Position numbers and translations under genes: made by a program. A DNA stretch of 64,000 nucleotides from Gammaproteobacteria bacterium (GTDB taxonomy: Bacteria; Pseudomonadota; Gammaproteobacteria; Xanthomonadales; Xanthomonadaceae): assembly GCA_025356635.1 (NCBI GenBank), contig JANXRY010000049.1:1-64000 (forward strand). The letters are read 5' to 3'. How positions within the stretch are numbered: the stretch's first letter is position 1; every line of letters begins with the position of its first letter. The notes under the pieces were generated by a model. The model was not told the DNA's origin. It ran no database searches and saw only the letters and a program-made list of their open reading frames with translations. Below are positions 1 to 64,000 of this stretch, piece by piece.

Positions 1-1230
1 CCGGGATCGTCCAGTCTGTGGCTGCACATGGCTTCGTTTGGACCGGTGCATACCGAAGTCGCCGATGCCCAGTCGACGCCGCCACCGCCGTACACCGTAT
101 CCGACAATCCCGACAGTCTGCTCGACCAGACCGACCTGGTATTCGTCGATGCAATGGGCACGGGGTTCTCGCGCATCCTGGCCAAGGGCAAGGGCGAGGA
201 CTTCTACGGCACCGATGCCGACATCGCCGCGTTCGGACAATTCATCCAGCGCTGGGTGAGTGTGAACGCGCGCTGGAATTCACCCAAGTTCCTGCTCGGC
301 GAATCCTATGGCACCACCCGCGCCGCCGGCCTGCTCGCGCACTTGAACGAGAAAGGCATGGCCTTCAACGGTGCAGTGATGGTGTCGTCGTACTTGAATG
401 CCTGGGCTGACTTCAACGGCCCGCCGTTCGCCAACGACCTCGCTTACGAACTGTATCTACCCACCATCGCTGCCAGCGCCTGGTACCACGGCCAGCTCGA
501 TCCGAAGCCGGCGCAACTCGAGCCCTACCTCGATGAAGTGCGCGCGTTTGCGCTGGGAGAATACGCGGCGGCATTGGCCAAGGGCAGCAAGCTCGGCGAT
601 GCCGAGCGCGACGCGGTGCTGGCCAAATTGCATCGCTACACCGCGATGCCCAACGACTTCCTGCTGCAGGCCAATCTGCGTATCGACCCGTCGCGCTTCG
701 GCAAAGAACTGCTGCGCGGCCAACGCCGCACGATTGGCCGGCTGGACGCGCGCTTCGTCGGCATCGACCACGATGCAGCCGGCGAAACGCCGGAATCGGA
801 TGCCGCCGACGATGCCTTCGCCGCGGCGTTCACCGCCACGCTCAACAGCTACGTGCGCGGCACGCTCGGCTACAAGAGCGACGACCTGTACCGGCCGACC
901 AATTACGGTGAAGTCGGCAAGGACTGGGACGATCACCACGACGCCGGGGGTGGGCGCACTGCGTTGCCCGATGTCGCCGAAGACCTGCGCAGGGCGATGT
1001 CGGCCAACCCGGCGCTGAAAGTGTTCTTCGCCAACGGCTACTACGATTTCGCCACGCCGTTCTTCGAGACCGAATACACCGTCGCGCACATGGGTCTTGA
1101 CGCTGCGCTGGAAAAGAACCTGTCCTGGGGCTACTACCCGTCGGGGCACATGATCTACATCAATCCCGGTTCACGCCAGCGGATGAAGGCGGACCTGTCG
1201 CGTTTCTATCAGTCGGCAGGCGGGCAGTAG
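1..1230 (+). CDS. Peptidase S10 (serine carboxypeptidase-like) family protein, 5' truncated by window edge
   Basis: Frame stays open to base 1 and reads PGSSSLWLHMASFGP, then FVDAMGTGFSR and LLGESYGTTRAAGL (GESYG serine motif), with a C-terminal SGHMIY histidine motif typical of S10. Confidence 0.88.
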   Translation, partial: PGSSSLWLHMASFGPVHTEVADAQSTPPPPYTVSDNPDSLLDQTDLVFVDAMGTGFSRILAKGKGEDFYGTDADIAAFGQFIQRWVSVNARWNSPKFLLGESYGTTRAAGLLAHLNEKGMAFNGAVMVSSYLNAWADFNGPPFANDLAYELYLPTIAASAWYHGQLDPKPAQLEPYLDEVRAFALGEYAAALAKGSKLGDAERDAVLAKLHRYTAMPNDFLLQANLRIDPSRFGKELLRGQRRTIGRLDARFVGIDHDAAGETPESDAADDAFAAAFTATLNSYVRGTLGYKSDDLYRPTNYGEVGKDWDDHHDAGGGRTALPDVAEDLRRAMSANPALKVFFANGYYDFATPFFETEYTVAHMGLDAALEKNLSWGYYPSGHMIYINPGSRQRMKADLSRFYQSAGGQ

Positions 1231-1319
1231 TTTCATCGAACACTGACGATTCCGCCTGCGGCGGCGGATTTGCTATCGTTCGCCTTCCGCAAATCGCGGC
1301 CGCCATCAGGAAAATCGCC

Positions 1320-4300
1320 ATGCCGTCAGCACCAGTGTTTTTCCGGATCCGCTCGCTGTTCCTGCTCGGTTTCGGGCTGGCGTCGGCGACGGCGTGGGCA
1401 GCGGCACCCGACTACGGTGACCTGCATTGGCGGTTGCTCGGTCCGTTCCGGGGCGGGCGCGTACTGACGGTTGCCGGCGTGCCCGGCCAGTCGCAGCATT
1501 TCTACTTCGGCGCGGTCAATGGCGGCGTCTGGGAAACCCAGGATGCAGGCCGCACCTGGCAACCGATTTTTGACGAGCAGCCGATCGGTTCGATCGGCGC
1601 GCTGGCGATCGCGCCCTCCGATCCGAACGTGCTCTACGTCGGCAGCGGCGAAGCCGACATGCGCTCGGACATCGCCCAGGGCGATGGCATGTACCGCTCG
1701 GCCGATGCCGGCAAACATTGGGCGAAGATCGGGCTGGCCGATAGCCAGCAGATCGGCAAGGTCATCATCGATCCGCGCGACGCCAACACGCTGTTCGTTG
1801 CTGCGCTCGGACATGCTTACGGGCCGAACGCGGAACGCGGCGTGTTCCGTTCGCGCGATGCTGGTTCGCATTGGCAGCGCGTGCTTGGCGAAGGCGTGGA
1901 CACCGGCGCGATCGATCTCAGTTTCGATCCCGGTAATCCGCAGGTGATTTACGCGGCGATGTGGCAGGCGCGGCGCACGCCCTGGAACATCTACCCGCCG
2001 TCCAGCGGCCCGGGCTCGGGGCTGTACAAGTCCAGCGATGGTGGCGACTCCTGGACGCATATCAGCGGCAATGGCTTTCCGGCGCAGGTCGGGCGCATCG
2101 GCATCGCGGTGGCGATGAGCGAACCGGCCCGCGTCTATGCCATCGTCGATGGCGCCGAAGGCGGCCTTTATCGTTCCGACGATGCCGGCGTGCACTGGCG
2201 CAAGACCAGCGGCGATCCGCGCATCTGGCAACGTGGCTGGTATTTCAACCGGATCACGGTTGATCCGAAGAATTCCGATTGCGTGTACGCAATGAACACC
2301 ATCGTGTTGCGTTCGGATGATGGTGGCGCCCACTTCGTCGCCGACAAGGGCGATGAAACCGGCGACGACTTCCACGAATTGTGGATCGATCCGAGCAATC
2401 CCGACCGGCGCATCCTCGGCGTCGATCAGGGTGCGCTGGTTACGCTCAATGCCGGAAAAACATGGAGCAGTTGGCACAATCAGCCGACCGCGCAGATGTA
2501 CCACGTCAGCACCGACAACCATTTTCCGTATCGCGTTTACGGCGCGCAGCAGGATTCGGGCGCGGTCGGCTTGCCGAGCGCGGCGATCGGCAACGAACGC
2601 ATCACCATGGAACAGTTCCGCGAAGTCACCGCCGGTGGAGAAAGCGGCATGATCGCGCCGGATCCGAACGATCCGGACAGGGTATATGGCGGTGGCGTCG
2701 ACTTGCTCGACTTGCGTACCGAGCAAACGCATTCGATCGATCCCACCTTGGCCGAACCCGATGCACTGTATCGGCGCACCTGGACGCTGCCGCTGGTGTT
2801 CTCCCAGCGCGATCCGACAGTGTTGTATTACGCCAATCAGAAGATGTATCGCACGGCTGATGGTGGCCAGCACTGGACGACGATCAGCCCCGACCTGACC
2901 CGCGAAAATCCAGGCGTGCCGGCGAGCCAGAATGCGATCAGCGCCGACAACAACGAGGGCAATGGCCTGCGCCGCGGTGTGATCTACGCGATCGCGCCCT
3001 CGCCACTGGATGCTAAATTGTTGTGGGTGGGCACCGATGATGGCTTGATCTGGCGCAGCGGTGACGAAGGCGGGCATTGGCAGGACGTCACGCCAAAAGG
3101 CCTCGGCTCATGGTCGAAGATTGGAATACTCGAGGCCTCGCATTTCGATGCCGGCACCGCTTACGCGGCAGTCGATCGTCATCGCCTGGATGATCGTCAT
3201 CCCTATCTCTATCGCACCCGCGACGGCGGCAAGACCTGGAACAACGTCGTCAACGGCATCCGCGACGGCGATTTCGTCAACGCCGTGCGCCAAGACCCAA
3301 AGCGGCGCGGGCTGCTCTACGCGGCAACCGAACTTGGCATCTATGTTTCGTTCGACGACGGCGATCACTGGCAATCCTTGCAGATGAACTTGCCGCGTAC
3401 GTCGGTCCGGGATATGGATATCCACGGTGATGATCTTGTCGTCGCTACTCATGGCCGCGGTTTCTGGGTTCTCGACGACATCTCGCCGCTGCGGCAGATG
3501 CCAATGAGTGGTGCGACGCAATTGTTTTCGCCATCCGTAACGATCCGCGTTCGGCCCGCCGGATTTACCGGCACGCCGCTGCCGCACGACGAGCCGACGA
3601 CAGTGAACCCGCCGTTCGCCGCGCGCCTCGATTACCTGCTTGCTGCCACGCCGAAAATGCCGGTCGAGCTGGCGATCTACGACGCCGCTGGCCAGCTTGT
3701 GCGGCATTACTCCAGCGCCGATGTGCCGCCAAAACACGATGTCGCCACGGCGGGCACGGCGGCCGAATGGTTCACCACGCCGTCCATGCTCGCGACGACG
3801 CCCGGACTGCATCGCTTCCTGTGGCCGCTGCGTTATCCGGCACTGTCGGTCGCGGGCAATGCCTATGCAGACGGGGTGATGGTGCCGCCAGGCGATTACG
3901 TGATTGAGTTGCGCGTCGATGGCCAGAGCTACAAACAGTCATTGACGGTCGTTCCGGATCCGCGCGTGACAATGTCGGCGAATGCTTACGCGCAGCAATT
4001 CGCTTTTGCGCGCAAGGTCGAGGCGGCTCAGGCAAAGCTGGTAGTGGCGCTAGCAGAAGCCGGCCGATTGCACGGCGCCGTGCTGGCCAGCAACGCAGCC
4101 AACGCTGCGCTCGTCATTGCGATCAAGGCGTTGGATGCCAAGGTGATCGATATTGCCGGCATCAACGAGTCCGCCAATCCCTACAACGCCTGGTCGATAC
4201 CGCCGCACAGTACGCACTCGCTGGCACACTTGGCGCAGGCACTCGGCAAGCTTGCGGGTGCCGCCGACGATGCCGACGCCGCCCCCTCACCGGATGCAGA

Positions 4301-4439
4301 GACCGGCTACGACGCCCTGATGCCGATGCTCGATGCCGCCTTGGCCGAATGGCAGCAACTCACATCCACCGACCTCGCCGCCGTGAATGCGCGGTTGCGC
4401 AGCGCCGGACAGGCGGACCTGAAACTCAGCGGTGAATGA
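1320..4439 (+). CDS. Secreted WD40/BNR (sortilin/VPS10-like) repeat glycosyl hydrolase-type protein
   Basis: Signal peptide followed by many Asp-box motifs (SxDxGxxW: SADAGKHW, SSDGGDSW, TADGGQHW, TRDGGKTW). Confidence 0.85.
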   Translation: MPSAPVFFRIRSLFLLGFGLASATAWAAAPDYGDLHWRLLGPFRGGRVLTVAGVPGQSQHFYFGAVNGGVWETQDAGRTWQPIFDEQPIGSIGALAIAPSDPNVLYVGSGEADMRSDIAQGDGMYRSADAGKHWAKIGLADSQQIGKVIIDPRDANTLFVAALGHAYGPNAERGVFRSRDAGSHWQRVLGEGVDTGAIDLSFDPGNPQVIYAAMWQARRTPWNIYPPSSGPGSGLYKSSDGGDSWTHISGNGFPAQVGRIGIAVAMSEPARVYAIVDGAEGGLYRSDDAGVHWRKTSGDPRIWQRGWYFNRITVDPKNSDCVYAMNTIVLRSDDGGAHFVADKGDETGDDFHELWIDPSNPDRRILGVDQGALVTLNAGKTWSSWHNQPTAQMYHVSTDNHFPYRVYGAQQDSGAVGLPSAAIGNERITMEQFREVTAGGESGMIAPDPNDPDRVYGGGVDLLDLRTEQTHSIDPTLAEPDALYRRTWTLPLVFSQRDPTVLYYANQKMYRTADGGQHWTTISPDLTRENPGVPASQNAISADNNEGNGLRRGVIYAIAPSPLDAKLLWVGTDDGLIWRSGDEGGHWQDVTPKGLGSWSKIGILEASHFDAGTAYAAVDRHRLDDRHPYLYRTRDGGKTWNNVVNGIRDGDFVNAVRQDPKRRGLLYAATELGIYVSFDDGDHWQSLQMNLPRTSVRDMDIHGDDLVVATHGRGFWVLDDISPLRQMPMSGATQLFSPSVTIRVRPAGFTGTPLPHDEPTTVNPPFAARLDYLLAATPKMPVELAIYDAAGQLVRHYSSADVPPKHDVATAGTAAEWFTTPSMLATTPGLHRFLWPLRYPALSVAGNAYADGVMVPPGDYVIELRVDGQSYKQSLTVVPDPRVTMSANAYAQQFAFARKVEAAQAKLVVALAEAGRLHGAVLASNAANAALVIAIKALDAKVIDIAGINESANPYNAWSIPPHSTHSLAHLAQALGKLAGAADDADAAPSPDAETGYDALMPMLDAALAEWQQLTSTDLAAVNARLRSAGQADLKLSGE

Positions 4440-5868
4440 ATCCATGGACGACGTCCTGCGCCTGGCGTTCGAAGCTACGCTCGCGTTCCGGCATTCGCTG
4501 CCGGAGCGCCCGGTCGGTGTGCAGGCGAGCCAGGCCTCGTTGCATGCCGCGCTTGGAGCTCCACTCACTGACCAGGGCGAGCCCGCCGCCACGGTGATCG
4601 CCGACCTGGTTCGCAATGCCGATGCTGGCATCGTGGCCGAACCCGGGCCGCGCTATTTCGGTTTCGTGATCGGCGGCAGTTCCGAGGCCGCGATGGCGGC
4701 GGATTGGCTCACCACCGCCTGGGACCAGAACGCTGGCTTGTACGCCTGCGCACCGGCGTTGTCGGTGGTCGAAGATATTTGCGCCGGTTGGGTGGTCGAT
4801 CTGCTCGGTTTGCCAACGCAGAGCAGCGTCGGTTTCGTCACTGGCTGCCAGATGGCACATTTCACCTGCATCGCCGCCGCGCGCAACGAATTGCTGCGCC
4901 GGGTTGGTTGGGACGTCGAACAGGAAGGCTTGCACGGCTCGCCACACATCCACGTGGTGGTTGGCGACGAAGTGCATGTCACCGTGCCGCGTGCGCTGCG
5001 CTTCGCCGGACTCGGCGCGGGTCGCATGCTGCGCGTGCCGGTCGATGGTCAGGGCCGGATGATCGCGGCGGAACTCACGAATACGTTGGCGATGCTCGAC
5101 GGCCCGGTGCTTGTTTGCGCGCAAGTCGGCAACGTCAATACCGGGGCGATCGATCCGATCGATGAAATCGCCAAAGCTTGTGCCGGGCACAACACTTGGC
5201 TGCATGTCGATGGTGCCTTCGGGCTCTGGGCCGCAGCGGTGCCGTCGATGCGTCATGCAGTGAAGGGCATCGAGCGCGCCGATTCCTGGGCCACCGATGC
5301 GCACAAGTGGTTGAACGTGCCGTACGACTCGGGCCTGGCGATCGTCAAGGATGCGCGCGCCCATCGCGCGGCGATGACGGCGAGCGCTGCCTACCTGATC
5401 CAGTCGACGGGCGACGCCGTTCGCGATGCCGTCGATTGGGTTCCTGAATTCTCGCGGCGTGGTCGCGGATTCCCGATCTACGCGCAGTTGCGCACACTCG
5501 GTCGCGCGGGTCTCGCCGAACTCATCGCGAATAGCTGCGCGCTCGCTCGTCGCGCCGCCGATGGTTTGGCGGCTATTCCCGGCGCCGAGGTCCTCAATGA
5601 AATCGCCTTGAACCAGATCCTGGTGCGCTTCACCCCGAGTGCCGGTGGCGACGCCGATGCTTTCACCCGGCGCGTGGTCGAGGGCGTGCAGGAGGAAGGC
5701 ACTTGCTGGCTGTCCGGCAGCAGTTGGCACGGCGTTGCGGTGATGCGCATGTCGATCAGCGGGCAGGACACCACCGAAGTCGACATCGACCGCTCGGTCG
5801 CGGCAATTCGCGCCGTTGCGTTCGCTGCTATGGCAAGCCCCGAATTCAGACAAGGAGAGCGACTGTGA
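4432..5868 (+). CDS. Pyridoxal-dependent (group II-like) decarboxylase / aspartate aminotransferase-family protein
   Basis: WLHVDGAFGLWAA and SWATDAHKWLNVPYDSGLA (PLP-lysine motif). Overlaps the upstream stop. An alternative ATG is at 4444. Confidence 0.85.
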   Translation: MNESMDDVLRLAFEATLAFRHSLPERPVGVQASQASLHAALGAPLTDQGEPAATVIADLVRNADAGIVAEPGPRYFGFVIGGSSEAAMAADWLTTAWDQNAGLYACAPALSVVEDICAGWVVDLLGLPTQSSVGFVTGCQMAHFTCIAAARNELLRRVGWDVEQEGLHGSPHIHVVVGDEVHVTVPRALRFAGLGAGRMLRVPVDGQGRMIAAELTNTLAMLDGPVLVCAQVGNVNTGAIDPIDEIAKACAGHNTWLHVDGAFGLWAAAVPSMRHAVKGIERADSWATDAHKWLNVPYDSGLAIVKDARAHRAAMTASAAYLIQSTGDAVRDAVDWVPEFSRRGRGFPIYAQLRTLGRAGLAELIANSCALARRAADGLAAIPGAEVLNEIALNQILVRFTPSAGGDADAFTRRVVEGVQEEGTCWLSGSSWHGVAVMRMSISGQDTTEVDIDRSVAAIRAVAFAAMASPEFRQGERL

Positions 5869-7481
5869 ACCATCAGGATCCAGGAATAGCGCAGCGCTTA
5901 TGCGTCTTGGGAATCGTGTTCGTGACAGCGCTGACCATGTCCTGGCAGTCGATTTCGGCGCATGAACACGCCGAAGCCGAGATGTCGACGACACCGGTGC
6001 AATTGGGCCGATTGAGTTTTCCGACTTCGACCCATTCCAAGCCGGCACAGGCGGCGTTCGAACAGGGCATGCTCTGGCTGCATTTGTTCGAATACGACCA
6101 CGCGGTCGATTCTTTCCACGAGGCCGAACGCCTGGATCCTGGCTTTGCGATGGCCTACTGGGGCGAGGCCATGACCCACACGCATCCGGTCTGGAACGAG
6201 GACGACCGCGATGCTGCGCAAGCCGCTTTGGCGAAACTCGGCGCCACACCTGCGGCGCGCGCTGCCAAGGCGCCGACCGTTCGCGAAAAAGCCTACCTGG
6301 ACGCGGCAGAGAAACTGTACGGCCCCGGCACCATGAAGGAACGTGACACTGCGTTCCTGGCGGCGATGACCGCGATGGCAAAAGCCTATCCGCGCGACGA
6401 CGAAGCGCAACTGTTTCATGCGCTGGCCTTGCTCGGCTTCACTCGCGGTGAACGCGACATTCCCAACTACCTGCAGGCGGCGGAGATTTCCAGGCGCGTG
6501 CTCGCGCGCAACCCGCAGCATCCTGGCGCGGCGCACTACTGGATTCACGGCATGGACGATCCGGAACACGCGGCTGGCGCTCTGGTGCCGGCGCGGGCGC
6601 TGTCGAAGATCGCTCCTGGCGCCGGTCACGCCCAGCACATGACCTCGCATATCTTCATGGCGCTGGGTATGTGGCAGGACGTCGTCGATGCAAACGTCAA
6701 TGCCATCCAGGTGATCGCCGATGAAAAGCACGCGACCCAGCGGCCGATGGTTTATTGCGGTCACTACCCGTCCTGGTTGTTGTACAGCAACTACCAACTC
6801 GGACGTCAGGACGTGGCGCAGAAGGCGTTGTTGCAATGCCTCGACTCGGGTAAGGCGGCGCTGGCGTGGTACCGCGCGCATCCTGAGGTGGCCGGCGGCG
6901 ATGCCGGCATGGCGCGCCTGAAAACTCGGACGGAAGGATCGATGATGATGATGCGCGCGATTTCGGTCATCGAATCCGAGACCGATCGCGCGCAGAATGC
7001 CGCCATTCCGCTGGATGTTTCCGAACTCGGGCGCAATGCCGGCTGGGACGATTTCGCCCGCGGTTATGCCGCCGCCAAGGGTGGCGACTACGCCCAGGCC
7101 AACGCTTTCCTCGCTGCCTTGAAAGCGACGGCGCAACAACCAGCCGGGAGCAATGAGGATTCCGCGAGCGATAGCGACTACCTGCAGATCATGGCCTTGA
7201 TGCTGCAGGGCACGATTGCGCAGGGAATAGGCAAACCCGAGGATGCGATCGCTGCGGCGCGCGCCGCAGCCAAGCGCTACGACGCATTGCCGTTCGACTT
7301 CGGACCGCCGGTGCCGCTCAAGCCACCGCACGAACTGGCCGGCGAATTTCTCTTGCAGGCGGGCGATGCGAAAGAAGCCTTGGCCGAGTTCGATCTCTCG
7401 CTCAAACTGGCGCCGAAGCGCGCGCTGTCCTTGCAAGGTCGCGAACATGCGCTGGCGGCGATGGCAATGCCGCAGAAATGA
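5865..7481 (+). CDS. Tetratricopeptide-repeat protein (secreted/periplasmic)
   Basis: GTG start inside a GTGA overlap with the previous stop, preceded by AGGAGAG. Hydrophobic N-terminus, and TPR-like segments such as HAVDSFHEAERLDPGFAMAYWGEAM. Confidence 0.75.
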   Translation: MNHQDPGIAQRLCVLGIVFVTALTMSWQSISAHEHAEAEMSTTPVQLGRLSFPTSTHSKPAQAAFEQGMLWLHLFEYDHAVDSFHEAERLDPGFAMAYWGEAMTHTHPVWNEDDRDAAQAALAKLGATPAARAAKAPTVREKAYLDAAEKLYGPGTMKERDTAFLAAMTAMAKAYPRDDEAQLFHALALLGFTRGERDIPNYLQAAEISRRVLARNPQHPGAAHYWIHGMDDPEHAAGALVPARALSKIAPGAGHAQHMTSHIFMALGMWQDVVDANVNAIQVIADEKHATQRPMVYCGHYPSWLLYSNYQLGRQDVAQKALLQCLDSGKAALAWYRAHPEVAGGDAGMARLKTRTEGSMMMMRAISVIESETDRAQNAAIPLDVSELGRNAGWDDFARGYAAAKGGDYAQANAFLAALKATAQQPAGSNEDSASDSDYLQIMALMLQGTIAQGIGKPEDAIAAARAAAKRYDALPFDFGPPVPLKPPHELAGEFLLQAGDAKEALAEFDLSLKLAPKRALSLQGREHALAAMAMPQK

Positions 7482-7517
7482 TTTTCGCGGTGGCCATGCA
7501 GTGGGGATGAAGTCACG

Positions 7518-8801
7518 ATGACCGAGCCCGGCGCGCGCAGGCAATCCGTCGTTGGCCGCGTCCTCGGCTCGCTCGGTCCCGGCGTCACCACCGGGGCCGC
7601 CGACGACGATCCGTCCGGCATCGCCACCTATTCGGTGGTGGGCGCCCAATACGGCACCGGCTTCCTGTGGTCGGCGCTGTTAACCTGGCCGCTGATGGCC
7701 GCCGTGCAGATGATGTGCGCACGGGTCGGCATGGTCACCGGCATGGGCCTGGCCGGAGCGTTGCGGCAGCGGTTCCCGCGCTGGCTGGTCGGCCTGATCG
7801 CACTGGCTTTGCTGATCGCCAATACCATCAACATCGCCTCTGACCTGTCGGGCATGGCCGATGCCGCCGACATGCTCGGGGCCGGCCCGTCCGGCCTGTA
7901 CGTCTGGGTATTCGGGTTGGGCATCTGCTTCTTGACGGTCAAGCTGCGCTACCACCAGATCGCCAGTGTGCTCCGATGGCTGGCGCTGACCCTGTTCGCC
8001 TATGTGATCGCAGCGTTGCTGTTGCAGCCGGACTGGGCGCAGGTACTGCACGACACCTTCTTGCCCTCGCTGCGTTTCGAATCCGGTGAATGGGCGGCCT
8101 TGGTCGCGATCCTGGGCACGACGATCAGTCCGTATTTGTTTTTCTGGCAGGCGGGGCAGGAGGTCGAAGAGGAGATCGCCAAGGGTCGGCGTCTGCTGGC
8201 GCACCGGCGAGGCGCCTCGCGCCGCGAGCTGAGCGCGCGGCGCATCGACGTCGGCATCGGCACGTTCTTCTCCAACCTGGTGATGTTCTTCATTATCCTC
8301 ACCACCGCGCTGACCCTGCATCGGCACGGCATCACCGACATCGCCACCACTCGGCAGGCGGCCGAGGCCCTGCGGCCGTTGGCAGGCGACCAGGCCTATC
8401 TTCTGTACACGCTGGGTATTGTCGGAACCGGTTTGCTGGCCATCCCGACCCTGGCCGGCTCGGCTGCCTATGCCTTCGCCGAAACCTTCGACTGGGCCTA
8501 CGGACTGGACCAGAAATTCCGCAATGCCGTCTCGTTTTATGCGGTGTTCGTCTTCGCCACCGTGGCCGGCGGGGTACTCGATTTCCTCCGGGTCGATCCG
8601 ATCAAGGCGCTGCTCTGGTCGGCCGTGCTCAATGGCCTGCTCGCGCCGTTCCTGCTGGTCGCCCTGCTGATGGTCTCGGGCAGCAAACTGATAATGCGCG
8701 GACAGGCCAGTTCGGGCCTGTCCCGGACGGTGGTCCAGGTCACGACCGTGGTCATGTTTGCCGCCGCGATCGGCATGTTCGTTTTCTCCGCCGGCCGCTG
8801 A
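7518..8801 (+). CDS. Nramp-related divalent metal transporter (non-canonical motifs)
   Basis: LGPGVTTGAADDDPSGIATYSVVGAQYG matches the TM1 region of the Nramp superfamily; multiple hydrophobic helices. Confidence 0.85.
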   Translation: MTEPGARRQSVVGRVLGSLGPGVTTGAADDDPSGIATYSVVGAQYGTGFLWSALLTWPLMAAVQMMCARVGMVTGMGLAGALRQRFPRWLVGLIALALLIANTINIASDLSGMADAADMLGAGPSGLYVWVFGLGICFLTVKLRYHQIASVLRWLALTLFAYVIAALLLQPDWAQVLHDTFLPSLRFESGEWAALVAILGTTISPYLFFWQAGQEVEEEIAKGRRLLAHRRGASRRELSARRIDVGIGTFFSNLVMFFIILTTALTLHRHGITDIATTRQAAEALRPLAGDQAYLLYTLGIVGTGLLAIPTLAGSAAYAFAETFDWAYGLDQKFRNAVSFYAVFVFATVAGGVLDFLRVDPIKALLWSAVLNGLLAPFLLVALLMVSGSKLIMRGQASSGLSRTVVQVTTVVMFAAAIGMFVFSAGR

Positions 8802-8810
8802 CCACGCGAA

Positions 8811-9836
8811 TCAGGACGAGACGCGTATCGCCTTGGGGGAAACGCCCGTCCAGCGTTTGAAAGCGCGGCGAAATTCGCGCGCATCCCGGAAGCCCACCGC
8901 CGTGCCGATGTCGGCTATGGGGCGATTGCTGCCCTGGAGCAGGAGGCGCGCCTGTTCAGCACGGACCCGATCGTGCAGGGATTTGAAGCCGGTGCCGGCG
9001 GCACCAAGTTGCCGGCGCAGGGTACGTTCAGTGAGGTTGAGGGCGCCGGCGATATCGGCCAGCGGCGGGTTGTCCTTCAGCCGTTGCCGGAGCAGGCGTT
9101 CGACCGAGTCGATGATCTCGCTGCGGCGCGACGCCTCGGCCTGTTGCCGGCACAGCGACAGGGCCAATTGGGCGCTGATCGGATCGTAGTTGGGCAGCGG
9201 CGTCGCCAGCCAATGACTGGCGATGCGCGCGCAGCTCTCCGGCTGGGCAAAGCGCACTGGGCATTGGAACAGCTCCGCGTAGAAGGATGCGTAGGCCGGC
9301 GCCGGGTAGGCCAGGTCCAGACGCAGCGGCCGGAATTCTGGCCCGACCAGGCTTCGGCAAAGAATCAGTGAGCTCAGGAACAGCTCCTCGCACAGGAAGG
9401 GCAGGATTTCCGGATCGACTTGGCGCGGCTTGGCGATGATCGCGAACTCGTCGGCAGAGATCGGCGCAAACGAGATGTCCATCAGGCTGCCGGTGACGAT
9501 GTGGTTTTCCATGCTGATCGCCAGCGCGTCGCCGAAGGTGCGTGCCGTCATCATCGCCAGGCCGAGCACGCCGAAATTTCCGATGGTCTGGCGCCTGCCG
9601 ATCTGCAGGCCCAAGTCGGGCAGGGCCAGTGCCTTGATGGCGCGTTTGACCACGCGTCGTGCCTGCCGGAACGACACCCGCACGTTGGCATCGCGGATCT
9701 GTTCGCGGCTCAGGCCCAGGCCCCAGAACCAGCGCCGGCAATCGACGCCGCGGGCGTCGGCCAGTTCGCACAGGCAGGCGAGCTTGTTGGTGCTGAGCAT
9801 CGCATCGGTGAGACTGGCGTCACGGAGTGGTTTCAT
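8811..9836 (-). CDS. AraC-family transcriptional regulator (N-terminal arabinose-binding-like domain, OruR/ArgR type)
   Basis: C-terminal HTH: LADIAGALNLTERTLRRQLGAAGTGFKSLHDRVRAEQARLLLQGSNRPIADIGTAVGFRDAREFRRAFKRWTGVSP. Confidence 0.92.
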   Translation of the reverse strand: MKPLRDASLTDAMLSTNKLACLCELADARGVDCRRWFWGLGLSREQIRDANVRVSFRQARRVVKRAIKALALPDLGLQIGRRQTIGNFGVLGLAMMTARTFGDALAISMENHIVTGSLMDISFAPISADEFAIIAKPRQVDPEILPFLCEELFLSSLILCRSLVGPEFRPLRLDLAYPAPAYASFYAELFQCPVRFAQPESCARIASHWLATPLPNYDPISAQLALSLCRQQAEASRRSEIIDSVERLLRQRLKDNPPLADIAGALNLTERTLRRQLGAAGTGFKSLHDRVRAEQARLLLQGSNRPIADIGTAVGFRDAREFRRAFKRWTGVSPKAIRVSS

Positions 9837-9860
9837 GAGGGCCGCGCCTAGGGAGATTTG

Positions 9861-9897
9861 TCCGTTTTTCCCCCCTTAGTATGCCGGTTTTGCCCTC
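9861..9897. promoter_or_regulatory. Candidate AraC-type operator: two imperfect direct repeats with 22 bp period
   Basis: tccgtttttcccccc (9861-9875) and gccggttttgccctc (9883-9897), 11/15 identical, between the divergent AraC and beta-helix genes. Confidence 0.4.
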
Positions 9898-9977
9898 TGC
9901 CAGTGACGAGAATGGCGCAAGACTTGCGATCAAGCTTGGGCCCGAGCCCGGCACCCCGTTTGCCCTGGAGGCTATCC

Positions 9978-11204
9978 ATGCGTATCCGTCCCGCGCTTGC
10001 CCTGATCCTGCCGGCGTTGCTCGGCGCTTGCCAGAAAAATGCCCCCGCGCCGGTAGCCGGCGACGCCGCGTTCGCCAAGCAGCTGCAGGAACGATTGCTC
10101 GACGCCAAGCCGGGCGACGTTATCGAGATTCCCGCCGGCACCTACCATTTCGACCGCAGCCTGAGCCTGCGCGTGGACGGCGTCACCATTCGTGGCGCCG
10201 GCATGGACAAGACCATCCTGTCGTTCAAGGGCCAGATCAACGGTGCCGAGGGCATGTTGGTCAACGCCAGCGGCTTCACCCTGGAAAACCTCGCCATCGA
10301 GGACACCAAGGGCGATGGCCTGAAGGTCAACGAAGGCCAGGACATCACCATCCGCGGCGTGCGCGTGGAATGGACCGGCGGCCCGGACACCGGCAACGGC
10401 GCCTACGGCATCTACCCGGTCAAGACCCGCAACACCCTGGTCGAGAATTGCGTGGTGATTGGCGCCTCCGACGCCGGCATCTACGTCGGCCAATCGCGGA
10501 ATATCGTCATGCGCGGCAACCGCGCCGAGTTCAACGTCGCCGGCATCGAAGTCGAGAACTCGATCGACGCCGACGTCTACGGCAATACCGCCACCAACAA
10601 CACCGGCGGCATCCTGGTGTTCAACATGCCCAACATCACCCAGACCGGGCACAGCACCCGCGTGCACGGCAACAAGGTGTTCAAGAACAACACCGGCAAT
10701 TTCGCCGCCCGCGGCGCCGCCGTGGCCAGCGTGCCGGCGGGTTCGGGCGTGGTGATCAACTCCAACGACCTGGTCGAGATTTTCGACAACGACATCGCCG
10801 ACAACGACACCGCCAACGTCATCATCTCCAGCTACTGGTCGACCGGCTACATGAACAAGTACGGCGTGGCCAAGGATTACGATCCGTATCCGGAGGACAT
10901 CTACGTCTACGGCAATCGCTTCTCCGGCGGCGGCGCCTCGCCCGACGGCCTCGACTTGAAGACGCTGAAGGTGGCGATGTACGGCCTCAACGGACACTTC
11001 CCGGACATCCTCTGGGACGGTTACGCCAACAGCAAGCGCGTGGTCGACGGCAAGCCGGCCGGCAGTGGCATCTGCGTGAACAATGGCGAGGCGCATGTGC
11101 TCAATGCCGATGGGCCGGGCGGCTACAAGAACCCGGTGGACGCCACGGCGCCGTTCCGCTGCGACCTGCCGAAACTGCCGCCGGTCGTGCTCGGCAAGGC
11201 ATGA
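9978..11204 (+). CDS. Parallel beta-helix repeat lipoprotein (TIGR03805-like)
   Basis: Start [20 protein letters not shown] (lipobox LLGAC). Repeats such as [63 protein letters not shown]. Confidence 0.85.
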
Positions 11205-12373
11205 AGCCCGGCGACGCGATCCGTCGGCTCGTCCGCTGGTCCTGCGCGATCGGCGGATTGCTCGCGTTGTCCGGATTCCTCGGTTGCGCCCGCGCGCCCG
11301 GGCCGGTGGTGTTCCATGGCGAGGGATACCCGGAGCGCCTGAGCGATTGGCGGGTCCTGCTGGTGCGGGATGATCGCTTGCAGCTCAATCAGGGCGTGGT
11401 GCCCTACGACCTGAACACGCCGCTGTTCAGCGACTACGCGCACAAGCTGCGCACGATCTGGATGCCCAAGGGACGCGCCGCGCAGTACCGCACCAACGAC
11501 GCCTTCGATTTTCCGGTCGGCACCATCATCAGCAAGACGTTCTACTATCCGCGCGCGGCGTCCGGCACTGGCGACGGCACGACCTTGCTGCGCAACTATG
11601 ATGTGTCCGCCGACTTTTCCGGCGGGGCGTTGGCGCTAGACCGCGTGCACCTGGTCGAAACCCGGCTGCTGGTGCGGCGTGAATCCGGTTGGGTCGCCTT
11701 GCCCTACGTCTGGAACGCCGCCCAGGACGATGCCGAACTGGCGCGGGCCGGCGACGAGAAGCCACTGTCGCTCGTGGCGGCCGACGGCTCGCGCGAGCAT
11801 TTCACCTACGTCGTGCCGAACGCCAACCAGTGCGCAGGCTGCCATGCCACCGACAACAAGGCGCGGGCGATCCAACCGATCGGCCTGAAGGCGCGCCACC
11901 TCAATCGCGACTACGCCTACGCCGAAGGCGTCGAAAACCAATTGCTGCGCCTGGCGCGCGTCGGTTACCTGCAAGGGGCGCCAGCGCCCGCGCAGGCCCC
12001 GCGCAACGCCAACTGGCGCGATGCCTCGCAACCGCTGGCGGATCGCGCCCGCGCCTACCTCGACATCAACTGCGGCCATTGCCACAACCCGAAAGGCCCG
12101 GCCAACACTTCGGGCCTGTGGCTCGACATGGCCACTCCGTTCGGCGAGCGCCTGGGCTACTGCAAACCGCCGGTCGCCGCCGGGCAGGGTACTGGCGACC
12201 ACAAATTCGACCTGGTGCCCGGCCACCCGCAGGATTCCATCCTCAGCTACCGTCTGGCATCCACCGATCCGGGCGCGATGATGCCCGAGCTGGGTCGCGA
12301 TCTTCGGCACGAGGACGGCGTCGCCTTGATCAATGCCTGGATCGCGGCCATGCCCGGGGCATGCGTGCCGTGA
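11201..12373 (+). CDS. SO2930-family diheme c-type cytochrome, lipoprotein (TIGR03806-like)
   Basis: ATGA overlap with the previous gene. Lipobox LSGFLGC. Two heme motifs, CAGCH (NQCAGCHATDNKA) and CGHCH (DINCGHCHNPKGPANTSGLWL). Confidence 0.87.
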   Translation: MKPGDAIRRLVRWSCAIGGLLALSGFLGCARAPGPVVFHGEGYPERLSDWRVLLVRDDRLQLNQGVVPYDLNTPLFSDYAHKLRTIWMPKGRAAQYRTNDAFDFPVGTIISKTFYYPRAASGTGDGTTLLRNYDVSADFSGGALALDRVHLVETRLLVRRESGWVALPYVWNAAQDDAELARAGDEKPLSLVAADGSREHFTYVVPNANQCAGCHATDNKARAIQPIGLKARHLNRDYAYAEGVENQLLRLARVGYLQGAPAPAQAPRNANWRDASQPLADRARAYLDINCGHCHNPKGPANTSGLWLDMATPFGERLGYCKPPVAAGQGTGDHKFDLVPGHPQDSILSYRLASTDPGAMMPELGRDLRHEDGVALINAWIAAMPGACVP

Positions 12374-12411
12374 TGCGCGGGCAACCACCATTACCAACAG
12401 GGGAAACCAAC

Positions 12412-14856
12412 ATGACAATTCGCAAACACCGGCTCGCGGCCGGCCTCCAGCAGGCCTTGCTTGGCGGCGTGGTGATGGCGCTGGCCTTGCCGGGCGTGGC
12501 CCTGGCCGACGATCCGGCCCCGGCCGCGAAGGACGCCAAGAAGAAGCCCGACGCCGCCAGCCTGGGCGAGGTCGTGGTGACCTCGCAGAGCCGCGAGCAA
12601 CGGCTGCAGGAAGTGCCGATCACGGTGACCGTGGTCAACGACAAGTCCATCGACCAGCACGTGGCGATCGACCTGAGCGACATGAACGGTTTCATCCCGG
12701 GCCTGGTCGTTTCCGGCGATAGCCCGACCCAGCCGCGCTACCAGATTCGCGGGATCAGCACCGGCGATTTCGGCGTCGGCACCGATCCGGCGGTTGGCGT
12801 CTACATCGACGGCGTCTATTCCGCGCGCTCGGGCGGCGCCTTGCTCGCGCTGGACGACATCGAACGCATCGAGGTGCTCAAGGGCCCGCAGGGGACCCTG
12901 TTCGGGCGCAACAGCGCCGCCGGCGCCGTCTCGATTGTCACCAAGCGCCCCGGCGATGAGTTCGAGGGCCGGGCGCGGGTTCGCTGGGGCAGCGATGGCC
13001 TCCAGTATTTCGACGCCCTGCTCAACGCGCCGACCGGCGAGCACAGCGCGCTACGCATCAGCGCGCTGAGCAACAAGAGCGACGGTTGGCTCACCGACGG
13101 CGCCACCGGCCAGAAATACGGCGGCGACGATGTCTGGGCGGCGCGGGCCTCGTTCCGCTGGGACGCCAGCGACAGCACGCAGCTCCTGTTCACCTGGGAC
13201 CACGAGGACCTCAACCAGCTCGCCCGTCCGGCGATCGGGATCGTGGCCTTGCCGCCGTATCCGGGCTTGCCGACCTATCCGGCCGATCCCTCGACCTATC
13301 TCGATCCGCTGCACGCGTCAATCTTCAACGACGTCGTCGGCAACGAGGAATCGCGGACGTTCGACGGCGGCACCCTGAGCATCGAGCACAACGCCGACTG
13401 GGGCAGCGTGGTCTCGACCACCGCATGGCGCGGCTTCGACACCGTCAATCGCGAGGACGAGGACGGCACCAACCGGATCAACCTCTACTTCGACACCGCC
13501 AATCGCGAGAAGAACCGCAGCTGGTACCAGGAGTTCAAGTTCTCCGGCGCCAACGACCGCATCGACTGGGTGGCGGGCCTGAGCTACTACGACGAGAACG
13601 CCCATCAGGCCAGCGAGACCAATGCCTTCACCGACAGCATGGACACCGTGCTCAACAACCTGGCCGGCCTCCCGGCCTACTCGCTGGTCGAGCAGGTGCT
13701 GCAGGCCTACCAGATCCCGGTGACGCTGTTCGGGCACAGCTGGCAGGAAACCATGACCAACGAGGGCCGCTTCAAGTCGTACGCGGTATTCGGCGACGTG
13801 ATCTGGCACCTCAACGACCACTTCAACCTGACCACCGGCCTGCGCTACACGGACGACCGCAAGGATTTCAGCTGGCTCAATGGCCCGCGCGTGGCGCCGG
13901 AGCTCGACGCCGCGCTGGCGGTGCTCGACCAAGCCGGGTTCTTCGATCTGGATCCGCTGCTGCAGTTGATCCGGCCGGTGTTCAACCAGGACGTCGTGTT
14001 CGCCCTTCCCGCCGACGTCGAGGGCCAGACGATCAGGAGTCGCAAGTCCTGGAATGACTTCAGCCCGCGCGTCGTGCTCGACTACCACCCGAACGACCAG
14101 CTGATGTGGTTCGGCTCGATCGCGAAGGGCTACAAGGCCGGCGGCTTCAACAGCGTCGAGGTCGGTTCGCAGTTCAACAACGAGGATGTCTGGAACTACG
14201 AGCTCGGCTTCAAGAGCGGCATGCCCGACCTGCGCCTGCAGCTCAACGGATCGATCTACTACTACGTCTACAGCAACAAGCAGTCGATCCGACTGGACCC
14301 CAATACCGCCGGTTCCGGCATTCCGCAATACCTGGTGGACACCAGCGACGAGCAGGCCTGGGGCGTCGAGTTCGAGGGCCAGTGGCAGGCGACGGACGCG
14401 CTCGGCTTCCAGGCCAACATGGCCTACATCGATGCGACCTACAAGGACAAGGTCACCTCGACTGGCGTGGATCTTTCCGGCGAACCCACCGGCGAGCCGA
14501 ACTGGTCGTTCGCCTTCGGCGGCAACTACCGCTGGCTGACCCGTCATGGCGACGTCGAACTGTCCGTTCAGAGCTCCTACCGCGGCGCCAGCCGTTGCAA
14601 TGGCGATTCGCAATTGCAGGGCACTTGCCAGGTCAGTCCGAACTTCCGCACCGGCGCGGCGCAGCAGCGCACTGATATCCGGCTGGGCTGGACCTCGCCG
14701 GACGATCGTTGGGCGGTCTCGGTCTTCGGCACCAACGTCTTCGACAAGCGCTACGTCACCGGTGTCAGCAACCTGACCACCAGTGTGTTCGGCACGCCGA
14801 ACGCCTCGATCACGCCGCCCAGGGCCTGGGGCGTGGAGTTGCGCGCCTCGTTCTAG
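12412..14856 (+). CDS. TonB-dependent receptor
   Basis: Signal peptide, TonB-box-like GEVVVTSQSREQ, plug motif IRGISTGDFGVGTDPAVGVYIDGVY...VLKGPQGTLFGRNSAAGAVSIVTKRP, and C-terminal WGVELRASF ending in Phe. Confidence 0.95.
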   Translation: MTIRKHRLAAGLQQALLGGVVMALALPGVALADDPAPAAKDAKKKPDAASLGEVVVTSQSREQRLQEVPITVTVVNDKSIDQHVAIDLSDMNGFIPGLVVSGDSPTQPRYQIRGISTGDFGVGTDPAVGVYIDGVYSARSGGALLALDDIERIEVLKGPQGTLFGRNSAAGAVSIVTKRPGDEFEGRARVRWGSDGLQYFDALLNAPTGEHSALRISALSNKSDGWLTDGATGQKYGGDDVWAARASFRWDASDSTQLLFTWDHEDLNQLARPAIGIVALPPYPGLPTYPADPSTYLDPLHASIFNDVVGNEESRTFDGGTLSIEHNADWGSVVSTTAWRGFDTVNREDEDGTNRINLYFDTANREKNRSWYQEFKFSGANDRIDWVAGLSYYDENAHQASETNAFTDSMDTVLNNLAGLPAYSLVEQVLQAYQIPVTLFGHSWQETMTNEGRFKSYAVFGDVIWHLNDHFNLTTGLRYTDDRKDFSWLNGPRVAPELDAALAVLDQAGFFDLDPLLQLIRPVFNQDVVFALPADVEGQTIRSRKSWNDFSPRVVLDYHPNDQLMWFGSIAKGYKAGGFNSVEVGSQFNNEDVWNYELGFKSGMPDLRLQLNGSIYYYVYSNKQSIRLDPNTAGSGIPQYLVDTSDEQAWGVEFEGQWQATDALGFQANMAYIDATYKDKVTSTGVDLSGEPTGEPNWSFAFGGNYRWLTRHGDVELSVQSSYRGASRCNGDSQLQGTCQVSPNFRTGAAQQRTDIRLGWTSPDDRWAVSVFGTNVFDKRYVTGVSNLTTSVFGTPNASITPPRAWGVELRASF

Positions 14857-14865
14857 GGCAGGAAA

Positions 14866-14898
14866 AGCGGGGAAAACGGCCTTTCCGTTTTCCCCGCT
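14866..14898. terminator. Perfect 14-bp inverted repeat (terminator-like hairpin, no strong T tract)
   Basis: agcggggaaaacgg-ccttt-ccgttttccccgct directly after the TonB receptor stop codon. Confidence 0.55.
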
Positions 14899-14923
14899 GG
14901 CCGCTGACCGCTAAACTGTCGGG

Positions 14924-16108
14924 ATGCCCGGACCCGACCGACCCCTGATCCTGCTGCGCAATGCCGAGGTCTGCGCCCCCGAACGGCTGGGGCGTCGGCA
15001 GGTCTTGCTTGGCGGTGGCCGGATCCTGTGGATCGGCGCGGCGTCCGACGAGGCCCCGCGTGGCCTGCCGATGGAGGTGGTCGACCTCGAAGGCCGGTGC
15101 CTGTTGCCCGGCCTGATCGATGGCCACGTGCATGTCACTGGCGGCGGCGGCGAGGGCGGTTTCGCCACCCGGGTGCCGCCGGTCCCGCTGTCGCGGTTTA
15201 CTTCCGCTGGCATCACCACGGTGATCGGCCTGCTCGGTACCGACGATTGCGCGCGCACGCCGCGTGAATTGGTCGCGACCTTGCTCGCCCTGCGCGAGGA
15301 AGGTCTCGGCGCCTACGGTTACTGCGGCGGCTACCACTTGCCACCGGCCACGATCACCGGCAGCGTCTGCGGCGATATCGTCTTTGTCGATCCGCTGATT
15401 GGTGTCGGCGAACTGGCGATCAGCGACCACCGTTCCAGCCAACCGACCTTCGACCAGTTGTTGCACGTTGCCTCCGAAGCGCATGTGGCCGGGCTGATGA
15501 CCGGCAAGGCCGGTATTGTTCATTTGCATCTGGGCGATGGCGCGCGTGGCCTCGAACTAGTTCGCCGCGCGCTCGCCGAAAGCGAATTGCCGGCGCGGGT
15601 GTTCAACCCCACCCACGTCAATCGCCGCAAGGCATTGTTCGAGGAAGCGGTCGAACTCGCGCGGCGTGGTTGTTCGATCGACCTGACCGCCTTTCCGGTC
15701 GAAGACGGCGAAGATGCCTGGAGCGCGGCCGACGGACTGATACGCTATCTCGAATCCGGCGCGCCGGTGGAGCGGATCACGATCAGTTCCGATGCCGGCG
15801 GTTGTCTGCCGTGTTTCGATGGCGACGGCCGCATGACTCATATGGATGTCGGCGCGCCCGGTGCCTTGTTGACGACGCTGCGCGAACTGCTTGCACGTGG
15901 CTTGCCGATGGAACGCGCACTGCCGGCGTGCACCGCGAATGTCGCGCGCTTGCTGCGCTTGCCCGGCAAGGGCGTGATTGCCGTCGGTGCCGATGCCGAT
16001 CTATTGGTGCTCGACGAACACGGTCAGGCTCGCGACGTGATCGCCGGCGGCCGCTGGCACCGACGCGATGGCGAGCGAAGCCGACGCGGTACCTTCGAAG
16101 TCGCCTGA
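14924..16108 (+). CDS. iadA: Isoaspartyl dipeptidase (beta-aspartyl-peptidase)
   Basis: Amidohydrolase motif GLIDGHVHVTGGGGEGGFATRVP, VIGLLGTD, FNPTHVNR and SSDAGGCLPCFD, all typical of IadA. Confidence 0.92.
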   Translation: MPGPDRPLILLRNAEVCAPERLGRRQVLLGGGRILWIGAASDEAPRGLPMEVVDLEGRCLLPGLIDGHVHVTGGGGEGGFATRVPPVPLSRFTSAGITTVIGLLGTDDCARTPRELVATLLALREEGLGAYGYCGGYHLPPATITGSVCGDIVFVDPLIGVGELAISDHRSSQPTFDQLLHVASEAHVAGLMTGKAGIVHLHLGDGARGLELVRRALAESELPARVFNPTHVNRRKALFEEAVELARRGCSIDLTAFPVEDGEDAWSAADGLIRYLESGAPVERITISSDAGGCLPCFDGDGRMTHMDVGAPGALLTTLRELLARGLPMERALPACTANVARLLRLPGKGVIAVGADADLLVLDEHGQARDVIAGGRWHRRDGERSRRGTFEVA

Positions 16109-16144
16109 CTTCTCAGAATTTCATACCAAGGATGGCAAGACCGG

Positions 16145-16987
16145 ATGTGCCCAAGCAAAACCCCTGACGGCGAAGAGCGCGGCTGGATCATTCCGATTGG
16201 CGGCGCCGAGGAAAAAGACAATGATCCGGTGATCCTGCGCCGCTTCGTCGAATTATGTGGCGGCGATGAAGCCGACATCGTGGTGATTCCGACCGCCAGC
16301 CGGCGCTCGGATACCGGCTCGCGGTACGAAGCGATCTTTCGGGAGCTTGGCGTCGCGCGGGTCGCCGCGATCGATTTCGATACCCGTCGCGACTGCGAGG
16401 AAAAAGGCCGCCTGCAACGGATCGGCGAGGCCAGCGGCCTGTTCTTCACCGGCGGCAACCAGTTGCGCCTGACCACGCTGCTCGGCGGCACCTCGGTGGC
16501 GAAACTGATCCGGCTACGCAATGCCGCCGGCACGCACGTAGCCGGCACCAGCGCCGGCGCGGCTGTGCTCAGCGAGCACATGATCGCTTTCGGTGAGGAA
16601 GGCGGTTCGCCGCGTGCCGGTAGCGTGCGCCTGGCGCCCGGGCTGGGGCTGACCAATCGCTTCATCATCGACCAGCATTTTCGCCAGCGTGACCGCCTCG
16701 GCCGCCTGGCCACCGCGCTGGCCTTCAATCCGTTCGCGATCGGCATCGGCCTGGACGAAGACACCGCCGCCTTCATCGCACCGGACAATACCGTTGAAAT
16801 CGTCGGCAGCGGCGCGGTTACGGTGATCGACGCCGCCGGCCTGCAGTTCTCCTCGATGGATCGCATCGAGGAGGGTGAGCCGGTTTGCCTGTTGGGCCTG
16901 GCCGTCCATATCCTCGTCTCCGGTGCTACCTTCAACCTGCATACCCGCCAGGCCAGCGCTGGCAGCCTGATCACGCCCAAGGAGTAA
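16145..16987 (+). CDS. cphB: Cyanophycinase
   Basis: IPIGGAEEKDNDPVILRRFVELCGG, GLFFTGGNQLRL, and nucleophile motif GTSAGAAVLSEHMI; adjacent to cphA. Confidence 0.94.
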   Translation: MCPSKTPDGEERGWIIPIGGAEEKDNDPVILRRFVELCGGDEADIVVIPTASRRSDTGSRYEAIFRELGVARVAAIDFDTRRDCEEKGRLQRIGEASGLFFTGGNQLRLTTLLGGTSVAKLIRLRNAAGTHVAGTSAGAAVLSEHMIAFGEEGGSPRAGSVRLAPGLGLTNRFIIDQHFRQRDRLGRLATALAFNPFAIGIGLDEDTAAFIAPDNTVEIVGSGAVTVIDAAGLQFSSMDRIEEGEPVCLLGLAVHILVSGATFNLHTRQASAGSLITPKE

Positions 16988-16992
16988 GTGTG

Positions 16993-19794
16993 ATGCGTAT
17001 CCTCGATCGTTCCGTGTTCGTCGGCCCTTCGTTGTATGCGCATTTCCCGGTCATCCGGCTCGAACTCGACCTGGGCGCGCTGGAAGCCTGGCCGACCGGA
17101 AAACTCGGTGCGGCCTACGTTGACGCGCTGGTCGCTGCCCTGCCGGGGCTGGCCGATCACGGCTGCTCCTACCGCGAACCCGGCGGCCTGATCCGGCGCA
17201 TGAAGGAAGGCGAGGGCACCTGGCTGGGCCACGTGCTCGAGCACGTGGCGATCGAATTGCAGAACGTCGCGGGTGAGGACGTCACCTTCGGCAAGACCCG
17301 CAGCATCGACGACCGCCCCGGCGTGTACTCGGTGGTCTACGAATACGCGCAGCGTGAAGAAGGCATCGCTGCTGGCGAACTGGCCCTGCGCCTGTTGTGC
17401 TCGTTGTTGCCGACGGAATTACAACCGGCCGACAGCGTGCCTTCGGATTGGCATTGGCCGGAGGCGCGTGACCAGTTCATCCGCTACGCGCAACGGCGCG
17501 CGCTTGGGCCTTCGACCGCCTCGTTGGTCAAGGCCGCCGAGGAACGCAACATTCCGTGGTTGCGGCTCAACGAGCAATCGCTGGTGCAGCTTGGCCACGG
17601 TCGTTTCCAGCAGCGCATCCAGGCCACCGTCACCGGCAAGACGCCGCATATCGCGGTGGAGCTCGCCAGCGACAAGGAAGAAACCAACAAGATCCTCGGC
17701 ACGCTCGGCTTGCCCGTGCCGCGCCAGGAACTGGTGCAGAGCGAATCGCAGGCGGTGCGCGCGGCGCGCCGCATCGGTTACCCAGTGGTGACCAAACCCT
17801 ACAACGGCAACCACGGCCGCGGCATTTCGATTCGCCTGACCAACGCGGAAGAAGTGATCGCCGGCTTCGTCAAGGCCAAGGAAATTTCGCGTTCGGTGAT
17901 TGTCGAGACCTTCCTCGAAGGCGATGATCATCGTTTGCTGGTGGTCAATGGCGAGCTGGTCGCAGCGACCCGGCGCACACCCGGCCACGTGGTCGGCGAC
18001 GGCGTGCATACGATCACTCAATTGGTCGAGATCGTGAACCAGGATCCGCGCCGTGGCGTCGGCCACGAGAAAGTGCTGACCCGGCTCGAACTCGACGCGC
18101 AGGCACAAATGATGATGGCGCGCGCCGAAGTCACTGCCGACAGCGTGCCCGAAGCCGGTCGCGCGATTTATCTGCGTTCGACCGCGAACCTGTCGACCGG
18201 CGGTACTGCCACCGATGTCACCGACGTCATCCATCCCGACAACCGCGACATGGCGGTGCGCGCGATCAAGGCGATCGGCCTGGATGTTGGCGGCGTCGAT
18301 TTTCTTTCCACCAACATTGCTGATAGCTACAAGGCGATCGGCGGCGGCATCTGCGAGGTCAATGCCGCGCCCGGTTTCCGCATGCATGTGGCGCCCAGCG
18401 AAGGCACGCCGCGCGACGTCGCCGGCCCGGTGATCGACATGCTGTTTCCGCATGGCACATCAACGCGCGTGCCGATCTCGGCAATCACCGGCACCAACGG
18501 CAAGACCACCACCGCGCGCATGCTTGCGCATATCGTCAAGATGGCTGGCTATACGCCGGGCCTGACCACCACCGACGGCGTCTACATCGACGGCCAGCGC
18601 ACGGTCGAAGGCGACATGACCGGCCCGGTCTCGGCGCGGATGGTGCTGGCCGATCCGCAGATTGACTTCGCCGTGCTGGAAACCGCGCGCGGCGGCCTGA
18701 TCCGCGCCGGCATGGGCGTGAGCAAGGTCGACGTCGGTGCCGTGCTCAACGTGCAATCCGATCACCTGGGCATGAAGGGCGTGGACACGCTCGAGCAGCT
18801 GGCCGAGATCAAGCGGATTGTCGTCGAGGTCGCGACCGATTGCGCCGTGCTCAACGCCGACGATCCGAACGTGCTGAAAATGTCCGGCTACACCGACGCC
18901 AAGGTGATCTGTTACGTCACCTTGAATCCACAGCACGGCTTGGTACGCGAGCATATCCGCGCTGGCGGCCGCGCCTGCGCGCTCGAGGCCGGCGTCAACG
19001 GCCAGATGATCACGCTCTACGACAAGGGCAGCCATATTCCGCTGCTGTGGACCCACTTGATTCCGGCGACGCTGGAAGGCCGCGCCCTGCACAACGTGCA
19101 GAACGCGATGTTCGCCGCTGCGATCGCTTTCTCCCATGGCATAAAACTCGATGCGATCCGCCAGGGCCTGCGCACCTTCGACAGCACCTTCTTCCAGGCG
19201 CCGGGCCGGATGAACGTGTACGACGAGCATCCGTTCAAGGTGCTGTTCGACTACGGCCACAACGCGCACGCAGTCGGCGTGATGGCCGACCTCGCACAGC
19301 GCCTGGACGTGCCAGGCCGGCGCATCGTGGTGATCGCCGGTCCCGGCGATCGCCGCGACGAGGACCTGCGCGACATCGCCAAGGCGGTCGCTGGTCGCTT
19401 CGACCACTACATCGCCCGGCGCGACGACGACCTGCGCGGCCGCGCCGGCGACGAAGTGCCCAAACTGATCGCGGCGACTTTGCGCGAACACGGCGTTGCC
19501 AGTGAAATCATCTCGATCATTCCCGACGAACAGGAGGCGATTGAAGCCGGTCTGCGGATGGGCCAGCCAGGCGATCTCGTGCTGATCTTCGCCGATTCGT
19601 TGACGCGCTCGTGGAAGCAGGTGATCAAGTTCCGTCCCGAAGGCGCGCCCGAGCAGGTGGCCAAGCCGGCGCCCTCGGCGGCGGCGGTGATCGAAGTGTC
19701 GCCAGCGGCCGAAATGGCCTTCACCGCGTTGCAATGGGAAGGCGTGGTGCGCGATGAGCGCGGCATCACGCTGTCGCGGGAGCAGGACGACTGA
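16993..19794 (+). CDS. cphA: Cyanophycin synthetase
   Basis: N domain (FVGPSLYAHFPVIRLEL), ATP-grasp region (VVTKPYNGNHGRGISI) and Mur-ligase P-loop ITGTNGKTTTARML. ATG at 16993 is supported by homology of the N-terminus. Confidence 0.96.
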   Translation: MRILDRSVFVGPSLYAHFPVIRLELDLGALEAWPTGKLGAAYVDALVAALPGLADHGCSYREPGGLIRRMKEGEGTWLGHVLEHVAIELQNVAGEDVTFGKTRSIDDRPGVYSVVYEYAQREEGIAAGELALRLLCSLLPTELQPADSVPSDWHWPEARDQFIRYAQRRALGPSTASLVKAAEERNIPWLRLNEQSLVQLGHGRFQQRIQATVTGKTPHIAVELASDKEETNKILGTLGLPVPRQELVQSESQAVRAARRIGYPVVTKPYNGNHGRGISIRLTNAEEVIAGFVKAKEISRSVIVETFLEGDDHRLLVVNGELVAATRRTPGHVVGDGVHTITQLVEIVNQDPRRGVGHEKVLTRLELDAQAQMMMARAEVTADSVPEAGRAIYLRSTANLSTGGTATDVTDVIHPDNRDMAVRAIKAIGLDVGGVDFLSTNIADSYKAIGGGICEVNAAPGFRMHVAPSEGTPRDVAGPVIDMLFPHGTSTRVPISAITGTNGKTTTARMLAHIVKMAGYTPGLTTTDGVYIDGQRTVEGDMTGPVSARMVLADPQIDFAVLETARGGLIRAGMGVSKVDVGAVLNVQSDHLGMKGVDTLEQLAEIKRIVVEVATDCAVLNADDPNVLKMSGYTDAKVICYVTLNPQHGLVREHIRAGGRACALEAGVNGQMITLYDKGSHIPLLWTHLIPATLEGRALHNVQNAMFAAAIAFSHGIKLDAIRQGLRTFDSTFFQAPGRMNVYDEHPFKVLFDYGHNAHAVGVMADLAQRLDVPGRRIVVIAGPGDRRDEDLRDIAKAVAGRFDHYIARRDDDLRGRAGDEVPKLIAATLREHGVASEIISIIPDEQEAIEAGLRMGQPGDLVLIFADSLTRSWKQVIKFRPEGAPEQVAKPAPSAAAVIEVSPAAEMAFTALQWEGVVRDERGITLSREQDD

Positions 19795-21554
19795 GCGCGC
19801 TGCCGCTGCTGCCGTTTGAGGATTCGCGCCGCCTGACCGGACCCAATCTGTACTTCGCCGAGACCGGCGTAGTGCTGGAGGTTATCGGTCCCGGCGCCGA
19901 CGACGCGGCTTTGCATGCGCGTTGGTGCGAGCGCATCGCACAGGGAAGACGCATTCTTGCTTGGCCGGAGCTGGCCATCGTCGTTCGTCCGCATCCGGGC
20001 GGCGCGACTCTGGCGTTCGCCGCGCCGGTCGACCAATTGTTTTGCGCGACCGAACTCAACGAATGGGCCTGGCTGGCCACGGTCGATGTCGCTGAATGCC
20101 ATGCGCCCGGATTTGCGGCGAGTTGGGACGAAGCCAGCGCCTTCCAAACGCTGCGCTTGTTCGCGGCGGCGGAAGCCCGGCCCGATCTCGTCACCCTGCT
20201 CGCTACAGCAAAAGATCGCGGGCTTCCGACCTTGCTCGATGATGATCGACTCACGCTCGGATTGGGTGAGGGCGGCCGCACTTGGCCACGTGAGAGGTTG
20301 CCGGCGATTGCCGATGTGCCCTGGCCGGAACTGCATGGCATACCCACTGCTTTGGTCACCGGTTCCAACGGCAAGACCACCACCGTGCGCTTGCTCGCTG
20401 CATTGCTTCGCGCACACGGGCTGCGCTGCGCGCATTCGTGCACCGACGGCGTGTTCTTCGAAGGTCGGGCGCTGGTCTCCGGCGATTATTCCGGGCCGGC
20501 CGGTGCGCGCACGGTGTTGCGCCATCCGGACGTGGCGGCCGCAGTATTGGAAACCGCGCGCGGCGGCATCCTGCGCCGCGGACTGGCGGTTGAGCGCGCC
20601 GATGTCGCGGTGGTGACCAATATCAGCGCCGACCACTACGGCGAATACGGCATCCACGACCTCGATGACTTGGCCGATACCAAGTTGACGATGGCACGCG
20701 CGCTGGTTTCCGAAGGCGTGCTCGTGGTCAATGCCGATGATGTTCTGTTGCGCGCCAAGGCGATGACATGCGGCAAGCGGCTGGCATGGTTCGCATTGAA
20801 CGATGCGCATCCGACCCTGAGCGCACATCGCACGCGAGATGGCATGACCAGCGGTGTCGGCAATGGGCGCCTGATGCTGTCGGTCACCGGGATGCAACAC
20901 GATCTGGGTGATGTCGTGGCGATGCCGCTCACGGCCGAAGGTCACGCCGGCTACAACATCGCCAACATCGCTGCGGCGGTACTGGCGGCGGTTTGCCTGG
21001 GCGTTACCGTCGAAACAATTCGCCGCGTGCTGGCGGAATTCGGCAACGATCCCGCCGACAATCCCGGGCGCTTGCAGCGCTGGACGTTTGCTGACGTGAA
21101 GGTGCTCATGGACTACGCGCATAACCCCGATGGCTTGCGCGGCTTGCTCACCATTGCCGCCACCCTCGCGAATGGCGCGCGCCTGGGTTTGCTGCTGGGC
21201 CAGGCGGGCAATCGGGGGAATGCGGAAATTCGCGATCTGGCCGCTGTCGCCGCCGACTTCGCCCCGCGTTTCGTGGTGCTCAAGGACATCGATGGCTACC
21301 TGCGCGGGCGCGCACCGGGCGAGGTCGCGGAAATCCTGAAGAACGAATTGCGCCAACGCGGTTTCGCCGATCTCGATTTGCCGCAGCGCCTGGGCGAGGC
21401 CGAGGCTGCACGCGAAGCGCTGCGGCTGATTCATGCAGGCGAAGTGCTGGTACTGCCGGTGCATGCGGCCAAGGCGCGCGTGGAAGTTGCAGCCTTTCTT
21501 GACGACCTGCGGTCAGCGGGGTGGACGGCCGGGGAAGCGCTACCGGGCGAATAA
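19791..21554 (+). CDS. CphA-like Mur ligase family protein (cphA'), lacks ATP-grasp domain; start codon uncertain
   Basis: P-loop VTGSNGKTTTVRLL, VLETARGGILRRGL and VTNISADHYGEYG. The open frame upstream of the listed GTG (19872) encodes RRLTGPNLYFAETGVVLE, similar to the CphA N-terminus, so translation probably begins near 19791 (CTG). Confidence 0.85.
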   Translation: MSALPLLPFEDSRRLTGPNLYFAETGVVLEVIGPGADDAALHARWCERIAQGRRILAWPELAIVVRPHPGGATLAFAAPVDQLFCATELNEWAWLATVDVAECHAPGFAASWDEASAFQTLRLFAAAEARPDLVTLLATAKDRGLPTLLDDDRLTLGLGEGGRTWPRERLPAIADVPWPELHGIPTALVTGSNGKTTTVRLLAALLRAHGLRCAHSCTDGVFFEGRALVSGDYSGPAGARTVLRHPDVAAAVLETARGGILRRGLAVERADVAVVTNISADHYGEYGIHDLDDLADTKLTMARALVSEGVLVVNADDVLLRAKAMTCGKRLAWFALNDAHPTLSAHRTRDGMTSGVGNGRLMLSVTGMQHDLGDVVAMPLTAEGHAGYNIANIAAAVLAAVCLGVTVETIRRVLAEFGNDPADNPGRLQRWTFADVKVLMDYAHNPDGLRGLLTIAATLANGARLGLLLGQAGNRGNAEIRDLAAVAADFAPRFVVLKDIDGYLRGRAPGEVAEILKNELRQRGFADLDLPQRLGEAEAAREALRLIHAGEVLVLPVHAAKARVEVAAFLDDLRSAGWTAGEALPGE

Positions 21555-21642
21555 GTGCCTGCCAGCCGGCCCCTCGCCGCATCGCTTTCCGTTACCCTAT
21601 TAGGCAATCGCGAAGCCGGGTGCTCGCGTTGGAGGGTGTGCC

Positions 21643-22842
21643 TTGCCGCAGGAAGTCAATCCGTTACTGAACCAGGTCTCCAGACTCGATACGCAGACAG
21701 CGGTCGAGCGCCTGGACCTGCGCGATCCGGTCGAAGTGGCTGCGTTGCTTGCGGGGCTTCCGCCGGCGCGGGCGATCACCATACTTTCGGCCTTGTCGGA
21801 GGAAGCGCGTGAGCGAATCCTTGCCGCCGCCCCGGCGGGCACTGACTGGATGGACTCCCTGCGTTACCCCGAAGGCAGCGTCGGCCGCTTGCTCGAAGAT
21901 CCGCCGGCAGTATTTCGCAGCGGCACAAGCGTGGCGACGGCGGTGGACATCCTCCGAGAAACGATTCGCAAGCGGATGGTCACCTATCTGTTCGTGGTCG
22001 ATGCGGGCAATCACCTGATCGGCGTGGTCGCATTCCGCGAATTGCTCTATGCCGAGCGCACCCAGACGCTCGATCAGGTGATGCTGCCCTCGCCATTTTT
22101 CCTGGAACCGGAAACGACCCTCGTCCAGGCGATGCGCGAGGTCGTTACCCGGCACTATCCGGTGTATCCGGTCTGCGAGGCTGATGGCACCCTGGTCGGC
22201 CAGGTCCGTGGCCAGACTCTGTTCGAGCAACAGGCGTTCGAAATTTCCGCGCAGGCCGGCTCCATGGTCGGCGTCGAGAAAGAAGAGCGCCTGGCAACGC
22301 CGCTGATGCGCAGTTTCAAGTTCCGCCACCCGTGGCTGCAGATCAATTTGTTGACGGTATTCATCACGGCGGCGGTGGTGGGCATCTTCCAGGGCACCAT
22401 CGACAAGATCGTGGTGCTGGCCATGTTCCTGCCAGTGCTCGGCGGACAGAGCGGCAACCTTGGCTGCCAGTCGCTGGCGGTGGTGTTGCGTGGCATGACC
22501 TTGGGCGAGTTGCGCGGAACACGGATCGCTGCCCTGATCGCCAAGGAGGCGACGCTGGGATTGCTAAATGGCATGGTGACCGGCGTGTTGGCAGGTATCG
22601 CGATGTTCATCGTCGCCGGCCGGCATCCGGAAAACGGCTCGCCGATCTACCTCGGGATTATCACCATGGTCGCGATGTCGGTCAGCTGCATGATTGCCGG
22701 GATTGCCGGCACAACGATTCCGCTGGTGCTGCGCCGATTTGGTGCCGACCCGGCGACAGCATCGAGCATTTTCCTGACCACGATCACCGATGTCTGCAGC
22801 ATGGGTAGTTTTCTCTCCATGGTGACCTGGCTGCTGCTGTGA
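21643..22842 (+). CDS. mgtE: Magnesium transporter MgtE
   Basis: TTG start. MgtE_N region, CBS domains ([18 protein letters not shown]) and C-terminal membrane segments ([23 protein letters not shown]). Confidence 0.93.
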
Positions 22843-22914
22843 TTGCTGCGTTGCAACGTGCACCTTGCCGCTCGCTGCGAGAGGATGCAGCCTGCGACCC
22901 GGGGGAGGGACCGC

Positions 22915-22956
22915 AAAGCCCGCCGCCGCCGCATGGCGCTGCGGGCTTTCTTTTTC
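22915..22956 (+). terminator. Rho-independent terminator downstream of mgtE
   Basis: Stem aaagcccgc...gcgggcttt (9 bp, with an inner cgcc/ggcg pairing) followed by ctttttcc. Confidence 0.75.
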
Positions 22957-22990
22957 CGCAGTCGGCAAGCCGCTGTGCCAGGATCGCGTG

Positions 22991-25777
22991 GTGACCGCGA
23001 CCTTCGACGAACTGCAAGCCAGTTTGCTGGCGAGGGCTTTCGCGCGACTAAAGCGCGCGGCTGTTCCGCAAGACGCCGCCCAGCACGAACGCCTCGCACG
23101 CCTGATCCTGGCCAGCGACTTTGCCCTCGATACCCTGGTTCGCCAGCCGGCGCTATTGGCGACGCTGGATGGCCCGGCATTACCGCTGCCCGAGCTGGCG
23201 CCGGAACGTGAGAGCGACTGGCCGGGCCTGTTGCGGCACTGGCGTGCGGCCGAATCGACCCGTTTGATCTGGCGCGATGTGCAAAGCCTGGACGCAGTCG
23301 AGGCCACGCTTGCCGGCAGTAGCTGGATTGCCGAGCAAGCCTTGCAGGCGGCGCTGACGGCGGTGTTCCATGCCATGCGCGAGCGCCATGGCGTGGTGCG
23401 CGATGCCGATGGGTGCGAACAGACCATGGTGGTGTTTGCGCTTGGAAAACTCGGCGGCGGCGAGCTCAATTTTTCCTCGGATGTCGATCTGGTCTATGCC
23501 TTCACCGGTCATGGCCACAGCGATGGCGCGCGCCCGCTTGATGCCGATGCCTGGTTCACGCGTGCCGGCCAGCGGCTCGCGCAATTGCTGGGCGAAGTGA
23601 CTGCCGATGGTTTTTGCCATCGCGTCGATTTGCGCCTGCGGCCGTTCGGCGCATCCGGGCGGATCGCACTCAGTTTCTCGGCGATGGAGCAGTACTACCA
23701 GCGCGAGGGCCGTGATTGGGAACGCTACGCCTGGGTCAAGGCGCGTCCGGTGGCTGGCGATCTCGCGGCCGGCGAACGCCTGCTGGAGACCTTGCTGCCC
23801 TTCGTCTATCGCCGCTATCTCGACTACACCGCGCTCGACGGCCTGCGCGAAATGAAAGCGATGGTCGATGCCGAAGTGCAAAAACGCGAGCTCGCCGATC
23901 ACCTCAAGCTCGGCCCAGGTGGCATTCGCGAAATAGAATTCCTGGTGCAGGCCTTGCAGTTGATTCGTGCCGGCCGCGAACCCGCGTTGCGGCAACGCGC
24001 CTTGCTGCCGGCCTTGGCTGCGCTTGCCGAAGCCGGCCATTTACCGCTGACGACGGCGCAAGCCCTGGCGCAGGCGTATCGTTTTTTGCGGCGAATCGAG
24101 AATCGTGTGCAAATGCTGGCCGATCAGCAAACGCATTCGCTGCCCGAAAATCCCTGGTTGCGCGAGCGCATCGCCCGAGCCCTGGATTTCGTGGATGGCG
24201 ATGCCTTGCGCGGTGAACTCGATCGCCATCGCGCACAGGTCAGCGAGGCCTTCGAAGGTTTGCTCCAGGCCCGGCGTCGGCACGCCATGCCAACTGTGCT
24301 CGCGCAATACTGGCGTGGCTTGCCTGACCAGGGCGACGCCGTTGTGTTGGCCGAGGCCGGGTTTGTTGATGCCGACGCGCACCATGTCCGCCTGCGCGAC
24401 TTCGCCCGCTCGCCGGCCGTTCATGCCTTATCCGAGCGTGCGCGGCTACGGCTCGATCATGTATTGCCGGCTCTGATCGAAGCGGCGGGCCACAGTTCGG
24501 CGCCGGATGCGGCGCTGTCGCGGGGGCTGAGCCTGATGCAGGCGATCACCCGGCGTGCCAGTTATCTCGCCTTGCTGGAAGAGCAACCGGCGGCGCTCAA
24601 TCGCCTGGTCGACGTTACCGCGCGCAGTGCATTGATGTCCGAGCGATTGGCTGCGCATCCGTTGTTGCTCGATGAACTGCTCGATACGCGCGCCGCCGGT
24701 CCGTTGCCCGATGCTGCGACGATACGTGAGCAGATGACGCGGTTTTTGGCGTCGTTACCGGACGATGACACCGAAGCGGCACTGTTGGCGCTCAACGAAC
24801 AACGACAGAGCTTGTCGTTCCGAATTGCCTTGGCGACGTTGGCGCAACGGCAGCCGGCAACTAAGAGCGCTGCGCAATTGGCGATTCTGGCCGAAACATC
24901 GCTGGCAGCGGCTTTGGTTTTGGCGACCGCCGAGATGCGCACGATGCATGGCGACGTGCCGGGAGTTGGCTTCGCGGTGATCGGTTACGGCAGCCTCGGT
25001 GGCGATGAGCTTGGCTTCGGTTCAGATCTCGATTTGGTCTTCCTGCACGATGCGCGTGGCGAGTCGGCGTCCGATGGTTCGCGACCCCTGGATGCCGGAC
25101 GCTATTTCGCCCGGCTGGCGCAAAAACTGGTGAGCCTGCTCGGTACGGTCACTGCTGCCGGCCGCCTCTATGAAGTGGACGTGCGTTTACGCCCCGACGG
25201 TGCCAAGGGCCTGCTGGTTTCGAGCCTCGACAGCTTCGCCGATTACCAGCGTCATCGCGCTTGGACCTGGGAGCAGCAGGCACTGGTGCGCGCCCGCGCC
25301 TGTGCCGGCGATGCCCGCGTCTGCGCGGGCTTCGAACAGATTCGCCGGGAAATTCTGCAACGACCGCGCGATGCCCATGTACTTGCCAGCGAAGTCATCG
25401 CGATGCGTCGGCGCATGCGCGGCGAACTGGATCGCAGCAATGCCACGCGCTTCGATCTCAAGCAAGGCGAAGGCGGCCTGGTGGATCTGGAATTCCTGCT
25501 CCAGGCCGGTGTGCTCGGTCACGCCGCTACCCGGCCAGCACTGGGCGAAACAACGCGAACGCCCGAGCTGATTGATCGTCTTGTCGCCGCCGGTGTGCTA
25601 TCTGGCCAACAAGGTGAGGCCTTGCTGGTCGCGCATGCGACGCTGCTGGCGCGCGGCCTGGATTGCACCCTCGACCGGCGCCCGCGCCTGTGCCCGCAAG
25701 ACGAAGCGATCGAGCAGGCACGTGCGCTGATCGGCGAAGCGTGCCGTAGTCAGTCTTTGGATTTCAGCGCCGGCTGA
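22991..25777 (+). CDS. glnE: Bifunctional glutamine synthetase adenylyltransferase / adenylyl-removing enzyme
   Basis: Two nucleotidyltransferase domains: [24 protein letters not shown] and [29 protein letters not shown] start likely at 22991. Confidence 0.95.
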
Positions 25778-26723
25778 GCCGCTCGCGAACCACGCTGGTG
25801 ACGCGCGCGGCTTCGATCAAGGGTTCGCCCATGAACGCTTTCGGTTCGTGTTCCTGCGCGCGGACGCGGCTGCGCCGCAGCAGGTCGTCCAGGAAACCGC
25901 GCACGCGCCCAGTGGCGCGCCCGGGCTCGGCGACGTAAACGGGAACCGACGTCGCGCAGGCTTCGGAGATCATGTTCACCGAATCGGGCGAGACCACGAT
26001 GCGGTCGGCCCAGGCAAGTACGCCGGGATATGGATTCTCGCCATCGGTCGCATCCATCCAGACGATTCCGGGGCCGGCGCTATAGCGTTCGCGTGTCAGC
26101 GCGCGCACTTCCGGTGGCGTGCGGCGCGAGCCGCAGATCAACAGACTACCGCCTTCGCGCGCCAGCCAGTATTCGAGCTTGGTCATCATGACTTCGAAAG
26201 CGCTGCGGTCGAAGCGCACGGCGCGGGTTGGCCCACCGAGCAACACAGCGGTTCGTGGGCCGGGTAGCAACCCGAGCGCAGGAAACTGGTCGCGCGCGCG
26301 TTGCAACCACTTGGCATCGACCGGATGCAGGCTGCCAGCAAGCGTGATCACGTTATCGCCGGCCAGGCCGTCGTGTTCTGGAGCGATGACCAGATCCCAA
26401 TGATGAGTGGAGATTCGCGGATCAAGGATTTGCACGGCTTGCGCACCGGCATCATGGGCAAAGCGCGTGGCCAACGCCGCCTGGCGACCGCAGCCGATGA
26501 CGAGCGTGGGCGTTCGTGCATGCAGCGCGATGGCGAAATCGCTGCCGAAACTGGCCGCTGCTCCCGCCAGCCGCCGTGGCGCGAACCAGCGCGCCGGCAG
26601 GCGCGGCTGCAGGACGCATTCGCGCCAGGCAAGGCCCAATGCATCGGCAAGGGCCACGGCCTGGCGGCGATTGCCGGCGTGGCCGTCGTGCAGTACCCAA
26701 GTGGCATGGCCGTCGGAGTTCAT
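25764..26723 (-). CDS. ELM1/GtrOC1 family putative glycosyltransferase
   Basis: [21 protein letters not shown] and [21 protein letters not shown], typical of the ELM1 family. Confidence 0.85.
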
Positions 26724-26846
26724 GGCGCGGCGAGCTTAGCAGGAGGAGGGCGGCTGTTGCGTGTTGGCGACGAACCGTTTCGACGGTTCACCTGTTGTTG
26801 CCGGCCCCGACCGTTACACTGGTGCCTTGCAACATCAGGAACCAAG

Positions 26847-27443
26847 ATGGCCACCCCCTTGAACGACGTCGCGCTCGACCAACTTTTCCGCACGGCACGC
26901 ACCCACAACGTCTGGCTGGACCAGCCGATTGGCGACGATCAATTGCATGCGCTCTATGAGTTGCTCAAGTTCGGCCCGACCACCAGCAACACCTGTCCAG
27001 CGCGATTCGTGTTCGTGAAATCGCCTGAAGCCAAGGCCAAGCTCGGTCCGGCGCTGGATGAGGGCAACTACGCCAAGACCATGGCCGCGCCGGTGGTCGT
27101 GATCGTCGCCTACGACCTGGCCTTCTACGAGAAGCTGTCGCAACTGTTCCCGCATAACCTTGCCGCCAAGGGCTGGTTCGACACAAAATCCGAGACCGAG
27201 CTCACCACGATCTGTTTACGCAATGGCAGCTTGCAGGGCGCCTACCTGATGTTGGCCGCGCGTTCGCTCGGATTGGATTGCGGGCCGATGTCGGGCTTCA
27301 ACAACGCCATGGTCGACGCGGCATTCTTCGCCGGCACCCGCATCCGCTCGAATTTCCTGATCAATCTCGGCTATGGCGATGCCAGCAAATTGTTCCCGCG
27401 TTCGCCGCGCCTGACCTTCGACGACGCCTGCCAAATCCTTTAA
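26847..27443 (+). CDS. Malonic semialdehyde reductase (RutE/HadB-type nitroreductase family)
   Basis: [48 protein letters not shown] and [16 protein letters not shown]. Confidence 0.88.
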
Positions 27444-27466
27444 ATCCACCCGCACAGGAAATTCCG

Positions 27467-28042
27467 ATGAAGCGCCACTTGCTTGCCGCCTTGCTTGCCC
27501 TGACCTTCGCCGATGCCGCGCTCGCGGCGGACTACACCATCGACGCCCGCCACACCCAAGTGTTATTCACTTACACGCATATGGGTTTTTCGCATATCAC
27601 CGGTCGTTTGAACGAAGCCAGCGGCCATTTCGCATTCGATCCTGTCGCGCCGGTGAAGTCGAGCATTGATGTCGATATCCCGCTTTCGAGCCTCAGCACT
27701 GGCGTGACCGGGCTGGACGACCACATGCGCAGCGCCGATTTTTTCGACGTCGGCAAATTTCCCAGCGCGCACTTCAAGAGTACAAAAGTCACCAGCACCG
27801 ACAAGAACCATCTCAGTGTTGCCGGTGATCTGACCATCCATGGCGTGACCAAACCCGTGGTGCTACAGGTGACCATCAACCAGATCGGCGTGCATCCGAT
27901 GAAGAAAGTGCCGGCGGTCGGCCTCGATGCCAGCGCCACGATCAAGCGCTCCGATTTCGGCGTGGGTAATTTCATTCCGGTTGGCAGCGACGAAGTGGCC
28001 TTGCGCATCACCCTGGAAGCGCAGCAGGCCAAGGCGAACTGA
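27467..28042 (+). CDS. YceI family periplasmic protein
   Basis: Signal peptide, then YTIDARHTQVLFTYTHMGFSHITGRLNEASGHFAFDP and LTIHGVTKPVVLQVT. Confidence 0.93.
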   Translation: MKRHLLAALLALTFADAALAADYTIDARHTQVLFTYTHMGFSHITGRLNEASGHFAFDPVAPVKSSIDVDIPLSSLSTGVTGLDDHMRSADFFDVGKFPSAHFKSTKVTSTDKNHLSVAGDLTIHGVTKPVVLQVTINQIGVHPMKKVPAVGLDASATIKRSDFGVGNFIPVGSDEVALRITLEAQQAKAN

Positions 28043-28095
28043 GCGCGGCGCGGCGGTAGGCGCTAAAATGGCGTTCCGGTCCCTGGAACGCCCCC

Positions 28096-28287
28096 ATGCC
28101 CACTGCCCCGTTGCTGCCCGCCAATACCGAACGGCGTTATGAGGTGTCTCTTGCGGAATTGCCGCTGAGTTGCCCGACTCCGGCGATGGCGACCTGGAAC
28201 TCGCATCCGCGCGTTTACTTGCCGATCGAGACGACCGGCTCAGCCAAGTGCCCGTATTGCGGGGCATTGTTCGTGCTCAAGGACTGA
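28096..28287 (+). CDS. Small zinc-finger (CHCC, NDUFS6-like) domain protein
   Basis: 63 aa with C-x13-H...CPYCG pattern (LSCPTPAMATWNSHPRVYLPIETTGSAKCPYCGALFVL). Confidence 0.8.
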   Translation: MPTAPLLPANTERRYEVSLAELPLSCPTPAMATWNSHPRVYLPIETTGSAKCPYCGALFVLKD

Positions 28288-28300
28288 GCAGCGCGCAAAC

Positions 28301-29401
28301 ATGCGCCGCCTGATGGTTCTGCAACTGCTGCCGGCGCTGGAGAACGGCGGCGTCGAGCGTTCTACCGTCGAGATTGCCCAAGCCCTCACTCGTGCCGGAC
28401 ATCGGGCCGTGGTGATCTCGGCGGGTGGCGGGTGGGTGTCGGCCTTGCAAGCGGCCGGCGCAGAACATATCGCGCTCGACATCGGCCGCAAGTCGCTGAT
28501 GACCTTGCGCCACGTGCGTACGCTGCGGCGTTTGTTTGATGAACTGCGGCCGGATATCGTCCATGCCCGTTCCCGCCTGCCGGCGTGGCTGGCGTGGCTG
28601 GCACTGCGTTCGCATTCGGCACCGAAATTCATGACCACCGCGCACGGGCTGTATTCGCCGGGGCGCTATTCGGGAATCATGGCGCGCGGCGAGCGCGTGA
28701 TCTGCGTGTCATCGACTGTGCGAGAACATCTGCTTGCGCAGTGGCCAGGCACGGATCCGGATCGGCTGGTGGTGATCGAGCGCGGTATCGAGCCGTCGAA
28801 TTTTGTGGCCGACCCGCAACAGATCCCGGAATGGCGCCAACAACTGGCGGCGCAATATCCCGCGTTGGCCTCGGGGCCCTTGCTGTTGTTGCCCGGGCGC
28901 GGCACGCGCCTGAAGGGCCACGCCGAAGCGATCGAATTACTCGCGGCCATCCGGGCAAAGGGTGTGCCCGCCTGTCTCTGGATGCCCGGCGCGCGAGAAG
29001 CCGGCCGTGAGAACTACATTGCCGAACTCGAAGTCTTGGCCAAGAGGTGTGGCGTCGCCGAATACCTCGCGATCACCGCGGCGGAATCGGACATGGTGCG
29101 TGTCTACGCCGTCTCGGAGGTGGTGCTGCAACTCTCGCGCAAACCCGAAGCGTTTGGTCGCACCGTGCTTGAAGCGCTGGCGGCTCGACGCCCGATCGTC
29201 GGTTGGACGCAGGGCGGTGTCGGTGAATTGTTGGCACGCTATTTCCCGCCGGGTGCGGTGACCAAAGACGATACTGCGGCGCTGGTTGCCGTCACGCTGG
29301 CGGCGGTTGCCGGCCGGTTGCCGGTGACTGCGGCCGTTCTGCCATCATTGGCGGCAATGCAGGCGCAGACACTGAAGGTGTACGAATCCCTTGCTGGCTG
29401 A
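28301..29401 (+). CDS. Glycosyltransferase family 4 (LPS core type)
   Basis: LLPALENGGVERSTVEIAQALTRAGH, LPGRGTRLKGHAEAIELL and KPEAFGRTVLEALAARRPIVGW. Confidence 0.9.
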   Translation: MRRLMVLQLLPALENGGVERSTVEIAQALTRAGHRAVVISAGGGWVSALQAAGAEHIALDIGRKSLMTLRHVRTLRRLFDELRPDIVHARSRLPAWLAWLALRSHSAPKFMTTAHGLYSPGRYSGIMARGERVICVSSTVREHLLAQWPGTDPDRLVVIERGIEPSNFVADPQQIPEWRQQLAAQYPALASGPLLLLPGRGTRLKGHAEAIELLAAIRAKGVPACLWMPGAREAGRENYIAELEVLAKRCGVAEYLAITAAESDMVRVYAVSEVVLQLSRKPEAFGRTVLEALAARRPIVGWTQGGVGELLARYFPPGAVTKDDTAALVAVTLAAVAGRLPVTAAVLPSLAAMQAQTLKVYESLAG

Positions 29402-30665
29402 CATCCGCGCAACCGAAAGTAGCAAAGCAGGCAACCGGTCATTCGCCTGGACGCCGTACGTCGTGCTGGCGTTCGTGGCCCTCTGGCCCATGGTCGGCCC
29501 GGCCGAAGCGGTGCTCAGCCTGGGAGCGCTCGCCAGCCTGGTGATCCTGACGCGCACACGTTTTCGCAATGGCACCGCCCTGCTGAGCCGGGAAGCCTGG
29601 GCGCTGATCACGGTGTTGTTCCTGTGTTACTGGCTGCCGGAATTATTTTCTGCGTTCGATACTGTCGACCCGGCGCGTTCTTGGCGGAAAGTCCTCTTTG
29701 ACCTGCGCTACTTGCCATTCCTGTGGTTGGCGGCGATGGCGGTTGCGCATCGGCGCGACCGCCGGTTGGTCCTGGTCGGCATTGCTGTGCTTGCCGGAGT
29801 GTGGTCGGTTGATGCCTGCGTGCAGGCGCTGACAGGCTGGAGTCTGGGCGGGGCCAATGTCTCGGATCGACTGACCGGGATTTTCGGCGCTGACAACCAG
29901 AAGCTGGGCCCGGTGTTGGCCAGCCTGTTGTCGTTCGCACTGGCCGAAGCCGACCGCCGCTGGCGGGGCCTGGGTTGGGCGCTCGCGGCCGTGCTGTTCG
30001 GCATGGTTATTCTGCTGGCTGGCTCGCGCGCGTCATGGCTGGTCTTCGCCCTGGTGATCGTGTTGGCAGGATGGCATCGCTTCGGTCGCCGGCGTTTGCT
30101 GCTTTCGCTGGCGGGCGGTGCAATTCTGGCGTCGGTGTTGGCAATGAGTTTTTCGGCGCAGTTCGTAGGCCGCATCGATCGCAGCATGGTCGCGCTCAAT
30201 GGCGACCGTGCCGGGCTCGACGTGGCCCTGGCCGGCCGCCTGAGCATCTGGCATGCCGCGCTCGGCATGATTGTCGCGCACCCGGTCAACGGCGTTGGTA
30301 TCCGCGGCTTTCGCGATGTCTACAACCAGTACGCGGCTCCCGATGATTTTTTTCTGCGCAAGGGTGAGCATGGCGGTTTGTTCGCACACCAGATTGTGCT
30401 CGAAGTGCTGAGCGAAACTGGGGCGATTGGATTGTTGTTTTGGCTTCTTGGCGTCGCCATGGCACGGCGGGCGTGGCGCTGGGCCCTGCCTGCATCGAGG
30501 CAACGCGCGACCGTGCCGATGCAGGCGCTGGTGGTGACGGTGTTTCCGTTCAATACCCATCTGGCTTTCTACGCGAGCTTCTGGGGCGGCGTGTTTTTGC
30601 TATTGCTGGCGCTGTTCGCCGGCACATTATTCGCGCAGGACGACGATGCCGCGCCCACCGATTAG
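29391..30665 (+). CDS. O-antigen ligase family protein (WaaL-like)
   Basis: Polytopic; AALGMIVAHPVNGVGIRGFRDVYNQYA...HGGLFAHQIVLEVLSETGAIGLLFWL, typical of Wzy/WaaL. Confidence 0.88.
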   Translation: MLADIRATESSKAGNRSFAWTPYVVLAFVALWPMVGPAEAVLSLGALASLVILTRTRFRNGTALLSREAWALITVLFLCYWLPELFSAFDTVDPARSWRKVLFDLRYLPFLWLAAMAVAHRRDRRLVLVGIAVLAGVWSVDACVQALTGWSLGGANVSDRLTGIFGADNQKLGPVLASLLSFALAEADRRWRGLGWALAAVLFGMVILLAGSRASWLVFALVIVLAGWHRFGRRRLLLSLAGGAILASVLAMSFSAQFVGRIDRSMVALNGDRAGLDVALAGRLSIWHAALGMIVAHPVNGVGIRGFRDVYNQYAAPDDFFLRKGEHGGLFAHQIVLEVLSETGAIGLLFWLLGVAMARRAWRWALPASRQRATVPMQALVVTVFPFNTHLAFYASFWGGVFLLLLALFAGTLFAQDDDAAPTD

Positions 30666-31401
30666 CGCCGTCGTCACTACCTGCAACAACGCCGGCACGC
30701 TCGACGCCTGCCTGTCGAGCCTGGCGTTTTGCGACGAAATCCTGGTGCTTGATTCCGGTTCCAGCGATGCCACCGGCGAGATCGCAGCGCGTCATCGCGC
30801 CCGTTGGTTCGTTGAGCCATTCAAGGGTTACGGGCCGCAGAAACAATCGGCCATCGACAAGGCATCGCACGACTGGGTGTTGTTGCTCGACGCCGACGAA
30901 TTTCTGGAGTCGGGTGCAAGCGACCTCATACAAGCCGAGCTCACTGCGCCGCGTGCCGAAGGCTATCGGCTGCCGCGCCGGGACTGGTTGTTCTGGCGCT
31001 GGCCGCATCCGCGGACGCGGCCGAACTGGCAACTGCGTTTGTTCCGTCGCAGTTGCGGCGGCATGAACGACGTACCCGTTCACGCCGAACCGAACGTGCG
31101 CGGTCCGGTTTGCGATCTGCAAGCGCGAATGCGCCACTACGGCGAGCCGGATCTTGCCGCGCGCGTGGACAAGGTCAATCGCTATTCGACCGGCATGGTC
31201 GAGGGCAAGCGCCGGCGCCAGCCGCGCTTTCTGCCCCTGCGCATCGTGCTGTATCCGGCATTCATGTTTTTCCGTCTGTACGTGGTCAAACTGTATTTTC
31301 TCAATGGCTGGGCCGGTTATTTCGCCGCCCGCACCCAGTCGTATTACGCCTTCCTCAAGTACGCGAAGGTGCTGGAGGCGGGTCGCAAGGAACAGCGATG
31401 A
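30646..31401 (+). CDS. Glycosyltransferase family 2 (WaaE/KdtX-like)
   Basis: ISAVVTTCNNAGTLDACLSSLAFCDEILVLDSGSSDAT and DWVLLLDADEFL. Confidence 0.92.
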   Translation: MPRPPISAVVTTCNNAGTLDACLSSLAFCDEILVLDSGSSDATGEIAARHRARWFVEPFKGYGPQKQSAIDKASHDWVLLLDADEFLESGASDLIQAELTAPRAEGYRLPRRDWLFWRWPHPRTRPNWQLRLFRRSCGGMNDVPVHAEPNVRGPVCDLQARMRHYGEPDLAARVDKVNRYSTGMVEGKRRRQPRFLPLRIVLYPAFMFFRLYVVKLYFLNGWAGYFAARTQSYYAFLKYAKVLEAGRKEQR

Positions 31402-32279
31402 CTCGCTGCCTGTACTTGCCGCCCGTGGTCGCGTTGTCCAGGCTGCTCGCGCGTATGCCGCAACGCGTGCTGTTGTGGACTGCGTCCGTGGTGTCGTTCC
31501 TGCTTTGGCCGGTGCTGGCACGGCGCCGGCGAATTGCGCGCATCAATATCGATCTGTGTTTCCCCGGGCTTTCTGCAAACGAACGGCGTCGTCTGCTGCG
31601 CGCCAACCAGCGCGAAACCGTGATGGGAATGTTTGAATTGATGCGTGCCTGGTTCGCGCCAGCGCGAAAACTGCTCGCAGTGGCGGACATCGAAGGCCTG
31701 GACCGGTTGCGTGAGGCCTTGGCGCGCGGCCGGGGTGTGCTCTTGTTCACTGGCCACTTCACCCACACCGAACTGGCGGTCCGTTTGTTGTCCGAGGCCT
31801 TGGGCCAGCCGGTGCGGACGGTCGTTCGCCGGCACAATCACCCGTGCATCGAGCGCGAATTCGAGCGCGCCCGCAGCCGGGTCTTCGGGGCGACTCTTGC
31901 CAAGAAAGATACTCGCGGCTTGTTGCGGGCGCTGCAGTCGGGCGAAGTGGTGGTTTATTCGGCCGACCAGGACTTCAGTTACCAGAACGAGTTCGTGCCC
32001 TTCTTCGGCATCGCTGCGGCGACCTTGGTCAGCACGCCCGAATTGGTTCGGCGTGCCGGCGCCGAGATGATGCCGTTCTGGTTCCATCGCGTTGCTGATG
32101 GACGTTATCGCTTGTTCATCCAACCCAGGTGGCCCGACTGGAGCGAAGGCGATGCCGCCACTGCGGCGGCAATCTACATGCGTGAGCTGGAAACGGAAGT
32201 GCGCAAGTACCCGGAGCAGTACTTGTGGGTGCATCGGCGCTTCAAGACCCGGCCGCCGGGCGAACCCACCTACTACTGA
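31398..32279 (+). CDS. LpxL/HtrB-family lysophospholipid acyltransferase
   Basis: HX4E motif (LLFTGHFTHTEL), FVPFFGIAAATLVSTPELVRRAGAEMMPFWFHR and PEQYLWVHRRFK. ATGA overlap with the upstream gene. Confidence 0.9.
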   Translation: MTRCLYLPPVVALSRLLARMPQRVLLWTASVVSFLLWPVLARRRRIARINIDLCFPGLSANERRRLLRANQRETVMGMFELMRAWFAPARKLLAVADIEGLDRLREALARGRGVLLFTGHFTHTELAVRLLSEALGQPVRTVVRRHNHPCIEREFERARSRVFGATLAKKDTRGLLRALQSGEVVVYSADQDFSYQNEFVPFFGIAAATLVSTPELVRRAGAEMMPFWFHRVADGRYRLFIQPRWPDWSEGDAATAAAIYMRELETEVRKYPEQYLWVHRRFKTRPPGEPTYY

Positions 32280-33181
32280 TACGGCGAGGCGCCGTCATCG
32301 GGTTGGCGCTTGAAGCGCTGGTGGATCCACAGGTATTGCTCGGGGCAACGCCGGATGAGTTGCTCAAGTGTTGCGATCACCCGCGCTGTATCGGCGGTGG
32401 CGTCCTTGCTCGGGAATTCTTCCAGGGCCGCGCCGATCTCGAGTTCGTAGGAACCATCGTCGAGGCGCTGGTGGAACAGTGGCAGTACTGCGGATTGGGT
32501 CAGTCTTGCCAGCTGGTGGGTCGAGGTCAGGCTCCACGCCGGTTGCCCGAAGAACGGTACGAACACGCTCTCGCCGCGGCGGGTTTCCTGGTCCGGTGCG
32601 AACCACAACACACCCCCGGACCTGAGGTGGCGGATCGCCGGGCGCAGCTCGTCGCGGGCGAACATGGCCTGCGTATAACGGCTGCGGGCGCGGCGGACCG
32701 CCCATTCCAGCGCGGCCGAATCGTGCGGGCGGTACATGCCTGCAAGTGGGACGTTTTGGTTCAGCAGGCGTACGCATATCTCCAGGGTGGTGAAATGCGG
32801 TGACACCAGGATCACGCCACGACCCGCAGCGCGGGCGCGTACGAGGTGTTCCATGCCTTGCAGCCGGTACTGCGACGACATCGGTGTCAACCGCCCCCAC
32901 CAGGCCCGCAGGAATTCGAACACACCGATTCCGAGCGAGCGAAAATGCGCGCGCAGCAATCGCTCGCGATGGCAGTTGTCGAGTTCTGGAAAGCACAGTG
33001 CCAGGTTGCGTTCGGCGACGCGCCTGCGAGCGAACATCAACTCGCGCATCAACCAGCCAAGCACCACGCCGGCGCGGCGGGCAATGGCCCAAGGTAATTG
33101 CGCCAAGGTCCAACCGAAGCCGATGCCGAACCAGGACGGCCAATGGCGGGGCGAAAGTGGTGGCGGGGGAGCGGCGGACAC
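32273..33181 (-). CDS. LpxL/HtrB-family lipid A acyltransferase
   Basis: HX4E motif (VSPHFTTLEI), FAPDQETRRGESVFVPFFG and CPEQYLWIHQRFK. Confidence 0.92.
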   Translation of the reverse strand: MSAAPPPPLSPRHWPSWFGIGFGWTLAQLPWAIARRAGVVLGWLMRELMFARRRVAERNLALCFPELDNCHRERLLRAHFRSLGIGVFEFLRAWWGRLTPMSSQYRLQGMEHLVRARAAGRGVILVSPHFTTLEICVRLLNQNVPLAGMYRPHDSAALEWAVRRARSRYTQAMFARDELRPAIRHLRSGGVLWFAPDQETRRGESVFVPFFGQPAWSLTSTHQLARLTQSAVLPLFHQRLDDGSYELEIGAALEEFPSKDATADTARVIATLEQLIRRCPEQYLWIHQRFKRQPDDGASPYQ

Positions 33182-33216
33182 GGACAGATTCTAGCGGGGT
33201 CGGCTATCCTGCGCGC

Positions 33217-34521
33217 ATGCATGAGACTCTCGGTCAACGAGCCTGGCGCAGTATCTATTCGCTGGTCGCGCGTCTGGGCCTGCCGTTCTTGATGTTTTAC
33301 CTGGTCTGGCGTGGCTTGCGCTTGCGGACTTATCTCGATCGCTGGAGCGAACGCTTCGCGCTCTACCGTGAACCCGGGCCGGTCGGCTGCCTGTGGCTGC
33401 ATGCGGTCTCGGTCGGAGAAGTCAACGCTGCTGCGCCACTGTTGGCGGCGTTGCGACTTCGGCATCCGGGCAGTGTGTTCCTGGTCACCACGACCACCCC
33501 GACGGGTTCGGCAAGGGCAAGGACGCTATGGGCAGACCAAGTGCGGCACGCCTACCTGCCCTACGACATGCCGGGCGCAGTGCGCCATTTCCTTGACCAC
33601 TTCCGCCCGTGCTTGGCAGTGGTGATGGAGACCGAGATCTGGCCGAATCTCTACGCTGAGCTCGGACGTCGCGACATTCCGTTGGCGATCGTCAATGCCC
33701 GGCTTTCCGAGCAATCACTACGCAGCTATCGGCCGATCCGGCCACTGCTCAGTGGGGCGCTTGCCAGGGTGCGCTGCGTGGCCGCCCAATCCGAAGGCGA
33801 TTCCGAACGCTATCGCCGGCTCGGCGCGCGCCCTGAAACGTTGTCAGTTACCGGCAACCTGAAATACGACATTGAATTGCCCGATGGCCTCGCAGAACAA
33901 GCGTTGCGTTGGCGGCAAACCTGGGGTGCGCGCCCGGTGTGGATCGCTGCCAGTACGCATCCGGAAGAAGAAGCGATCATGCTCGCCGCACACCAGGCAT
34001 TGCAGAAGCAATTTCCGCAGGCATTGTTGCTCTGGGCACCGCGCCACCCGGAGCGCTTCGAGGTTGTCGCCAATGAGGCCGGGCGCGCTGGATTCACTGT
34101 CACACGGCGGAGCAGCGATGGTCTGCCGTCTGCGGCGACCGCCGTGTTCGTAATCGACACCTTGGGTGAACTGCTGGCGTTTTACGCGGCAGCCGATGTC
34201 GCTTTTGTCGGCGGCAGTTTGCAGCCGATTGGCGGGCACAATCTGCTTGAACCGGCGGCGCTGGGCATTCCGGCCCTGGTTGGTCCGCACACCGGCAACT
34301 TCTTCGAGATCACCGAGCTGTTGTTGGCAACGGGCGCGGTACGGCGCGTGCAGGATATCGAGTCGCTGGCGGAAGCGATCGCGGCGTGGTGGTCGGATCC
34401 GTCGCAGGCTCGCGCCTGCGGCGAAGCCGGCCGGACGAGGATCGCCGCCGAGCGCGGCGCCCTGGCACGCACGCTCGGCTGGCTGGATCGGCTCTGCCCG
34501 CCGGAGGCGGGCGCAGATTGA
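33217..34521 (+). CDS. waaA: 3-deoxy-D-manno-octulosonic acid (Kdo) transferase
   Basis: LWLHAVSVGEVNAAAPLLAALR, VFLVTTTTPTGSARA, YLPYDMPGAVRHFL and GGSLQPIGGHNLLEPAALG. Confidence 0.95.
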   Translation: MHETLGQRAWRSIYSLVARLGLPFLMFYLVWRGLRLRTYLDRWSERFALYREPGPVGCLWLHAVSVGEVNAAAPLLAALRLRHPGSVFLVTTTTPTGSARARTLWADQVRHAYLPYDMPGAVRHFLDHFRPCLAVVMETEIWPNLYAELGRRDIPLAIVNARLSEQSLRSYRPIRPLLSGALARVRCVAAQSEGDSERYRRLGARPETLSVTGNLKYDIELPDGLAEQALRWRQTWGARPVWIAASTHPEEEAIMLAAHQALQKQFPQALLLWAPRHPERFEVVANEAGRAGFTVTRRSSDGLPSAATAVFVIDTLGELLAFYAAADVAFVGGSLQPIGGHNLLEPAALGIPALVGPHTGNFFEITELLLATGAVRRVQDIESLAEAIAAWWSDPSQARACGEAGRTRIAAERGALARTLGWLDRLCPPEAGAD

Positions 34522-34522
34522 A

Positions 34523-35935
34523 TTATTCGGTGTCGGTTTTGTCCAGCGCGGCGTCGGCGTCAACGGTAAGCGCAGCGTTGACTGCCTGCAAATCGGCCAG
34601 CACGATTATTCCGGCGGCCTGGCGCAGCTTCAGTACATTGACCAGGTAGGCATGGCGGGCGACTGCGAATTCGCGCTGGGCCTGGAATAATTGCTGCTGC
34701 GCGATCAGTACGTCGACGATGGTGCGTGTGCCGACTTCCAACCCGGCAGTGCCGGCTTCGTAAGCAGCCTTGGCGGAAACCACCGCCTGGCGACGTGCTT
34801 CGACTTCGGCCTGTCCCGCTACCAGCGACCGGTAAGCGCCACGGGTCTGGCGGGTGATGGCCCGTTTTTGTTGTTCGAACTGGTCGGCTACTACGTCGCG
34901 CTGGTATAGCGCCTGGCGCAATCGTGACTGGGTCGCGAAACCGCTGAACAGCGGGACCGACAAGCTGACGCCAATGCTGGTGCCGCGGCTGCCATTGTCG
35001 AAGTTGGCAAAACTGGCGGAAGGCAGCAACACTTCATTACTGCCACTGGTGTTGTTGTCTCGCCAGGAGGCGGTTGCGGCAATCGTCGGATAGTGTCCCG
35101 CGCGGGCGGTCTCGACATCTTTCTCAGCGGCGCCGAGAGCTTCCGAATAGGCCTTCAGTGCGGGATTGCTCTGCACAGCCAGGTTGACCCAGTCCTCGAC
35201 ATTGCGGCTGTCCTTGTTTTCCGGGTGGTAGTCCGCCGCCAAGCCCTTCAGCCCGGCCAGTGGCTGGCCAGTGATTTCGGCAAGCGCTTCGTAGGCATCG
35301 TCAAGCGCGTTGGCCGTGCTGATGGTGTTGGCACGGGCACTGTCGTAACGGGCGCGGGCTTCGTGCACGTCGGTGATCGGGGCAAGCCCGACTTCCAGCC
35401 GTTTTTCCGCTTGGTCCAGTTGGCGCTTAACCGAGCGCTCTTCGGCACGCGAAGACGCCAAGGTCTCGATCGCGGTCAAGACGTTGAAATAGGCATCCGC
35501 GACCCGCACGATCAAGGCATTGGCGGTGGCATCGTATTCGGCGTCGGACTGCCGGGCCCGCGCCTTGCTTGCGCCCAGGCGGGAGTAATTGCTGTAGTCG
35601 AAGACACTCTGGCGCAGGCTGAAGCCATAGCTGTGGGTGGTCGAATCGTTGTTGGTGACGGTCGGGGGCTGCACGATCGATCCGAAAGCTTCCGAGCCTT
35701 GGCTCTGGTTCTGGCTACGGTTGTAGCTGAGGTCGCCGGTCAGCTGCGGCAGCAGTGCAGCGCGCGATTGCACCACGCCCTCGCCCTGGGCGCTGCGTTG
35801 CGCCTCGGAGGCGGCTAGCTGCGGATCGTTTTGCCGGGCCAAGTCGTAAGCCTGGATCAGGTCGGTGGCATGCGCCTGGGCGGTGAAGCCGGCCAGGAGC
35901 AGCGCAAGGGACAACGGGCGAAGGCGCAGTGGCAT
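34523..35935 (-). CDS. tolC: TolC family outer membrane protein
   Basis: MPLRLRPLSLALLLAGFTAQAHATDLIQAYDLARQNDPQLAASEAQR, with two outer-membrane-efflux repeats. Confidence 0.93.
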   Translation of the reverse strand: MPLRLRPLSLALLLAGFTAQAHATDLIQAYDLARQNDPQLAASEAQRSAQGEGVVQSRAALLPQLTGDLSYNRSQNQSQGSEAFGSIVQPPTVTNNDSTTHSYGFSLRQSVFDYSNYSRLGASKARARQSDAEYDATANALIVRVADAYFNVLTAIETLASSRAEERSVKRQLDQAEKRLEVGLAPITDVHEARARYDSARANTISTANALDDAYEALAEITGQPLAGLKGLAADYHPENKDSRNVEDWVNLAVQSNPALKAYSEALGAAEKDVETARAGHYPTIAATASWRDNNTSGSNEVLLPSASFANFDNGSRGTSIGVSLSVPLFSGFATQSRLRQALYQRDVVADQFEQQKRAITRQTRGAYRSLVAGQAEVEARRQAVVSAKAAYEAGTAGLEVGTRTIVDVLIAQQQLFQAQREFAVARHAYLVNVLKLRQAAGIIVLADLQAVNAALTVDADAALDKTDTE

Positions 35936-35949
35936 GGGAATGTCCAGGA

Positions 35950-36603
35950 TCAGAGAGTGAACTGCGCGACCGGCTCGGCGCCACGCAAATAGGGGATATC
36001 GGTTTCGAACAGGCTTTCGCCATGCAGCGTGTTGCCACGCCAGGTGAACAGGGAGGCTTCCTGCACCGGAGACAGGCCGTGCACTACGAACATCCTGCCA
36101 CCCGGTTTGAGCCATTGGCCAAAACGCTCCGGTACCGATGCGACGGCGGCGGTGACCGCGATGGCATCGAACTTGCGGCTCGGCTGCCAGGAAAACGCGT
36201 CGGCGGTTTCCGTGCGTACATTGGTGATGCCGGCCAGGCCAAGGCGATGCCTGGCGCTGGCGGCGAAATCTTCGTGCAGGTCGATGCTCAGTACTTCCCG
36301 GCCCAGATAGGCCAGGCAGGCGGTGAGGTAACCCGTGCCGGTGCCGATTTCAAGCACTTCATCGCCCTCGGACAAGGCCAAGGCCTGTAACAAGCGACCT
36401 TCGACCACGGGTTTCATCAGGACCTCGCCGTGCCCGATCGGCAGCGGCAGGTCGGCGAATGCCAGTTCGCGGCAAGCGGCGGGCACGAAGTCCTCGCGTC
36501 GCACGGCGGCCAAAGCTGCCAGCACGCGCGGATCAAGCACTTCCCATGGCCGCACTTGCTGCTCGATCATCGCGTGTCGGGCTTGGTCCAGGTTCATCGA
36601 CAT
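35950..36603 (-). CDS. Protein-L-isoaspartate O-methyltransferase family protein
   Basis: MIEQQVRPWEVLDPRVLAAL, KPVVEGRLLQALALSEGDEVLEIGTGTGYLTACLA. Confidence 0.9.
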   Translation of the reverse strand: MSMNLDQARHAMIEQQVRPWEVLDPRVLAALAAVRREDFVPAACRELAFADLPLPIGHGEVLMKPVVEGRLLQALALSEGDEVLEIGTGTGYLTACLAYLGREVLSIDLHEDFAASARHRLGLAGITNVRTETADAFSWQPSRKFDAIAVTAAVASVPERFGQWLKPGGRMFVVHGLSPVQEASLFTWRGNTLHGESLFETDIPYLRGAEPVAQFTL

Positions 36604-36726
36604 GGTCAGGTCATTCCGGATGGTGCGGGAGCGGTAATTGTAACGCTCGCGCCAAGTTTCGACGGTGCGTCAGGATCGCGCGCCCGGGGGTGGCCAGCGC
36701 AGTGCCGGAAGTCACCGCGACCTCTG

Positions 36727-37389
36727 TCATGGCGCCGGCCACAAATATGGGACGGCCACTGCGTAGGCACGGAGAAACAGGTCCACCACCTCGTCCACGT
36801 GCGAGTGGCGCTCGTCGGCGTCGGGTAGCGGGCACATGCCGACCAACACGCGCAAGTGGCGGACGCCCTTCAGCAGGCAGAAGAAGTGCTCGGCGGCATG
36901 CGCCGGCTCGGCTACCTGCAACTGCCCGGCCTGGATGGCGTGGCGAAGGAATGCCTCCATGGCATCGAGGGTGCGCCGCGGGCCGGCAGCGAAGAACAAT
37001 TCGGTCAGGCGTTGGTCCTGGCCGGCCTGGGTAATCATCATGCGGTGCAAGGTGACGGCACGTTCGTCCATCACCAGGTCAATGAAGCCGTGGCCGATCG
37101 AAACCAGGGCGTCGCGCAAGGGCAGGTCGGGATGGGGTTCGAACGTCTCGGTCGGCAGCAATTGCTCGCAGCAGGTCGCGATCGCGGCGCAAAACAGCGA
37201 TTCCTTGTCTTCGAAATGACTGTAGACGGTGAGCTTGGACACGCCCGCGGCTTGGGCGATCGTGTCCATGCTGACCCCGTCGTAGCCGCGTGCCGGGAAC
37301 AGGCGCATGGCGGCGTCCAGGATGGCGGCGCGTTTTTCCAGGTCTTTGGGACGTCCGGGAGCCGGGATTTTGGGCGAGACAAAATTCAT
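36727..37389 (-). CDS. TetR/AcrR family transcriptional regulator
   Basis: HTH AAMRLFPARGYDGVSMDTIAQAAGVSKLTVYSHFEDKESLF; divergent from RND efflux genes. Confidence 0.95.
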   Translation of the reverse strand: MNFVSPKIPAPGRPKDLEKRAAILDAAMRLFPARGYDGVSMDTIAQAAGVSKLTVYSHFEDKESLFCAAIATCCEQLLPTETFEPHPDLPLRDALVSIGHGFIDLVMDERAVTLHRMMITQAGQDQRLTELFFAAGPRRTLDAMEAFLRHAIQAGQLQVAEPAHAAEHFFCLLKGVRHLRVLVGMCPLPDADERHSHVDEVVDLFLRAYAVAVPYLWPAP

Positions 37390-37400
37390 GGGCTAATTAT

Positions 37401-37442
37401 TGCACCAATGGGTTTAGTAATGATAGTGTACCCATCGGTTTA
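37401..37442. promoter_or_regulatory. Two tandem TetR-type operator-like sites in the tetR/RND divergent promoter
   Basis: tgcaccaatgggttta (37401-37416) and tgtacccatcggttta (37427-37442), 13/16 identical, each with an ACC-N4-GGT/GGG-type dyad core. Confidence 0.55.
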
Positions 37443-37459
37443 CTATTCAGGCACTGCTC

Positions 37460-38596
37460 ATGCGTTATCTCACCCCCGTGATGCTTCCCTTGTTGCTGCT
37501 CTTGGCAGCCTGCAGCGGAAAACCGGAGCTCGACACTCCGCGATCAGTGATGGTGGTGCAGGCGGCGCCCGGTCTATCGGGCTTGGAAGCGTTCGCTGGC
37601 GAGGTTCACGCCCGCGAAGAACCTCCGCTTTCGTTCCGGATCGGCGGCAAGATCGCCCGCCGACTGGTCGATGCCGGTGCTCATGTCCGGGCCGGGCAGG
37701 TGCTCGCTGAGCTTGATGCCACCGACGTGCGCCTGCAGTCCGAGGCCTGGCGGGCCCAGCAGGCGTCGGCCGAATCCGACCTGGCCCTGGCCAAGGCCGA
37801 GATCGATCGCTACAAGAATTTGATCGACCGTCAGTTGGTAAGCCGCTCGCTCTACGATGCCAAGCTCGCCTCCTATCAGGCTGCCGATGCGCGACTGCGG
37901 CAGGCGCGGGCACAGTCTTCGGTCTACGGCAACCAGGCCGGATACGCGGTCTTGCGCGCCCCGGCCTCGGGCCTGATCACCCAGCGCATGGCTGAGGCGG
38001 GGCAGGTCGTGGCGGCCGGTCAGGTCATCTTCGTTCTGGCGATCGATGGCGAACGCGAAGTCGCCATCAGTCTTCCGGAACAATCGGTTCGTCAGTTCTC
38101 GTTGGGGCGCGATCTGGTCGTGGAGTTGTGGGCTGCCCCGGGCAAGCGGTTTCCCGGAAAGCTTCGCGAACTCGCCGCCGGCGCCGACCCGTTGACCCGC
38201 ACGTACGCGGCGCGCGTGAGCTTCGCGGCGCCCGGCGTGTCGCTGGATATCGGCCAGAGCGCCCGCGTCTATGCCCAGGATGCCGGCGGCAACGGCATGG
38301 CCGTGCCACTGGCGGCCCTGGTCCAGAAAGGCAGCGGCAGCGCTGTCTGGGTGGTGCGCCACGAGACCATCGGCGAGGGCGAACAGCGGTCGGCGCAGGA
38401 TGTCGTGCGGCTTACGCCCATTGTCATTGGCGCCTATGGTGAAGACAGCGTCCCCGTCCGGTCTGGTCTCAAGCCGGGTGACTGGGTGGTCGCCGCCGGC
38501 GCACATCTGCTGCTTGAAGGCCAGGTCGTACATCCAATCGATCGTAACGATCGCGCCATCGATGTAACCGCTATCTCCAACAGCGCTGCGAACTGA
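37460..38596 (+). CDS. RND efflux periplasmic adaptor (membrane fusion) lipoprotein
   Basis: Lipobox LLLLAACSG, ARRLVDAGAHVRAGQVLAELDATDV and LRAPASGLITQRMAEAGQVVAAGQ. Confidence 0.93.
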   Translation: MRYLTPVMLPLLLLLAACSGKPELDTPRSVMVVQAAPGLSGLEAFAGEVHAREEPPLSFRIGGKIARRLVDAGAHVRAGQVLAELDATDVRLQSEAWRAQQASAESDLALAKAEIDRYKNLIDRQLVSRSLYDAKLASYQAADARLRQARAQSSVYGNQAGYAVLRAPASGLITQRMAEAGQVVAAGQVIFVLAIDGEREVAISLPEQSVRQFSLGRDLVVELWAAPGKRFPGKLRELAAGADPLTRTYAARVSFAAPGVSLDIGQSARVYAQDAGGNGMAVPLAALVQKGSGSAVWVVRHETIGEGEQRSAQDVVRLTPIVIGAYGEDSVPVRSGLKPGDWVVAAGAHLLLEGQVVHPIDRNDRAIDVTAISNSAAN

Positions 38597-38603
38597 GCCG
38601 ACG

Positions 38604-41600
38604 ATGACCAACTTCAACCTGTCGGCCTGGTCGCTGCGCAATCGCGGCCTGGTGCTGTACGCGATGCTGGTGCTGGCCATCGCCGGCGTGTTCAGTTATC
38701 TGCATCTGGGTCAATCCGAAGACCCGCCATTCACCTTCAAGATCATGGTCGTGCGCACGCTTTGGCCGGGCGCGACCGCCGAGGAAGTGGCCGAACAGGT
38801 TACTGATCGGGTCGAGAAAAAATTGATGGAGACCGGCAAGTACGAATTCATCCGCTCGTACTCGCGCCCCGGCGAATCGCTGGTGATGTTCGTGGCCAAG
38901 GATTCGCTGTTCTCGCAATACCTGCCCGACCTGTTCTATCAGATCCGCAAGAAGACCACCGACATCAAGCCGACCCTGCCCGAGGGTGTGATCGGGCCGT
39001 TTTTCAACGACGAATTCGGCGATGTCTACGGCAACATCTACGCGCTGACCGGCGAAGGTTTCGACTACGCCACGATGAAGGACTACGCCGAGCGCCTGGA
39101 GTTGGAGCTGCACCGGGTGCCGGACGTCAACAAGGTCGATCTGATCGGTTTGCAGGACGAAAAGATCTGGATCGAGTTGTCCAATACCAAGCTGGCCACG
39201 CTCGGCATTCCGCTCACCACGGTGCAGGAAGCCATCGATGCGCAGAATGCGGTCACCCCGACGTCGTTCTTCGAAACCGGCAGCGATCGTATCCAGTTGC
39301 GCGTGTCCGGCGCCTTCAAGAGCGTTGAGGAAATCCGCAATTTCCCCATTCGTGCCAGTGGCCGCAGCTTCCGGCTCGGCGATGTCGCCGAAATCAAACG
39401 CGGATTCACCGACCCGGCCGCGCCGCGCATGCGCTTTCTGGGCGAGAACGCGATCGGCATCGGTGTTTCCATGCGGCCGGGCGGCAACATCGTCGAGTTG
39501 GGCGCGGCCTTGGACGAGGAGTTCAAGCAGGTACAGAGCCGATTACCCGTGGGGATGAAGCTCGAACGTGTTTCCAACCAGCCGGCGGCGGTGAAGCGTT
39601 CGGTGGCGGAGTTCATTCGTTCGCTCGGCGAGGCTGTGCTGATTGTGCTGGCGGTGAGCTTCTTTTCGCTCGGCCGCCGTGCCGGCACCGTAGTCGCGCT
39701 GTCGATTCCGCTGGTGCTGGCGATGACCTTCGCGGCGATGTACTACTTCGATATCGGCCTGCACAAGATTTCGCTGGGCGCACTGGTGCTGTCACTCGGT
39801 TTGCTGGTCGATGATGCGATCATCGCGGTCGAGATGATGGCGGTGAAGATGGAGCAGGGCTTTGACCGGATGCGCGCCGCCAGCTTCGCCTACACCAGCA
39901 CGGCGTTCCCGATGCTGACCGGCACCTTGATCACGGCGGCCGGTTTCCTGCCCATCGCCACCGCCCAGTCGGGCACCGGCGAATACACCCGCTCGATCTT
40001 CCAGGTGGTGACTATCGCGCTGCTGCTGAGCTGGATCGCGGCGGTCGTTTTCATTCCGTATCTCGGCGATAAGCTGCTGCCCGACCCGCCGCCGCTGGCA
40101 GCGAACGGCGAACACCACGATGTCTACAACGGCAAATTTTACCGGCGCTTCCGGCGCTGGGTGGAGTGGTGCGTTGGCCATCGTTGGACGGTCATAACCG
40201 TTACCGTCGCAGCGTTCGTGTTGTCGCTGGTGATGTTCCGGTTCGTGCCGCAGCAATTCTTCCCGGATTCCACCCGCCTCGAATTGATGGTGGACATGGA
40301 ATTGGCGGAAGGTTCCTCGCTTGATGCCACCGAAGCCGCAGTAAAACGTCTGGAAACATTGCTAAAAACGCGTAAGGAACTGGAAAATTACGTCGTCTAT
40401 GCGGGCACCGGTTCGCCGCGTTTCTACCTGCCTCTTGACCAGAAATTGCCACAGGCCAACTTCGCCCAGTTCGTGCTGCTGGCCAAAGACATCAAGTCGC
40501 GGGAGCACTTGCGCCGCTGGTTGATCGAGCGCTTCGACAAGGACTTTCCCGATGTGCAGGCGCGCGTCGCCAGGTTGGAAAACGGGCCTCCGGTAGGCTT
40601 TCCGATCCAGTTCCGCGTGTCCGGCGAACATATCGAACAGGTATTGGCGCTGGCCCGGCAGGTGGCGGACAAGGTCCGCGCCAATCCCAACGTGGCCAAC
40701 GTCAATCTCGACTGGGACGAGCCGAGCAAGGTCGTGCGCATTGAAATCGATCAGGAGCGCGCCCGTGCGCTCGGCGTGAGTTCGGAGTCGGTGGCGCAGT
40801 TCCTGCGCGGTTCGTTGTCCGGCAGTCACGTGAGTACGTATCGCGAAGGTAACGAGTTGATCGAGATCCTGCTGCGTGGGCCACTCGACGAGCGCAAGCG
40901 ACTGACCCTGCTGGGCAGCCTCGCGGTGCCGACGGCGAATGGTCGCAGCGTGCCGTTGTCGCAAATCGGAACACTGGCCTACGGTTACGAGAACGGTATC
41001 ATCTGGCACCGCAATCGCCTGCCGACCGTAACCGTTCGTGCCGACGTCTATGGCTCGGTCACGCCGCCATCGGTGACCGCGGCGATCCTGCCGACACTGG
41101 TATCGATCCGTGCGGCGCTTCCCGCCGGCTACCTGCTGGAGACGGGCGGTACGGTCGAGGATTCCGGACGTGGCTCGCAGTCGGTGGCTGCCGGCGTGCC
41201 GCTGTTCCTGTTCGTGGTGGTGACCTTGTTGATGATCCAGCTGCGCAGTTTCCGGCGCACGTTCATGGTGCTGCTGACCGCACCGCTGGGCATGATCGGC
41301 GTCACCTTGTTCCTGCTGGTGTTCCGGGTACCGTTCGGTTTTGTTGCCATGCTCGGCACAATTGCACTGTCGGGCATGATCATGCGCAATTCGGTGATCC
41401 TGGTTGACCAGATCGATCAGGACATCGCCGCCGGACATTCACCGATCCAGGCCGTGGTTGACGCCACCGTCCGCCGCTTCCGACCGATCGTGCTGACCGC
41501 ACTCGCCGCGGTGCTCGCGATGGTGCCGCTGTCGCGCAGCGTGTTCTTCGGGCCGATGGCGGTGGCGATCATGGGCGGCTTGATCGTCGCCACGGCGCTG

Positions 41601-41660
41601 ACCTTGTTGTTCCTGCCAGCGCTCTATGCCGCCTGGTTCCGGTTGCCGGCGCCGGACTGA
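38604..41660 (+). CDS. RND efflux transporter permease (AcrB-family)
   Basis: 1018 aa; LGLLVDDAIIAVEMMAVKMEQG, DPPFTFKIMVVRTLWPGATAEEV, and repeated permease domains. Confidence 0.96.
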   Translation: MTNFNLSAWSLRNRGLVLYAMLVLAIAGVFSYLHLGQSEDPPFTFKIMVVRTLWPGATAEEVAEQVTDRVEKKLMETGKYEFIRSYSRPGESLVMFVAKDSLFSQYLPDLFYQIRKKTTDIKPTLPEGVIGPFFNDEFGDVYGNIYALTGEGFDYATMKDYAERLELELHRVPDVNKVDLIGLQDEKIWIELSNTKLATLGIPLTTVQEAIDAQNAVTPTSFFETGSDRIQLRVSGAFKSVEEIRNFPIRASGRSFRLGDVAEIKRGFTDPAAPRMRFLGENAIGIGVSMRPGGNIVELGAALDEEFKQVQSRLPVGMKLERVSNQPAAVKRSVAEFIRSLGEAVLIVLAVSFFSLGRRAGTVVALSIPLVLAMTFAAMYYFDIGLHKISLGALVLSLGLLVDDAIIAVEMMAVKMEQGFDRMRAASFAYTSTAFPMLTGTLITAAGFLPIATAQSGTGEYTRSIFQVVTIALLLSWIAAVVFIPYLGDKLLPDPPPLAANGEHHDVYNGKFYRRFRRWVEWCVGHRWTVITVTVAAFVLSLVMFRFVPQQFFPDSTRLELMVDMELAEGSSLDATEAAVKRLETLLKTRKELENYVVYAGTGSPRFYLPLDQKLPQANFAQFVLLAKDIKSREHLRRWLIERFDKDFPDVQARVARLENGPPVGFPIQFRVSGEHIEQVLALARQVADKVRANPNVANVNLDWDEPSKVVRIEIDQERARALGVSSESVAQFLRGSLSGSHVSTYREGNELIEILLRGPLDERKRLTLLGSLAVPTANGRSVPLSQIGTLAYGYENGIIWHRNRLPTVTVRADVYGSVTPPSVTAAILPTLVSIRAALPAGYLLETGGTVEDSGRGSQSVAAGVPLFLFVVVTLLMIQLRSFRRTFMVLLTAPLGMIGVTLFLLVFRVPFGFVAMLGTIALSGMIMRNSVILVDQIDQDIAAGHSPIQAVVDATVRRFRPIVLTALAAVLAMVPLSRSVFFGPMAVAIMGGLIVATALTLLFLPALYAAWFRLPAPD

Positions 41661-41793
41661 CCGATTTGGCTTAACCAGAATTCGCCGCCGGGTCGTTGTT
41701 GTTCAGGCTCCCACCCCCTGCCTTTGGCAATGATCCGGTGCGCGATGCTTGATTGCTCGCATCGCCGTGCCCGACGTGCTGAAATAGCGCGTT

Positions 41794-45049
<3,256 letters not shown>

Positions 45050-45105
45050 GTTGCATCCCTGTCGAACCGTGAGGTTTGTCCTGGTCCCATTGCCTGGAGT
45101 GTTTG

Positions 45106-47838
45106 ATGACACTGCGTCTAGCCTTGTACTGCAGCGCCATGGCGTTGTCCTTCGCTTTGGCCACGCCAGCCCGTGCCCAGGAGGTGCCGGTTGAAAAATT
45201 CGTCCTTGCCAATGGCATGACCGTTATCCTGAATGTCGATCACCGCCTGCCGGTGGCGACGATCAACATCTGGTACCGGGTCGGCAGCAAGGACGAGCCG
45301 CTGCAGCGAAGCGGCTTTGCCCATCTGTTCGAACATCTGATGTTCATGGGCACACTGCGAGTGCCGAACGGCGATTTTGACCGCCTGATGGAAGCCGGCG
45401 GCGGCGCGAACAATGCCACGACCAGCTCCGATCGGACCGATTACTACTCCTCCGGACCGGCCGCTTTGTTGCCGACACTGCTTTGGCTGGACGCTGACCG
45501 CCTGGAGGATCTGGCACGGGCCATGGATGCCGGCAAGGTTGACCTGCAGCGCGAGGTGGTGCTGAACGAATTGCGCCAGAGTTACGAAAACCGGCCCTAC
45601 GGTCGCGCCAATCTCGCCATCCAGTACCTGCTCTATCCGCCCGAACACCCGTACCATTTCCCGGCGATCGGCACAGAAGCGGACTTGAAGGCCGCCAATG
45701 TCACCGACGTGAAGGATTTCTTTGCCACCTACTACACCCCGAACAATGCCAGCCTGGTAGTGGCAGGCGATTTCGATCCGGTGCAGATCAAGGCGCTGGT
45801 CGCAAAACTTTTTGGAACACTGCCACGCGGTGTGGCGCCGCCACGGCGCCCGGTACCACCGGTGAAGCTCGACGGGGTCCGGCGTGGCGTCATGTACGAC
45901 AAGGTGCAGCTGCCGCAGATTTCATTCGCCTATATGGCACCGAAAGCATTCGGGCCGGGCGATGCCGAATCCGATCTTCTGGCCGCAGTGCTCGCCGACG
46001 GCAAGAGCAGCCGGCTGTACAAGCGACTGGTGATCGACGAGCCGCTGGCCGCCTCGGTGGCCGCATACAACGAAAGCGGCTATTTGGGCGCGGTGTTCCG
46101 CATCGACGTCCAGGCGCGTGCGGGTGCCGATCTGGACCGGGTCGAGGCGGTGGTTGACGAAGAACTTGCGCGGATCTTGAAAAGCGGCCCGACGGAAGTC
46201 GAGTTGGCACAGCGTCGCGCGGCGATCGAACTGTCGAGGCTGTCGGAATTGCAGCAAGTGGAAAGAAAAGCCTACGCATTGAATCAGTATGAATTCTATT
46301 GGGGCGAACCGAATTCGTTTCGCCGGGATCTCGATCGATATCGGACCGCTACCGTGGCCGGTGTCCTGGCCAATGCCCGAAAGGTGATCACCCAGGACGC
46401 GCGTGTCATCTATCGCGTCTTGCCCGAACAACCCAATCGCGAATCAGGGCCGCGCGATGTCCGGCCTGCCGACGGGGTGCAAACCGTCTTCGTGCCGCCA
46501 GCGCCAGAACGGTTCACTTTGACCAACGGCATGCCAGTCGAACTGTGGCAGACCAGCACACTGCCGCTGACATCGGTAAGCATCGTGTTCCAGCCGGGCG
46601 GACCGTTGGTCTCAGATGCCCGCAACGCTGGCCTCGCTTCGCTGACCGCCGATATGCTCGACGAGGGTGCGGGCGATCTGGATACCTTGCAGTTCAGCGA
46701 TGCTGTCGCCGCCATCGGCGGTCAGTTCAGCACGACAGCGGGGCGCGAATCGCTGGAAGCCAAACTGACGGTGCTGTCGAGCCATTTTGCCGAAGGCGCG
46801 GGCCTGTTGGCGGATGCTGTGCGGGTGCCAAGAATGCAGGCGGAGGATTACGAACGGTTGAAGCGGCTGGCGCTCGATCAGATCAGCCAGTCCGATGAAA
46901 ATCCTGACGAAGTAGCCAGGCGTGTTGTGCAACGTACCTTGTTCGGTGCCGAGCATCCGTACGCATGGACCAGTTACGGCACCCGCGAGAGCGTCGGTGC
47001 GATCACGCTCGCTACCGTCAAGGCGGCCCAGGCGCAATGGCTGCGCCCTGACCTTGCCACCGTGCTGGTAGCGGGAAATCTGTCGGCGACGGAAGCCAGG
47101 GCAGCGCTGGAAAAAGCATTCGGAACCTGGACAGCCAACGGCACCAGGGTGGTGCCGGCGCCAGCGCCTGCACACTACGCAACGACCTCCGGCGGCGGAC
47201 TGCGCGTCTATCTGGTCAACCGCCCCGATGCGTCGCAGACGAGTGTGCGGTTTGCTGCGCCGTCGCCCCGGTTCGATGATCCGTCGCGCGTCCGGCTCGG
47301 CATGCTGGGCACGATCCTTGGCGGCAGTTTCACCTCCCGCCTCAATCAGAATCTTCGTGAACAGCATGGCTATACCTATGGTGCCAGTGCGCAATTTTCG
47401 CTCGGGAAAACCCTGGGAACCTTCAAGGCTTCGGCCAACGTCGCCACCAGGAACACCGGCGTGGCGCTACAGCAATTCCTGGCCGAGTTCGCGCGCTTCA
47501 GCGGTGGCGACGTCAGTGAAGCGGAGGCCGGCAAGGCCCGTGAATCGACAAGGATCGATGCTGTCCAGACGTTCTCAGCCAACAGCAGCGTCGTGGCTGT
47601 CGCCACGGAGTTGCTCGGCAACGGTGCGTCGTTCGAAACGCTTGGCGATGATCTTGCTGTGCTTGCCAAGCAGGATCTCGCATCGCTGAACGCCAGCGCG
47701 AGAACGGCAATCGCCCTTGATCACGGCGTGTTGGTGTTGGTCGGCGACAAGGCAGCGATTCTGCCGCAGTTGCAAGGCCTGGGCTTGCCAGCGCCGATTG
47801 AAGTCGATGCCTGGGGGGCGATCATTGCCCCCCGATGA
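45106..47838 (+). CDS. M16 family zinc metallopeptidase (fused N and C domains)
   Basis: HXXEH in GFAHLFEHLMFMGTLRVPNGDFD; second M16 domain in the C-terminal half; signal peptide at MTLRLALYCSAMALSFALATPARA. Confidence 0.95.
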   Translation: MTLRLALYCSAMALSFALATPARAQEVPVEKFVLANGMTVILNVDHRLPVATINIWYRVGSKDEPLQRSGFAHLFEHLMFMGTLRVPNGDFDRLMEAGGGANNATTSSDRTDYYSSGPAALLPTLLWLDADRLEDLARAMDAGKVDLQREVVLNELRQSYENRPYGRANLAIQYLLYPPEHPYHFPAIGTEADLKAANVTDVKDFFATYYTPNNASLVVAGDFDPVQIKALVAKLFGTLPRGVAPPRRPVPPVKLDGVRRGVMYDKVQLPQISFAYMAPKAFGPGDAESDLLAAVLADGKSSRLYKRLVIDEPLAASVAAYNESGYLGAVFRIDVQARAGADLDRVEAVVDEELARILKSGPTEVELAQRRAAIELSRLSELQQVERKAYALNQYEFYWGEPNSFRRDLDRYRTATVAGVLANARKVITQDARVIYRVLPEQPNRESGPRDVRPADGVQTVFVPPAPERFTLTNGMPVELWQTSTLPLTSVSIVFQPGGPLVSDARNAGLASLTADMLDEGAGDLDTLQFSDAVAAIGGQFSTTAGRESLEAKLTVLSSHFAEGAGLLADAVRVPRMQAEDYERLKRLALDQISQSDENPDEVARRVVQRTLFGAEHPYAWTSYGTRESVGAITLATVKAAQAQWLRPDLATVLVAGNLSATEARAALEKAFGTWTANGTRVVPAPAPAHYATTSGGGLRVYLVNRPDASQTSVRFAAPSPRFDDPSRVRLGMLGTILGGSFTSRLNQNLREQHGYTYGASAQFSLGKTLGTFKASANVATRNTGVALQQFLAEFARFSGGDVSEAEAGKARESTRIDAVQTFSANSSVVAVATELLGNGASFETLGDDLAVLAKQDLASLNASARTAIALDHGVLVLVGDKAAILPQLQGLGLPAPIEVDAWGAIIAPR

Positions 47839-47880
47839 CGGGCGCATGTGGCTGCAGCAATCTGTTGAATCGCTGCTGCG

Positions 47881-48855
47881 CTAACTGCGCGGCCGATCAC
47901 GTTGCTCGATGTCCGGGCCCGAGACCTGCTCCGAGAGCAGGCATTTCAGGACGATGGCGCGTACGGCGTTGACCAGCGGGATACCGTTCCGCAGCACCAG
48001 CGGTTCAAATCTCGCCAGGTTTTTTTCGAAGTCCCCGCGCAGCTGGCTGTAATCCAACCAGCCCGCGTGGGCTTCACCATATTTGGCCCAGAGGGCATGC
48101 CAGAGCCGGATGAACTGGGTCACCAGTTGCGCGAAAGCGTCCATCTCCGCGCCCGGGACGCCTTCCTCGATCAGGAAGACCAAGTGGTCGCGGATTTCCC
48201 AGGGCGTCATGACTAGGGGCAGGTTGCTGGTTTCGAAGTCGGGTAATGCCGCTGGGCCGGCCAAAGGCTGGAACCGCTCCGCTTGCCATTGGGGCGAACT
48301 GCGATCATAGGGGCGCGCGCGACGCAGCAACTGCCAGAAGCCGTTGCCGCCGACCGTGTCGGCGACCAGGTGGATACGCGGCCGGTCGGCATCGTTGAGC
48401 ACGCGGTGCAGCCGCCAGGTATCGAAGATCCAGCACTCGCCAGCGGCCATGTGGATGTCGGCGTCGCCACAGTAGAAACGCACCGATGGCTGGGTCACGA
48501 TGGGCACGTGGACGCGCATATGCTCGCGCCAGTAATAATTCACGTCGACATGCGGCGTGACTTCCGCCTGCCCCGAGAGCCGCATCAGTCGCGAACGCCC
48601 CCAGACAGCTCCGATAGCATGCAGCGTCTGCAGCAGGTAAGGGCAACGGAGCAGATAGGGAGTTGGTCGCATCGGGCCGCGCACCGCGTCGCTGGCTGGA
48701 TCGCCATCGACGCTGACCAGCGCCAGCGCATCATTGCCCGGATAGCCCAGTGGGTGCGGCCGCCAGGCGGATTCGCCCAATGCCTCGATCTCGGATGCCA
48801 GGACTGTTGCGTCGAATGACACTGGCAACTGCAGGAAGGGGATGTCCAGTTTCAC
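47881..48855 (-). CDS. Aspartyl/asparaginyl beta-hydroxylase-type 2OG-Fe(II) oxygenase domain protein
   Basis: TPHVDVNYYWREHMRVHVPIVTQPSVRFYCGDADIHMAAGECWIFDTWRLHRVLN (HxD...H). Confidence 0.78.
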   Translation of the reverse strand: MKLDIPFLQLPVSFDATVLASEIEALGESAWRPHPLGYPGNDALALVSVDGDPASDAVRGPMRPTPYLLRCPYLLQTLHAIGAVWGRSRLMRLSGQAEVTPHVDVNYYWREHMRVHVPIVTQPSVRFYCGDADIHMAAGECWIFDTWRLHRVLNDADRPRIHLVADTVGGNGFWQLLRRARPYDRSSPQWQAERFQPLAGPAALPDFETSNLPLVMTPWEIRDHLVFLIEEGVPGAEMDAFAQLVTQFIRLWHALWAKYGEAHAGWLDYSQLRGDFEKNLARFEPLVLRNGIPLVNAVRAIVLKCLLSEQVSGPDIEQRDRPRS

Positions 48856-48909
48856 GCGAACGCTCCAGGCGGATCAGGCCGTAGGTCCGCATTCTATCCG
48901 GGCGAGGGC

Positions 48910-49458
48910 CTAGAAGCGCGGCTTGTCCGGCGTGGCGTTGTAGCGCTCAACGCAGTCCAGGATTTCCTGGCGCGCTGATTCGACGCCCTGCCAGCCATCG
49001 AGCTTGACCCACTTGCCTTTCTCAAGGTCCTTGTAGTGCTCGAAGAAATGGCCGATCCGGTCCAGCCAGTGCGTCGAGACCTGGCCGATGTCCTGGATGT
49101 GCGAGTAGCCGGAGAAGACTTTGTCGATCGGCACTGCCACCAGCTTGGTGTCTTCGCCGGCCTCGTCGACCATCTTCAGCATGCCGACCGGGCGGCAGCG
49201 GATCACCGAGCCGGGCAGCAGGGGTAGGGGTAGGATCACCAGTACGTCGACTGGGTCGCCATCGCCACACAGGGTGTGCGGGATGTAGCCGTAGTTACAG
49301 GGATAGCGCATCGGGGTGGACAGGATCCGGTCGACGAAAATGGCTCCCGTGGCCTTGTCGACCTCGTACTTGACCGGCTCGGCATCCTTGGGGATCTCGA
49401 TGATGACGTTGATTTCGTCCGGCACGTCGCGGCCGGTCGGGACGAATTCGAGGGGCAT
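48910..49458 (-). CDS. ppa: Inorganic pyrophosphatase (family I)
   Basis: [60 protein letters not shown]. Confidence 0.97.
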
Positions 49459-49603
49459 GACTGGGGGCCTAAAATCGGTCCGCGATCATAGCCCAGCCCG
49501 GTCGAGCTATCACTCGATCACCGTTTTTGCCGGACAGCTCTGCCAATAGACTGCAAACCGCGCTAAATTCGTCATTGCACCGCCCCTTCCCACAGAACCA
49601 GCC

Positions 49604-49978
49604 ATGCCCACGCCGCCCACCTACGAGCCCGAACCGCTGACCCAGTTGCTCGAGCTTGACGTCGAGCAGCCGGGCCTGATGAATGAGTTGATCCGGATTT
49701 TCGTTGCTGATGCCCCCAAGCAGTTGCAGTTCATCGAGGTCGGTCTGCGCGAACGCAATCCGGAGCGCGTTCGTCAGGCGGCGCATTTCCTGCGCTCGGG
49801 TTCGCTCGCCCTGGGCTTGAAGCAGGTGGCGGCTGCGGCGCATGCGGTCGAACGAATGGACATCAGTTCCATCACGCCGGAAGCAGCGCAAGCTGCTGGG
49901 GAACACCTGCGCGAGCACGTCCACCACGTGCTCCTGTATCTGCTGGGACAGCTCAAGCGCAACCAGGACGCCATGTGA
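49604..49978 (+). CDS. Hpt (histidine phosphotransfer) domain protein
   Basis: RQAAHFLRSGSLALGLKQVAAAAHAVERMD, resembling the Hpt H-x-L-K-G-S phosphorylation helix. Confidence 0.75.
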   Translation: MPTPPTYEPEPLTQLLELDVEQPGLMNELIRIFVADAPKQLQFIEVGLRERNPERVRQAAHFLRSGSLALGLKQVAAAAHAVERMDISSITPEAAQAAGEHLREHVHHVLLYLLGQLKRNQDAM

Positions 49979-49987
49979 TGTGACAAA

Positions 49988-50013
49988 AAAACCCCGCCGA
50001 AGCGGGGTTTTCT
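49988..50013. terminator. Bidirectional Rho-independent terminator between convergent Hpt gene and hppA
   Basis: aaaaccccgc-cgaa-gcggggtttt followed by ctttt on +, and an A-rich left flank giving a U tract on -. Confidence 0.9.
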
Positions 50014-50033
50014 TTTCTGCGGAACCGTTGCGA

Positions 50034-52067
<2,034 letters not shown>

Positions 52068-52085
52068 GCCGAATTCCCCAAAGAA

Positions 52086-52112
52086 ATCAAAAAGAAGCGG
52101 CCATCGGCCGCT
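52086..52112 (-). terminator. Terminator/attenuator-like hairpin in hppA leader region
   Basis: Minus strand reads AGCGGCC-GAT-GGCCGCT-TCTTTTT, 18 nt upstream of the hppA start. Confidence 0.55.
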
Positions 52113-52196
52113 GCAGCTGCACAGTATCGCAAAGGCAGGCCCTTGAAGCCAGCAAGAGGGTGTCACCGAGCAAGCGGTAGCCCGTGCGAGCAAGGC

Positions 52197-52613
52197 TCAG
52201 GGAGTGGGCACGACCGACGGAATTTCGTTCAACGAGGCCCGCTGCGACTCGAATTCGCGGGCATTCGATGTCACCAGGCTGGGCTTGGTCCTGAGCAGGT
52301 TCCCGCCGGAAACGCCTCGTACGTAGTAGCTGCCGCCGGCCTGGATATCGAGGCCGTAGAGTTGCTCGGCTTTGGGGTCGGCCAGCAGGTATTGCCGGCC
52401 AGCCGGCAATCGCAGCACCGTATAGGCGCCGGACTTGAGCTTCGCCAGCGTCTGGTTCTGGTAGGTCAGCGAATAGGCGCCACCGCTGTCGTCGGGTGTG
52501 CGGAAAACATAGACGGAGCCGTAGTCCGTGGCCCGGTCATCGGCTGACTGCGCGCCTGTAAGCGCAGGCAAGACCAGCAGCAGGATGGCGAATGCGGTGA
52601 GCAGCGGCTTCAT
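52197..52613 (-). CDS. Secreted hypothetical protein (DUF2846-like)
   Basis: MKPLLTAFAILLLVLPALTGAQS signal peptide; YGSVYVFRTPDDSGGAYSLTYQNQTLAKLKSGAYTVLRLPAGRQ. Confidence 0.55.
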   Translation of the reverse strand: MKPLLTAFAILLLVLPALTGAQSADDRATDYGSVYVFRTPDDSGGAYSLTYQNQTLAKLKSGAYTVLRLPAGRQYLLADPKAEQLYGLDIQAGGSYYVRGVSGGNLLRTKPSLVTSNAREFESQRASLNEIPSVVPTP

Positions 52614-52674
52614 GGTGGCGGAGTATGACAGAGCCATTTCGCGCTGGCGTTCAGCTTGAGGAATACCGCTGCCG

Positions 52675-54057
52675 CTAGGGCCGGCGGCAATCGTCAGGCT
52701 GGCCCGGGGCATCGCGCCAGGGCTCGGGCAGCAACATCAGGTTATTGATGGCTTGCGTGTTCGTGGGCGCGCGGGAAAGCGCGCATCGGTAAGCCGCCGC
52801 TGCGCCGGCCAGATCGCCGGCCTGCTGTCGGGCGTAGCCAAAGTTCACCCAGGGCCGCGCCTTGCCCGGCGAGGACCGCACCGTGGCACTCCAAAGCGCC
52901 ACCTCGCTGCGATAGTCCTCGTTGCGCCGGATCGTGGCCACGGACAGCGTCGTGGCCAGGACGACGACCAGCACCGCTTGCACGCGGGTCGAACGCAGCC
53001 TAGCGATCGCCATTCCCGCGATCAATGCGGGGCCGATCATTGCCAGGTACAGGTGCCGGTCATTGGCCAGGTCCAGCCGCGGCAAGAACGAATTGCACGG
53101 CAACAATTGCAACCAATACCAGCCGATGCCGAAGGTGAGCCAGGGCCAGCGACGACGACCCCACCATGCCAGGACAGCGACTGCGATCAGTGCCGTCCAC
53201 GTAGCCAACGCGGCAGCGCTGATAGCGGCAGGAATCGTGAGATCCGGATCGATATTGACGTCGAGACCGAGCAACGGGTGCAGCACCAGATAAGCATGCG
53301 CCGTGGTTTGCCCCAGCCATTGTTCGAAGGGCGCGCGCGCGCCGACAGATGCAGCGAAGAAATGGCGATAGCCCGGGATGGCAATGGCAATGACGACTGC
53401 CGCGATCAAGACAACGATGTGCAGATAGATCGAGTTGAGCGCGGTGCGCCAGCCCTGCCCCGAACAGAGCGCCAGCCAGAGCATGGCCAGTGGCAGGATC
53501 GCGGCGGTTTCGCGCGTGGCCAGCGCCAAGGCGAACAGGAGTGGCGACGCGGCCCGTTGCCAGCCGCGTTCGCTGGCAGTTTCCTGCGCCCAAAGCGAGG
53601 CCAGGAAGAACGTCGTCATCAGCGAGATCGAACGCCCACTGATGTAGGTCACTGCCTCGGTGGCGGCCGGATGCAATGCGAACAACAGCGCAGTGATGAA
53701 CGCAGCGCGTCGTGAGTCGGCCAGCATTGGCGCGAGAGATGCCAGCCAATGCCGGACCACGCACCAGACCAGCAGGGTGTTGAGCACGTGCAGCAGGATA
53801 TTTACCGCATGGAATCCCAATGGCGCGGAGGAGGTCGACCAGTTCAGGGCAAAACTGAGCTTGAGCAGTGGCCGAATTCCCAGCGGAGCATGCCACCACG
53901 CGGCGAGGCCATGCGTCGCCGGGCGCTCGACGATCTGCCACCAATCGTCGTACTGGAATGGCCCCGGCAACGCATTCGCGTAGGCAAGCAACACGGCGGC
54001 GAGCAACAGCGCCATCGCGGCGAGGTCGCGGCGTGGCCGCGATTCGATGACGCTCAC
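52675..54057 (-). CDS. Polytopic membrane protein with C-terminal TPR (TMTC/O-mannosyltransferase-like)
   Basis: GTG start overlapping the upstream stop (GTGA). YDDWWQIVERPATHGLAAWW-type N-terminus, many TM segments, and TPR-like AGDLAGAAAAYRCALSRAPTNTQAINNLM. Confidence 0.72.
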   Translation of the reverse strand: MSVIESRPRRDLAAMALLLAAVLLAYANALPGPFQYDDWWQIVERPATHGLAAWWHAPLGIRPLLKLSFALNWSTSSAPLGFHAVNILLHVLNTLLVWCVVRHWLASLAPMLADSRRAAFITALLFALHPAATEAVTYISGRSISLMTTFFLASLWAQETASERGWQRAASPLLFALALATRETAAILPLAMLWLALCSGQGWRTALNSIYLHIVVLIAAVVIAIAIPGYRHFFAASVGARAPFEQWLGQTTAHAYLVLHPLLGLDVNIDPDLTIPAAISAAALATWTALIAVAVLAWWGRRRWPWLTFGIGWYWLQLLPCNSFLPRLDLANDRHLYLAMIGPALIAGMAIARLRSTRVQAVLVVVLATTLSVATIRRNEDYRSEVALWSATVRSSPGKARPWVNFGYARQQAGDLAGAAAAYRCALSRAPTNTQAINNLMLLPEPWRDAPGQPDDCRRP

Positions 54058-54872
54058 GGCGGCGGGCGTCGGCTGCGATCGAAGGCCAGTTCCAGCAGGC
54101 CGGCGCTGTCCCACCAGCGGTCGGGTGCATGCAGCAATACCGCCAGTACCTGCACGCCATCGCGGTCGGCCACGGCGACCAGGCAGCGCCCCGCTCCCTG
54201 CGTGTAACCGGTTTTCAGGCCGCGCACTCCCTTCACCCGGCCAAGCAGGTTGTTGCTGCTGCGCATGGTGTGCTCGCGTCCGTCCAAGCTCTTGAAACGA
54301 TAGTCGGCACGCGTCGCCGCAGCCAGGATTTCCGGGTGCGTCATCGCCGCTCGGGCCAGCCGCGCGAGATCGCGGGCGCTGCTGTACTGGTCGCGATCAT
54401 CGTGGCCGCAAGCGTCGGTGAAATGAGTGTTGGCCAGTTGCAACTCGGCAGCGCGGGCGTTCATTTTCCGCACGAACGCGGTTTGGTCGCCGCCCTGCCA
54501 ATCCGCCAGGGCGCGGCATGCGTCGTTGGCAGAATGCACCAGCATGGCGGTGAATAAATCCCGGGCGAAAATCCGCTCGCCATGCTTGAGGCCCAGCCGC
54601 GTGCCGGTTTCCGTGGCGGCGGTGGCGCTTACCGTGACGACGTCATCGAGATGCGACTGTTCGACAACCAGCAGCGCGGTCATCAACTTGGTCAGGCTCG
54701 CCATCGGCAAGCGCGTGTCTGCGTGGCCGGCCCAAACCGGTTGGCCGTCGATTTCCAGCCAATACGCGCGGGCGATGTCGGGGTAGGCGTCGACAGGGGC
54801 GGCCGCATTCGCCGCCCCCGAGACCAGCAGCAACCACGCGCAAACGACCGCTTGCCAGCGCGAGCGATGCAT
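54054..54872 (-). CDS. D-alanyl-D-alanine carboxypeptidase / endopeptidase (peptidase S11)
   Basis: SxxK (PMASLTKLMTALLVVE), SxN (VHSANDACRAL) and KTG (GLKTGYTQGAGRCLV). Confidence 0.93.
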   Translation of the reverse strand: MHRSRWQAVVCAWLLLVSGAANAAAPVDAYPDIARAYWLEIDGQPVWAGHADTRLPMASLTKLMTALLVVEQSHLDDVVTVSATAATETGTRLGLKHGERIFARDLFTAMLVHSANDACRALADWQGGDQTAFVRKMNARAAELQLANTHFTDACGHDDRDQYSSARDLARLARAAMTHPEILAAATRADYRFKSLDGREHTMRSSNNLLGRVKGVRGLKTGYTQGAGRCLVAVADRDGVQVLAVLLHAPDRWWDSAGLLELAFDRSRRPPP

Positions 54873-54885
54873 CGATCTTGCTAGG

Positions 54886-55869
54886 TCAGCGATTGCCGTT
54901 GCGCTGCTGCAGGCGATGCGCGGCATATTTATTGCAGAACTCGCCGAAGCCGCTGACACCAGACGAGGTGAAGGACCGCGCCACGCAGTTGGCTGCCGCC
55001 AGCTGCTGGGCGCGTACGGCGCAGTGGTCGAGCAGGAAATCGGCGTTGCGGTTCGGGTCTGCCTTGGCGCAGGAACTGGCCACCATGGACGGGCACAGCG
55101 CACCGATGAATTCGTAGTCGCCGCTGGCCTGCGCCTTGGGGCAAGCTTTCGCCAGCACGGCATCGCGACCCATGCCGCAGGTCTTGTAGGATTCCCAGGG
55201 TCCGCCGGTGGTCAGGCCCGACTGGCGCATGCTGGCGTCGGTGGCGTCGAGGTTGCGAATGACTTTCAGATCGTTCGACAGCGGCAGGATCTTGCCGCAA
55301 TAGACCGGTTTCTTCGCTGCGCAGAGGGCGCCGTTTGCGAACGAGGCACCCGATAGCGCCAGCACGTCGGCCGGCTGCGCAAGGATTTGATCGCAGGACT
55401 TGGCGACCATCGCCTGGCCTTGGGCTTGCGGCGATTCGGTAGCGTAGTTGCAATCACCGATGCGCTTGCCGTCGAAGTTCATAAGCATCTGCTGGCCTTG
55501 GACATCGACGGTGATCTTGCCGCGATAGCCGTCGCTACCGAGCATTTCGAATTCGCCGGTGCCGGTCATCGCCTCCCGCCCGGTGCAGACCATGCGGAAA
55601 CTCGACCGGGTGCCGATGATCTTGTAGTCGAGCACCTGGCAGTTGTCCTGGTGCGGCACCATGGCCTGGCCGCTGCCGTTCTTCGGGCCGCAGACTTCAC
55701 TGGTGCGGGCGGGCATGGCGAAGGGCATGCCGACCATTTCCATCTTGGTCGTGACCCGGTAACGATTGCCCGTGCCTTGCTGGGCGAAACCTGGCGATGC
55801 CGCCAGCAGCAATATGACGAGCCAGAACCTGCGGCGTGTGGAGGATTGGTCGGCGGGGTTCCGGGTCAT
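54886..55869 (-). CDS. DUF3617-like secreted protein with Cys-rich C-terminal extension
   Basis: Signal peptide; YRVTTKMEMVGMPFAMPARTSEVCGPKN...GTGEFEMLGSDGYRGKITVD resembles DUF3617. About 170 aa Cys-rich tail. Confidence 0.7.
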   Translation of the reverse strand: MTRNPADQSSTRRRFWLVILLLAASPGFAQQGTGNRYRVTTKMEMVGMPFAMPARTSEVCGPKNGSGQAMVPHQDNCQVLDYKIIGTRSSFRMVCTGREAMTGTGEFEMLGSDGYRGKITVDVQGQQMLMNFDGKRIGDCNYATESPQAQGQAMVAKSCDQILAQPADVLALSGASFANGALCAAKKPVYCGKILPLSNDLKVIRNLDATDASMRQSGLTTGGPWESYKTCGMGRDAVLAKACPKAQASGDYEFIGALCPSMVASSCAKADPNRNADFLLDHCAVRAQQLAAANCVARSFTSSGVSGFGEFCNKYAAHRLQQRNGNR

Positions 55870-55943
55870 GATCTGCTCCTGATCGTGGGGGTTAGATTTA
55901 TTTTTCGGTGAACGGCGGTTCGCTTTACAGGCGGTCAGCGTCC

Positions 55944-57227
55944 TCAACCAGGCCAGGGCGGCAAGCACTGCTCGATCTGCGGCAGCGCCTGCCGCAGGTG
56001 CCTGGGGAGGCCGTCGCGCTGGTAAGGCACTGGCGCCTCGCCACGAATCAGTGGCTGCAGATAGCGACGGCAGGCCTCGGTGATGCCGTAGCCATCGGCG
56101 CGGATGAATTCGGCCGGCATCTTCTTTTCGTGGTTGGCGATCTCCGCCAGCATCGCCGGCACCACTTTCCAGCGGTAGGGGCGGTCCGACAGTCGCCGGA
56201 TCACCGGCATCATGCCGTTCATGCCCCTGAGCGCGTATTCGACTGCCGCCTTGCCCACCGCCTGTGCGTGCGCAAGGTCGGTCTCCGAGGCCAAGTGCCG
56301 GGCCGAGCGCTGCAGGTAATCCGGAACGGTCCAGTGGACTTTCAGGCCGAGCCGGTCCTTGACCATGGCCGCGATCAGCGGCCCGACGCCGCCGAGCTGG
56401 GAATGACCAAAGGCATCGACGCTACCCTCGCTTTCGGCAACGAATTTGCCATCGTCCCGGCGCAATCCCTCGGATACCGCGACAACGCAATACCCGACGC
56501 GTGCGACGGTGGTCCGGACCTGCTCGAGGAAGCCGGCCTCGTCGAACGGGATTTCCGGGAACAGGATCAGGTGCGGAGCCTCGTCTGCAGTCTTTCCCGC
56601 CAAACCTGCGGCAGCCGACAGCCAGCCAGCGTGCCGGCCCATGGTTTCGTAGACAAAGACCTTGGTGGATGTCTCGGCCATCGCCGCGACGTCCAGGGCG
56701 GCTTCGGCCACCGAGACTGCCGTGTACTTGGCCGCAGAGCCAAAACCGGGGCAGCAGTCGGTGACCACGAGGTCGTTGTCCACGGTCTTGGGCACGCCGA
56801 TGCAGGTCAATGGGTAGTCGTGGACCTCGGCCAACTGCGAGAGTTTGAGTGCGGTGTCCGCCGAGTCGTTGCCGCCGTTGTAGAGGAACCAACGCACGCC
56901 GTGGGCGCGCATGACTTCGATCAATCGCTCGTACTTGGCCCGGTCCTGCTCCAGCGATTTGAGCTTGACCCGGCAGGTTCCAAAGGCGCCGCCCGGGGTA
57001 TGTGCGAGTGCCCGTACCTGGGCGTTCGAGAGCGCGGAAGTGTCCAGGAGCTCCTCCCGCAACACCCCGAGGATGCCGTTGCGCGCCGCCAGCACTGGGA
57101 TGTTGTTGGTCCGGGCTGCGCGAATCACCGCCCCCGCGGTGGCGTTGATCACGGCGGTTACGCCTCCGGACTGGGCATAGAGCAACGTTCCTGCGCGCAT
57201 GGGCTTTCCGATCTTGTTTGACTTCAC
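55944..57227 (-). CDS. Pyrophosphate-dependent 6-phosphofructokinase
   Basis: LLYAQSGGVTAVINATAGAVI, YNGGNDSADTA and GVPKTVDNDL; Asp and Lys at positions diagnostic of PPi use. Confidence 0.93.
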   Translation of the reverse strand: MKSNKIGKPMRAGTLLYAQSGGVTAVINATAGAVIRAARTNNIPVLAARNGILGVLREELLDTSALSNAQVRALAHTPGGAFGTCRVKLKSLEQDRAKYERLIEVMRAHGVRWFLYNGGNDSADTALKLSQLAEVHDYPLTCIGVPKTVDNDLVVTDCCPGFGSAAKYTAVSVAEAALDVAAMAETSTKVFVYETMGRHAGWLSAAAGLAGKTADEAPHLILFPEIPFDEAGFLEQVRTTVARVGYCVVAVSEGLRRDDGKFVAESEGSVDAFGHSQLGGVGPLIAAMVKDRLGLKVHWTVPDYLQRSARHLASETDLAHAQAVGKAAVEYALRGMNGMMPVIRRLSDRPYRWKVVPAMLAEIANHEKKMPAEFIRADGYGITEACRRYLQPLIRGEAPVPYQRDGLPRHLRQALPQIEQCLPPWPG

Positions 57228-57352
57228 TAGCCCCTCCCGTTAGCGTTTCCCTGTCCGCACGGCCAGTCGGCGGCCCCACTATAGCCTCAGCGATCGGCTG
57301 TCAGGGGATGAAGACAGTGCCGTGCGTCCTTGTTTACGGGGTCGGATTCCGC

Positions 57353-57931
57353 ATGCGATTGGTTCTGTTAGGCGCGCCCGGTTCGGGCAAGGGCACCCAG
57401 GCGACGCGCCTGCGCGAGCACTTGCAGGTACCGCACATCACCACGGGCGGCATGCTGCGTGCCGCGGTGGATGCGGGTACTCCCTTGGGTCTCGTGGTCG
57501 GTCCGATCATGAAGGCGGGCAACCTTGTCTCCGACGAACTGATGCTCGGCGTCTTGGAAGAGCGCTTCGCGCAGCCCGACACCCGGAACGGCTTCATCCT
57601 CGACGGCTATCCGCGCAACCTGAGTCAGGCCAACGCGCTGGACGTGCTGCTGGTCCGGATCGGCCAGCCAATGGACTTGGCGGTGCAACTCGAAGTTGAT
57701 CAGGAATTGCTGGTCGATCGCCTGGCTGGTCGCGCCAAGGCCGAAGGCCGCGCCGACGATAGCCCGGAAGCGGTGCGCAATCGCCTGCGCGTCTACGAAG
57801 AACAGACCGCGCCGGTGGTCGATCATTACCGGACCCAGGGCAAGCTCGCGCACCTGGACGGCGTCGGTTCGCTCGATGACGTGTTCACTCGCATCCTGGA
57901 AGCGATTAGCCCTTACGCCGACGTTGGTTGA
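57353..57931 (+). CDS. adk: Adenylate kinase (short type)
   Basis: MRLVLLGAPGSGKGTQATRL and FILDGYPRNLSQANAL; 192 aa without a long LID domain. Confidence 0.96.
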   Translation: MRLVLLGAPGSGKGTQATRLREHLQVPHITTGGMLRAAVDAGTPLGLVVGPIMKAGNLVSDELMLGVLEERFAQPDTRNGFILDGYPRNLSQANALDVLLVRIGQPMDLAVQLEVDQELLVDRLAGRAKAEGRADDSPEAVRNRLRVYEEQTAPVVDHYRTQGKLAHLDGVGSLDDVFTRILEAISPYADVG

Positions 57932-59292
57932 TGAAACTGCATATCCTCGGCATCGCCGGTACCTTCATGGGCGGCGTCGCGGCGCTGGCGCGCGAGCAAG
58001 GCCACGCGGTGGACGGCTCGGACCAGAGCGTCTACCCGCCGATGTCCACGCAGCTTGAACAGCTTGGCATCACGTTGTCGCAAGGCTATTCGCCCGGAAA
58101 TATTTCTGCCGATACCGATGTCGTCGTGGTCGGCAATGCGCTTTCGCGCGGCAATGCCGCCGTCGAACATGTGTTGAACGCGCGCCTGAGCTACACCTCG
58201 GGCGCGGAATGGCTGCGCGAGAACGTGCTGCCGGGCCGGACGACGCTGGCAGTGGCCGGCACCCACGGCAAAACCACCACGACTTCGATCCTGGCGTTCC
58301 TGCTTGAAGCTGCAGGCCGCGATCCCGGTTTTCTGGTCGGCGGCGTTCCGGAGAATTTCGGCGTCTCGGCACGCCTCGGTAGCGGCAAGGAATTCGTGGT
58401 CGAGGCCGACGAATACGACACCGCGTTTTTCGACAAGCGCTCGAAGTTCGTGCACTACCGGCCGACGGTTGCCATCCTCAACAACCTCGAATACGACCAC
58501 GCCGATATTTTTCCGGACCTTGCCGCGATCCAGCGGCAATTCCACCATCTGGTGCGGATCGTCCCAGGCAATGGCCGCCTGATCGTCAATGGCGCCGATA
58601 CAGCGCTGGCTGAAGTGTTGGCGATGGGCTGCTGGACGCCAGTCGTGCGCTTTGGTATCGACGGCGATTTCGAATGGACGGCGCGCCTGCTGCACGCGGA
58701 CGGTTCGGAATTCGTGGTTTGTCATCACGGGGCGGAAGTTGGCACGGTCCATTGGCCGTTGACCGGCCGGCATAATGTGATGAACGCGCTAGCGGCGTTG
58801 GCGGCGGCGAATGCGGTCGGCGTGAACGTCGCCGATGTCATTCCGAAACTAGCACAGTTCGTCAGCGTCAAGCGGCGGATGGAAAATCTCGGCCGCGCCC
58901 GCGGCGTGACCGTGTACGACGACTTTGCCCATCACCCGACCGCGATTCGCGCCACGCTCGAAGGGCTGCGCGCGCAAGTTGGATCGGCGCGCATAGTGGT
59001 GGCGCTGGAGCCGCGCAGCAACTCGATGCGCCTGGGCGCGCATGCGGAACAGATCGTGCCCTCGCTTGATCAGGCCGATGTCGTGGTGTTCCTGCATCGT
59101 CCGGAATTGGCCTGGGACGCCGGCAAGGTGATCGCCAATCTACGTGGCGCGGGCGAGACGGTGCCGACGGTAGATGCGCTGGTCACGCATCTGGTTGCCC
59201 TGGTTCGTGCGGACGACCATCTGGTATTCATGTCCAATGGCGGTTTCGAAGGTGCGCCGCGGCGGACGCTGGCGGCGTTGAAAAACCCCTGA
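57931..59292 (+). CDS. mpl: UDP-N-acetylmuramate:L-alanyl-gamma-D-glutamyl-meso-diaminopimelate ligase
   Basis: MKLHILGIAGTFMGGVAALAREQGH, AVAGTHGKTTTTSILAFLLE and VYDDFAHHPTAIRATLEGLR. Start overlaps the adk stop (TGATG). Confidence 0.97.
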   Translation: MKLHILGIAGTFMGGVAALAREQGHAVDGSDQSVYPPMSTQLEQLGITLSQGYSPGNISADTDVVVVGNALSRGNAAVEHVLNARLSYTSGAEWLRENVLPGRTTLAVAGTHGKTTTTSILAFLLEAAGRDPGFLVGGVPENFGVSARLGSGKEFVVEADEYDTAFFDKRSKFVHYRPTVAILNNLEYDHADIFPDLAAIQRQFHHLVRIVPGNGRLIVNGADTALAEVLAMGCWTPVVRFGIDGDFEWTARLLHADGSEFVVCHHGAEVGTVHWPLTGRHNVMNALAALAAANAVGVNVADVIPKLAQFVSVKRRMENLGRARGVTVYDDFAHHPTAIRATLEGLRAQVGSARIVVALEPRSNSMRLGAHAEQIVPSLDQADVVVFLHRPELAWDAGKVIANLRGAGETVPTVDALVTHLVALVRADDHLVFMSNGGFEGAPRRTLAALKNP

Positions 59293-59392
59293 CCATTCGG
59301 GCCGCACGGCGCGGCACCAACTCCTCCGCGCCCGATACCGCTCCGATCGTTGGTACCACGCCATACGGCCCACTCATGGCTACACTGCGATC

Positions 59393-59974
59393 GTGAACGC
59401 TCGCCCGCTGCCACTGTTCCCGCTCAACACCGTGCTGTTGCCCGGCGGCCGCCTGTCCCTGCGTGTGTTCGAGCCGCGCTATCTCGATCTCGTTCGCGAT
59501 TGCGCCCGAACCAACAGTGGCTTCGGCATTTGTTCAATTCTCGAAGGCCAGGAAACCGGCGTGCCCGCGCTGCCCGCTGCGTTCGGTTGCGAGGCGCGCA
59601 TCGTCGACTTCGCCAGCACCGAGGGCGGCTTGCTAGGTATCACCGTGCAGGGCGAGCGGCGCTTTCACGTTATGCACACTCGGGTGCGCGACAACGGGCT
59701 GATCATGGCCGAGGTCGAATGGCAGGCGGAATCGCCGACCACGCGAGTTCGACCCGAACACCAGTTGCTGGCCCTGCTGCTTGCGAAACTTCTGGATCGC
59801 GCCAGTATCGGATACACGAATGCCGAGCTTGAAGATGCCGACTGGATTGCGTGGCGTTTGGCTGAGTGGCTGCCGCTGACGCTGGTCGAGCGACAGGCCT
59901 TGTTGGTGGAAGACGATCCGCATCAACGATTGCAGAAATTGGTGGAACACATCCCGCGCTTTCAGGCGGATTGA
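59393..59974 (+). CDS. LON peptidase substrate-binding domain protein
   Basis: LPLFPLNTVLLPGGRLSLRVFEPRYLDLVRDCAR. Confidence 0.92.
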   Translation: MNARPLPLFPLNTVLLPGGRLSLRVFEPRYLDLVRDCARTNSGFGICSILEGQETGVPALPAAFGCEARIVDFASTEGGLLGITVQGERRFHVMHTRVRDNGLIMAEVEWQAESPTTRVRPEHQLLALLLAKLLDRASIGYTNAELEDADWIAWRLAEWLPLTLVERQALLVEDDPHQRLQKLVEHIPRFQAD

Positions 59975-60019
59975 ATTGGCACATTGAATCGACGGATTGA
60001 AAAAACACTGGAGCACGTC

Positions 60020-60838
<819 letters not shown>

Positions 60839-60860
60839 TTCGACTCGACGAGGCACTGCC

Positions 60861-61280
60861 ATGAAATACCTGCACAGCATGGTCCGCGTGCGCGACCTCG
60901 ACGCCAACCTACGCTTTTTCTGCGAGGGCTTGGGGCTCAAGGAAGTGCGCCGCGTCGACAACGAGGCCGGCAAGTTCACGCTGGTATTCCTCGCCGCGCC
61001 CGGCAGCCCCGAGGCCGAAGTCGAACTGACCCACAACTGGGGCTCGGCCGAAGACTATGGCAGCGCGCGCAATTTCGGCCACCTTGCTTTCCGGGTCGAG
61101 GACATCTATGCGACCTGCGCCCACCTGCAATCGATGGGCGTGACCATCAACCGGCCGCCGCGCGACGGCCACATGGCTTTCGTGCGTTCGCCGGACCTGA
61201 TTTCGGTCGAATTGCTGCAGGACGGTTCCCTGCCGCCCGCCGAGCCCTGGGTGTCGATGGCGAACGTCGGTAGTTGGTGA
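60861..61280 (+). CDS. VOC family protein / lactoylglutathione lyase-like
   Basis: YLHSMVRVRDLDANLRFFCEGLGLKEVRR and VELTHNWGSAEDYGSARNFGHLAFRVEDIY. Confidence 0.9.
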   Translation: MKYLHSMVRVRDLDANLRFFCEGLGLKEVRRVDNEAGKFTLVFLAAPGSPEAEVELTHNWGSAEDYGSARNFGHLAFRVEDIYATCAHLQSMGVTINRPPRDGHMAFVRSPDLISVELLQDGSLPPAEPWVSMANVGSW

Positions 61281-61302
61281 GCACAGCGCCTATTCTTGAG
61301 TT

Positions 61303-62451
61303 CTACCAATCCTTGACCGGATTCGCGCCGCGGGTGGCGGGCACATATATTTCGGCGATCCTGGCCGCGATTTTCATGACATCGGTGTGATGCGCACCCA
61401 AGTTGGTCATGACGATGATGGTGAGCCGATCATCCAGGTATCGGGAAATTACGCCACTATCTCCAGGGCCGCCGTCGGTGTGAAAAACGATGCGATGGCC
61501 TTTGGCAGTTGCCATGAACCAACCCATGCCACCCGGGTACGCCGACCCATCGTCAAGTGGCACGGGCGTCCACATCGTCTCCAGGATGCTTCGCTTGACG
61601 ATCCGCTCCGAGTACAGAGCGGCGTCCCACTTCGCCAGGTCAAGGACATTCATCCACAGACCGCCCGCCGCCCCCGAGAGGATCGACTGGGACCACCAGC
61701 GTGGTGCGTTCTTCCATGCACCGTCGACAAGGGTATAGCCATTGGCGCGGTTCGGAATGATGTCGGCATAACTGAAGACACGAGTCGCGGTCATGCCCAG
61801 CGGCGCAAAGAAGCGTTCACGCAGGAAATCGCCGTAGGGTTTGCCGGTGACGCGATGAATCAGAATGCCCAGCAAGTCGTAGCACGCGTTGCAGTAGTTC
61901 CACTTGCTGCCGGGCTGGGAATCCAGGGGCTGCGCCAGATAGGCGCGGGCGAGTTCTTCTTCGGTGTATTCACGGTGGAAGTCGACGACCCCTTTGGTCC
62001 CATTCGTCTCCTCCGTGCCGTCGGAGACATCGGGTATGCCGGAGGTATGGGTCAGCAGGTGTCGAATCGTGACTGCCTTCAGGGCAGGCGGCGCTTCCGG
62101 GAAGTATTTCGTGATGTTGTCGTCCAGGCAGAGCTTGCCGTCTTCGGCCAGAAGCATGATGGCCGTCGCCGTGAATTGCTTCGATATCGAGCCGGCATCG
62201 AAAATCGTCTTGGGAGACGCCGCGGCGCCGAGTTCGAGATTGGCGAAACCGTAGCCCGCGACCTTGATTATTTTCCCGTCGCGAACCACCGCGAGACCGA
62301 GCCCGGGGATCTTTTGATCCTTCATCACCTGCCGAATGGCGGCATCGGTCTTGGCCGACAACGACGCGCTTTTTGGAACGCCCGCCGCCGGGGTTGACGC
62401 CATCGCGCTCGCAATGAGCAGGGCAAACACAAAACCGGCGACGCGTCTCAT
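61303..62451 (-). CDS. Serine hydrolase (beta-lactamase/AmpC-like family)
   Basis: Signal peptide at [42 protein letters not shown] (SxxK), YCNACYDLLGILIHRVTGKPY (YxN) and HTDGGPGDSGV. Confidence 0.9.
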   Translation of the reverse strand: MRRVAGFVFALLIASAMASTPAAGVPKSASLSAKTDAAIRQVMKDQKIPGLGLAVVRDGKIIKVAGYGFANLELGAAASPKTIFDAGSISKQFTATAIMLLAEDGKLCLDDNITKYFPEAPPALKAVTIRHLLTHTSGIPDVSDGTEETNGTKGVVDFHREYTEEELARAYLAQPLDSQPGSKWNYCNACYDLLGILIHRVTGKPYGDFLRERFFAPLGMTATRVFSYADIIPNRANGYTLVDGAWKNAPRWWSQSILSGAAGGLWMNVLDLAKWDAALYSERIVKRSILETMWTPVPLDDGSAYPGGMGWFMATAKGHRIVFHTDGGPGDSGVISRYLDDRLTIIVMTNLGAHHTDVMKIAARIAEIYVPATRGANPVKDW

Positions 62452-63593
62452 GCCGCATCTCCATCTGCCAGCGCCTGGCGCAGGTCTTCGATCAGATCCT
62501 CCGCATTTTCGAGGCCCACCGAGAACCGCAGCAGGTTCTGCGGCGACAGCGGATTCGGGCCTTCGACCGAAGCGCGGTGCTCGATCAGGGATTCGCAGCC
62601 GCCCAGTGAAGTGGCGTTGAGGATCAGCCGGAGATTTCCTGCCACGTGCAGCGCCGCGTCGCGCCCGCCCTTGACGCGGAAGCTGAGCATGCCGCCGAAG
62701 TCCGACATCTGCCGGGCGGCAACGGCGTGGTCTGGATGGGACGCCAGTCCCGGGTAGTGCACCGCCTCGACCGCGGGATGCGCGGCCAGGAATTCGGCGA
62801 TGGCGCGGGCGTTGCGGCAGTGCCATGCCATGCGCGCCGGCAAGGAGCGCGCGCCGCGCAGCAGCAGCCAGGCGTTGAACGGCGACAGGATCGCGCCGGT
62901 GATGTGCCGGCGATGGAACACCGACTCGAAAAAGGCATCGCGACGGGCGAACGCGAGCGCGCCGCCGAGCACGTCGCTGTGGCCGCCGAAATACTTGGTG
63001 GTCGAGTGCATCACCAGGTCGGCGCCCAGCGCCAGCGGCCGCTGCAGCACCGGCGTGGCGAAGGTGTTGTCGCAGGCGAGCAAGGCGCCGGCGCCGTGGG
63101 CGATGTCGGCCAGCGCGGCGATGTCGGCGATCTTCACCTGCGGATTCGACGGTGTTTCCGCCCAGATCATGCGCGTGGACGGCGTCATCGCGGCGCGCAC
63201 TGCCGAAACGTCGCCCATGTCGACGATGGTTCCGTGGATGCCTTTCTCCGGCAGGAAATCGTCGCACAGCGCGCGCAACCCGGTGTAGCAGTCATCGGGG
63301 ATGAGTAATTGCGAGCCGGCTGGAAGCGACCCGATAGCGGCCAGCATCGCCGCCTGTCCGGAAGCGAAAGCCAGCGCCGCCTCGCCTTGTTCCAGTGCCG
63401 CGAGCATCGTCTCGAAACGGTCCTGGGTCGGGTTCCGTTCGCGCAGGTATTCGTAGTCGCTGCGCCGCTCGCCGGCGGGGCCGTGCTCGAACGTGGTCGA
63501 CAGATGGATCGGCGGGGCGACCGCGCCGGTTTCCTTGTCGGGTGCGCCACCGGCGTGGATGGCGAGGGTTTCGAGCCTCAGTTTGTCATTCAT
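62448..63593 (-). CDS. PLP-dependent Cys/Met metabolism enzyme (cystathionine gamma-synthase/lyase-like)
   Basis: [29 protein letters not shown] and [19 protein letters not shown]. Confidence 0.92.
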
Positions 63594-64000
63594 GCCCGTG
63601 TCTCCCGGAAAGCCTCGCGTGCCGCCTCAAGCGTATGCCCGATCTCGATGTCGCCGTGCGCCGACGACAGGAAGCCGGCCTCGAAGGCTGAGGGCGCGAA
63701 ATACACGCCGCGCCGGAGGATGCCATGGAAAAACCGGTTGAACGCCGCCGTGTCGCAGGCAACGGCCTGGGCGTAGGTCTCGACGCGTTGATCGGTGAAG
63801 TACAGGCCGAACATCGCGCAGCTGCGGGTGGTGGTAACGGCGACGCCGGCTTCGCGCGCGGCGGCTTCGAGGCCATCGCAAAGTTCATGGGTACGCTTTT
63901 CGAGCGACGCATGGAATCCCGGCGCCTGGATGAGCGCGAGCGTCGCCAGTCCGGCCGCCATCGCCACTGGATTACCGGACAGCGTGCCGGCCTGGTAGAT
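63590..64000 (-). CDS. hemL: Glutamate-1-semialdehyde 2,1-aminomutase, C-terminal part (truncated by window end)
   Basis: Reverse frame open to the window end reads [24 protein letters not shown]..., then [58 protein letters not shown]. Confidence 0.94.

Follow-up and report, generated by a model that had tools for sequence, protein, structure and literature searches.

The gene that directly follows cphA1 in the window, by which we mean the whole stretch of 64,000 nucleotides analyzed here, encodes a protein in which an N domain of the cyanophycin synthetase type is joined to a Mur-ligase domain and the ATP-grasp domain is absent. This architecture was proposed in the original prediction and is confirmed by Pfam, by the NCBIfam model TIGR02068 and by AlphaFold2 models compared with known structures by Foldseek. 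We refer to the protein as N-M. Its best explanation, to which, taken as a whole, we would grant an even chance, is a Mur-type ligase that acts in trans in the cyanophycin pathway and attaches amino acids with a specificity different from that of CphA1.

Gene layout and domain architecture

The window carries iadA, cphB, cphA1, the N-M gene and mgtE in this order on the + strand (Table 1), and the N-M gene is found as a single copy in the genome. The CphA1 of the window matches the N domain, the RimK-type ATP-grasp and the Mur domains in Pfam, and scores 1101 bits with TIGR02068. A scan for promoters and terminators in positions 14700-21900 yielded nothing that exceeded shuffled controls. Ahead of the cph operon (8811-14856), the window encodes an AraC-type regulator, a parallel beta-helix-like protein, a cytochrome-like protein (CxxCH) and a TonB-dependent receptor; the latter was rejected as an operon member, being absent from every other locus fetched.

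The N-M frame consists of 587 open codons (19791-21551), followed by a stop codon at 21552-21554. From the in-frame stop upstream to the conserved SRRLTG motif, this frame contains no ATG, GTG or TTG, and a gene caller that uses only the three usual starts begins at GTG 19872, thereby losing this motif. A canonical start is missing in seven of 45 N-M loci (the window, L005, L010, L012, L016, L020 and L073), and in all seven the overlap with the cphA1 stop reads CTGA, while in the other loci it reads ATGA, TTGA or GTGA. Judging from the sequence, translation likely starts at the CTG at 19791, and N-M and CphA1 are presumably co-produced via translational coupling. We also considered that cphA1 and the N-M gene might be fused through a frameshift but judged this unlikely, because the N-M frame of L010 has a stop codon immediately before the CTG.

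In Pfam, the protein matches Mur_ligase_M at residues 189-400 (67.5 bits) and Mur_ligase_C at residues 426-554 (42.8 bits), both above the gathering score, and matches no ATP-grasp family. TIGR02068, which describes cyanophycin synthetase, scores 332.9 bits, short of its cut-off of 850, and covers only model positions 476-853. The ATP-grasp motif KPxxGxHGRG was found in none of 42 N-M proteins. A match to DUF4938 was discarded as spurious, as it lay below the cut-off and appeared in only one or two members of the family (1 of 24 orthologues).

The AlphaFold2 model of the full-length protein has a pLDDT of 92.7; its top PDB matches are CphA1 chains (TM to query of 0.82 or less), and the structural alignments extend through the entire CphA1 chain. 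Residues 1-184, modeled separately (pLDDT 94.9), have no PDB match at E<=0.001 other than CphA1 chains (E 8e-6 to 7e-4, probability 1.00). After ten such chains, the next match is a designed protein with E 0.02, and no ATP-grasp enzyme is found among the matches listed. A divergent ATP-grasp fold concealed in residues 1-180, which the original prediction had considered as the finding that would speak against it, is thus ruled out by the profile searches, AlphaFold2 and Foldseek.

The N domain presents a beta-beta-alpha-beta-beta-alpha-alpha topology and the motif SRRLTGPNLYF. It is not matched by Pfam PF18921, and a PDB profile search with the N-terminal part of the protein gave chance-level matches only; the N-domain assignment therefore rests on the fold and on hhalign rather than on HMMER. 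For hhalign, residues 6-180 of 42 N-M proteins were compared with 48 CphA1s. Residues 109-164 aligned with CphA1 150-208 (P 1.4e-5, 80% probability), a stretch that covers LGPSTxxLVxAAxxRxIPxxRLxxxSLVQLGxG, a motif found where the CphA1 G domain starts. The N-terminal GPN motif falls in the same order in the CphA1 alignment, a signal that is weak by itself (P 0.012). The claim that the first 180 or so residues form a CphA-type N domain thus stands as regards the fold but not as regards its extent, since residues 109-164 comprise the last part of N and the beginning of G. The missing part should therefore correspond to about residues 209-487 of CphA1, and the protein looks like an N domain followed by the head of a G domain and then M, with about 280 CphA residues deleted.

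The metal site of the N domain (Cx19HxxEH), with its metallopeptidase motif HxxEH, is found in none of the 42 N-M proteins and is present in the partner CphA1s listed, including that of the window. In CphA1, this zinc site serves primer production (PMC9262961). Lacking it, N-M should not cut cyanophycin, and as the partner CphA1 possesses it, CphA1 should not need priming help from N-M. The net charge of the N and M domains is not clearly different between N-M and CphA1. In several Xanthomonadales-type genomes (L074:5714-8338, L077:5362-7620 and L078:3786-6137), an endonuclease-like DUF559 domain of ~150-190 aa is inserted in frame within a loop of the N domain (residues 98-104).

Table 1 Features of the cph operon and of the N-M protein in the window, with related genes in other genomes. 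Positions without a locus prefix are those of the window.
Feature	Position	Strand	Evidence or remark
iadA, isoaspartyl dipeptidase	14924..16108	+	TIGR01975
cphB, cyanophycinase	16145..16987	+	TIGR02069, peptidase S51
cphA1, full N-G-M cyanophycin synthetase	16993..19794	+	G and M motifs intact; N-domain HVLEH
N-M protein (N domain and Mur ligase), named CphA' in the original prediction	19791..21554	+	587 aa; Pfam, NCBIfam, AlphaFold2, Foldseek, 23 orthologous loci
Inferred N-M start codon CTG	19791..19793	+	Overlaps cphA1 stop TGA (19792-19794) as CTGA
N domain, residues about 1-128	19791..20174	+	AlphaFold2 and Foldseek, motif scan
Putative relic of G-domain head, residues 109-164	20115..20282	+	Matches CphA1 150-208 (N/G border)
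Mur-ligase M domain, residues 181-562	20331..21476	+	TIGR02068 model 476-853, E 3.6e-99
P-loop TGSNGKTT, residues 190-197	20358..20381	+	K195 = SuCphA1 K499
R263, putative specificity position	20577..20579	+	41/41 N-M; A/S in same-genome CphA1 (SuCphA1 A567)
R303, putative specificity position	20697..20699	+	SuCphA1 E607 position; R/K/H in 37/41 N-M, E in 33/35 partner CphA1s
Loop KDIDGYLRGR, residues 498-507	21282..21311	+	Corresponds in position to the MurE DNPR motif
N-M genes unlinked from cphA1	L056:7497-9419, L075:9156-10883
Upstream second cph genes (four genomes, other families)	L051:6818-9001, L052:7733-9757, L058:6776-9094, L059:6886-9168

Active site and putative specificity positions

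The P-loop lysine K195 and the catalytic lysine K298 are present in all 41 N-M proteins compared. In SuCphA1 numbering, K499, D536, E558, R561, D585, H586 and K602, as well as N696, R731, D745, N749, R777 and R805, are invariant in these proteins, the positions of T500 and T522 are occupied by T or S, and R807 is retained in 39 of 41. In the alignment, R777 and R805 coincide with the arginines by which MurE binds its incoming amino acid. In TeCphA1, activity requires K499, and Mg is held by T500, T522 and E558 (PMC9427784), while the substitutions D585A H586A leave SuCphA1 with an inactive M domain (PMC9262961). As the Mur catalytic residues are fully conserved, the M site of N-M should be active, and the protein is very probably an active ligase of the cyanophycin pathway. 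That it could perform the Mur-type isopeptide step without extending the backbone, as had been suggested, is the natural reading of a protein from which ATP-grasp is absent and in which these residues are kept.

Around this conserved site, several positions that are constant in the partner CphA1s, and that are putative contacts of the polymer or of the amino acid, are consistently switched and nearly fixed in N-M. In addition to R263 and R303 (Table 1), the latter at the position of SuCphA1 E607, which touches cyanophycin (PMC9262961), the position of Q727 holds D or E in 39 of 41 N-M proteins, that of A728 holds N in all 41, and position 803 holds Y, M, H or F in all 41. R778 is R in 35 of 35 partner CphA1s and D, S, G, E and others in N-M proteins; D802 is D in 34 of the 35 partners and G, K, A, S and others in N-M. 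The DNPR motif of MurE determines amino-acid specificity, and the N-M loop at its position (residues 498-507) is two residues longer than that of CphA1 and lacks the CphA1 Asp pair. Between R777 and R805, the loop counts 28 residues in 42 of 47 CphA1s and 30 in 37 of 42 N-M proteins. This loop varies, however, in CphA1s of other clades as well (e.g., YQDQCQRGR in L051), and therefore cannot serve as a reliable read-out of Arg specificity.

The roles of the switched positions are taken from the SuCphA1 contacts and from homology to MurE, and this should be considered when referring to them as specificity positions. Since they are switched relative to CphA1, another residue or acceptor would be favored over a repeat of the Arg step. 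The specificity of N-M thus probably differs from that of CphA1, a view that we hold with somewhat less confidence than that of an active ligase.

Distribution and evolution

A first scan, with one genome per species, yielded 23 near-full-length N-M orthologues in named genomes. As in the window, cphA1 lies immediately upstream of the N-M gene in 22 of the 23 loci, while the 23rd (L004) ends at a contig end; cphB, and often also iadA, are found ahead of cphA1. The family, which forms one clade, ranges over Proteobacteria and metagenome-assembled genomes (MAGs) labelled Gemmatimonadota and Acidobacteriota, and among 398 genomes of the same order, at least 98 contain the protein. Cultured hosts that carry the operon include Arenimonas composti (L011) and Lysobacter antarcticus (L009). 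Across 41 relatives and 274 class, 398 phylum and 398 order genomes, N-M is found, among the matches listed, beside a CphA1-type match, and in none of the genomes checked was it found without cphA1. One apparent orphan, G034, was rejected, as the start of cphA1 lies at a contig end of its assembly. In the genus of G034 and its relative G692, the N-M gene is nonetheless unlinked from cphA1 and has as its neighbors an msbA-like gene for an ABC transporter and a gene resembling lpxK; the latter was identified by inspection and the pair is conserved in the two genomes. The same order, cphB-cphA-'Mur ligase family protein', is annotated on Ruegeria plasmids and on those of a record named Roseateles. 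One genome, G801, contains two pairs of cphA1 and N-M on two contigs (L079 and L080).

In a maximum-likelihood tree of M domains, all 41 N-M proteins form one clade (support 94/79), separate from every CphA1. The distances among N-M proteins and among their partner CphA1s are strongly correlated over 35 pairs (Mantel r 0.92, reached in none of 5000 permutations), and the mean M-domain distance is 0.55 for N-M versus 0.31 for CphA1. In three N-M pairs, dN/dS is about 0.19, 0.27 and 0.17, and between the N-M genes of the window and L004, dN is 0.19 and dS 0.99. The N-M gene is under purifying selection and is not a broken gene. The CphA1s of Acinetobacter and Tatumella, which presumably make cyanophycin without an N-M-type partner, fall inside the partnered CphA1 clade of this tree, and N-M is therefore better considered an addition than a replacement of a lost function. 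Two records, L017 (a MAG labelled Intrasporangium) and L025 (Kuenenia), carry the operon but cluster with rows from Proteobacteria and Gemmatimonadaceae, which may reflect faulty binning or a recent transfer.

Proposed role and relation to known enzymes

Sequence and fold show, to the extent that they can, that N-M arose when a complete cyanophycin synthetase lost its ATP-grasp core. We propose that it has retained a working Mur-type ligase site, as the conservation of the catalytic residues suggests. Acting in trans, it would use ATP to phosphorylate an acceptor carboxylate on a cyanophycin chain, an oligomer or a dipeptide and then link an amino acid there through an amide bond. Because its putative pocket and polymer-contact positions differ from those of CphA1, the residue attached would most likely be one other than Arg, or the carboxylate a different one, such as the chain end. 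More tentatively, N-M may be a dedicated second ligase for side chains or end groups, whose hosts store hetero-decorated or capped cyanophycin with two Mur-type sites per ATP-grasp site. The prevailing view is that cyanophycin is made by one self-sufficient enzyme, and N-M would add to it a second ligase, conserved in many Proteobacteria as part of the cphA1 operon. As N-M combines a complete catalytic site with changes at its putative specificity residues, the natural polymer of its hosts may not be plain poly-Asp-Arg. N-M could also serve as a tool to alter polymer composition, which is relevant to the material uses of cyanophycin.

Other roles should be considered. N-M might be a second arginine ligase that repeats, in trans, the CphA1 step joining Arg to the Asp side chain, so as to increase throughput or fill unmodified Asp residues. 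An intact Mur site, retained R777 and R805, which are expected to hold the amino-acid carboxylate, and constant pairing with CphA1 would all agree with this; however, the M domain of the partner CphA1 is already intact, and a pure duplicate would not need contact positions that are so consistently switched, and we thus find this role unlikely. Strict pairing, along with the retained N domain and N-M arrangement and the translation overlap with cphA1, is also what one would expect of a non- or weakly catalytic accessory subunit, which would occupy the position of one CphA1 protomer in a mixed oligomer and adjust chain length, priming or the form of the granules. We doubt that this is the case, as a pseudoenzyme would not be expected to keep its catalytic residues fixed in 41 of 41 proteins under low dN/dS. 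W672 of SuCphA1, the mutation of which yields a dimeric enzyme, is moreover unconserved in N-M, as it is in the partner CphA1s.

Activity off the polymer, in which N-M would ligate small molecules or dipeptides, such as beta-aspartyl dipeptides for IadA or as primers, could be read from the presence of iadA and cphB in the operon and from the one genus where the gene lies beside msbA-lpxK. Yet the protein retains the CphA-type N domain, the part of CphA1 to which the polymer binds (PMC9262961), and in the genomes checked it always occurred together with cphA1, making this quite improbable. A decaying pseudogene, or an artefact of assembly or start assignment, arising from a duplicated cphA1 might come to mind when a domain is missing and the window offers no canonical start codon, but with 23 named loci and at least 98 genomes of the order sharing the architecture, a clade of its own and dN/dS about 0.2, this can hardly be the explanation.

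With regard to known systems, the trans-acting ligase that we favor shares with CphA1 (7LG5/7LGQ, 7WAC, 7LGM, 7LGN) the N-domain fold, the M domain, the catalytic residues and the operon, and its M domain is 33% identical to that of the window's own CphA1. It differs from CphA1 in the short G head, the lack of HxxEH, the separate M-domain clade and the switched putative specificity positions. Cyanobacterial CphA2 is likewise a single-active-site derivative of the CphA architecture without HxxEH. The active site kept in CphA2 is that of the G domain, with an inactive M domain, whereas N-M retains M and lacks G and is thus its mirror image. With its single active site, CphA2 polymerizes beta-Asp-Arg dipeptides (PMC10206079), and the contrast with CphA2 that had been drawn for this gene agrees with that report. 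N-M also shares with MurE and other Mur ligases the M and C domains, the P-loop, the DH pair, the catalytic Lys and the Arg residues of the amino-acid site. Unlike MurC-F, however, it begins with a CphA-type N domain, residues 1-184 of which match CphA1 only, rather than with a UDP-MurNAc-binding first domain, and its M region matches TIGR02068 with E 3.6e-99, versus about 1e-24 for the MurE models.

We found no description of the family, or of a Mur ligase beside cphA, in the open-access literature searched, and NCBI names its members 'Mur ligase family protein'. The label CphA' used for the gene in the original prediction is misleading, as a different second cph gene is found upstream of cphA1 in other genomes (Table 1). 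The latter matches N and ATP-grasp, its M domain is cut short and has lost the P-loop lysine, and it abuts or overlaps cphA1. The two types of gene adjoin cphA1 alike but are opposite with respect to ATP-grasp, the P-loop of M and the side on which they lie, and the CphA1 that partners the upstream gene belongs to another clade than the CphA1 that partners N-M. We assume that the upstream gene is probably CphA' of Ralstonia eutropha; being probably the CphA' of the literature, it leaves N-M in need of another name. In such a tandem cluster, an ABC transporter has been reported to neighbor 'two copies of cphA' (PMC10687191), and L051 indeed contains an ABC transporter in its tandem cphA cluster.
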